This document shows positions 1-39,394 of a stretch of 39,394 nucleotides of DNA, piece after piece (position 1 is the first letter of the stretch; each line of letters starts with the position of its first letter). The stretch spans positions 1 to 39,394 of the forward strand of contig JANYBG010000096.1 in the NCBI GenBank assembly GCA_025360865.1, in the 5' to 3' direction. Both the position numbers and the translations under genes were made by a program. Below the pieces are notes generated by a model that searched no databases, was not told the DNA's origin, and saw only the letters and a list, made by a program, of their open reading frames with translations. Origin of the DNA: Pseudomonadota bacterium (lineage in GTDB: Bacteria; Pseudomonadota; Gammaproteobacteria; Steroidobacterales; Steroidobacteraceae).

Positions 1-233
1 ACGTCCCACACCAGCCGGTCGCGCGGGGTGTCGTAGATGTAGTGCAGCGCGATCGTGAGCTCCACCGTGCCCAGGCCCGCGGCGAAATGCCCGCCCCGGG
101 TGCTGACACTGTGGATGAGAAAGTCGCGCAGCTCCGCGGCAAGCTCGGTGAGCTTGCTCACCGGTAGGCGGCGCAGGTCCGCGGGGCTCGCTATCGCGGC
201 GAGCAGCGGGTACTTGTCCATCTCGACACTCAT
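1..233 (-). CDS. dxs: 1-deoxy-D-xylulose-5-phosphate synthase, N-terminal fragment (cut by the window edge)
   Basis: The reading frame runs off the left edge, leaving about 77 N-terminal residues. They include the stretch [20 protein letters not shown] and then [20 protein letters not shown], which is the characteristic DXS start with the thiamine-diphosphate-side GGH motif. DXS condenses pyruvate and glyceraldehyde-3-phosphate in the first step of the MEP isoprenoid pathway in the cytoplasm. It lies 55 bp downstream of ispA on the same strand, an xseB-ispA-dxs arrangement known from many proteobacteria. The start [11 protein letters not shown] is taken from the first ATG; a second in-frame ATG lies four codons later. 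The rest of the enzyme is outside the window. Confidence 0.93.
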
Positions 234-288
234 CGCGGTGGGAGTTTACACACTCGACCGCGCCGGACCGAGCGGGGCATGCGCGATC

Positions 289-1215
289 TCAACTGGCGCG
301 GTTGACGACAAAGTCGGCCAGCTGCGCCAAGGCCCCGGCCCGCGTCCCCAAGGGGGCGAGCGCGGCGATGGCCGCCTCGCGCAGCTCCTTGGCACGGCGC
401 TTGGCGGCGGGAAGGCCCGCGGTGCTCGGGTACGTCGGTTTCGCGTGCGCGGCATCCGCGCCCGTCGACTTGCCCAGGAGCGCCGGGTCCCCCTCGACAT
501 CCAGGATGTCGTCCTGAATCTGGAAGGCGAGACCCACCTGGGCGCCGAAGCTCTCTAGGCTCGCCAGCTGCGGGCCGCCGGTCACCCCGGCGGCGAGGGC
601 TCCCAGTAGGACGCTGCACTCGATCAGCGCGCCGGTCTTGCGCCGGTGCATGTCCTCGATGCCCGCGACATTGAGCACCTGGCCCACCGCGGCAAGATCG
701 ATCGCCTGCCCGCCGGCCATGCCACTGGTCCCGATCGCGCGCGCCAGCACGCGGATCATCTGCAGCCGTGCCTGCGGGGTGGTTCCCTCCATCGGCTCGT
801 TGGCGAGGACCTCGAACGCCAGCCCCTGCAGCGCATCTCCGACCAGCACCGCGGTGCCCTCGTCGTAGGCCTTGTGGCAGGTGGGGCGGCCGCGGCGCAG
901 GTCGTCGTCGTCCATCGCCGGCAGATCGTCGTGCACCAGACTGTAGACGTGGATCAGCTCAACCGCGGCGGCGGGGGCGTCGAGGCTGGCAAGCGGTGCT
1001 CCGAGAGATTCACCGGTGAGGTACACCAGCGTCGGGCGCAGCCGCTTACCCGCGCCAAGGACGCTGTAGCGCATGGCTGCGCGCAGTCTCGCGGTGCCTG
1101 GGTCCGGCAGCGCGAGCGCGCGGTCGAGTACGCCCTCGATGCGCGCCCGGCAGGCGGCCACCCGGGCGGCGAAAACGGTGAAAGGGCGGGGATCGCCCGC
1201 GGGCGGGGCGCTCAC
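289..1215 (-). CDS. ispA: Farnesyl diphosphate synthase (short-chain polyprenyl synthase)
   Basis: The protein has 308 residues, close to the usual size for IspA. It makes farnesyl diphosphate from isopentenyl and dimethylallyl/geranyl diphosphate, feeding undecaprenyl and quinone side-chain synthesis. The first aspartate-rich motif is HDDLPAMDDDDLRRGRPT (D96, D97, D102), the second is FQIQDDILD near residue 235, and GAGKRLRP near residue 55 binds diphosphate. The start ATG overlaps the xseB stop in an ATGA junction, so translation is probably coupled. Upstream xseB and downstream dxs on the same strand suggest one operon. A geranyl or geranylgeranyl chain length cannot be excluded from sequence alone, but the context favours IspA. 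Confidence 0.95.
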   Translation of the reverse strand: MSAPPAGDPRPFTVFAARVAACRARIEGVLDRALALPDPGTARLRAAMRYSVLGAGKRLRPTLVYLTGESLGAPLASLDAPAAAVELIHVYSLVHDDLPAMDDDDLRRGRPTCHKAYDEGTAVLVGDALQGLAFEVLANEPMEGTTPQARLQMIRVLARAIGTSGMAGGQAIDLAAVGQVLNVAGIEDMHRRKTGALIECSVLLGALAAGVTGGPQLASLESFGAQVGLAFQIQDDILDVEGDPALLGKSTGADAAHAKPTYPSTAGLPAAKRRAKELREAAIAALAPLGTRAGALAQLADFVVNRAS

Positions 1216-1586
1216 TGCGGATCCGGGTTGCCCGCGGACCCTTCCTCATCGGCTTCGAAGGCTTGCGCCTGCGGCTCGCCCCCCCGCTTCAGCAGGATCT
1301 CGACCTTCTGCTGCGCGGCCTGCAGCGAGCGTTGGCAGTGCCGCGTCAGCGCGACGCCGCGCTCGAACAGCTTCAGCGCCTCATCCAGCGGCAGGTCCCC
1401 GCGCTCGAGCCGCTCGGTGAGCGTCTCAAGTTCAGTCAGGGCCTGTTCGAAGTCGGGAGCTTTGCTGCTACGGGCCAAGGGCGTGCGATCCAATTTTTCG
1501 GAAGCCGAGGAGACAGGGGCGCGCAACGTTACACAGCACCGCGTGTGAGGGTCAACGCGCGGTTGACGTCCCTTGGACTGCGGCAT
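1212..1586 (-). CDS. xseB: Exodeoxyribonuclease VII small subunit
   Basis: The conserved core runs from DFEQALTELETLTERLERGD through LPLDEALKLFERGVALTRHCQ, the typical XseB two-helix fold that binds the large nuclease subunit XseA. XseA is not in the window. The C-terminus is an acidic tail. The start is uncertain. The only ATG (at 1586) adds about 38 Arg-rich residues not expected in XseB, which is usually near 80 residues, and it lies inside the -10 region proposed for the divergent rubrerythrin gene. It does have an AGGA at close spacing. A TTG at 1493 would give a more usual 93-residue protein but lacks a good ribosome-binding site. The stop overlaps the ispA start. Confidence 0.88.
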   Translation of the reverse strand: MPQSKGRQPRVDPHTRCCVTLRAPVSSASEKLDRTPLARSSKAPDFEQALTELETLTERLERGDLPLDEALKLFERGVALTRHCQRSLQAAQQKVEILLKRGGEPQAQAFEADEEGSAGNPDPQ

Positions 1587-1591
1587 ACAGT
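1563..1591 (+). promoter_or_regulatory. Sigma70-like promoter of the rubrerythrin operon
   Basis: TTGACG (1563-1568) and TACAGT (1586-1591) are separated by exactly 17 bp, matching the -35 and -10 consensus at 5/6 and 4/6 positions. Transcription would start near 1598, about 35 bp before the rubrerythrin ATG. It is among the best promoter-like sequences in this G+C-rich window and lies directly upstream of the palindrome at 1606-1620. This is inference from sequence only. Confidence 0.55.
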
Positions 1592-1605
1592 CCTAAGCTC
1601 GATGG

Positions 1606-1620
1606 TTAGACCCAGTCTAA
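1606..1620. promoter_or_regulatory. Perfect 15-bp palindrome, candidate repressor operator
   Basis: TTAGAC-CCA-GTCTAA is a perfect 6-3-6 inverted repeat. It sits about 8 to 22 bp after the predicted transcription start and just before the GAGGAAC ribosome-binding site of the rubrerythrin gene. That position suits a repressor. The shape, with TTAGA half-sites around a 3-bp centre, loosely resembles the iron-control element bound by Irr, a Fur-family protein known mainly from alphaproteobacteria. Rrf2- or PerR-type regulators are alternatives. No regulator gene is adjacent, so the binding protein is unknown. Confidence 0.5.
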
Positions 1621-1632
1621 GTGAGGAACGAG

Positions 1633-2046
1633 ATGAATCTCAAAGGCAGCAAGACCGAGAAGAACCTTAAGGACGCATTCGCCGGCGAGTCGCAGGCGAA
1701 CCGTCGCTACCTGTATTTCGCGCAGAAGGCTGACGTTGAGGGATTCAACGACGTTTCCGCGGTGTTCCGCTCGACCGCCGAGGGCGAGACCGGGCATGCC
1801 CACGGCCACCTTGAGTACCTCGAGGCGGTAGGCGATCCGGCCACGGGCCTGCCGATCGGCGAGACCCACAACAATCTCAAGGCGGCGATCGCCGGCGAGA
1901 CGCACGAGTACTCGGACATGTACCCGGGCATGGCGAAGGCGGCGCGCGAGGAGGGTTTCGCGGAGATCGCCGACTGGTTCGAGACGCTGGCCAAGGCCGA
2001 GCGCTCGCATGCCAATCGCTTCCAGAAGGCCCTCGACGGACTCTGA
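1633..2046 (+). CDS. Rubrerythrin-family diiron protein lacking a rubredoxin domain
   Basis: The protein has 137 residues and is a four-helix ferritin-like domain. Visible diiron ligands are E19, E52xxH55, E89 (with E92 close by) and E123xxH126, the paired ExxH pattern of rubrerythrins. There is no C-terminal CxxC rubredoxin domain, so electrons must come from another protein. Rubrerythrins reduce hydrogen peroxide in the cytoplasm. The ATG at 1633 is preferred over an in-frame GTG at 1621 because GAGGAAC lies 5-6 bp before it. The next two genes on the strand are an Fe-S oxidoreductase and a DUF3501 protein, a grouping that recurs in proteobacteria and suggests a dedicated electron route. 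Peroxidase activity is inferred from the family, not shown here. Confidence 0.9.
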   Translation: MNLKGSKTEKNLKDAFAGESQANRRYLYFAQKADVEGFNDVSAVFRSTAEGETGHAHGHLEYLEAVGDPATGLPIGETHNNLKAAIAGETHEYSDMYPGMAKAAREEGFAEIADWFETLAKAERSHANRFQKALDGL

Positions 2047-2058
2047 GGATCCTGCGAT

Positions 2059-2089
2059 ACCGGCCGCGTGCGCACAGCCCGCGGCCGGT
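2059..2089 (+). terminator. Strong intercistronic hairpin between rubrerythrin and the Fe-S gene
   Basis: ACCGGCCGCG (2059-2068) and CGCGGCCGGT (2080-2089) pair perfectly over 10 bp around an 11-nt loop. The stem is followed by GCTCGTTTG, a poor T tract. It may act as a partial terminator or an RNA-stabilising stem, giving more rubrerythrin than downstream products. A full stop seems unlikely because the next gene starts only 25 bp later on the same strand and no promoter is evident between them. Confidence 0.5.
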
Positions 2090-2114
2090 GCTCGTTTGAA
2101 AGTCGCCAACTCCA

Positions 2115-3491
2115 ATGAGCACTACGCCTTCGGAACCTGGAGCCTCAGCGGCCGAGCGTGAGGGCAGCCTCGAGGCACCCACGCGGCATCCGCTCGAATG
2201 GCGCTCGGCGGCCTTCTACGACCCCGCGGCGCTCGACCAGGAACTCGAGCGGGTCTTCGACATCTGCCACGGCTGTCGTCGCTGCTTCAACCTGTGCAAC
2301 TCATTCCCAGTGCTGTTCGACGCGGTCGACGCGACCCAGGAGGGCGAGGTCGCAGGCGTCGACAAGAAGGCCTACTGGGAGGTCGTCGACAATTGCTACC
2401 TGTGCGACATGTGCTTCATGACGAAGTGCCCGTACGTGCCGCCCCATCCCTGGCATGTCGACTTTCCGCACCTGATGCTGCGGGCGAAGGCCGTGCGGAC
2501 CCGCGCCGAAGGCCTGAGCCTGCGCGAGAAGACGCTCGCGGCCACCGATACGGTCGGTTCGCTCGCCGGCATCCCGGTGATCAGCGAGATAGTGAACGCG
2601 GTGAACCATTCCGCCCCGGGGCGCGCGCTGCTCGAGAAGGTGCTGGGCGTCGACCGCGGCGCCCCACTGCCGGATTACCACGCGCGCACCGCGCGCAAGC
2701 GCCTCGCGCACCTGGCCACCACCGCCGACCCGGTGTCCGCCGAGGCCCGCGCCACCCCTGCAACCCGCGGGCGCGTCGCGCTCTTCACCACCTGCTACGG
2801 CAACCGCAACGAGCCGGGGCTGGATGAGGACCTCGTGGCGATCTTCGGGCACAACGGCATCGAGGTGGCTCTGCTGCCGCGCGAGCGTTGCTGTGGCATG
2901 CCGCGGCTTGAGCTCGGTGACCTTGAGGCCGTGGCGAGGCTCAAGGAGCACAACATCCCGCAGCTCGCCCAGGCGATCGAGTCCGGCTACGACGTAGTGG
3001 CGCCGATTCCCTCGTGCGTTCTCATGTTCAAGCAGGAGTTGCCGCTCATGTTTCCCGAGGATGCGCAGGTGCGCGCCGTCGCGGAGCACACCTTCGATCC
3101 CTTCGAGTACCTCATGCTGCGCCTCCAGGCGGGCTTGCTGCGCACCGACTTCAAGGCGCGCCTCGGGAAGGTCAGTTACCACGTGCCATGCCACCTGCGA
3201 GTGCAGAACCTGGGCCTCAAGACGCGCGACATGCTCAGGCTCGTGCCCGAGACGACCGTGGATGTCATCGAGCGCTGCTCGGGTCACAACGGCACGTACG
3301 GGGTGAAGAAGGAATTCCGCGCGGCGTCCATGAAGATCGGTCGCCCGGTCATGACGCGTGTCGAGAACGGCAAGGCGGACCACTACAGCAGCGATTGCCC
3401 GATGGCGGGGCACCAGATCGAGAGTGGGCTCACCGAGGCACGGGAGCCGGAACACCCGCTGCGACTGCTGCGCATGGCGTACGGAATCTGA
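2115..3491 (+). CDS. Fe-S/CCG-domain oxidoreductase (HdrD/GlpC-like)
   Basis: This 458-residue protein has two [4Fe-4S] ferredoxin-type motifs, C51xxC54xxC57xxxC61 and C94xxC97xxC100xxxxC105P. Two cysteine-rich CCG-type regions follow. The first has C227 and C259-C260-G; the second has C301, C359, C388 and C428, with CSG in place of CCG. This layout is shared with the heterodisulfide reductase HdrD and the GlpC subunit, but there is no flavin domain or membrane segment. It is probably a cytoplasmic electron carrier or reductase. Its position after a rubrerythrin without rubredoxin suggests it supplies electrons to that protein; this is inference. The stop overlaps the DUF3501 start (TGATG), implying coupled translation. 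The substrate and electron donor are unknown. Confidence 0.88.
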   Translation: MSTTPSEPGASAAEREGSLEAPTRHPLEWRSAAFYDPAALDQELERVFDICHGCRRCFNLCNSFPVLFDAVDATQEGEVAGVDKKAYWEVVDNCYLCDMCFMTKCPYVPPHPWHVDFPHLMLRAKAVRTRAEGLSLREKTLAATDTVGSLAGIPVISEIVNAVNHSAPGRALLEKVLGVDRGAPLPDYHARTARKRLAHLATTADPVSAEARATPATRGRVALFTTCYGNRNEPGLDEDLVAIFGHNGIEVALLPRERCCGMPRLELGDLEAVARLKEHNIPQLAQAIESGYDVVAPIPSCVLMFKQELPLMFPEDAQVRAVAEHTFDPFEYLMLRLQAGLLRTDFKARLGKVSYHVPCHLRVQNLGLKTRDMLRLVPETTVDVIERCSGHNGTYGVKKEFRAASMKIGRPVMTRVENGKADHYSSDCPMAGHQIESGLTEAREPEHPLRLLRMAYGI

Positions 3492-4072
3492 TGCCCAAGC
3501 TCGCGGTCGCCGATCTGATGCCGCTCGAGCAGTACGCGCGCGAGCGCGGCGCTTTCCGCGAACGCGTGCTCGCGCACAAGGTCGCGCGCCGCCTGGCCGT
3601 GGGCCCCCATGCCACATGGATCTTCGAGGACCGCCTCACGGTGCAGTATCAGGTGCAGGAGATGCTGCGCACCGAGCGCATCTTCGAACCCGAGGGAATC
3701 GCCGAGGAGCTCGGCGCCTACAACCCGCTCATTCCCGATGGCAGCAACTGGAAGGTCACGCTGCTCCTGGAGTACGACACAAACGCGCGTCCGGCGGCGC
3801 TCGCCAGCCTCAGGGGCGTCGAGGATCGCTGCTGGGTGCGGGTGCGGGGCCATGAGCGCGTGTTCGCGATCGCCGACGAGGACCTGCCGCGCGAGAACGC
3901 GGAGAAGACCGCCGCGGTGCACTTCCTGCGTTTCGAGCTCACGCCGGCGATGCGCGCGGCGCTGCATGCCGTCGCGGCGTTGGCCGTGGGCATCGACCAC
4001 GAGAATTACCGCCACCAGATCGACCCGGTGACGCAGGCGGTCCGCGACTCGCTGGCCGCTGATCTTAGCTAG
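3491..4072 (+). CDS. DUF3501 family protein
   Basis: The product has 193 residues, no signal peptide, no membrane segment and no cysteine motif, so it does not look like a metal-cluster carrier. I recognise it as DUF3501 from features such as PHATWIFEDRLTVQYQVQEM, the NPLIP stretch, and the C-terminal VGIDHENYRHQ segment. Members are typically encoded beside a rubrerythrin and an HdrD-like Fe-S protein, as here. No biochemical function is established to my knowledge. The one-base stop/start overlap with the upstream gene suggests fixed stoichiometry with the Fe-S protein, perhaps as a partner subunit. Confidence 0.82.
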   Translation: MPKLAVADLMPLEQYARERGAFRERVLAHKVARRLAVGPHATWIFEDRLTVQYQVQEMLRTERIFEPEGIAEELGAYNPLIPDGSNWKVTLLLEYDTNARPAALASLRGVEDRCWVRVRGHERVFAIADEDLPRENAEKTAAVHFLRFELTPAMRAALHAVAALAVGIDHENYRHQIDPVTQAVRDSLAADLS

Positions 4073-4175
4073 CCGATCGCGGCCGCTTTCCCACGCCAAA
4101 TCCGCGCGCGCTTGCGCTAAGATCGCGCCGCGCCCGCGTTCGCACCAGGGCGAGCCACGGATTTTGTGACACCGG

Positions 4176-6068
4176 ATGACCCAGTCCTACACCGCTTCCG
4201 ACATCGAGGTCCTGAGCGGCCTCGAGCCAGTCCGGCGCCGCCCCGGCATGTACACCCACACCTCGCGCCCGAACCACCTGGCGCACGAGGTCATCGACAA
4301 CAGCGTCGATGAGGCGCTCGCCGGCTACTGCAAGCAGATCGACGTCACCCTGTTCAAGGATGGCTCGTTGCAGGTCGCCGACGACGGCCGCGGCATGCCA
4401 GTGGACATCCATCCCAAGGAGAAGGTGAGCGGCGCGGAGCTGATCCTCACGCGCCTGCACGCCGGCGGCAAATTCTCCGATGCCACGTACAAGTTCTCCG
4501 GCGGCTTGCACGGCGTGGGCGTCTCGGTGGTGAACGCGCTCTCCAAGCACCTGGAGTGCTGGATCCGGCGGGGCGGCAAGGAATATAACATCGCCTTCAA
4601 GGACGGCGCGATCACCTCCAAGCTCGAGGAGATAGGGACCGTCGGCCAGCGTAACACCGGCAGCACGGTGCGCTTCTGGCCGGACGCCAAGTTCTTCGAT
4701 TCCGACAAGTTCTCTGTCCCGCCGCTCAAGCATGTCCTGAAGGCCAAGGCCGTCCTGTGCCCCGGTTTGCGCGTCACGTTCAAGAACGAGGCGACCGGCG
4801 AGAAGGACGAGTGGTTCTTCACCGGTGATCTGGGCGCCTATCTCATTGAGGAACTGCAGAAAGAGACACGTATCCCGGCCGAGCCGATCACTGGCGCGCT
4901 AACCGAGGACAATGACTCGGTCGACTACGCCTTGTGCTGGGCGCCGGATGCGGAAACGGCCCTCGGGGAAAGCTACGTCAACCTCATCCCCACCATCGAG
5001 GGCGGCACGCACGTCAATGGCTTGCGCGCCGGCGTCGCCGCGGCGGTGCGCGAGTTCTGCGAGTTCCGCAACCTCGTGCCGCGCGGGCTGAAGCTCACCC
5101 CCGAGGACGTGTGGGACAAGGCCAACTACGTGCTCTCGATCAAGATCCAGGAGCCGCAGTTCGCCGGGCAGATGAAGGAGCGCCTCGGTTCGCGTGAGGC
5201 GGCGCCCTTGGTCGAGGGCTTCGCGCGCGATTCGGTGGCGCTGTGGCTGAACCGCCATCCCGATGCCGGCGAGCGCATCGCGCAGTTCGCGATCCAGAAC
5301 GCCCAGGAGCGCGCGAAAGCCGCCCAGAAGATCGTGCGCAAGCGCATCGCCGGCGGCCCCGCTCTGCCGGGCAAGCTCGCCGACTGCGTGAGCCAGGAAC
5401 CGCGCCGCTGCGAGCTGTTCCTCGTCGAGGGCGACTCCGCCGGCGGCTCCGCCAAGCAGGCGCGCGACAAGGACTTCCAGGCGATCATGCCGCTGCGCGG
5501 CAAGATCCTGAATACCTGGGAACTGGACGCCCACCAGATCGCCGGTAGCGAGGAGGTGCACAACATCAGCATCGCGATGGGTATCGACCCGGGCTCGGCG
5601 GACCTGAGCCAGCTGCGTTACCACAAGATCTGCATCCTCGCGGACGCGGACTCGGACGGGCAGCACATCGCGACCCTGCTGTGCGCGCTGTTCCTGCGCC
5701 ACTTCCGCCCGCTGGTGGCCAACGGCCACGTGTATGTCGCCATGCCGCCGTTGTACCGGATCGATGCGGGCAAGCAGGTGCATTACGCGCTCGATGACGG
5801 CGAGCGCGACCAGTTCCTGAAGAAGATCGAGAAGGAGAACGCGCGCACCCGGCCAATGGTGACCCGCTTCAAGGGCTTAGGGGAGATGAACCCCTCGCAG
5901 TTGCGTGAGACCACGATCGACCCTCGCACGCGGCGCCTGGTGCAGCTGACCATCGAGGGCAAGGACAACACGGACCAGTTGATGGACATGCTGCTCGCCA
6001 AGAAACGCTCGGCTGACCGGCGCGAATGGCTTGAACAGAAGGGCAACCTCGCTGAAGTGCAGGTCTAG
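4176..6068 (+). CDS. parE: DNA topoisomerase IV subunit B
   Basis: The 630-residue length matches ParE rather than the longer proteobacterial GyrB, which carries an insert. The GHKL ATPase part shows [17 protein letters not shown] and [13 protein letters not shown]. The TOPRIM part shows [21 protein letters not shown] and DADSDGQHI, the acidic metal site. With ParC it decatenates daughter chromosomes. parC follows only 2 bp later, so the two are one transcription unit. The ATG lacks a clear ribosome-binding site; the conserved N-terminus ([20 protein letters not shown]) supports it. The 103 bp upstream hold no gene and only a weak TAAGAT element at 4118-4123. Confidence 0.96.
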
Positions 6069-6070
6069 GC

Positions 6071-8338
6071 GTGCCGGAGAACCAGGAGCTTAACTTCGAG
6101 GGTGTCGAGCGCCAGCCGCTGCGCACCTTCACCGAGAAGGCCTACCTCGACTACTCGATGTACGTGATCCTCGACCGCGCGCTGCCATTCCTCGGGGACG
6201 GCCTGAAGCCGGTGCAGCGGCGCATCACCTACGCGATGAGTGAGCTGGGGCTGTCGGCAGTCAACAAGGCCAAGAAGTCGGCGCGCACGGTCGGGGACGT
6301 GCTGGGCAAGTTCCACCCGCACGGTGACAGCGCCTGCTATGAGGCGATGGTGCTCATGGCGCAGCCCTTCGCCTACCGCTATCCGCTCATCGACGGGCAA
6401 GGCAACTGGGGCTCCCAGGATGACCCCAAGTCCTTCGCCGCGATGCGCTACACGGAGGCGAAGCTCACCAAGTACGCCGATGTCCTGCTGGGGGAACTCT
6501 CCGAGGGCACCGTCGACTGGACCCCCAACTTTGACGGCACGCTCGAGGAACCCGTGTTCCTGCCGGCGCGCCTGCCGAACCTGTTGCTCAACGGCACCTC
6601 GGGGATCGCGGTCGGCATGGCCACCGACATCCCCCCGCACAACCTGCGCGAGGTGGCCAACGCCTGCGTTCACCTGCTCGAGGACCCCGAGGCCACCACC
6701 GCGCAGCTGATGAAGTTCGTGAAGGGCCCGGACCTTCCCACCGGGGCCGAGATCATCTCCCCGCGCGCGGACCTCAAGGAGTTCTACGAGAACGGGCTCG
6801 GGACCTTCAAGGCGCGCGCCACCTGGGAGGTTGAGGAGGGCAACATCGTCATCACCGCCTTCCCGTACCAGGTCTCCCCGACCAAGGTGCAGGAGCAGAT
6901 CGCCGAGCAGATGCGGGCGAAGAAGCTGCCGATGGTCGATGCGCTGAACGACGAGTCGGACCATGAGAACCCGGTGCGCGTGGTGGTCGTGCCGCGTTCC
7001 AACCGCGTCGACCTGACCGAGCTCATGAACCACCTGTTCGCGACCACCGATCTTGAGCGCAGCTACCGGGTCAACCTGAACATCATCGCCCTCGACGGCC
7101 GGCCGCGGGTGATGAACCTGCGCGACGTGTTGAGCGAGTGGCTGGAGTTCCGCACCCGCACCGTGACACGGCGCCTGGAATACCGCCTGAGCAAGGTTGC
7201 GAAGAGGCTGCACATCCTTGATGGCCTGCTCGTCGCCTTCCTCAACCTCGACGAGGTGATTCGCATCATCCGCCGCGAGGACGAGCCGAAGCCTGTGCTG
7301 ATGAAGCGCTTCAGGCTCTCCGCGGAACAGACCGAGGAGATCCTCAACACGCGCCTGCGGCATCTCGCCAAGCTCGAGGAGATGAAGATCCGCGAAGAGC
7401 AGAAGGCGCTGTCGCTCGAGCGCGAGGAGCTCGAGGCGCTGCTCAAGAGCAAGGCGAAGCTCAAGAAGCTCATCGCCGCGGAGATCCGCGCGGACGCGGA
7501 CAAGTTCGGCGACGAGCGCCGCACCAAGATCATCGAGCGCGAGGCCGCGCAGGCGATCGACGAGACGAGCCTTATTCCGAACGAGCCGGTCACCGTCGTG
7601 CTCTCCACCGGCGGCTTCGTGCGCTCGGCCAAGGGCCATGAGGTCGAGCCGGGTGCTCTGTCGTACAAAAGCGGCGACGCCTTCCAGGCGCTCGCGCGCG
7701 GGCGCAGCCTGCAATCGGCCGTGTTCATCGATAGCACCGGCCGCACATATACCCTGCCGGCCCACTCGCTGCCCTCCGCGCGCGGCCACGGCGAGCCGCT
7801 CTCCGGGCGGCTGGATCCGCCGGACGGGGCGAAGTACACCGGCGTCATGATCGGGGAGCCTGAGGACCTGTGGTTGCTGGCAAGTGACGCGGGCTATGGC
7901 TTCACGGCCCGGCTGAAGGACCTGGTGACCGACCGGCGAGCCGGCAAGACCGTGCTGAACGTGCCGGAGAACGCGCATGTGCTGGCGCCCGCGCCGGTGC
8001 CGAGCGTGGATTCCCTCGTCGTGGTCGTCAGCAGCGAGGGCAAGCTGCTCGCGTTTAAGGTAGGTGAGGTGCCCGAGATGCCGCGCGGTAAGGGCAACAA
8101 GCTCTACGACATCCCCGGCAAGAAAGCGCAGGCGCGCACGGAGCTGATGACCGCTGTCGCGGTGGTGCCGCCCAAGGCGATTCTCATCCTCTTCTCGGGC
8201 GAGGTGCGCAAGGAGCTCGATTGGCGCGAGCTGCAGGGCTACATCGGCGAGCGTGCCCAGCGTGGGGCGGTGCTCAAGCGTGGCTGGCCGCGCAACATCG
8301 ATCGCATGGAAGTGCGGCTGCCCACCCCTGCCACCTGA
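6071..8338 (+). CDS. parC: DNA topoisomerase IV subunit A
   Basis: The protein has 755 residues and starts with GTG, 2 bp after the parE stop. The breakage-reunion domain has the quinolone-pocket segment [12 protein letters not shown], with S87 and E91 corresponding to E. coli S80 and E84. Both are the drug-susceptible residues. The catalytic tyrosine is Y127 in AAMRYTEA. The C-terminal region is a degenerate beta-propeller, as is usual for ParC. Together with ParE it forms the heterotetramer that separates replicated chromosomes. ParC is favoured over GyrA by the adjacent parE and by the ParC-like N-terminus. Confidence 0.96.
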
Positions 8339-8365
8339 GGCGCGCGTCCGCCCCGCGCGGGTGGC

Positions 8366-8402
8366 GGGCAGGACGCCTGCCCCTTGGCCCGATCACCGGG
8401 CC
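8366..8402 (+). terminator. Two consecutive hairpins after parC
   Basis: GGGCAGG-acg-CCTGCCC (8366-8382) is a perfect 7-bp stem with a 3-nt loop. It is followed within 4 bp by GGCCCG-atcac-CGGGCC (8386-8402), a perfect 6-bp stem. They occupy the 109-bp space between parC and the next gene. There is no T run, so this is at best a weak or Rho-assisted terminator. Confidence 0.4.
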
Positions 8403-8447
8403 GGCATCCAGGTCCGAACGCAGGTCGCGTCTCACCGAGAGGTTCCC

Positions 8448-9824
8448 GTGAAAAATACCGTCGCTGCCCGCATCGTCGTCTTGTTCGCATGGCTCCTCCC
8501 CGTGGCGGCGCAATGCGAGGAACCGAAGTCACTGGCCCTTGTTGGCGGCATGCTGCTGGACGGACGCGGCGCCGCTCCGGTGCATCATGCGGTCATCCTG
8601 ATCCGGGGTGAGCGTATCGTGGCCGCGGGGTCGGCCGCGAGTGTGCGCATCCCACCGGGGACGCCCGTGATCGACACGAGCGGGGCGACGATGCTGCCAG
8701 GACTGGTTGAGTTGCATGCGCATCTGCTGCTCGTCGGTCACGGCGACATCGCCAGCTGGTTCGCCTGGCTCGAAGGCCAGCCAGGTATCTCCACGGAGAG
8801 CGTCATGGCGCTTTCCGCGCGCCAGTTGCTCAGCGCCGGGATCACCTCCGCCATCGATCTGGGTGGACCGCTCGCCGAGAGCGTGAGCATCCGCGATCGA
8901 ATCAGCCGCGGGGAGCTGCCCGGGCCGCGCCTTAGCGTGAGCGGACCCTGGCTGACCTCCAGGCCTGCGATCTTCCCGGCGAAGTACCAGCACATCGTCG
9001 CGACACCCGAGGAGGCCGCCCGCGCCACCGAGGCCAACATCAGCGGCGGTGCCGACATCATCAAGACCCACGGCGCGCTGACGCGCGAGCAATACCGCGC
9101 CATCGTCACGACGGCCCATGACCACAACACCAGAGTGCATGCCCACCTGTACGATGAACAGGAACTGCGCGACGCGTTCGAGGCCGGAGTCGACGTCTTA
9201 CAGCACGTAGGCTCCGCGGGTACGGCTCCGTACGATCCGGAGCTGGTGCGGGCCATCGCCGCGAGCGGCCGGCCGGTCGTGCCGACGGCGGCCCACCGTG
9301 TCTGGGTATTGCCAGCCACGCGGGATTTTCCCGAGCGGCTCGAGGATCCGGTGCTCAGGCGCCAGTTCCCGCCAGCCATGTGGGCTGAGTTGCAGCGCTC
9401 GTTCAAGGGCTTCGCGGATTCGGCGTACTTCCAGGACCACGCTCGCGAGGAATCCCACCGAGAGGAGTCCATTGGCCAATGGATTCGCGCCGGCGCTGTG
9501 ATCGGCATGGGAACCGACAGCGGCTCGCCGCTGAATTTCCACACTGATGCGCTGTGGCGCGAGGCGAAGGTATTCGTGGACCATGGCATGCCGGCTCCCG
9601 AAGTCATCGTGGCGCTCACCGCGGGGGGCGCGCGCATCCTGGGCAAGCAGGACGATCTGGGCACGATCGAGCCGGGCAAGATCGCCGACATCACTGTGGT
9701 GAGGGGAGATCCGCTGCTTGATATGGACGCCCTCGCGAACGTCCAGGTCGTCGTCAAAGGCGGGGTGGCGTACGACCACGCGCGGCCGGTCGACCCGCGG
9801 ACCCTCCCGCCCGCCGCCAGGTAA
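8448..9824 (+). CDS. Exported metal-dependent amidohydrolase (imidazolonepropionase/prolidase-like)
   Basis: The GTG start follows GAGAGG at 5-bp spacing and gives 458 residues. The N-terminus (MKNTVAARIVVLFAWLLPVA) is a signal peptide ending near AQC, so the enzyme is probably periplasmic. The amidohydrolase fold is clear: H90xH92 in LVELHAHLLL, a lysine in GADIIKTHGA, later histidines in RVHAHLYDE and VLQHVG, and the catalytic aspartate in GMGTDSGSP. The C-terminal return to the beta-sandwich is GTIEPGKIADITVV. Relatives cleave dipeptides or cyclic amides; the substrate cannot be told from sequence. The hairpins after parC suggest separate expression. It could also be an Xaa-Pro or Xaa-Arg dipeptidase of the Sgx type. 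Confidence 0.88.
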   Translation: MKNTVAARIVVLFAWLLPVAAQCEEPKSLALVGGMLLDGRGAAPVHHAVILIRGERIVAAGSAASVRIPPGTPVIDTSGATMLPGLVELHAHLLLVGHGDIASWFAWLEGQPGISTESVMALSARQLLSAGITSAIDLGGPLAESVSIRDRISRGELPGPRLSVSGPWLTSRPAIFPAKYQHIVATPEEAARATEANISGGADIIKTHGALTREQYRAIVTTAHDHNTRVHAHLYDEQELRDAFEAGVDVLQHVGSAGTAPYDPELVRAIAASGRPVVPTAAHRVWVLPATRDFPERLEDPVLRRQFPPAMWAELQRSFKGFADSAYFQDHAREESHREESIGQWIRAGAVIGMGTDSGSPLNFHTDALWREAKVFVDHGMPAPEVIVALTAGGARILGKQDDLGTIEPGKIADITVVRGDPLLDMDALANVQVVVKGGVAYDHARPVDPRTLPPAAR

Positions 9825-9901
9825 GCCGGCGCGGGCCCCGGCGGAAAGGGCAGGTTTCGGACGGGCATGGCGGGCGACCGTCGAAGCCGGAATATGTCTG
9901 T

Positions 9902-9930
9902 TTGCGAATGGTAATGATTCGCATTAACAT
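9902..9930 (+). promoter_or_regulatory. Promoter with Fur box upstream of the porin gene
   Basis: TTGCGA (9902-9907) and TAACAT (9925-9930) are 17 bp apart. Lying across the spacer and the -10, positions 9910-9928 (GGTAATGATTCGCATTAAC) match the 19-bp Fur consensus at 14 of 19 positions by my count. A 7-bp inverted repeat, TGCGAAT (9903-9909) and ATTCGCA (9917-9923), overlaps it. Fur with iron would block RNA polymerase, so the downstream porin should rise under iron limitation. The 253-bp gap holding it contains no other gene. Confidence 0.7.
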
Positions 9931-10077
9931 CCTTAGGAGTTCGAGTCGGCTGCGGGGCGGCCGCTTCAGGTGTGCCGGGTCAACTTGAACATCCTGCCCC
10001 ACCCGCCCCACCCGTGCGGCTGACCAGTGGAGTGCCGCCTGACCACCACCGGTGCCAAGAACCACGGACGCTACCTC

Positions 10078-11589
10078 ATGAACCGCGACCCGAAATCCCG
10101 AGCCGCTGGCCTGCTCATCGCAGGCGCCCTCAGCCTGAGCGCGCCGGCTCTCGCGAGCCCCGAGCAGGACGCGCGCCTGGATGCGATGCAGCGGCAGCTG
10201 CGGCAGATGCAGGCGACCCTGGGGCAGCTGGCGGACGAGAACCGAGCGTTGCGCGAGCACGGGACCGAAGTCGACCAACAGCTCGCGCAGATGAAAGCCC
10301 AGGCCTCCTCAGGTGCCGGCACGGTCGCCCAGGCCCCCGCCGCGAGCGGCGCGCCGCCGGCGGCCACCGCGCCCGGTGCGACCCCCGCGAACGCACCGCC
10401 CTCGAGTGGGAGCCCTGGGGCCACGCCGTTGGGCGATACGCTCGCCGCCGCTGGGCGGAACTTGCGACTATGGGGGTACGGTGAAATCTATTACATCAAT
10501 CCGACCGGGGTGCGCGGTGACACGACCATGGACCTGGCGCGCGCGGTGTTCGGCATCGGCTACCGGCTCGATGACCAGACCGAGTTCAACTCCGAGTACG
10601 AGGTGGAGCACAGCGTCGTCTCCGCCAATGATGTCGGTGAGTTCGAGGTCGAGCAGTTCTACGTCGATCGGCGCCTGAATGACTCGGTCAGCGCGCGCGC
10701 GGGCCTGTTCCTCATGCCCTTTGGCCTGCTCAACGAGAACCACGAGCCGACCGCCTTCTACGGCGTGCAGCGCAACTTCGTCGAGACCCTGATCATTCCC
10801 AGCACCTGGCGCGAGGGCGGTTTCAACCTGCACGGCACGACCCCGAGCGGCTTCGCCTGGAACGCAGGTGTGGTCACGGGCCTCAACCTGTCCGCATGGG
10901 ACTTCGCTCCCCAGGTGCCTCCGTACCACACCGCGCTGCAGCTGCAGAACAACGGCATCGCCCCGATGCAGGCATCGCATCAGGAGTTGTCGAACGCCAA
11001 CGCCCGTCACCTGTCGCAGTACCTGGCGCTGGGCTACTACGGCATCCCCGGGCTTACCTTGGGGGCGGCCATCAGCAGCGGCGACGCGGTGCCGGTGCCC
11101 CCAGCCCGCGGCCAGCGAACGCCCGGAGACCCGCGCGTCACCCTGTGGGAGGGACATGCGCGCTGGACGCCGGGCAGGTGGGACCTTTCCGCGCTCTACG
11201 CGCACGGGCACCTCAGCAAGCTGTACGACGTTAACGCGGCCAACCCCGGTGCGCCCAACCCGATCCCGAGTAACTTCTACGGTTACTACGGCGAGGCGGC
11301 CTACCTGCTGTGGGAGCACAACGAATACCGCTTCAACCCCTTCGCGCGCTACGAGTACTACACGCTGGGGTCAAGCTGGGCCGGCACGACCGGACCCACG
11401 CTCCCCAGCGGCAACGTGGCGTTGGAGGGCGGCGCCTACGGCCCGTGGCCGCTGAACCATGACCGCGTGTGGACGGCGGGCGCGAACTTCTACATCGGAC
11501 CGCACTTGGTGCTCAAGGCTGATTACCAGTGGTTCGACGTGAACTCGCGGTTCCGGCGCGTCGACCTGGGCCTGGGGGTGAATTTCTAG
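10078..11589 (+). CDS. Outer-membrane porin with N-terminal coiled coil, probably Fur-regulated
   Basis: The product has 503 residues. A signal peptide (MNRDPKSRAAGLLIAGALSL, cleaved after ALA) is followed by a heptad-like Q/L-rich coiled coil (about residues 28-75) and then an Ala/Pro/Gly-rich linker. A beta-barrel of alternating polar and aromatic strands fills the rest and ends in VDLGLGVNF, whose terminal Phe is the outer-membrane assembly signal. The barrel resembles phosphate-selective (OprO/OprP-type) and DcaP-like porins, whose N-terminal coiled coils are known. Substrate is unknown. The start ATG has no strong ribosome-binding site but directly precedes the signal peptide; in-frame GTG codons lie upstream. 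Fur control is inferred from the box in its promoter. Confidence 0.85.
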   Translation: MNRDPKSRAAGLLIAGALSLSAPALASPEQDARLDAMQRQLRQMQATLGQLADENRALREHGTEVDQQLAQMKAQASSGAGTVAQAPAASGAPPAATAPGATPANAPPSSGSPGATPLGDTLAAAGRNLRLWGYGEIYYINPTGVRGDTTMDLARAVFGIGYRLDDQTEFNSEYEVEHSVVSANDVGEFEVEQFYVDRRLNDSVSARAGLFLMPFGLLNENHEPTAFYGVQRNFVETLIIPSTWREGGFNLHGTTPSGFAWNAGVVTGLNLSAWDFAPQVPPYHTALQLQNNGIAPMQASHQELSNANARHLSQYLALGYYGIPGLTLGAAISSGDAVPVPPARGQRTPGDPRVTLWEGHARWTPGRWDLSALYAHGHLSKLYDVNAANPGAPNPIPSNFYGYYGEAAYLLWEHNEYRFNPFARYEYYTLGSSWAGTTGPTLPSGNVALEGGAYGPWPLNHDRVWTAGANFYIGPHLVLKADYQWFDVNSRFRRVDLGLGVNF

Positions 11590-11612
11590 CGCGCAAGGGC
11601 GGGGTGGGGCCG

Positions 11613-13658
11613 TCAGGCCTGCAGTACGACTTGCTCGGGCTCGTTGACGAAGTAGCCCTGGATGTACTGCACGCCGACCTGCCACAGCACCGCCATGGTA
11701 TTGGCGTCCTCGACGCGCTCGGCCACGGTCTGGATCTTGTTCTTGCGCGCGGCCTCCACCAGGACGCGCACGCGCTGCTGCAGCTGCGGGTCCCCGGCGA
11801 GTCCCTGCACGAGCGTGCCGTCGATCTTCACGAAGTCCAGCGGCACTGACTCGAGCATGCCGAGGCTGTTACGGCCGGACCCGAAACCCTCGAGCGCGAA
11901 GCGGAACTTGCGCTCGCGCAGCGCACTCGCCAGAGCCTTCACCTCCGGCACGTGGGTCGCCGCGGTTTCCTCTGTGACCTGGAAGCACAGCCGCTGTGGT
12001 TGCGCGCGGGTGGAGCGCAGGTGGTTGTCAAGCCATTCGACGAAGCCGCCATCGCGCGCGGTCTCACGCGAGAGCCGCACGAACAGGCACTCGGGGGTCT
12101 TCTGCGCGGCGAAGGACAACGAGGCCCCCACCACCCAGCGGTCGATATTCCTGAGCAGGTCATTGCGTCCCGCGGCCGACATGAACTCCGACGGCAGCAC
12201 TTCCTTGCCCTGCGTGTCGATCATGCGCACCAGTACATCGAACATCCGGGGATCATCCCCCTGCAGGCTCGCGATCGGCTGCTGGACCAGCCGGAAGCGG
12301 TTCTCCATGAGCGCCGCCTTGATGTGCTTCACCCACACCTGGTCGTAGGACATGACGCGGCTGTCGGTGTCGGCGCGGTCGGAGGTGATGCTCTGGTTGC
12401 CCCCGCGCGTGACGCCCTTGCGCGCGCTTTCCATGGCATCGGCGAGCAGCGCGTCCAGCCGCGCATCCCCGGGGGACACAACCGACAGGCCAAGCGTGCA
12501 GGTGACCGACACTGACTTGTCGTTCACGCGCATCACCTGCTTGGCGATGCGCGCGAGCAGCCGTTCGCTCCAGGCGCTGATGTCGTGCTCGTTGCCGCGC
12601 TCGAGCAGCGCGGCGAAGCGCACGCCTCCCATGCGCCCGACCAGTTCCTTCGGGTGCAGTGATTCCTTGAACAGCCGGGCGACCTCGGTGAAGACCTCCT
12701 CGCTCGCGGCCGCGCCGACGATGCGCTCGAGTGTGGCGAACTTGTCGATGCGCATCACGGCGATACAGCGCACGCCGCCGGGGGTCGGTGTGGAGAGTCG
12801 CTCGGCAAGCGCCACCAGCAGGTCCGTGCGCCGCATGAGGCCGGCGGCGATCTCCGGGCGTGGCGCGGGCGCGGTCACCGCGACCAGCACGTGGTCATCG
12901 CGCCTCCGCGAGGGCACCACCAGGCGCACGCATGGCTCGCCCTCGTATTCCCCGAGCGCGAGGGTCATCTCGATCGGCAGCACAGTGCCGTCGTTGAGCA
13001 GCGCGTTGGCGCGCAGCGTGTGGCCGCTCCAGCGGCCCTGTTGGCAGGCGGCGAGCGCCCCGCGCAACGCGGCGTGCGTTGATTCCTCGAAGAGGTCCAT
13101 CACCGGCTGGCCGGTGACACCGTCCTCGACGGCGTAGAGCTTGTGCCAGGCGTTATTGGTGTCGGTGACGATGCCTTCCTGCACCTGGATGATGGCGTCG
13201 TTGGAGTGCTGCAGCACGTTGTCCAGCTGGCTACGCGCGTCGTGCGCGGTCTTGACCGTCGTCTCCAGCTCGCGCGCGGCGCGGAACACCTTGAGCTCCC
13301 GCAGGACCACGGCCTCAAGGCGCGCGGGGCAGGCAAGGGTCACGACATCGCGCGCCCCCAGGCTCAGGGCCTGCGCGACCTGCGCCTCATCAAAAGCCGG
13401 GGCCAGCAGCAGCACGGGCACGGCCGGGGCGAACTGGTCCCGGAGGCCGATAACGGGGGCGAGTTCCGCGGGCGTGCTGGCCACGTGCACCACCAGCTGC
13501 GGGTTCAACTGCGTGAGCGCGTCCCCAAGGTCGCGAAGCGCGGGCAGCCAGGTGCAGTGAACGGCCTGTCCGGCGCGGCGCATGACGCTATTGATGGCCT
13601 CGACCGGGTCGCGGGCCACGCTGAGCACTATCAGCGGAACCGCGTTCTGCTCGGACAA
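11613..13658 (-). CDS. fimX: FimX-like degenerate REC-PAS-GGDEF-EAL protein
   Basis: With the TTG start the protein has 681 residues, close to the 691 of Pseudomonas FimX, and the same domain order: an atypical receiver (about 1-125), PAS (145-250), GGDEF (280-430) and EAL (450-675). GGDEF reads GGVRF, EAL reads DVL at 474-476, the usual NLS site reads RLS, and the DDFGTGYSS loop reads EGFGSGRNS. It should therefore neither make nor cleave c-di-GMP. Pseudomonas FimX likewise has EVL near the same position and binds c-di-GMP as a receptor that controls type IV pilus assembly. TTG is chosen because GGAG lies 7 bp before it; an upstream in-frame GTG at 13682 has no such site. It converges on the porin gene. 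Confidence 0.85.
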
Positions 13659-13963
13659 AGGGGATCTCCAAAACACGCACACAGGGGCGGAGCGAGTCTA
13701 GCACCCGGCAATTGGGCGCCCGCGTGATGAGCCTCCCGGAAAGCCAACAGTGCAAAGCCGAGGAAGGCTCGGGGCCGGGCGTCCCAGCGGGCACCGGTGG
13801 CGCAAGCGGATGGCCCGCGACCCTGAATCGCGAGGGCCCGGCGGCCGCTGGAGCGCTGCGGGCCCATCCGGGCGCGAACTGGCGGGGGGTAGGGGGATGC
13901 CGGTATCATACGCCGCCCTTTGGGCAGGCCGCGCCCGGCGCCGCCCTTCATCGCGAGACACAC
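13659..13963. other. 305-bp divergent intergenic region, fimX-like / efp
   Basis: No gene is supported here, although the efp frame is open upstream of its start; that extension is Gly/Pro/Arg-rich and unlike EF-P. The region must hold promoters for both neighbours. TATCAT at 13904-13909 resembles a -10 element and would start efp mRNA near 13916, but no good -35 is seen at 16-18 bp. A short 5-bp stem (CCGAG/CTCGG) lies near 13758-13772. Confidence 0.4.
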
Positions 13964-14533
13964 ATGGCCAGTTACACAACCAGCGAAGTCCGTGGCGGGC
14001 TGAAGGTCCTGCTCGATGGTGACCCATACGCGGTGATCGAAAACGAGTTCGTGAAGCCGGGCAAGGGCCAGGCCTTCAATCGCATCAAGGTGCGAAACCT
14101 CAAGACCGGTCGCACGATCGAGAAAACATTCCGTTCCGGCGAGTCGCTGGAAGGGGCGGATGTCGTCGACACCGAGATGCAGTACCTGTACCAAGAAGGG
14201 GACTTCTGGCACTTCATGCAGCCGGAGAGCTTCGAGCAGTACACCGCCGACAAGTCCGCCATTGGCGATGCCGCGCAGTGGCTCAAGGACGGCACCGTGT
14301 GCATCATCACGCTGTGGAACAACGTGCCGCTGGTGGTCACCCCGCCGCCGCACATCGAGCTAAAGATCATCGAGACGGACCCGGGGCTGCGGGGCGACAC
14401 CGCCACCGGCGGTCAGAAGTCCGCCAAGGTCGAGACCGGCGCCGTCATCCGCGTGCCGTTGTTCCTGAACGAGGGTGAAGTGATCCGCATCGACACGCGC
14501 ACCGGCGAGTATGTCTCGCGCGCCAAGCAGTAG
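13964..14533 (+). CDS. efp: Elongation factor P
   Basis: The protein has 189 residues with the KOW-like N-domain and two OB domains, ending in the EF-P signature [18 protein letters not shown] motif (here [11 protein letters not shown]). EF-P relieves ribosomes stalled on proline runs. The tip loop reads [11 protein letters not shown], placing the modified lysine at K34, exactly as in E. coli. It is the (R)-beta-lysine type rather than the arginine-rhamnosylated type. In agreement, the ligase gene epmA is only 1.5 kb away on the other strand. The aminomutase gene epmB, often beside efp in gammaproteobacteria, is not in the window. The start agrees with the family N-terminus. Confidence 0.97.
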
Positions 14534-14535
14534 GT

Positions 14536-15468
14536 TCAGCGCGCCGCCGATTCTGGCGCTTCCCTGAGGTTCGCCGTCACGCTTTCCAGCCGCGTCCCGC
14601 GCAGTCCGTCCGCGGCGTATAGCAGCAGCGCCAGCCAGATCAGCGCGAAACCCGCGGCGCGCGCCCCGGTGAAGCTCTCGTGGTACAGCAGCACGCCTGA
14701 GAGCAGCTGCAGGCTCGGACCGATGTACTGCAGAACCCCGACGGTCGAGTAGGGCAATAGGCGCGCCGCATAGGCGAACAGGAACAGCGGCACGGCCGTC
14801 ACCAGCCCCGCTCCCACCAGCAGGCTGTTGACCTCAGGGCTCGAGTGCCCGAGCGCTCCGACACCGACATGCTCACACCAGATGATGTAGGTGGCCGCCA
14901 GCGGCAGCAGCACCAGTGTCTCCGTGGCAAGGCCCGGCAGCGCCTCAACGCTCATCACCTTGCGCAGCAGGCCGTAGAGGGAAAAGCTCAGCGCGAGCGT
15001 CATGGCGATCCACGGCGGGCGGCCGGCCTCGAAAGTGAGGTAGGCCACGGCGATAGCCGCGAGCGTCACCGCCGTCCACTGCACGCGGTTGAGGCGCTCG
15101 TGCAGGAAGAAGATCCCGAGCACGACATTCACGAGTGGATTGATGTAGTAGCCCAGGCTCGTCTCAACGATGTGCCCGTGCGTGGCGCCCCACACGTACA
15201 CCAGCCAGTTGGTGGTAACCAGCAGCGCGGTGAGCACCAACCGGCCAAGCAGCTTGGGTTTCCCCAGGGTCTGGCGCAGTGCGCCGATCTGCCCCGTCAG
15301 GAGCATGTAGCCGAGGATGAAGAAGCACGACCAAACGATGCGGTGGGCGATGATCTGCAGCGAAGGCACATCCTTCAGCTCGTGCAGGTAGATCGGCAGC
15401 ATCCCCCATAGCGTGAACGCGGCGGCGCCCGCGGCGAGGCCGCGCCCCGACAGTCGCGCGGTCGTCAT
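14536..15468 (-). CDS. rarD: EamA-family transporter, RarD type
   Basis: This 310-residue protein has about ten hydrophobic segments, two EamA repeats. It carries the RarD features LWGMLPIYLHELKDVPSLQI and LQYIGPSLQLLSGVLLYHE. It is an inner-membrane permease of the drug/metabolite transporter superfamily; the E. coli protein was named for chloramphenicol sensitivity, and its true substrate is unclear. Its ATG overlaps the msrC stop by 4 bp (ATGA), making it the last gene of the SCO-psd-epmA-msrC-rarD run. It converges on efp with 2 bp between stops. Confidence 0.9.
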   Translation of the reverse strand: MTTARLSGRGLAAGAAAFTLWGMLPIYLHELKDVPSLQIIAHRIVWSCFFILGYMLLTGQIGALRQTLGKPKLLGRLVLTALLVTTNWLVYVWGATHGHIVETSLGYYINPLVNVVLGIFFLHERLNRVQWTAVTLAAIAVAYLTFEAGRPPWIAMTLALSFSLYGLLRKVMSVEALPGLATETLVLLPLAATYIIWCEHVGVGALGHSSPEVNSLLVGAGLVTAVPLFLFAYAARLLPYSTVGVLQYIGPSLQLLSGVLLYHESFTGARAAGFALIWLALLLYAADGLRGTRLESVTANLREAPESAAR

Positions 15469-15959
15469 CGCGCGGCGACCGCGGCGAGGAACACCCGGGC
15501 GAGGGCCTCAAGGCCGCGCGCGTCGTCCGCGTCGAAGCGACTGGCCTCGGGACTGTCGATGTCCAGCACACCCAGCAGGGTGTCGCCGGCCATGAGCGGC
15601 ACCACGAGCTCCGAGCGCGAGGCGGCATCGCAGGCGATGTGGCCCGGAAACAGGTGGACGTCCGGGACGAGTTGCGTGCGTCGCTCGAGCGCGGCCGTGC
15701 CGCACACGCCACGCCCCAGCGCGATCCGCACGCAGGCGGGCTTGCCCTGGAAGGGGCCCACCACCAGCCCCCCGTCCTTGAGGAAGTAGAACCCGGCCCA
15801 GTTCACGCGCGGCAGCGCATCGAACAGGAGCGCCGCGGTGTTGGCCGCGTTGGCCACGAAGTCGCGCTCACCTGCGAGCAGGGCGGTCAGTTCCCGCGCG
15901 AGGCGCGCGTAATCGGCCGGCTTGTCCTGGAACTCATAGCGCTGGGTCGTGAAGGTCAT
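15465..15959 (-). CDS. msrC: Free methionine-(R)-sulfoxide reductase (GAF-type)
   Basis: The 164-residue protein is a single GAF domain of the YebR/fRMsr class. It reduces free Met-(R)-sulfoxide with thioredoxin as electron source. The three functional cysteines are C76 (PACVRI), C86 (RGVCGTA) and C110 (GHIACDAAS), equivalent to E. coli C84, C94 and C118. The segments NWAGFYFL and GVLDIDSPE are also family signatures. It lies 33 bp after epmA and overlaps rarD, so it is in the same operon. This is a cytoplasmic antioxidant repair enzyme. Confidence 0.93.
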   Translation of the reverse strand: MTFTTQRYEFQDKPADYARLARELTALLAGERDFVANAANTAALLFDALPRVNWAGFYFLKDGGLVVGPFQGKPACVRIALGRGVCGTAALERRTQLVPDVHLFPGHIACDAASRSELVVPLMAGDTLLGVLDIDSPEASRFDADDARGLEALARVFLAAVAAR

Positions 15960-15992
15960 CCATGGCCTGTGCGGATAAAGGGGGGCGCATTC

Positions 15993-16979
15993 TCAGGCAC
16001 GCGGGGTGGGGAACGCCAATACCTCTTCGATGTGGTTGGCGCCGGTGGCGAGCATGAGCACCCGGTCAAGGCCCACGGCGACGCCTGCGCAGTCAGGCAG
16101 CCCGCTTTGGAGCGCGGCCAGCAGGCGCTCGTCAAGGGGATGTAGCGGAAGGCCCGCCCGCGCGCGCGCGGTGTTGTCCGCCTCGAAGCGGGCGCGCTGC
16201 TCGGCGGGGTCCACCAGCTCGTGGAAGCCATTCGCAAGCTCCATCCCCCGCGCGTACAGCTCGAAGCGCTGCGCGGCGCGCGGGTCGGCCGGGTCCAGGC
16301 GCGCAAGGGCCGCCTGGCTCGCCGGGTAGCCGTGGATGAAGCTCAGCCCCTCGCCCCCGAGCCGGGGGCCGATCACCGAACCCATCAGCAGTTCAAGGTA
16401 ATCATCGCGATCCAGCCCGGTGCCCCTGGCCAGGTCCAGGTGCGCGGCCGCGCGGGCGAGCTGGTCGAGCCCGGCCTCGAAGGGATCCAGGTTCAGTTCC
16501 CGCAGGAACACCTCGCGGTAGGTCAGGCGCTGCGCGGGCGCCGCCGCGGCGGCGGGCCCGAGCAGGCAGCCCACAAGCTGCGCGACTTCATCCATGAGTT
16601 GCCCGAGCGAGTACCCGAGCCGGTACCACTCGAGCAGCGTGAACTCGGGGTTGTGCACGCGCCCGGTCTCAAGCGCCCGCGCCACGTGGCACACCTGGAA
16701 GATGTCCCCGCTGCCCGCGGCCAGCAAGCGCTTCATGGCGTACTCGGGCGAGGTATGCAGGAAAAAGCGCGCCGGGGAGCCGCCGGCGGTGTGCGGGCCG
16801 AGCGCAACGGTCGCCGAGTGGATGTGCACATCACTCACTGGCGCGTTGACGATGATCGGGGTGTCCACCTCGAGCACGCCACGAGCGGCGAAGAATTCGC
16901 GTACGCCGGCCAGCAGCCGTGCGCGCGCCACGAGACGCTCGCGCGAGGCTCCAGGCCGCCAGTCCGCGCCCTCCTTCAT
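15993..16979 (-). CDS. epmA: EF-P (R)-beta-lysine ligase
   Basis: The 328-residue product is a class II lysyl-tRNA-synthetase-like protein without the N-terminal anticodon-binding domain, the defining architecture of EpmA (PoxA/GenX). Motif 2 is visible at [20 protein letters not shown] followed by FTLLEWYR, and motif 3 at [12 protein letters not shown]. It activates (R)-beta-lysine and attaches it to K34 of EF-P. Its substrate gene, efp, is about 1.5 kb away on the opposite strand. Its ATG overlaps the psd stop (ATGA). The short length and lack of an OB domain exclude LysS. Confidence 0.95.
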
Positions 16980-17848
16980 CGCATCCGGGCGAGGGTCTGG
17001 CCGACGCGGATCTCCCCGCCCGGGGAAATCCTTGGCAGCCAGTCGGCTGCGCCGGGCGGCAGCAGCAGGATGACGGTGGAGCCCATGTTGAAGCGACCCA
17101 TCTCAGCTGACTTCGGCAGCGTCGCCCCGGCGGGTACGGACAGAACCTCGCGCCGGCGGGGGCGACGCGGGGTGACGTCCCCGTGCCACACGGTCGTCAT
17201 GCTGCCGACGAACAGCGCACCCACCAGCACCATGGCGAAGGTGAGCGGGCCGTTCTCGAATACGCAGACCACGCGCTCGTTGCGCGCGAAGAGCCCGGGG
17301 ACGTTCGACGCGGTGGTGGCGTTGACGCTGAAGAGGCTTCCGGGCACGTACCAGGCCGCGCGCAGCGTCCCGGTCAGCGGCATGTGGATGCGGTGGTAGT
17401 TGAACGGGGCGAGGTACAGCGTCGCGAACGCGCCGCCGTTGAATACCCGGGGCCAGATCTGCCGCTCATCCAGCAGCGCCTCGAGGGTGTAGGCATGGTC
17501 CTTGGCCTGCACCAGGTACGAGCCATCGAGCCGGCCGATCTGGCTCACCGCCCCATCCACCGGGGATACCAGTGCAGTGGGGTCCGCATCCGCTGGACGC
17601 GCGCCGGCTCGCAGCGCGCGCGTGAAGAAGGCGTTGAAGCTCTCGAAGCGAGTCGGATCCGGCTGCTCCGCGTCACTCATGTCCGGGTGGAATCCGCCGC
17701 AGAAGCTTTCGATGAGAGTGTTCTTGATGAATGGGGTGCGTGAGCGCGTCGCGCTGTACACGAGGCTCGTCAGCCAGTGCTGGGGCAGCAGGTACTGCAG
17801 CGCGATGAAGGCGCGGGCGGAGGGGCTGATTGGATCACGGTTCGCCAT
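16976..17848 (-). CDS. psd: Phosphatidylserine decarboxylase proenzyme
   Basis: The protein has 290 residues. The self-cleavage motif is MGST at 255-258; S257 becomes the pyruvoyl group of the small subunit. D98 (SPVDGA) and H155 (FNYHRIHMP) fill the positions of the E. coli Asp-His-Ser triad. The enzyme converts phosphatidylserine to phosphatidylethanolamine at the inner membrane. In E. coli, psd and epmA are also genome neighbours, so the pairing here is conserved. The gene starts 9 bp after the SCO gene and overlaps epmA. Confidence 0.96.
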
Positions 17849-17857
17849 GGGATGAGC

Positions 17858-18481
17858 CTAGCCGCGCGCGCCGGTAAGGAAAGAGGCGGCGGACTTGAGG
17901 TCCGCCGCCATGCTCGCGACCTCGAAGGGCGGGGTGAAGATCGCCTCGACGTTCGCGCTGTCATCGAGCAGGAAGACGATCGCGGAGTGGTCCATCGTGT
18001 AGTCGCCGCCGGGAAGTTCCACGCGGCTCACCGCGACACCGAACTCCTGCGCGAGCCTTGCGATTTCACCTGGCTCACCGGTGACACCGGCGAACGCAGG
18101 ATCGAAGGCGTGGATATACAGGCCGATCGCCTGGGGCGTATCGCGCTGGGGATCCACGCTGATGAAAAGCACGCGCAGGTTCGCGAGCCCCGCCGCCTTT
18201 CTGACCCTGGCGAGCTTGAGCAGGGTCGTCGGGCACACATCCGGGCAATGCGTGAAGCCGAAGAACACAAGCGTCGGCGCCCCGGACAGGTCCGCCTTGG
18301 TGAAGGGGCGGCCGTACATATCGGTGAGCCGGAAGTCCGCGATGCGCTTCGCCTGCGGCAGCCACGTGCCGCTTGCAAGCCGCGGGCTTCCCCTGTCAAG
18401 TTCGCTCGCCACCCAGAAGCCGGCGAGGGCGGCCAGGACCGCGGCGGCGCCGAGCAACCAGTGGGTTCGTTGGATCCTCAT
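17858..18481 (-). CDS. SCO1/SenC family thioredoxin-fold copper protein
   Basis: The 207-residue protein has one N-terminal membrane anchor ([18 protein letters not shown]) and a periplasmic thioredoxin-like domain. The copper-binding CxxxC is C79PDVC83P and the third ligand is H165 in MDHSAIVFL, the standard SCO set. These proteins deliver copper to, or reduce, the Cu-A site of cytochrome c oxidase. No oxidase gene is in the window. It appears to lead the psd-epmA-msrC-rarD run. Its start codon overlaps that of divergent prmB within one CATG. Confidence 0.92.
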
Positions 18482-19400
18482 GAGTGAAGTATTTCATACA
18501 CGCCGCCGCGCCGTGCGCGCCCCCGGGAAGATGACGGTCGGCGCGCTCATTGAGCGCAGCGCCCGGCGCCTGCGACGCGCGCGGGTTTTCTTCGGGCATG
18601 GTACGGGCACGGCGCGCGACGAGGCCGCGGCCCTGGTCCTGCACGCCCTGCGGCTGCCGCCCGACGCGGGGCCGCCGGTCTACCGGCGCGCGGTGGCCGC
18701 CGCGGACGCCGCGCGCGCGGTGGCCCTGGTCACCCGGCGCATCCGGGAGCGCATGCCGTCCGCGTATCTCACGGGCGTCACCTGGTTCGCTGGGATCGCG
18801 TTCAGGGTCGACCCGCGGGTGCTGATTCCACGCTCGCCGATCGCCGAGCTGATCGAACGCGGCTTCACGCCCTGGGTCGATCCGGCGCGCGTGGCTCGCA
18901 TCCTGGACCTCGGCACTGGCTCCGGCTGCATCGCCATCGCCTGCGCGAAGGTGTTCCCACGCGCGAAGGTGGATGCGGTCGACATCTCAGCGGACGCCCT
19001 CGAGGTCGCCGCGAGTAACGTGCGCTGGCACCGGCTCGCGCGGCGCGTGCGGCTGATCCACTCGGACCACTTCAGTGCCCTCGGAAGCGCCACGTACGAT
19101 ATCATCGTCGCCAATCCGCCCTACGTGGGTGCGCGCGAGCTGAGGAGCCTGCCGCTCGAATACCGGCACGAGCCGCGTGTGGCGCTGGCCGCGGGACCCG
19201 TCGGGCTTGATTCGGTGACCATCATCCTGCGCGAGGCGGCCCGGCACCTCAAGCCGCGCGGGCTGCTGGTGGTCGAGGTGGGCAACACGGAATCCGCGGT
19301 GCGCAGGTTCTTTCGCACGCTGCCCTTCGTGTGGCTCGAATTCGCGCGCGGCGGGGGTGGGGTGTTCCTGCTCACGCGCGAGCAACTCAAGGCACGCTGA
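18480..19400 (+). CDS. prmB: 50S ribosomal protein L3 N5-glutamine methyltransferase
   Basis: The product is a class I SAM methyltransferase of 306 residues. It has the SAM loop [20 protein letters not shown], the acidic [14 protein letters not shown] strand, and the glutamine-methylation motif NPPY in [11 protein letters not shown]. PrmB is favoured over PrmC by the GHGTG stretch, the [12 protein letters not shown] segment and the gene order prmB-aroC, known from E. coli. It methylates L3 during ribosome assembly. The start at 18480 keeps about 38 residues before GHG, like E. coli PrmB. An in-frame ATG at 18531 is an alternative but has its purine-rich stretch directly abutting it. Confidence 0.93.
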
Positions 19401-19405
19401 TACAC

Positions 19406-20506
19406 ATGTCCGGCAACACCATTGGCAAGCTATTCACAGTCACGACCTTTGGCGAGAGCCATGGTCCAGCGATGGGCTGCGTCGTGGATGGCTGCCCGCC
19501 CGGACTTGAACTCACCGAGGAGCACCTGCAGGCGGACGTCGACCGGCGACGCACCGGTACCTCGCACTTCGTGAGCCAGCGGCGCGAGTCCGACCAGGTG
19601 CGCCTGCTGTCGGGGGTGTTCGAGGGACGCACCACCGGCACCCCCATCGGCATCCTCATCGAGAACACGGATGCGCGCTCACGCGACTACGAGAAGATAA
19701 AGGATCGCTTCCGCCCCGGACACGCCGACTACACCTACCAGCAGAAGTACGGGCTGCGCGACTATCGTGGCGGCGGCCGTTCCTCGGCGCGCGAGACGGT
19801 GATGCGCACCGCCGCGGGCGCCATCGCGCGCCAGTACCTCCTGAGTAGGCTCGGCGTACGCATCCACGGGTACTTGAGCCAGATCGGCGAACTTGTCATC
19901 GACCCCATCGATCCACCGGCCGCCTACCAGAACCCGTTCTTCTGCCCGGATCCCTCGCGGATGCCCGAGCTGGAGGCGCTGTTGTGGAAGTTGCGCGGGG
20001 AGGGCGACTCGATCGGGGCGAAGGTCACTGTGGTGGCGACCGGGGTTCCCCCGGGATTCGGCGAGCCGGTGTTCGACCGGCTGGACGCGGATCTGGCGCA
20101 CGCGCTCATGAGCATCAACGCGGTGAAGGCGGTGGAGATCGGCGCCGGGACGGCGGCTGCCACGCAGCGCGGCAGCGAGCACCGCGATGAGCTCACGCCG
20201 CACGGTTTCCGCAGCAACCACGCCGGCGGGATCCTGGGCGGGATCTCATCCGGGCAGGACGTTATCGCGCACGTGACACTCAAGCCCACCTCCAGCATCC
20301 AGATCGCCGGTGACACCATTGATACGAGCGGCAATCCGGTGCAGATCGTCACGACGGGCCGTCACGACCCGTGTGTCGGCCTGCGCGCCACTCCGATCGC
20401 CGAGGCGATGCTCGCGCTCGTGCTCATGGACCATTACCTGCGTCATCGCGCGCAGAACGCCGACGTGCGCTCGGGCACCCCCGACATCACGGCCCCGCGC
20501 GGCTGA
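19406..20506 (+). CDS. aroC: Chorismate synthase
   Basis: The 366-residue protein starts [20 protein letters not shown], the standard chorismate synthase N-terminus, and contains [14 protein letters not shown] and [10 protein letters not shown], both FMN/EPSP-binding signatures. It converts EPSP to chorismate using reduced FMN, the last common step of aromatic biosynthesis. It starts 5 bp after prmB and is followed 39 bp later by asd on the same strand. Length and conserved blocks are complete. Confidence 0.97.
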
Positions 20507-20545
20507 TTCGCGCTTCTCACATCGAGCCCAAGCGAGGCTATAACA

Positions 20546-21571
20546 GTGGATCGGCAGTTCAAGATAGCGATCGTCGGGGCTACCGGCCTCGTCGGCGAAA
20601 CGATGATCACCGTGCTCGAGGAGCGCGGCTTCCCGATCGAGAAGCTCTTCGCTCTCGCCAGCGACCGCTCGCTCGGGCGCAATCTGACGTTTCGCGACAA
20701 GAGCCTGGGTGTGCGGCAGCTGAAGGACTTCGACTTCTCGCAGGCGGACATCGCCTTGTTCTCCGCGGGGGCTGAGACCTCGCGCGAATTCGCCCCGCGC
20801 GCGGTCGCCGCAGGGTGCTGGGTGATCGACAACACCTCCGAGTTCCGCTTGCGCGATGACGTGCCGCTCGTGGTGCCGGAGGTGAACCCGGAGGCGTTGG
20901 ATGCCCTGAGGAGCCCAGGCATCATCGCCAACCCCAACTGCTCGACGATCCAGCTGGTGGTGGCGCTGAAGCCCCTGCACGACGCCGCGGGCATCGAGCG
21001 CATCGATGTCGCGACCTATCAGTCCGCCTCCGGCGCCGGGCGCGCCGCGGTCGAGGAATTAGCCCGCCAGTCGATCCAGGTGCTCAGCGGCAAGGGCCTG
21101 GTCGATCTCGAGGGCGACTACCGGCAGACCGCCTTCAACTGCATCCCGCACATCGATGAATTCCAGGCGAACGGCTACACCCGTGAGGAGATGAAGCTGG
21201 TCTGGGAGACCCAGAAGATCCTCGGGGATCCCAATATCCGCGTGAACGCGACCGCGGTGCGCGTGCCGGTGTTTTACGGGCATTCCGAAGCGGTCCACAT
21301 CAGCACCCGGCGTGCGTTAAGCGCCGCTCATGCCCGGAAACTGCTGGAAAACGCGCCTGGCGTCACGGTTATGGACGAGCCCCGGGTGGGCGGGTACCCC
21401 ACGGCGGCTACCGAGGCAGCGAACCGCGACACAGTTTATGTCGGGAGAATCCGAGAAGATCTCGCCCCGGAGCGGGGACTTAACTTATGGGTCGTAGCTG
21501 ACAATGTTCGCAAAGGGGCGGCCACCAATAGCGTTCAGATCGCTGAGGCTTTGGCCCGGCGACCGATTTAA
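20546..21571 (+). CDS. asd: Aspartate-semialdehyde dehydrogenase
   Basis: The 341-residue protein begins at GTG with the NADP-binding GATGLVGETM. The catalytic cysteine is C132 in NPNCSTIQ. Other conserved stretches are QSASGAGRAAVEEL and VPVFYGHSEAVHI. It makes aspartate semialdehyde for lysine/diaminopimelate, threonine and methionine. It is the shorter class without the E. coli-type inserts, common in pseudomonads and xanthomonads. fimV follows after 99 bp, as in many gammaproteobacteria. A TATAAC at 20539-20544 cannot be its -10 because transcription would begin after the GTG. Confidence 0.96.
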   Translation: MDRQFKIAIVGATGLVGETMITVLEERGFPIEKLFALASDRSLGRNLTFRDKSLGVRQLKDFDFSQADIALFSAGAETSREFAPRAVAAGCWVIDNTSEFRLRDDVPLVVPEVNPEALDALRSPGIIANPNCSTIQLVVALKPLHDAAGIERIDVATYQSASGAGRAAVEELARQSIQVLSGKGLVDLEGDYRQTAFNCIPHIDEFQANGYTREEMKLVWETQKILGDPNIRVNATAVRVPVFYGHSEAVHISTRRALSAAHARKLLENAPGVTVMDEPRVGGYPTAATEAANRDTVYVGRIREDLAPERGLNLWVVADNVRKGAATNSVQIAEALARRPI

Positions 21572-21579
21572 GTTATATT
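21551..21579 (+). promoter_or_regulatory. Candidate sigma70 promoter for fimV
   Basis: TTGGCC (21551-21556) and TATATT (21574-21579) are 17 bp apart, matching consensus at 4/6 and 5/6. The -35 lies in the last codons of asd. Transcription would begin near 21586, leaving a leader of about 85 nt. The first copy of a 9-bp direct repeat, TTAAGTTAT, overlaps the -10. Confidence 0.45.
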
Positions 21580-21611
21580 GCCGCGAGCTTGATGGGGTGG
21601 GCTTAAGTTAT
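21568..21611. repeat. Paired 9-bp AT-rich direct repeat in the fimV leader
   Basis: TTAAGTTAT occurs at 21568-21576 and again at 21603-21611, 35 bp apart start to start. A one-mismatch relative (TTAACTTAT) lies near 21480 inside asd. Such AT-rich 9-mers are uncommon in this G+C-rich window, so the pair may be a regulatory site. No function is known. Confidence 0.4.
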
Positions 21612-21670
21612 GCCCTATCCCGCTGTTTCCCAAAGAATTTTCACCCAATGATTTCTGCCGGGGTGTCCTG

Positions 21671-24600
21671 ATGTTCGCCAAACGTTCAAGCCGGGCGCTG
21701 GCTCTGCTGCTGGCCCTGCCGTCAGCTGCGTTTGCCTTGGGTCTCGGAGATATCCATCTCCTTTCGCCCCTCAACGCCCCTCTGGATGCGGAAATCGAGC
21801 TCGTCGATGTCGCCCCGGACGAGGTGAATACCGTCCAGGTGCAGCTGGCATCGCGCGACACGTTCGCCAAGTACGGCCTGGACTGGCCGGCCTACCTGGC
21901 TGGCGTGCAGCTGAAGACACAGCGCACCGCGGACGGCCGCCAGGTCATCAAGCTCAAGTCGACCGACGCGATCTCCGAGCCCTTCGTCACGCTCCTGATC
22001 GAAGTCAACTGGGCGCGTGGTCGCCTGGTTCGCGAATACACGATGCTGCTGGACCCGCCGGTGTACGCGCCGGGCCACTCGGCCGTCGCCAGCGCCCCGC
22101 TGGCGGCTCCTGCCACCGCGACCCCCGGCGCGCGCGAGGGTTCGATCGCACGCGCCACCGAGGCTCCCCTGCCGCAGGCCGCCCCGGTCCCGCCGCAAGC
22201 CACGGCCGAACAGCCCGCGGCAGCGGAGACTGCTCCCACGGCGGCCCCAGCGCATCACGCGCGCGCGGCGCCCGCGGCCAGCGCCGAGCCGGTGGCTTCG
22301 GAGGAGTCAGGCGGTTCGCACACCGTGCAGCACGGCGAGACGCTGTCGGCCATCGCTGCAGGCGTCGCTGGCGCCAAGCTCAACTCCGCCCATGCGCGCA
22401 GCTGGATGGTGGCGATCTACAACGCGAACCCGGAAGCCTTCCGCAAGAACATGAACGTTATGCGCTCAGGCGCGGTGCTGCGCATCCCCGAGGCTTCCGA
22501 GGCGGCCGCGGTCTCCCCGGGCGAGGCCTCCGCGGAGATCCATCGTCAGTACACCGCCTGGCGCGGCGCCGCCGGCCAGAGCATCCCGGCCCCGGCTGAA
22601 CAGTCCGGACACTTGAAGCTCGTCACCCCCTCAGGGCCGGCTGCGGCCAATGCGACGCCGGCCGCCCCGCCCGCGCCCTCGGCCAAGGAGGCCGCGGCGG
22701 TCGCGGCCGCCACCGCCGCTGCGGCGACGGCTGCCAAGGACGCCGAAGCCAGGCGCCTGCTGGAGCTGAAGAACGAAGAACTCGCGCGCATGCAGGCGCA
22801 GAACGCCGCCAAGCAGGCCCCGACCGCGCCGGCCCCCGTGCCGGCTCCTGCCCCCGAGGCGACCCCGCCGGCCGCCGCGGCCCCCGCCGCGACTGAGCCG
22901 GCGCCGGCCCCCGCCGCGGAACAGGCGCCCCCGGAAGTGCAGGCGGCCCCGCCGGCACCCGTCCAGAAGCCCAAGCCCGTTACCCCGGTCGCGGTGCCCG
23001 CGGGCGGGTCGTTCCTGGACACCCTGCTCAGTTACTGGTGGATCCTGGCCATCCTCGCGCTGGGCCTGCTGGGCTTATTCGCCCTGCGGCTGGTGCGCTC
23101 CAAGCGCGCCACGACGGAACTGGACGACTCGCTCGGCCGCATGGCCGCGGCCGGCGCCGATGCCGCGGAGATGGGTTCGATGTCCGCCTCGCGGGGATTC
23201 TCGGAGCCGGAGCCAGTTCCAGTTCCGGTTCCAGTTCCAGTCCGCACCACGCGCACCTCCCCGGTGGCGGTGCCCGATTCGTTCCTCGTCGAGGAGACCG
23301 GATCGCACGAGCGCCCGCGGCTGGGCACGACCGGCACGATGCCCGCCATGGCCGCCCCGAAGCACGTGGCGAGCGATGAGACGATCAGCAGCGAGACCGC
23401 GATCAACCTTGACCAGGGCGATCCGCTGGCCGAGGCCGACTTCCACATGGCCTACGGCCTTTACGACCAGGCGGCCGACCTCATCCGCATCGCCATCAGC
23501 CGCGAGCCCACCCGTCGCGACCTGAAGTTGAAGCTCCTCGAGGTCTTCTTCGTCTGGGGCAACAAGGATCAGTTCCTCGCCAGCGCGCGTGAGCTTGCGC
23601 AGAGCCGCGCGGATGCCGCGCCCGGCGAGTGGGAAAAGATCCTCATCATGGGCAAGCAGCTCGCCCCCGAGGACCCGCTGTTCAGCGGCGGCGGCGCCAT
23701 CAGTGGCGCCTCCGCGGGCGGCGTCGACCTGGATCTCGAGGGCGGTCAGAGCCGCGTCGACTTCGACCTGATCGGCGATGAGCCAATGCCGACCGAAGTG
23801 AGCCGCGGGGTCGATCTGGACATCGGTTCAGCCGTTGGTGACCTCGACTCCACGGCCGAGTCGCAGTCCAACATCACCGACCAAAACGCGGCCCTTCTTG
23901 ATGGCAACTTCCTCGACGGTGGCACGACCCGCCAGATGACCGGGCGCATGCGTCAGAAGAGCGGCGGCTCGACCGCCGAGATGGAAGGCCCGACCGTGGA
24001 GCAGCCCACGCTCAATCCCCAGGACAACCCGACCATCCGCCAGAAGCTCGAGAGCGCGATGCGCCAGGGCGGCACAGAGCACACCGCCGAACTCGCGATC
24101 GATGATCTCGGTCTAGACGTCGGCCAGATCGACACCATCGACCAGCCGGGGATCACCTCGGCCGCGGCCTCCACTCCGGATGCGCCGACGCTGGTCGCGG
24201 GTCTTGATGACCATTCGCGCCGTGTCATGGAGGACGCTCACCGCCGCGCCGGCGCGCCGGAGACCGGAACGAGCACGGGCGCCTGGCAGTTCGACCAGGA
24301 CGAGCTCGAGGCGGCCCTGACGCAGAGCAGCCAGATGCTCCCGGACGCCTCAGCCACCTCGCGTATGCGCGCGTTGAGCGGGCATGACCTCGACGTTGAC
24401 GTCGGGGACGCCACCGGCCGCCACATGACCCGCGGCGGCGACGTGGACCTGGATGTTGGCGCGGCCACGGGCACGCACGAGAGCCACGGCGGCACGCTGG
24501 ATCTGGATGTCGGCACAGCGACCGTGCCGGATGCGGCCTTCGCGGCCACGCAACGACTGTCCTCGGATGATCTGGCGCTGCCTGATCTTGAGCCAGTGAC

Positions 24601-24757
24601 CATGAGTGAGGTCGGCACCAAACTCGACCTCGCCCGCGCGTATATGGACATGGGTGATCCGGATGGCGCCCGCAACATCCTCGAGGAAGTTCTGAGCGAG
24701 GGGTCGGCCGCGCAGAAGCAGGAAGCCCAGCGTCTGATCGAATCGCTCCCGGGCTGA
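21671..24757 (+). CDS. fimV: FimV/HubP family pole-organising protein
   Basis: The 1028-residue protein has a signal peptide, the FimV N-terminal block (LGLGDIHLLSPLNAPLDAEI), and a LysM peptidoglycan-binding domain near 215-275. A long Ala/Pro-rich stretch follows, then one membrane helix (about 450-475), an acidic cytoplasmic region with repeated DLDVG-like units, and the conserved C-terminal TPR-like domain (about 984-1028, LARAYMDMGDPDGARNILEE). FimV/HubP proteins organise the cell pole and support type IV pilus secretin assembly and twitching. The asd-fimV-truA order is conserved in gammaproteobacteria. GGGGTG lies 5 bp before the ATG. A FimX-like protein is encoded elsewhere in the window, fitting a piliated cell. 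Confidence 0.93.
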   Translation: MFAKRSSRALALLLALPSAAFALGLGDIHLLSPLNAPLDAEIELVDVAPDEVNTVQVQLASRDTFAKYGLDWPAYLAGVQLKTQRTADGRQVIKLKSTDAISEPFVTLLIEVNWARGRLVREYTMLLDPPVYAPGHSAVASAPLAAPATATPGAREGSIARATEAPLPQAAPVPPQATAEQPAAAETAPTAAPAHHARAAPAASAEPVASEESGGSHTVQHGETLSAIAAGVAGAKLNSAHARSWMVAIYNANPEAFRKNMNVMRSGAVLRIPEASEAAAVSPGEASAEIHRQYTAWRGAAGQSIPAPAEQSGHLKLVTPSGPAAANATPAAPPAPSAKEAAAVAAATAAAATAAKDAEARRLLELKNEELARMQAQNAAKQAPTAPAPVPAPAPEATPPAAAAPAATEPAPAPAAEQAPPEVQAAPPAPVQKPKPVTPVAVPAGGSFLDTLLSYWWILAILALGLLGLFALRLVRSKRATTELDDSLGRMAAAGADAAEMGSMSASRGFSEPEPVPVPVPVPVRTTRTSPVAVPDSFLVEETGSHERPRLGTTGTMPAMAAPKHVASDETISSETAINLDQGDPLAEADFHMAYGLYDQAADLIRIAISREPTRRDLKLKLLEVFFVWGNKDQFLASARELAQSRADAAPGEWEKILIMGKQLAPEDPLFSGGGAISGASAGGVDLDLEGGQSRVDFDLIGDEPMPTEVSRGVDLDIGSAVGDLDSTAESQSNITDQNAALLDGNFLDGGTTRQMTGRMRQKSGGSTAEMEGPTVEQPTLNPQDNPTIRQKLESAMRQGGTEHTAELAIDDLGLDVGQIDTIDQPGITSAAASTPDAPTLVAGLDDHSRRVMEDAHRRAGAPETGTSTGAWQFDQDELEAALTQSSQMLPDASATSRMRALSGHDLDVDVGDATGRHMTRGGDVDLDVGAATGTHESHGGTLDLDVGTATVPDAAFAATQRLSSDDLALPDLEPVTMSEVGTKLDLARAYMDMGDPDGARNILEEVLSEGSAAQKQEAQRLIESLPG
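23203..23244 (+). repeat. Imperfect hexamer tandem repeat inside fimV (Glu/Val-Pro run)
   Basis: About seven 6-bp units (GGAGCC, GGAGCC, AGTTCC, AGTTCC, GGTTCC, AGTTCC, AGTCCG) encode EPEPVPVPVPVPVR near residues 511-524, just inside the membrane helix. Gain or loss of a unit would stay in frame and change linker length by two residues. Confidence 0.75.
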
Positions 24758-24791
24758 GCGGCCCGGCGCGTTCGCAGGCGGCCTCAGGGGC

Positions 24792-25583
24792 GTGGCGCGG
24801 ATCGCCGTCGGCGTCGAATACGACGGGTCGGCCTTCGCCGGCTGGCAGAGCCAGGCCGGGATGCGTACCGTCCAGCAAGTCACCGAGAACGCGCTCGCGC
24901 GCATCGCCGACGCGCCGGTCGCCTTGGTGTGCGCCGGTCGCACCGACACCGGCGTGCACGCGCAGGGTCAGGTCGCCCACTTCGATACCGCCGCCGTCCG
25001 TCCGGAACGGGGCTGGGTGCTGGGGGCGAACAGCGAACTGCCCCCGGACGTGAACCTCGCCTGGGCGCGCACCGTCCCCGATCACTTCCACGCCCGCTTC
25101 AGCGCGCAGGCGCGCAGCTACCGCTACCTGATCCTGAATCGAAGCGCGCGCTCGGCGCTGCACGGCAAGCGCGCCGCCTTCATCCACCGGCCGCTGGACG
25201 CGGAGCGCATGCGGCAGGGGACCGTGGCGCTGCGCGGCGAACACGATTTCAGCGCCTTTCGTTCCTCACAGTGCCAGGCCAAGTCCCCCGTGCGGCGCGT
25301 GGAGAGCCTCACGGTGCGCCGTCGGGGCGAGTGGCTGGTCATAGACGTCACGGCGAACGCCTTCCTGCACCACATGGTGCGCAACATCGCCGGCCTCCTC
25401 ATCGCCATCGGCAAGGGGGACGCGGATCCTTCCTGGGCCGCGCAAGTGCTGGCTGGGCGGGATCGCGCGCGCGGCGCCGCCACCGCCCCGGCCGAGGGCC
25501 TGTACTTGGTCGCAGTGCGCTATCCGGGGGCATTCGGGCTGCCGGATCCCGAGCGGGAGATGACCGGTCCCGATCAGCTATGA
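24792..25583 (+). CDS. truA: tRNA pseudouridine(38-40) synthase
   Basis: The 263-residue protein starts at GTG with the TruA N-terminus (VGVEYDGSAFAGWQSQ). The catalytic aspartate is D52 in CAGRTDTGVHA. FSAFRSSQCQAKSPVRRVES and FLHHMVRNIAGLL are further family signatures. It modifies uridines 38-40 of the tRNA anticodon arm. It follows fimV by 34 bp. In many relatives trpF, trpB and trpA come next, but here accD follows after 43 bp. Confidence 0.97.
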   Translation: MARIAVGVEYDGSAFAGWQSQAGMRTVQQVTENALARIADAPVALVCAGRTDTGVHAQGQVAHFDTAAVRPERGWVLGANSELPPDVNLAWARTVPDHFHARFSAQARSYRYLILNRSARSALHGKRAAFIHRPLDAERMRQGTVALRGEHDFSAFRSSQCQAKSPVRRVESLTVRRRGEWLVIDVTANAFLHHMVRNIAGLLIAIGKGDADPSWAAQVLAGRDRARGAATAPAEGLYLVAVRYPGAFGLPDPEREMTGPDQL

Positions 25584-25626
25584 TCCAGCGCTGGTCAGGG
25601 TCTGAAGCGGCGAGACACGTTCCCAA

Positions 25627-26490
25627 TTGTCCTGGTTCGACAAAATCATGCCCTCCCGCATCAAGACCGAGCGTCGCACGCGCTCGGTGCCGGAGGGGCT
25701 GTGGATCAAGTGTCCCGCCTGTGACGCGGTGCTCTATCGCGCCGAACTCGAGCGCAATCTCTACGTGTGCCCCAAGTGCAGCCACCACATGCGCATGGGC
25801 GCGCGCGAGCGCCTGGAGCGCTTCCTCGACCCGCAGCTGATCGAGGAGATCGGCGCGGGGATCTCGCCCGAGGACCCGCTCAAGTTCCGCGACAGCAAGC
25901 GTTACCGCGACCGCCTGATGGCGGCGCAGAAAGCCACCGGCGAGAGCGATGCCCTGATCGTGCTCACCGGCACGCTGCAGGATCTGCCCATCGTCGCGTG
26001 CGCTTTCGAGTTCCAGTTCCTGGGCGGCTCGATGGGTTCGGTGGTGGGCGAGCGCTTCAAGCGCGGCGTCGACTACTGCATCCAGGAGCGCCGCCCCTTG
26101 GTCTGCTTCGCCGCCAGCGGCGGGGCGCGCATGCAAGAGGCGCTGTACTCGCTTTTCCAGATGGCCAAGACCGCGGCGGCCCTCTCGCGCCTCGCGCAGG
26201 CGCACCTGCCGTTCATTTCGGTGCTCACCGACCCCACCACCGGTGGCGTGTCGGCGAGTCTTGCGCTGCTGGGGGACCTGAACCTCGCCGAGCCGCGCGC
26301 GCTGATCGGCTTCGCGGGCCCGCGCGTCATCGAGCAGACCGTGCGCGAGACCCTGCCAGAGGGCTTCCAGCGCAGCGAATTCCTGCTCGAGCACGGCGCG
26401 ATCGACATGATCGTCGACCGCCGCGACATGCGGGACCGCATTGGGGGCATCCTGCGGCTGATGCTCAAGCTTCCGGCCATCGCGGCCTGA
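25627..26490 (+). CDS. accD: Acetyl-CoA carboxylase carboxyltransferase beta subunit
   Basis: The 287-residue protein has the N-terminal zinc ribbon C29xxC32-x15-C48xxC51 in [20 protein letters not shown] followed by CPKC. The carboxyltransferase core follows ([31 protein letters not shown]). With AccA it transfers carboxyl from biotin to acetyl-CoA in fatty-acid synthesis. The start is TTG: it gives MSWFDKI, matching the usual MSWxxKI beginning, whereas the first ATG would remove it. The ribosome-binding site is weak. A low-efficiency start may limit AccD, which in E. coli is also regulated translationally; that part is inference. Confidence 0.96.
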
Positions 26491-26523
26491 CCTAACCCCC
26501 GCCTTACCCTTCCCGAAATCGCC

Positions 26524-27831
26524 ATGCGCACTCTCGCCGAGTGGCTCGCGCTGCATGAGGCGGTGCATCCGCGGACCATCGACATGGGATTGGCGCGGGT
26601 GAGCGTGGTCGCACGCGCGCTCAGGCTCGACACGGTTCCCTTCGCCATCCTCACCGTCGCCGGCACCAACGGCAAGGGCTCGGTGGCGGCGCACCTCGAG
26701 GCGCTGCTGCGCGCGCGCGGCGCTAGCACCGGCCTCTTCACCTCGCCGCACTTCGTGCGTTACAACGAGCGCATCCGCGTCGATGGCATGGATGCGGACG
26801 ATGCGATGCTGGTGGCCGCGTTCGAGCGCATCGAGCAGGCTCGCGGGGAAATCACGCTCACCTTCTTCGAATACAACACGCTCGCCGCGCTCCTGATCTT
26901 CCGCGATCGGGGCGTCGATGCCGCGATTCTGGAGGTGGGCCTCGGCGGACGCCTTGACGCGACGAATCTCATCGACGCGGACGTGGCCGTGCTGGTATCG
27001 GTAGGATTCGACCATCGCGACTGGCTGGGGGACACGCTGGAGGAGATCGGCCGGGAAAAGGCCGGAGTCTTCCGCACGGGGCGCGCGGCCGTCCTGGGCA
27101 GTCCTGACATGCCCGCGAGCGTGTTCACGGCCATCGCCGAACGCGGGGCGCGCGCGGTCGTCGCCGGCGAGGACTTCAGCTGGCGCCTGCGCGCGGGTGC
27201 CTGGGACTACCGGGGGATGCGGTTGCTGCTGGCGTCCCTGCCGCCCTCGGCGCTATCGGGCACCATACAGTACGGCAACGCCGCCGCTGCCTTCGCCGCC
27301 TTGGAGGCGCTTGCCCAGGACCGGTCCCCCGGCCCGCAGGCCCAGGCCCTGCTCGCGCGCCTCACCCCCTTCGACCAGCGCGCCGCCACACAGGCCTTGC
27401 GCGAAGTCCGGCTCGCGGGGCGCTTCCAGATCGTCCCGGGGGAGGTGGAATGGATCCTGGACATCGCCCACAACGAACCGGCCGCGCGAGTGCTCGCGAA
27501 CCAACTGCGCGAGCGAATGCGGAGCGCGGCGACGGGGCGCACGATCGCGGTAATCGGGGTGCTCGCCGACAAGGACGCCCGGGCGATCGGGGCGGCACTG
27601 GCCGCGGTGATCGACGAGTGGATCGTGTGCGCGCTGCCCGGTCCCCGCGGTGGCGGCGCCGCTGAGCTCGCGCAGCGCCTGGCGCGGCCGCCCGAAAGGG
27701 TGCGTCTGGCGGACTCGGTACGCGAGGGGTGCCAGCTGGCGCGCGCGCTGGCGCGCCCCGGGGATCGCGTGGTCGTATGCGGCTCGCTGCACACGGTGGG
27801 ACCGGCGCTGCAGTGGCTTCAGATATACTAA
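26524..27831 (+). CDS. folC: Folylpolyglutamate/dihydrofolate synthase
   Basis: The 435-residue Mur-ligase-type enzyme has the P-loop TVAGTNGKGSV, the FTSPHFVRYNERIRV block, the EVGLGGRLDATN stretch and the C-terminal DIAHNEPAA motif. It adds glutamate to dihydropteroate and folates in the cytoplasm. It starts 33 bp after accD, preserving the conserved accD-folC-dedD order. No missing block was seen. Confidence 0.95.
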   Translation: MRTLAEWLALHEAVHPRTIDMGLARVSVVARALRLDTVPFAILTVAGTNGKGSVAAHLEALLRARGASTGLFTSPHFVRYNERIRVDGMDADDAMLVAAFERIEQARGEITLTFFEYNTLAALLIFRDRGVDAAILEVGLGGRLDATNLIDADVAVLVSVGFDHRDWLGDTLEEIGREKAGVFRTGRAAVLGSPDMPASVFTAIAERGARAVVAGEDFSWRLRAGAWDYRGMRLLLASLPPSALSGTIQYGNAAAAFAALEALAQDRSPGPQAQALLARLTPFDQRAATQALREVRLAGRFQIVPGEVEWILDIAHNEPAARVLANQLRERMRSAATGRTIAVIGVLADKDARAIGAALAAVIDEWIVCALPGPRGGGAAELAQRLARPPERVRLADSVREGCQLARALARPGDRVVVCGSLHTVGPALQWLQIY

Positions 27832-27912
27832 AGCATGGGCGCGGCATGCGCGCCAGCGGCGCTTTCCTCCACGCTTGAATTCCTCAGGTCTGCCCTCATC
27901 GTGGGATCTTCG

Positions 27913-28539
27913 GTGAAAGAACGGTTGACGGGCGCCGCCATTCTTGTGGCGCTGATCGTGCTGCTGGTGCCTGAGCTGCTGCGCGGGCCGGTGCGCCCGG
28001 TCGCGCACGCCGAGGCGGCATCCGCCGGAGATCCGCCATTACGGTCCTACACCATCAAGCTCGGCGAGGACACGCACGCGCACGGCGCGGCGACCCCGGT
28101 CGCGAGCGGCCCGCAGCAGCCGGCCCCGATTCCGGCCAATACCGATGCCAGTCCGCAGGCCGCGCAGCCCACCCCCCAGGCCGCCGAGCCGACCGCCGCT
28201 CCGACGACCGCCCCCACCGCGACCGCGGTCACCGCGAAGCCTGTGAGCCCGGCGCCACCGACCGAGCACACGCCCCAGATGGCACCGCCGCCGGTCGACG
28301 CCAGCGCGGCCGCCGGCGCGTTTGTGGTGCAAATGGGCAGCTTCACCAGCCGCGCCAACGCGGACCGGCTCGCCAAGCAGGTGAGGGCCCAAGGATTCCC
28401 GGTGAGCGTCTCGCGCGGCACCACCGGACGGCGCTTGTACAAGGTGCTCGTGGGCCCCGCCCGCGACCACGCGGCGGCCGCGCAGCTGGAAGCGAAGCTG
28501 CGCTCGGCCGGACATGCCGGGTCCATCGTCGCCAAATAG
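27913..28539 (+). CDS. dedD: SPOR-domain cell-division protein, DedD type
   Basis: From the GTG at 27913 the protein has 208 residues: a short cytoplasmic start (MKERLTGAAI), one membrane helix, a long Ala/Pro/Thr-rich periplasmic linker, and a C-terminal SPOR domain (about 135-208, FVVQMGSFTSRANADRLAKQ). SPOR domains bind denuded peptidoglycan at the septum; DedD supports FtsN in constriction. This start is chosen because GGGA lies 6 bp before it and MKERLTGA is the usual N-terminus. An in-frame GTG at 27901 and an ATG at 27835 would add unrelated residues. The folC-dedD-cvpA order supports the call. Confidence 0.88.
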   Translation: MKERLTGAAILVALIVLLVPELLRGPVRPVAHAEAASAGDPPLRSYTIKLGEDTHAHGAATPVASGPQQPAPIPANTDASPQAAQPTPQAAEPTAAPTTAPTATAVTAKPVSPAPPTEHTPQMAPPPVDASAAAGAFVVQMGSFTSRANADRLAKQVRAQGFPVSVSRGTTGRRLYKVLVGPARDHAAAAQLEAKLRSAGHAGSIVAK

Positions 28540-28566
28540 CGTCGAGCGAGCCCGTGATGCGTTCCT

Positions 28567-28595
28567 TAGGCAACGCGGGCGGTCTCTTGTACAAT
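28567..28595 (+). promoter_or_regulatory. Candidate sigma70 promoter for cvpA-purF
   Basis: TAGGCA (28567-28572) and TACAAT (28590-28595) are 17 bp apart, matching consensus at 4/6 and 5/6. Transcription would start near 28602, about 34 bp before the cvpA ATG. No clear PurR operator (ACGCAAACGTTTGCGT-like) is seen beside it. Confidence 0.5.
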
Positions 28596-28635
28596 TCGCG
28601 CCGCGCGGATCCGGCCGCGATGAGAAACGGCTGTG

Positions 28636-29139
28636 ATGATACTGACCGACTATTTGCTGATTGCCGCGATCCTGATCTCCGCGATCGTGGGAGCCATGCG
28701 TGGGTTCCTGCGCGAGGCGGTGGCGCTGGCCGCCTGGGTCGTGGCGCTGTTCATCGCCTGGCATTTCTCCGACCTCGTCGAGCCGCACCTTGGCGGTCTT
28801 TTGGGAGACTCGGAAGTGCGCCCCTGGGCGGCGCGCATCATCATCGTCGTGCTGGTGCTCCTGCTGGGCGCGGCCATTGGCTCGCTACTCTCGCACGTAG
28901 TGCGCCTGTCGATATTCAGCGGCATGGACCGCCTGCTCGGCTTCGCCTTCGGGTTGCTGCGCGGCTTCCTGCTGCTGGGTGTGTTTGTCATCCTGGGGCA
29001 GCTGCTGCGGCTTTCCGGGGAATCCTGGTGGCGCCATTCGCTCCTGATCCCCTACGGGGAGTCGGTCGCGAACGGCCTGCGCTCGCTCGTTGGCGAGGCG
29101 CGCATCGGCCCCTCGCGCGAACCGAACGTTCACACCTAG
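28636..29139 (+). CDS. cvpA: CvpA family membrane protein
   Basis: The 167-residue protein has about four membrane helices and the CvpA start [20 protein letters not shown], followed by [16 protein letters not shown]. In E. coli it is needed for colicin V export and sits upstream of purF, as here. Its molecular role is still unclear. GTG at 28633 directly precedes the chosen ATG, so the start may be one codon earlier. purF begins 19 bp downstream. Confidence 0.92.
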
Positions 29140-29158
29140 CGACATAGAGGCAACCGAT

Positions 29159-30661
29159 ATGTGCGGCATTGTCGGTATTGTGGGCACCAGCGCTGTCAAC
29201 CAGCGCATCTACGACGCGCTCACCGTGTTGCAGCACCGCGGCCAGGACGCCGCGGGCATCGCCACCTCGAACGAGGGCGAGCTGTACACCCGCAAGGGCG
29301 CGGGGCTGGTGCGTGACGTGTTCCAGCAGCATCACATGCTCGAGTTGAAGGGACAGCTGGGCATCGGCCACGTGCGCTACCCAACCGCGGGCTGTGACAG
29401 CGCCTCGGAGGCACAGCCCTTCTACGTGAACGCCCCGTACGGCATTTGCCTCGCGCACAACGGCAACCTGACCAACGCCACCGAACTCGCCGAGATCCTC
29501 ATCCGCGAGGATCGGCGCCACCTGAACACCACTTCGGACTCCGAGGTGCTGCTCAACGTCTTCGCATCGGAGCTGCAGCGCGTCGGCACCGCGCGCATCA
29601 CCCCGGCCGACGTGTTCGCGGCCCTCGCGGCGGTTTACCGCCGCTGCCGCGGCGGCTACGCGGTCGTCGCCATGCTCATCGGCCACGGCGTGCTGGGCTT
29701 CCGTGACCCCAACGGCATCCGCCCGCTGGTGCTGGGTGAGCGGCGCACGCCCCGGGGAAGCGAATGGATGCTGGCCTCCGAGAGCGTGGCGCTGGACAGT
29801 CTCTCGTTCCGCTTCGTGCGCGACGTCGCCCCCGGGGAGGCGGTGTTCATCGACGAGCAGGGCCGGCTGCACACCCAGCAGTGCGTCGCCGCCCAGCACC
29901 ATACGCCATGCATCTTCGAGTACGTGTACTTCGCCCGACCCGACTCGAAGATAGACAACATCTCGGTGTACCGCGCGCGCATGCGCATGGGCGACCGGCT
30001 CGCCGACAAGATGCTGCGCGAGCGCCCGGCGCACGACATCGACGTCGTCATCCCCATTCCCGACACCAGCCGCACCAGCGCGCTGCAGCTCGCGCAGCGC
30101 CTCGGCGTGAAGTACCGCGAGGGTTTCATCAAGAATCGCTACATCGGTCGCACCTTCATCATGCCCGGCCAGGAGCAACGCGAGAAATCTGTACGCCGCA
30201 AGCTGAACGCGATCGACCTCGAGTTCCGCGGCAAGAACGTGCTGCTGGTCGATGACTCGATCGTACGCGGCACGACCTCGGCGCAGATCATCGAACTCGC
30301 CCGCGAGGCTGGCGCCGCCAAGGTCTACTTCGCCTCGGCGGCCCCACCGGTGCGCTTCCCTAACGTCTACGGCATCGACATGCCCGCCACGAGCGAGCTG
30401 GTCGCGAGCGGCCGCAGCGTGGACGAGGTGGCTAAGCTGATTGGCGCGGACTGGCTCATCTACCAGGACCTGGACGACCTCATCGCCGCCTGCAAGCATG
30501 AGGACGCGCGCATCGAGGAATTCGACACCTCATGTTTCTCCGGTGAGTACGTCACGGGCGACATCACGCCTGAGTACCTTGAACGCCTGCGGCTGGAGCG
30601 TTCGGACGCGGCGAAACTCGCCCGCAGCCAGCGCAAGCTAAAAGTCGTGCGCGGGAGCTGA
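29159..30661 (+). CDS. purF: Amidophosphoribosyltransferase
   Basis: The 500-residue enzyme starts MCGIVGI, so removal of Met exposes the catalytic Cys of the glutamine amidotransferase domain. The phosphoribosyl domain has the PRPP loop [14 protein letters not shown] near residues 361-374. Length and sequence are of the E. coli type, which lacks the Fe-S cluster and propeptide. It makes phosphoribosylamine, the first committed step of purine synthesis. AGAGG lies 8 bp before the ATG. Its stop is almost in contact with the next gene. Confidence 0.97.
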
Positions 30662-30662
30662 G

Positions 30663-31886
30663 CTGGCGGAGCATCCCGATCCCAGACGCGCGCTGCTGCT
30701 CGGCCTGCTGCGCGCTGGGCTGCGCGAGGTGGACGGCCGCCGCTGCGTAACCCACGCGCTGCGCAACTCACCCGCTCCGGGGCAGGCGCCGGTCTGGATC
30801 GCCGCGGTTGGCAAAGCCGCCTTCGCGATGGCCCAGGGTGCCCACGACGCGCTTGGTTCGGCCATCGCGCACACACTGGTCATCACGCGGGACCCGCAGT
30901 CGCAGGCGCCACTGCCGCGCGGGGCGCCGCTCGAGGTGCTTTACGGCGGACATCCGCTGCCAGATGAGCGTTCGCTGCACGCGGGGGCGCGCTTGCTGGC
31001 CTGGGTCGATGCCCTGCCGGAGCACGCCCAGCCGCTGTTCCTGATCTCCGGCGGCGCCTCGAGCCTGGTCGAGGTACTGGTGCCCGGGGTGACCCTCGCG
31101 GACCTTGCGGAGCTGAATCGCTCGGCGCTCGCCCAGGGCATCGCCATCGGGGAATTCAACGCCCGGCGCACCGGTGTTTCGCGCATCAAGGGCGGGCAAC
31201 TCCCGGGCCGCCTTAACGGCCGGCGCGCGCGCGCCCTGTTTATCTCCGATGTCCCCGGCGATGACCCCGCCGTCATCGGATCGGGAATCATGGGGCCGAC
31301 CCCGGGCGGCCCTGATGGCGTCCAGCGCGAGGTCATCGCCTCGGTCGACGCCGCGGTGGCGTGCGTCGCCACGCGGGCCCGCGAGCTAGGACTCACAGTG
31401 CATGCGCCAGTGCGGCGCTTCGATGACAGCGCCGCCCGTCTGGCGGCGCGCTTCGCGCACGAGCTGAGCCTTACGCCCGCTCAGCTGTGCGTGTGGGGCG
31501 GGGAGTCCACCATCGCGTTGCCCGAGCGTCCCGGGCGTGGTGGCCGCAACCAGCACCTCGCGCTGGCCGTCGCCCGGCTCATCGCCGGCCACGCGGATCT
31601 CATGTTGCTCGCCGCGGGCACCGATGGCAGTGACGGGGTCACTGAGGATGCGGGCGGCCTTGTCGATGCGGAGAGCTGCTCGCGTCTTTCGCTCGCGCTG
31701 CTCGATGCGGACAAGTGCCTGCGCGAGGCCAACTCGGCGGTGGCGCTGGCCGCCAGTGGCGATCTTGTGCATACCGGCCCAACGGGCACCAACGTCGGGG
31801 ACCTGGTGATCGGACTTAAGCTCTCCGTCGCCGCCGCGCGCTCCCTGCCGCCGCTTCATGGCGGTGAGCGCGCTCGCGTGCTGTAA
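30663..31886 (+). CDS. Glycerate 2-kinase-like protein (DUF4147/MOFRL), probable CTG start
   Basis: The product resembles the GckA-type glycerate 2-kinases: N-terminal Rossmann part with IAAVGKAAFAMAQGA, SGGASSLVEV and SDVPGDDPAVIGSG, and the C-terminal MOFRL part with GGEST, GRGGRNQHLALA, AAGTDGSDGVTEDAGG and PTGTNVGDL. It would phosphorylate glycerate at C2 in glyoxylate or serine metabolism. The only standard start, GTG at 30729, would discard the family's N-terminal helix (RRALLLGLLRAGLREVDGRR). That helix is encoded just upstream in the same frame, which has no ATG, GTG or TTG but has CTG at 30663, 5 bp after GGGAG and 1 bp after the purF stop. I annotate from CTG (407 residues); a sequencing error is the alternative. 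Confidence 0.82.
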   Translation: MAEHPDPRRALLLGLLRAGLREVDGRRCVTHALRNSPAPGQAPVWIAAVGKAAFAMAQGAHDALGSAIAHTLVITRDPQSQAPLPRGAPLEVLYGGHPLPDERSLHAGARLLAWVDALPEHAQPLFLISGGASSLVEVLVPGVTLADLAELNRSALAQGIAIGEFNARRTGVSRIKGGQLPGRLNGRRARALFISDVPGDDPAVIGSGIMGPTPGGPDGVQREVIASVDAAVACVATRARELGLTVHAPVRRFDDSAARLAARFAHELSLTPAQLCVWGGESTIALPERPGRGGRNQHLALAVARLIAGHADLMLLAAGTDGSDGVTEDAGGLVDAESCSRLSLALLDADKCLREANSAVALAASGDLVHTGPTGTNVGDLVIGLKLSVAAARSLPPLHGGERARVL

Positions 31887-31893
31887 TCCTCCC

Positions 31894-33147
31894 ATGCGCG
31901 TGCTGTTGATCGAGGAGGACGCGCGCCAGTGCGCGCACATTCGCAGGCGGCTTGTCGCCTGGCGGCCGCACGCGCAGCTCGTCGTCCACAGCCCGGTCGC
32001 GCAGGGTGCGCTCGCCCCGGAGTTCCTGGCGCAGGGATTCGATGCGGTGCTGGTGGCGGCCGAGTGGCCCGGTGGCCACGGCATCACCTGGCTGGGGGAA
32101 CTCGCCGGGCGGCGTGGCTTCGCCCCGCTGGTGCTGCTGTGCGGCACGGACCCTTCCGCCGCGCGCGACGCCGCGGCGCTGGGGGCTTACAGCGTCAATC
32201 TCCAGGACCTCGAGCGCGAGGATTTCATCCGCGTGCTCACCGCCGCCGAGCAGCGCCAGGCGCATGCCCGCGCCTTGTGGCGTACGAGCGCCCCGGGTCG
32301 GGAGACCCAGCGCTTCGGCGATGCCTTCGTGCGTGATTACCGCTGCATCCGCAAGATCGCCAATGGCGCGACGACTGATTTGTACCTCGCCGAGAGCGAG
32401 CGCGCCGGCAGCCTCGTGGTGCTGAAGGTCGCGCGCGACCGGCGCGACGAGAACAACCAGCCAATCGACGCGTTCCGGCGCTTCCTGCAGGAATATGAGA
32501 TCGCCCAGCGAATCCAGACGCCCGCAGTGGTGCGCCTGCACGATCTGGGGGTCAGTGACGAGCACGCGTGGCTCGTGATGGAATACTTTCCCCGCGGCGA
32601 TCTGCGCAAGCGCATGCGCCAGCCGGTGACCCCGCGTCAGGCGCTGCTTTTGGCCGCGTCCATCGCGCGCGCCTTGACCGCCGTGCATGCCGCAGGCGTG
32701 CTGCACCGGGATCTCAAGCCCGGAAACATCATGCTGCGTGAGGACCACAGTGTCGCGCTCATCGACTTCGGCCTCTCGAAAGACGCGGCTCTGGCGATGG
32801 ACATCACCGACACCGGGACGATCTTCGGCACCCCGCACTACATGAGCCCGGAGCAGGGCCATGCGGAGCCGATCGACGAGCGCAGCGACCTTTACAGCCT
32901 GGGAGTGATCCTTTTCGAGATGCTCGCTGGCCATAAGCCGTACCGGGCCGAGAACCCGATGGCGATCGTCTATAAGCACCGCAAGGAGCCCATCCCACGG
33001 CTGCCGCGCGCCTTCACCGCCGTGCAGCCGTTGCTGGAGCGCCTGCTCGCCAAGACCCCCAAGGAGCGCTTCGCGAGCGCGCACGAGGCCGCGCAGGCCC
33101 TCGAGCGCACGCTCGAGCGTTGGCAAGCGCGCGCGGCGAACGGATGA
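31894..33147 (+). CDS. Ser/Thr protein kinase with degenerate N-terminal receiver domain
   Basis: Of 417 residues, about 1-125 look like a response-regulator receiver (MRVLLIEEDA, then FDAVLVAAEWPGGHGI) and 145-410 are a Hanks-type kinase. The receiver has Ala at the phospho-acceptor position (A55) and lacks the conserved Lys, so it should not be phosphorylated. The kinase keeps K178, HRDLKPGN (271-278), DFG (291-293) and SPE, but its glycine loop is IANGATTDLY, with only one of the usual glycines. No membrane segment is seen, so it is cytosolic. An alternative in-frame ATG at 31858 overlaps the upstream gene. Its stop overlaps miaE (ATGA). Substrates and the input signal are unknown. Confidence 0.87.
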   Translation: MRVLLIEEDARQCAHIRRRLVAWRPHAQLVVHSPVAQGALAPEFLAQGFDAVLVAAEWPGGHGITWLGELAGRRGFAPLVLLCGTDPSAARDAAALGAYSVNLQDLEREDFIRVLTAAEQRQAHARALWRTSAPGRETQRFGDAFVRDYRCIRKIANGATTDLYLAESERAGSLVVLKVARDRRDENNQPIDAFRRFLQEYEIAQRIQTPAVVRLHDLGVSDEHAWLVMEYFPRGDLRKRMRQPVTPRQALLLAASIARALTAVHAAGVLHRDLKPGNIMLREDHSVALIDFGLSKDAALAMDITDTGTIFGTPHYMSPEQGHAEPIDERSDLYSLGVILFEMLAGHKPYRAENPMAIVYKHRKEPIPRLPRAFTAVQPLLERLLAKTPKERFASAHEAAQALERTLERWQARAANG

Positions 33148-33776
33148 ACGCGGCGACGCGCGAGCTCGTGCCCGGCGTGGCCTCGATCCTGCGCGCACTC
33201 ACGCCAAGGGCATGGGTGGACGATGCCGTGGCCAACATGCCCGTGCTTTTGGTCGATCACGCCAACTGCGAAAAGAAGGCGGCTTCCACGGCGCTCGCCC
33301 TGATGTTCGCCTATCCGGATGACGAGCCCCTCGTGCTGGCGCTGTCGCGCCTGGCGCGCGAGGAGCTGCGCCACCACGAACAGGTCGTGCGCGCCATGGC
33401 GGCACTGGGTGTGCGTTTCACGCGCCAGCCACCCGGTCGCTACGCGCAGGAACTTCGAGCGCTGCTCGCCACGAGCGACCCGCAGCGCAAGCTCGACTTG
33501 CTGCTGTGCGGCGCACTGATCGAGGCGCGCTCCGCGGAGCGCTTCCAACTGCTGGCGCCGCGGCTGCCGCGGCCCCTCGCTTCGCTCTATGAGAGCCTCG
33601 CCGTCTCCGAGGCGCGCCACTTCGAACTTTACTTGGGCTTCGCCCAGGCCGGCGCGCCACTGGAGTGGCGACGGCGCCTGGGGCGGCTGGCCGGGCGCGA
33701 GGCGGAGCTCGCGACCAACCCCGACCCGATGCTGCGCTTTCATTCTGGTCCCTTGGCGCGCGCCGCCCGGGGCTAG
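33144..33776 (+). CDS. miaE: tRNA-(2-methylthio-N6-isopentenyladenosine) hydroxylase
   Basis: The 210-residue protein is a ferritin-like diiron hydroxylase. Metal-ligand helices show NCEKKAASTALAL, REELRHHEQV, IEARSAERF and SEARHFELY, the MiaE pattern. It hydroxylates ms2i6A at tRNA position 37 using oxygen, after MiaA and MiaB have acted (neither is in the window). The ATG lies inside the stop of the kinase gene, so the two are translationally coupled. MiaE occurs only in some gammaproteobacteria and a few other groups, in line with the assignment. Confidence 0.92.
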   Translation: MNAATRELVPGVASILRALTPRAWVDDAVANMPVLLVDHANCEKKAASTALALMFAYPDDEPLVLALSRLAREELRHHEQVVRAMAALGVRFTRQPPGRYAQELRALLATSDPQRKLDLLLCGALIEARSAERFQLLAPRLPRPLASLYESLAVSEARHFELYLGFAQAGAPLEWRRRLGRLAGREAELATNPDPMLRFHSGPLARAARG

Positions 33777-33790
33777 CACAGTTGCTTACT

Positions 33791-33833
33791 CGCCCCAGTC
33801 GCGGTTGGCTTTGACCGAGCGAACATTGGGGCG
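33791..33833 (+). other. Interrupted stem-loop in the miaE/response-regulator gap
   Basis: CGCCCCA (33791-33797) pairs with TGGGGCG (33827-33833). Inside, TCGC pairs with GCGA and GGT with ACC, around an 8-nt loop TGGCTTTG. The fold totals 14 pairs with one internal loop and a 2-nt bulge. No T run follows. It could be a Rho-associated 3' end for miaE or part of the leader of the regulator gene. Confidence 0.35.
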
Positions 33834-33893
33834 CCAAATCAGCTGCTAACGGTCTGTCGCACCGGTATCCTTCCCCTCAAGGCACCCCGAGGC

Positions 33894-34616
33894 ATGATGA
33901 CGGACCGACCACACCTTCTGATCGTCGACGACGACCGCGAGATCCGCGGACTGCTGGCCCAATATCTCGAGAAGCATGACTTCCGCACGACCGCTGTCGC
34001 TGATGGCAAGGAGATGCGGCGCATGCTCGAGCGCTCGCACGTCGACCTCGTGGTACTTGACCTGATGCTGCCGGGTGAGGACGGGCTGTCACTGTGTCGC
34101 GAGCTGCGTAGCCGCTCGCAGATTCCGGTCATCATGCTCACCGCGCGCGGCGAGGACGTCGACCGCATCATCGGCCTTGAGATCGGCGCCGATGACTATG
34201 TGGCGAAGCCGTTCAATCCACGGGAGCTGCTCGGGCGCATCAAGGCGATCCTGCGCCGCTCAGCGCACGCGCCCCGCGATCCCAGTCCCGCGAGCGTGCG
34301 CGGCTTCACGTTCAATGGCTGGCGGCTGGACACTGTGACGCGCGCGCTCAAGGATGCCGCAGGCAAAGAAGTGGCCCTGAGCGGCGCCGAGTACCGATTG
34401 CTGGCCGTGCTCCTGGGCGCCAACAACCGCGTCCTCACGCGCGCGCAGCTCACCGAGCTCTTACGCGGTCGCGACGCGGATCCCTTCGACCGCAGCATCG
34501 ACGTGCGCGTCAGTCGTTTGCGGCAGATCCTGGGCGATGATGCGCGCGTGCCGCAGATCATCAAGACCGTCTATGGCGAGGGTTACGTGGTGGGCGTCCT
34601 CGTCGTGACCGACTGA
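33894..34616 (+). CDS. OmpR-family response regulator
   Basis: The 240-residue protein has a receiver with the acidic pair D12/D13, phospho-acceptor D56 (VVLDLMLPGEDG), T83 and K105 (YVAKPFNPREL), followed by a winged-helix output domain (ALSGAEYRLLAVLL, then RSIDVRVSRLRQILGDD and VYGEGYVV). It is the cognate partner of the histidine kinase 18 bp downstream. The ATG at 33894 is immediately followed by a second ATG; either may be used. A single GCTAACGG lies at 33845-33852 upstream, the same word found twice before the small periplasmic gene after the kinase, which suggests autoregulation. Confidence 0.93.
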   Translation: MMTDRPHLLIVDDDREIRGLLAQYLEKHDFRTTAVADGKEMRRMLERSHVDLVVLDLMLPGEDGLSLCRELRSRSQIPVIMLTARGEDVDRIIGLEIGADDYVAKPFNPRELLGRIKAILRRSAHAPRDPSPASVRGFTFNGWRLDTVTRALKDAAGKEVALSGAEYRLLAVLLGANNRVLTRAQLTELLRGRDADPFDRSIDVRVSRLRQILGDDARVPQIIKTVYGEGYVVGVLVVTD

Positions 34617-34634
34617 CCGCGGTTCGGATTTTCG

Positions 34635-36059
34635 ATGCGCATCAGCCTCTGGCCCGAGTCGCTGTTCGGCCGACTGCTGGCCGCCTCGGTGGTCGCCGTG
34701 CTGATTGCCCAGGCCGCGGCGCTGTTCCTCATCGCGCAGGATCGAGAGCGCTTCGCGCTGCAGGCGAGCGTGCACGAGTGGACCCATCGCATCAGCGAGA
34801 CGACCCTGATGCTCCAGCCGCTGGGGCTGGCGGAGCGCGCCGAGGCCGTCTCGGAACTGTCGGCGGTGGCCGCGCGCGGCCGCCGACCACACCTGGTGGG
34901 CATGCCCCCGGACGGACCCGAGCACGGGCCGCCGCCGGATCGTGGCTTCCTGCGCCTGCCGCTGCTGGCGGACTTCGAGCAGGCTCTGCGCGAGCACCTG
35001 CGCTCCGCGCTCGGATCTGAGTTCGGCATAGGGGTCGCACCGACCCCGCTCTCGGCGCCGGCGGCCATTCAGCTGCCGGTGCCGTTCTACGAGGCGCACG
35101 AGCTGGCGACGCACGAGGGCAGCGCGCGGCGCTACGACGTCACGGTGCGTTTCCCTGATGGCGGCACGGTGCTCTACCGGGTCACACGCATGCCAGGTGG
35201 CGCGCCGCTGCCGCGTAACCTGTTTCTGAACCTCGCATTGCTGGTCCTGATCCTGGTCATCGTGCTCTACCTGACCGCGCGGACCATCACCCGTCCGCTC
35301 TCGGACCTGGCGCGCGCCGCCGACAACATCGGTCGCGACTCCGGGCGCACGCAGCTAGAGGAGCGCGGCGCGCGTGAGCTGCGCGATGCCGCGCACGCCT
35401 TCAACACAATGCAGGACCGACTGCATCGCTACCTGGACAGCCGCTCGCGGGTGCTCGCGGCGATGTCACACGATCTCAAATCACCCCTGACCCGGCTGCG
35501 CCTGCAGGTCGAGGCGCTCGACAATCCCGCGATGGAAGCGCGCATTGGGATCGAGCTCGACGAAATGGAGGCCATGGTGCACGAGGCGCTGTCGCTGTTC
35601 CGCGGGTTCGACGACGGGGCCCCGGCGACCTCGGTCGACATCGATGCGCTACTGGCGAGGATCCGCGCCGAATTCACCAACATGGGCCAGCGGGTAAGCG
35701 TCAGCGGGCACGCGCAGAGCCCCTTCACCGGCAAGCCTCAGTCGTTAAAGCGTTGCCTGACCAATCTGATCGTTAACGCGATCAAGTTCGGAACGCGTGC
35801 GGACGTGCTGGTCGAGGACGGGGCGCAGCTCATCATCCGCGTGCGCGACCAAGGCCCTGGCATCCCCGCGGAGGAGCTGGAGCGGGTGTTCGAGCCTTTC
35901 TATCGCCTGGAGTCCTCGCGCAACCGGGACAGCGGAGGTACCGGGCTCGGCCTCACGATCGCGCGCGACATAGCCCAGGCGCACGGTGGATCGCTCACGC
36001 TGCATAACCTCGTCACGGGTGGTCTTGAGGCCGTGCTCACGCTGCCCAGACGCCGGTAA
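34635..36059 (+). CDS. Membrane sensor histidine kinase (EnvZ/CpxA-like)
   Basis: The 474-residue protein has membrane helices at about 12-34 and 196-214 around a periplasmic sensor of roughly 160 residues. HAMP follows, then the HisKA box with H279 in LAAMSHDLKSPLTRLRL, and the ATPase N box (LTNLIVNAIKFG), G1 (RDQGPGIP) and G2 (GTGLGLTIA). The sensor contains a Pro/Gly/His-rich segment, VGMPPDGPEHGPPPDRG. The signal is unknown; the linked LTxxQ protein suggests envelope stress or metal. The gene order regulator-kinase-periplasmic LTxxQ protein recalls CpxR-CpxA-CpxP, but the sensor sequence does not allow a firm Cpx assignment. Confidence 0.92.
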   Translation: MRISLWPESLFGRLLAASVVAVLIAQAAALFLIAQDRERFALQASVHEWTHRISETTLMLQPLGLAERAEAVSELSAVAARGRRPHLVGMPPDGPEHGPPPDRGFLRLPLLADFEQALREHLRSALGSEFGIGVAPTPLSAPAAIQLPVPFYEAHELATHEGSARRYDVTVRFPDGGTVLYRVTRMPGGAPLPRNLFLNLALLVLILVIVLYLTARTITRPLSDLARAADNIGRDSGRTQLEERGARELRDAAHAFNTMQDRLHRYLDSRSRVLAAMSHDLKSPLTRLRLQVEALDNPAMEARIGIELDEMEAMVHEALSLFRGFDDGAPATSVDIDALLARIRAEFTNMGQRVSVSGHAQSPFTGKPQSLKRCLTNLIVNAIKFGTRADVLVEDGAQLIIRVRDQGPGIPAEELERVFEPFYRLESSRNRDSGGTGLGLTIARDIAQAHGGSLTLHNLVTGGLEAVLTLPRRR

Positions 36060-36084
36060 CGCGATCTTCAGGTTCGGAACACTC

Positions 36085-36101
36085 GCTAACGATTGCTAAC
36101 G
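36085..36101 (+). promoter_or_regulatory. Tandem GCTAACG sites, candidate OmpR-type regulator binding site
   Basis: GCTAACG occurs at 36085-36091 and 36095-36101, a direct repeat with a 10-bp period, about one helix turn. OmpR-family regulators usually bind such direct repeats as dimers. A weak TAGAGT (-10-like) at 36123-36128 would place the sites near -50 to -34, suitable for activation. The same word (GCTAACGG) occurs once upstream of the regulator gene at 33845-33852. Confidence 0.55.
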
Positions 36102-36171
36102 GCCGCCGCGCCGGGGCGGCGCTAGAGTATTCTCCGAAGCGCGGTCGAGACCCCCGCGCCAGGAGACTTTC

Positions 36172-36579
36172 ATGAGGACCAGTGTTATCGCGCTCACGCT
36201 GCTGCTCGCAGGGACCGCGTTCGCGCAGACTCCCGCCGCGCCACCGACCAGGGAAGCGCGCGAGGCGCGCATGATGGATAATCTCACAGTGCTGCTTGAC
36301 CTGACGGATGCGCAGCGGCCCCAAGTGCAGGCGGCGCTCGATGCGCAGCATGCCCAAATGAAGGCCGCCTTTGATCAGGCGAAGGCTTCGGGCGTCAAGC
36401 CGGACATGAGCCAGATGAAGGCGACCCACGAGCAGATGGAAGCGGGGACGCTGCAGAAGCTGACTCCGATCCTCTCGGCGACGCAGCTGAAGAAGTTCCA
36501 GGTGCTGGAGCAGATGGAGCATGACCACTTCCATCATCACGGACCGCCTCCCGGCGGCGCCCCGCCGCCTGCCGAGTGA
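36172..36579 (+). CDS. Small periplasmic LTxxQ (Spy/CpxP-like) protein with His-rich tail
   Basis: The 135-residue protein has a clear signal peptide (MRTSVIALTLLLAGTAFA, cleaved before QTPAA). The mature part is helical, with LTDAQ near residue 41 and LSATQ near 103, matching the paired LTxxQ motifs of Spy/CpxP chaperones. The C-terminus is HDHFHHHGPPPGG, a likely metal-binding tail. AGGAGA lies 6 bp before the ATG. It follows the two-component genes and carries its own candidate regulator site, so it is probably the pathway's output or feedback sensor. Identity as a chaperone is inferred from motif and context only. Confidence 0.8.
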   Translation: MRTSVIALTLLLAGTAFAQTPAAPPTREAREARMMDNLTVLLDLTDAQRPQVQAALDAQHAQMKAAFDQAKASGVKPDMSQMKATHEQMEAGTLQKLTPILSATQLKKFQVLEQMEHDHFHHHGPPPGGAPPPAE

Positions 36580-36613
36580 TGGCGGGATGATTTGAGCGCG
36601 GGCGCGGCGTGTC

Positions 36614-36640
36614 CCGCGGAGGGCGCGCCGCCCTCCGCGG
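36614..36640. terminator. Perfect 12-bp GC-rich hairpin between convergent genes
   Basis: CCGCGGAGGGCG (36614-36625) pairs fully with CGCCCTCCGCGG (36629-36640) around a 3-nt loop. It lies midway between the stops of the LTxxQ gene and lpxH, so it is placed to end transcription from both sides. No T run is present on either strand. Confidence 0.5.
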
Positions 36641-36653
36641 ACCGGCCGCCCCT

Positions 36654-37376
36654 TCAGCGCGGCAGGTCCAGCAACTGGTACCGACCCTTCTCGTGGCGCA
36701 GGTAACTACCCTGCTCGTACCACGCCCCGAGCACGATGCGCTGGGCTGCGACGCCATCCACGAGCAGATCGTGGACACCCGGGCGGTGTGTGTGGCCATG
36801 GATCATCCGGCGCACGTTGGTCGCCCGGAACGCCGCCATCACTGCCTCCCCATTCACGTCCATGATCATGGGAATCGTGCGCGAGGTGTGGCGCTTGCTT
36901 CCCGCCCGGGCCTCGTTAGCCAGCAGCTCGCGTCGCCGCCGCGGCACGGCGAGGAAGCGGCGCTGCCAGTTGGCATCTCGCACGGTGCTGCGCAGTTCCT
37001 GGTATGCGTGATCGTCGGTGCACAGCGCGTCTCCGTGGGTGAGCAGCACCGGCTCGCCATCGAACTGGGCGATCACCGGGTCGTTCAGGAGGATGCAACC
37101 GCTGCGCTCGCAGAATCCGCGGCCCAGCAGGAAGTCCCGATTGCCGTGTAGCACGAAGCAGGGGACGCCCGCGGCGCTCAGCGCCTTGAGCGCATCGGTG
37201 ACCTGGGCTTTTTGCGGATCACGGTCATCGTCGCCCACCCAGGCCTCGAACAGGTCGCCGAGGATGTAGAGCGCCTGCGCCTGCGCGGCCTGCTCGCCCA
37301 GAAAGGCGAGGAACTGCTCGGTGGCCCGCGGCGCCTCCGTGTCCAGGTGGACGTCCGCGACGAACAGGCGGGCCAT
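36654..37376 (-). CDS. lpxH: UDP-2,3-diacylglucosamine diphosphatase
   Basis: The 240-residue calcineurin-fold enzyme shows all metal ligands of LpxH: D8 and H10 (FVADVHL), D41 (LGDLFEAWVGDD), N79 (HGNRDFLLG), H114 (LTHGD), and H193/H195 (MIHGHTHRPG). It hydrolyses UDP-2,3-diacylglucosamine to lipid X in lipid A synthesis at the inner membrane. It follows the peptidyl-prolyl isomerase gene by 8 bp on the same strand; ppiB-lpxH is also the E. coli order. Confidence 0.96.
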   Translation of the reverse strand: MARLFVADVHLDTEAPRATEQFLAFLGEQAAQAQALYILGDLFEAWVGDDDRDPQKAQVTDALKALSAAGVPCFVLHGNRDFLLGRGFCERSGCILLNDPVIAQFDGEPVLLTHGDALCTDDHAYQELRSTVRDANWQRRFLAVPRRRRELLANEARAGSKRHTSRTIPMIMDVNGEAVMAAFRATNVRRMIHGHTHRPGVHDLLVDGVAAQRIVLGAWYEQGSYLRHEKGRYQLLDLPR

Positions 37377-37384
37377 CGCCTGGC

Positions 37385-38056
37385 TTACTTGGGCGAGAGG
37401 ATATTGTCCGGGCGGCTCGGTACCACGGGCGTCGCGACCTGCGGCGCGGCGCTCGCCGCGGCGCCGAGGATCTCGGCCTTGATGATCAAGACCGGCTTCA
37501 GCGGCGCGTCGTTCTTGAACTCGCCGACCGACCCGGTGGGGGTCTCGCCGATCCGATCGATGACGTCCATGCCCTGTACCACGCGGCCGAACACCGTGTA
37601 GCCCCAGCGGGTGGGCACCGGATCCAGGTCCGGGTTGTCGGCGATGTTCACGTAGAACTGCGCGTTGCCGGAGTGGGGCGATTCGCCGCGGGCGAGACCG
37701 ACCGCGCCGCGCTTGTTCTGCAAGCCATTGCCGGATTCATTCACGATGTTGTCATGTGGGGTTTTCAGCTTCATGGTGGCGGCGTCGTGGCCGCCCCCCT
37801 GGATGACGAAATTGGCGACCACGCGATGGAAAATGGTCCCGTTGTAGAACCCCTCGCGCACGTAGCGCAGGAAGTTCACGGACGTCATGGGGGCGCGGTC
37901 GCTGCGCACCTCAATGACGAATTCACCCATGCTGGTCGTGACGCGCACCTGGGTGGCCGGATCCGCCGCGTGCGCCGGTCCCTGCGACAGCGCGAGGGCG
38001 AACAGCAGGGCTGCTGGGAGCAGAGCGGTAAACCGGGTCCGGGACTTGATTGGCAT
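37385..38056 (-). CDS. Periplasmic cyclophilin-type peptidyl-prolyl isomerase
   Basis: From the ATG at 38056 the protein has 223 residues. GGAGG lies 4 bp upstream of this start, and a signal peptide (MPIKSRTRFTALLPAALLFA, cleaved after AHA) follows. The cyclophilin core has NFLRYVREGFYNGTIFHRV, FVIQGGGHD, NAQFYVNIADN and a tryptophan in RWGYTVFGRV. A tail of about 30 Ala/Pro/Val-rich residues extends beyond the usual end. The signal peptide makes it PpiA-like in location, though the lpxH neighbour matches the ppiB locus. It assists proline isomerisation during envelope protein folding. An in-frame upstream extension to 38239 is not used because it lacks a binding site and would bury the signal peptide. 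A TATAAA (reverse strand, 38094-38099) may be its -10. Confidence 0.9.
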   Translation of the reverse strand: MPIKSRTRFTALLPAALLFALALSQGPAHAADPATQVRVTTSMGEFVIEVRSDRAPMTSVNFLRYVREGFYNGTIFHRVVANFVIQGGGHDAATMKLKTPHDNIVNESGNGLQNKRGAVGLARGESPHSGNAQFYVNIADNPDLDPVPTRWGYTVFGRVVQGMDVIDRIGETPTGSVGEFKNDAPLKPVLIIKAEILGAAASAAPQVATPVVPSRPDNILSPK

Positions 38057-38155
38057 CGATCCTCCGAAGATGGGGCGGGCGCTGTCCAAGGATTTTATAG
38101 CAGTGGGGCGACCAGCGCTTTGTTGCGATTCGTGAGTTTCCCGTAACATGGCGTC

Positions 38156-39394
38156 ATGGATCCGACTGAACCTTCCGCCGCGGGCGATCTGCGCCCCCGG
38201 GTGACCCGTTTCGCCCCCAGCCCGACCGGTGAGCTGCACCTCGGTAACGCCCGCACGGCGCTGTTCAACCTGCTGCTGGCGCGCGGCGGCGGCGGCAGGT
38301 TCGTGCTACGAATCGAGGACACCGACAGGGAACGTAGCCGCGAGGGTCATACGGTGGCCCTCATGGCGGAGCTGCGCTGGCTGGGCATCGAGTGGGACGC
38401 GGGGCCGGATCGTGAGGATGACGGGGGCCCCTACCGGCAGTCGCAGCGCGCCCCGTTGTACGAGCGGCATTTCGCCGCTCTGGAGGCCAAGGGCGCGGTC
38501 TATCCGTGCTACTGCACGCCCCTGGAGCTGGATCTGGCCCGGCGGGCACAGCTCGCCTCGGGCAGGCCACCGCGCTATCCCGGCACGTGTGGTGCGCTGT
38601 CGGCCGCGCAGCGCGAGCAGCCCCGGGCGCAGCGGTCGGGGGCCACCTGGCGCTTCCGTGTGCCGCGCGGCGAGCGCGTCGAGTTCGTGGACTTTGTCCA
38701 TGGGCCGCAGTGCTTCCTGACCGATGACATCGGCGATTTCGTCATTCGGCGTGCCGATGGCTCGGCCGCGTTCTTTTTCTCCAACGCCGTCGATGACGCC
38801 ACCATGGGCATCACGCAGGCGCTGCGCGGGGAGGATCATCTCACCAACACCCCACGGCAGCTGCTCATCCTGGCTGCCCTCGGCCTGCCGGCGCCGAGCT
38901 ATGGCCACGTGTCGCTGATCGTCGGTGCCGATGGCGCTCCGTTGTCCAAGCGACACGGGGCAGTGAGCGTGCGCGAGTATCGCGAGCGCGGCTATCTGCC
39001 CGCGGCCCTGGTGAACCATCTGTTTCGTCTCGGGCACTCGAGCCCGTTGCACGGACTACTCAGCCTGGACGAGATGGCGCGGGGCTTTGATCCGCGTCAC
39101 CTCGGCCGGGCCCCATCGCGCTTCGATGAACAGCAACTCCACGTCTGGCAGAAGGACGCCGTGCACCAGCTTTCCACAGAATCCGCGCGCGCCTGGCTCG
39201 CGCCAATCCTGCCCGCGGGCCTGGATGAACAGGCGGTGAGCGCGTTCATCACCGCTGTGCGCCCGAATCTCGTGCTGCCTGAGGATGCGCGTCCCTGGGT
39301 CGATATCGTGTTCGGCGAGCCACCGGCGCTTGCGGCCGCCGCCGAGGCTGTGGTGCGCTCGGCGGGGGCGGAGTACTTCGCCGCCGCCGCCGCG
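38156..39394 (+). CDS. gltX: Glutamyl-tRNA synthetase, N-terminal 413 residues (cut by the window edge)
   Basis: The frame is open from the ATG to the right edge. The class I HIGH motif reads FAPSPTGELHLGNARTALFN, followed by LRIEDTDRERS, and the KMSKS motif reads PLSKRHGA near residue 263. It charges tRNA-Glu in the cytoplasm. The zinc-site region has C118-Y-C120 and C145, but the fourth ligand (H127 in E. coli) is A147, so zinc may be bound weakly or not at all. The anticodon-binding domain begins near the edge. It could be discriminating, or a second GluRS; the window cannot tell. It is divergent from the isomerase gene across a 99-bp gap. Confidence 0.94.
   Translation, partial: MDPTEPSAAGDLRPRVTRFAPSPTGELHLGNARTALFNLLLARGGGGRFVLRIEDTDRERSREGHTVALMAELRWLGIEWDAGPDREDDGGPYRQSQRAPLYERHFAALEAKGAVYPCYCTPLELDLARRAQLASGRPPRYPGTCGALSAAQREQPRAQRSGATWRFRVPRGERVEFVDFVHGPQCFLTDDIGDFVIRRADGSAAFFFSNAVDDATMGITQALRGEDHLTNTPRQLLILAALGLPAPSYGHVSLIVGADGAPLSKRHGAVSVREYRERGYLPAALVNHLFRLGHSSPLHGLLSLDEMARGFDPRHLGRAPSRFDEQQLHVWQKDAVHQLSTESARAWLAPILPAGLDEQAVSAFITAVRPNLVLPEDARPWVDIVFGEPPALAAAAEAVVRSAGAEYFAAAAA

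What the first reader, a model, noticed from the sequence alone, without database searches (positions are those of the whole stretch)
1563..4072. Rubrerythrin / Fe-S CCG oxidoreductase / DUF3501 unit: a compact, poorly understood redox module
The sequence shows a rubrerythrin with no rubredoxin domain, then a protein with two [4Fe-4S] motifs and two CCG regions, then a cysteine-free DUF3501 protein whose start overlaps the Fe-S gene stop. Rubrerythrins need an electron donor, and the Fe-S protein is the obvious local candidate. DUF3501 has no established role that I know of. The gene trio is recurrent in proteobacteria, so the arrangement is known, but the pathway is not. I infer an oxygen-sensitive peroxide-reduction complex in which DUF3501 is a structural or donor-binding partner.
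Basis: partly seen in the sequence, partly recalled or inferred. Interest (0 to 1): 0.72.

Follow-up and report, generated by a model that had tools for sequence, protein, structure and literature searches.

The report
Peroxide-defence operon with its own switch
Three neighbouring bacterial genes form a known hydrogen-peroxide defence set whose third partner is still unexplained, and they sit behind a DNA switch that appears to belong to an Irr-type (iron/heme-sensing) repressor; in at least one relative the same slot holds a different peroxide-destroying enzyme.

Summary
The trio is real: rubrerythrin without rubredoxin (1633-2046), a Fe-S/CCG oxidoreductase (2115-3491) and DUF3501 (3491-4072, one-base overlap). 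Two details were wrong: the second "CCG" is CSG, and DUF3501 has a cysteine. The trio is published as the "aerobic-type rubrerythrin system" (PMC5114695), and a DUF3501 crystal structure exists (3FJV). As a gene set it is known.

New against the papers searched is its control. A palindrome, TTAGACCCAGTCTAA (1606-1620), lies just downstream of a sigma-70-like promoter. Similar boxes stand before 76 of 94 rbr genes. It is the genome's only such site (up to 1 mismatch). It tracks an Irr-like Fur-family protein: in 49 genomes 32 have both, 12 neither, 5 box only, 0 regulator only (two rescored). A few boxes lie elsewhere; three stand before katG. In one genome, and by inference a second, katG occupies the trio's slot (xseB-box-X-parE).

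Best reading: an Irr-repressed H2O2 reductase. RBR reduces peroxide, RFO (LutA/HdrB/EtfD-like fold) probably supplies electrons, DUF3501 is an accessory of unknown mechanism. Regulator binding, electron path and DUF3501's role are inferred.

The parts
1563..1568 (+). -35 box TTGACG
   Evidence: 9 of 12 consensus positions with the -10 box, 17-bp spacer; similar hexamers seen by eye, not counted, in many homologous promoters
1586..1591 (+). -10 box TACAGT
1606..1620 (+). operator TTAGACCCAGTCTAA (palindrome; Irr/ICE-like box), just downstream of the promoter, i.e. a repressor position
1633..2046 (+). aerobic-type rubrerythrin (RBR; sulerythrin/ferriperoxin type), di-iron ligands conserved, no rubredoxin domain
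2115..3491 (+). [quoted passage not shown]
3491..4072 (+). DUF3501 protein (PF12007), ATG overlaps RFO stop by one base; relative of solved structure 3FJV
1212..1586 (-). xseB (exodeoxyribonuclease VII small subunit), divergent neighbour that marks the chromosomal slot
289..1215 (-). ispA (farnesyl diphosphate synthase), flank of the slot
4176..6068 (+). parE, downstream flank of the slot

Best explanation
The locus is an aerobic-type rubrerythrin system: one transcription unit that makes a hydrogen-peroxide reductase (RBR), a Fe-S oxidoreductase that most likely feeds it electrons (RFO), and an accessory protein (DUF3501). It is switched by an Irr-like Fur-family repressor, encoded elsewhere in the genome (G000:C218:64-492), that sits on the palindrome at 1606-1620 just downstream of the promoter. 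By analogy with Irr of alphaproteobacteria, the repressor would hold the operon off when iron/heme is scarce and let go when heme binds or peroxide destroys it, so that an iron-rich peroxidase is made only when iron is available. Shown by computation: gene content, conserved metal ligands, operator conservation, operator uniqueness in the genome, regulator-operator co-occurrence, katG in place of the trio behind the same kind of box. Inferred: binding of the regulator, its signal, electron flow from an unknown donor through RFO to RBR, and DUF3501 as docking or assembly partner (least certain step).
For: Families. Operator: 76 of 94 rbr promoters within 3 mismatches of TTAGAMTNAKTCTAA against about 1.5 in single-base shuffles (two loci counted twice); only site in the own genome at up to 1 mismatch. 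In 40 genomes (own and 39 relatives) 30 exact places of TTAGAMYNAKTCTAA, 26 at rbr (20 by sequence, 6 by spacing) and 2 before katG. A one-mismatch site before a third katG-like gene, in G033. Regulator: the second Fur protein of the genome scores best with Irr models (IrrA 141.8 bits) and keeps an HXH motif (H97, H99 invariant in 15 of 15). Co-occurrence in 49 genomes as first scored: 30 both, 5 box only, 2 regulator only, 12 neither, p 4.7e-6. After finding that the 2 exceptions hold a second, boxed trio: 32/5/0/12, p 6.7e-8; on an RFO tree 6 independent pairs on supported branches, 5.7 the same way, 0 the other way, sign test median p 0.031. Among the 40 relatives-set genomes, 21 of the 27 with an exact box have the Irr-like gene, and the 6 without are at most 83% complete. 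Slot swap: in G036 katG lies between xseB and parE behind the box, and no RFO was found there. Published: ferriperoxin activity and knockout (PMC3317640), Irr control of rubrerythrin-like mbfA (PMC3413700).
Against: The regulator scores just under the curated Irr cut-offs (141.8 against 150). Five of 49 genomes have the box but no Irr-like gene; three of them (G046, G053, G062) show no clear Fur hit either, two do. The absence calls are weak the other way too: two of the 12 'neither' genomes (G057, G086) also show no Fur-family hit at all. With the regulator as the leading trait, the tree test gives 7 pairs, 5.1 the same way, 1.9 without change, median p 0.0625. Some genomes have the Irr-like gene and no trio and no clear target (G005, G028). 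I saw no regulator gene beside the operon in the window, and no box within 2 mismatches near the irr-like genes of the window's genus. The own genome also has a katG without the box, so the trio is not its only peroxide scavenger. Ferriperoxin works with FNR in vitro, so RFO may not be needed as donor; Thermoproteales are reported to have RBR-DUF3501 without RFO (PMC5114695).
Confidence: 0.72

Rival explanations
1. Same peroxidase operon, but the operator belongs to a different regulator (another Fur-family protein, or an unrelated repressor) that happens to be kept in the same genomes as the Irr-like gene.
For: 5 of 49 genomes have a box without an Irr-like gene, and 6 of 27 boxed genomes of the relatives set; a DUF3501 operon in Sideroxydans clusters with oxyR (PMC7852563, passages); no direct binding data.
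Against: 10 of the 12 box-less genomes still have a lower-scoring Fur-family hit (41-62 bits), so ordinary Fur alone does not track the box. On supported branches no change of box goes against the Irr-like gene. The box also marks katG in a genome that has the Irr-like gene but no trio (G036).
Confidence: 0.15
2. RBR receives electrons from a general reductase (FNR/ferredoxin), and RFO plus DUF3501 serve another task, such as maturing or repairing the di-iron site or the Fe-S clusters, or delivering iron.
For: Ferriperoxin is reduced by NADPH and FNR in vitro (PMC3317640). In the genomes of L101 and L107 an RBR-DUF3501 pair lies apart from RFO, although those genomes hold a full trio as well.
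Confidence: 0.25
3. RFO is a GlpC-type subunit of glycerol-3-phosphate dehydrogenase and the cluster is metabolic, not peroxide defence.
For: Best NCBIfam hit is GlpC (NF008369, 240 bits).
Against: Score is under the curated cut-off of 278; the neighbours identified are xseB, ispA, parE and parC; the kind of box and the slot are shared with katG.
Confidence: 0.03

Closest known systems
Aerobic-type rubrerythrin system RBR-RFO-DUF3501 (Cardenas et al. 2016, PMC5114695)
   Same: All three genes, the families, the co-localisation, no rubredoxin domain; their survey of 4461 genomes found the triple in 185
   Different: The main text, of which I read parts 1-4 of 5, names no operator or regulator for it; here an Irr-type box and regulator are proposed
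Ferriperoxin of Hydrogenobacter thermophilus / sulerythrin of Sulfolobus
   Same: Single-domain rubrerythrin, di-iron ligands conserved; peroxidase shown for ferriperoxin (PMC3317640), fast reaction with H2O2 for sulerythrin (PMC12851003, passages)
   Different: In H. thermophilus RFO is encoded apart (PMC5114695) and FNR served as reductase in vitro
Irr / ICE box of alphaproteobacteria, e.g. Rhodobacter sphaeroides mbfA and ccpA (PMC3413700, passages)
   Same: Fur-family repressor with HXH motif, box at the start of a rubrerythrin-like or peroxidase gene
   Different: MbfA has a membrane-spanning VIT1-like part (PMC7762939, passages); that review places Irr, with few exceptions, in alphaproteobacteria, while the genomes here are mostly gamma- and betaproteobacterial by record title; in the window's genus at most one exact box per genome was found
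LutA / HdrB / EtfD CCG-type Fe-S proteins
   Different: Second CCG motif reduced to CSG/CAG; no membrane part is evident in the RFO model, unlike EtfD (the latter from general knowledge)
3FJV, DUF3501 protein of Burkholderia pseudomallei (structural genomics, released 2009)
   Different: Deposited as a novel protein of unknown function; a search of the paper library for '3FJV' gave one unrelated paper

Membership tests
Aerobic-type rubrerythrin system (RBR-RFO-DUF3501) | Rubrerythrin without rubredoxin-like domain | tested here: met
   Pfam Rubrerythrin and weak Ferritin only, 137 aa, no Cys; closest solved chains are single-domain rubrerythrins and sulerythrin
Aerobic-type rubrerythrin system (RBR-RFO-DUF3501) | DUF3501 (pfam12007) co-localised | tested here: met
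   PF12007 5.7e-65, 1.4 kb downstream of rbr
Aerobic-type rubrerythrin system (RBR-RFO-DUF3501) | COG0247-type RFO related to GlpC | tested here: met
   Two [4Fe-4S] motifs, CCG domain, GlpC as best NCBIfam hit under its cut-off
Sulerythrin/ferriperoxin-type peroxidase | Di-iron carboxylate/histidine ligands | tested here: met
   E19, E52, H55, E89, E92, E123, H126 kept in at least 92 of 93 aligned sequences; their assignment as ligands is by analogy with sulerythrin (recalled)
Sulerythrin/ferriperoxin-type peroxidase | H2O2 reductase activity | not testable with these tools
   Needs an assay
GlpC (anaerobic glycerol-3-phosphate dehydrogenase subunit C) | NCBIfam equivalog cut-off | tested here: not met
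   240.2 against 278 (NF008369) and 159.7 against 279.9 (TIGR03379)
HdrB/LutA-type CCG proteins | CCG-domain fold | tested here: met
HdrB/LutA-type CCG proteins | Two complete CCG motifs (definition recalled) | tested here: not met
   Second motif is CSG in 84 and CAG in 9 of 93
Irr (iron response regulator) | NCBIfam equivalog cut-off | tested here: not met
   IrrA 141.8 against 150, Irr 133.8 against 170; still the best-scoring models, PerR models 27-81
Irr (iron response regulator) | HXH heme-binding motif | tested here: met
   H97 and H99 invariant in 15 of 15 orthologues; motif definition from PMC7762939
Irr (iron response regulator) | Binds ICE boxes at target promoters | tested here: inconclusive
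   Box-regulator co-occurrence; the published ICE consensus could not be read here, its likeness to TTTAGAA-N3-TTCTAAA is recalled
Irr (iron response regulator) | Heme- or iron-dependent loss of repression | not testable with these tools
   Needs expression or binding assays

The most novel reading that the evidence does not exclude
Gamma- and betaproteobacteria carry an Irr-type regulator that is, in the window's genus, a dedicated single-target switch for peroxide removal: one box per genome, placed before the rubrerythrin trio or, in some lineages of the order, before katG put into the same chromosomal slot. It would be a heme/peroxide-sensing counterpart of PerR, with an exchangeable enzyme behind it; DUF3501 decays once RBR and RFO are replaced, so it works only with them.
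Probability: 0.5. Interest if true: 0.68.

Novelty: new variant of a known kind. Interest (0 to 1): 0.52.

Why it matters
The RBR-RFO-DUF3501 set occurs across aerobic bacteria, archaea and, in several protists, with predicted mitochondrial location (PMC5114695, PMC7050145), yet the role of two of its three proteins is open. A shared operator and a natural swap with katG give a functional reading (peroxide removal) that does not rest on annotation of the trio. The box-regulator pair can be tested by one gel shift and one deletion. It would also extend Irr control, described almost only in alphaproteobacteria, to other proteobacteria.

Tried and rejected

Weaker or contrary results: G005 and G028 have an Irr-like gene but no DUF3501 or RFO. 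Two of their one-mismatch boxes were looked at (L179, L184) and lie near ORFs without Pfam hits, so their Irr targets are unknown. G026 has two extra exact boxes, one upstream of hfq, and no Irr-like hit. Six of 27 genomes with an exact box in the relatives set have no full Irr-like hit: G004, G007, G008 (a fragment only), G015, G019, G026; all are 65-83% complete. At one mismatch the reversed control pattern hits as often as the real one in AT-rich genomes such as G036 and G029, so I weighed one-mismatch sites only where palindromic and placed before a gene; that choice was made by eye. The shuffles keep single bases only, not dinucleotides.

Rows dropped before counts, and choices: the 80 loci are the best of 579 confirmed relatives, and 20 of the 34 genomes with DUF3501 were taken. 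One search scored 49 of the 50 (L111 has no rbr start). One search used those 49, 12 of the 20 relative loci, G029 and the window. The 8 left out (L033, L034, L036, L038-L040, L043, L045) are near neighbours of the same genus; two of them, L036 (G008) and L043 (G004), have the box but no full Irr hit. L101 and L107 were rescored from 'regulator only' to 'both' after a second trio with box was found in their genomes; both tables are given. In one search two pairs of the 94 promoters are the same locus fetched twice (L034/L049, L045/L060). The tree is a quick one.
Full report
1. Observation. The window holds ispA and xseB on the minus strand (289-1215, 1212-1586), then on the plus strand rubrerythrin (ATG 1633, stop to 2046), a Fe-S oxidoreductase (2115-3491) and DUF3501 (3491-4072), then parE and parC. 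The rubrerythrin has no rubredoxin domain and no cysteine. The Fe-S protein has two four-cysteine motifs and one CCG domain; its second CCG is CSG or CAG in 93 of 93 aligned homologues. DUF3501 has one cysteine (C114), so "cysteine-free" is wrong for this copy. The ATG of DUF3501 overlaps the TGA of the Fe-S gene by one base.

2. It is a known set. Searches of the paper library for DUF3501 and for rubrerythrin with Fe-S oxidoreductase lead to Cardenas et al. 2016 (PMC5114695; I read parts 1-4 of 5 of its text). They call it the aerobic-type rubrerythrin lineage, name the Fe-S protein RFO, report the triple in 185 genomes in a survey of 4461, and fused DUF3501-RFO in Nitrosomonas. It also occurs, with predicted mitochondrial location, in some protists (PMC7050145, passages). 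The single-domain rubrerythrin of Hydrogenobacter is an FNR-dependent peroxidase needed for aerobic growth (PMC3317640, abstract and passages). In Sulfolobus solfataricus the rbr cluster, with a downstream gene annotated glpC, is up-regulated by H2O2 (PMC2739297, passages).

3. Co-occurrence here. A profile of 17 DUF3501 proteins brought the best 80 of 579 confirmed relatives from named genomes; 20 more loci came from relatives of the window's genome. RBR is found in 96 and RFO in 97 of these 100. Of the four without RBR, three are cut by the contig end; one (L111, Thiorhodococcus) is a real exception within the fetched flank. The three without RFO in the locus (L081, L101, L107) have an RFO elsewhere, and L101 and L107 have a second, complete trio. 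The sample is of close kin; the wide survey is that of Cardenas et al.

4. An operator. Upstream of rbr lies TTGACG-N17-TACAGT (1563-1591) and then TTAGACCCAGTCTAA (1606-1620). A box of the form TTAGAMTNAKTCTAA is present within 3 mismatches in 76 of 94 rbr promoters, against about 1.5 in single-base shuffles. In the own genome the window's site is the only place matching TTAGAMYNAKTCTAA with up to one mismatch. In 40 genomes (own and 39 relatives) there are 30 exact places (35 strand hits) in 27 genomes: 26 before rbr (20 shown by sequence, 6 by their distance to DUF3501), 2 before katG, 2 others in G026. The reversed control pattern gives 5 strand hits.

5. A regulator. The own genome has two Fur-family proteins. 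One is Fur (NF006999, 198.5 bits, over its cut-off of 146). The other scores best with Irr models (IrrA 141.8 bits, cut-off 150), above PerR models (27-81), and keeps the HXH motif named for Irr in PMC7762939. Irr profile hits across 50 genomes fall into two clear groups, 139 bits and more, or 62 and less. In the 49 of them with a readable rbr promoter: box and regulator 30, box only 5, regulator only 2, neither 12 (p 4.7e-6). The two 'regulator only' genomes are those of L101 and L107, whose second trio has a perfect box; with that the table is 32, 5, 0, 12 (p 6.7e-8). On a quick RFO tree of 63 rows, six independent pairs on supported branches differ in the box, and in 5.7 of 6 on average the regulator goes the same way, never the other way (median sign-test p 0.031). 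Taken from the regulator's side there are 7 pairs, 5.1 the same way and 1.9 without change (median p 0.0625). This is modest, but suggests more than shared descent. Absence calls are weak where a genome is incomplete: three of the five 'box only' and two of the twelve 'neither' genomes show no clear Fur hit at all. In the relatives set, 21 of 27 genomes with an exact box have the Irr-like gene; the six without are 65-83% complete.

6. The katG swap. In G036 (Irr-like gene present; no DUF3501 or RFO found) a perfect box lies 25 bases before the ATG of katG, and katG lies between xseB and parE, that is, in the trio's slot. In G033 a box with one mismatch lies beside xseB before a katG-like gene that runs to the contig end. 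Another contig begins with the end of a katG, followed by a DUF3501 piece lacking about its first 70 residues, then parE. I read these as the two sides of one locus but did not join them. No RFO was found in G033; a rubrerythrin elsewhere in G033 was not looked for. G030 has a boxed trio and a boxed katG at separate places. So the box goes with peroxide-removing enzymes, and in this one case DUF3501 seems to decay without RFO.

8. Model. In iron-poor cells the Irr-like protein sits over the start of transcription. With heme or peroxide it leaves. RBR then reduces H2O2 with its di-iron site, RFO refills it with electrons, and DUF3501 helps dock or assemble the pair. Confidence: trio identity 0.98; peroxide removal 0.88; Irr-like protein as owner of the box 0.8; RFO as donor 0.6; DUF3501 as docking partner 0.35.

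9. Not in print? The regulator-trio link was not seen in the listings (48 and 102 show only the top 25 of 105 and 10 of 26 papers), nor in the passages read. Two papers I would expect to bear on it, the Irr regulon reconstruction (doi 10.1371/journal.pcbi.0020163) and the ICE paper (PMC1347296), are not held, so a mention there cannot be excluded. PMC3413700 (passages) shows Irr binding at mbfA, a rubrerythrin-like gene of another kind, and at ccpA, a cytochrome c peroxidase; the pairing of Irr with peroxide defence is thus known in alphaproteobacteria.

Noticed in passing
L101 with L196, L107 with L195: These two genomes hold two rubrerythrin-DUF3501 copies: a boxed full trio before parE, and an unboxed RBR-DUF3501 pair that has no RFO beside it. 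This looks like a paralogous system with different control.
   Followed up: partly
L190:276-641: DUF3501 piece lacking its first ~70 residues between a katG end and parE in G033; looks like a relic of a replaced trio.
   Followed up: partly
L111 / L197 (Thiorhodococcus mannitoliphagus): RFO and DUF3501 side by side with no rubrerythrin in the fetched flank, no box within 2 mismatches and no Irr-like hit; the clearest exception to the trio.
   Followed up: no
L164:1629-1643 (G026): An exact operator-like box about 105 bases upstream of an hfq gene.
   Followed up: no
L085, L110, L119: Record titles name Bordetella parapertussis for three MAGs that sit at separate places among betaproteobacterial rows of the RFO tree; the labels look doubtful.
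   Followed up: no
window 31858-33147: Serine/threonine protein kinase (Pfam Pkinase 3e-46) followed by a two-component pair at 33894-36059.
   Followed up: no
window 21671-24757: FimV-like protein of 1028 aa (Pfam FimV_N 5.5e-38).
   Followed up: no
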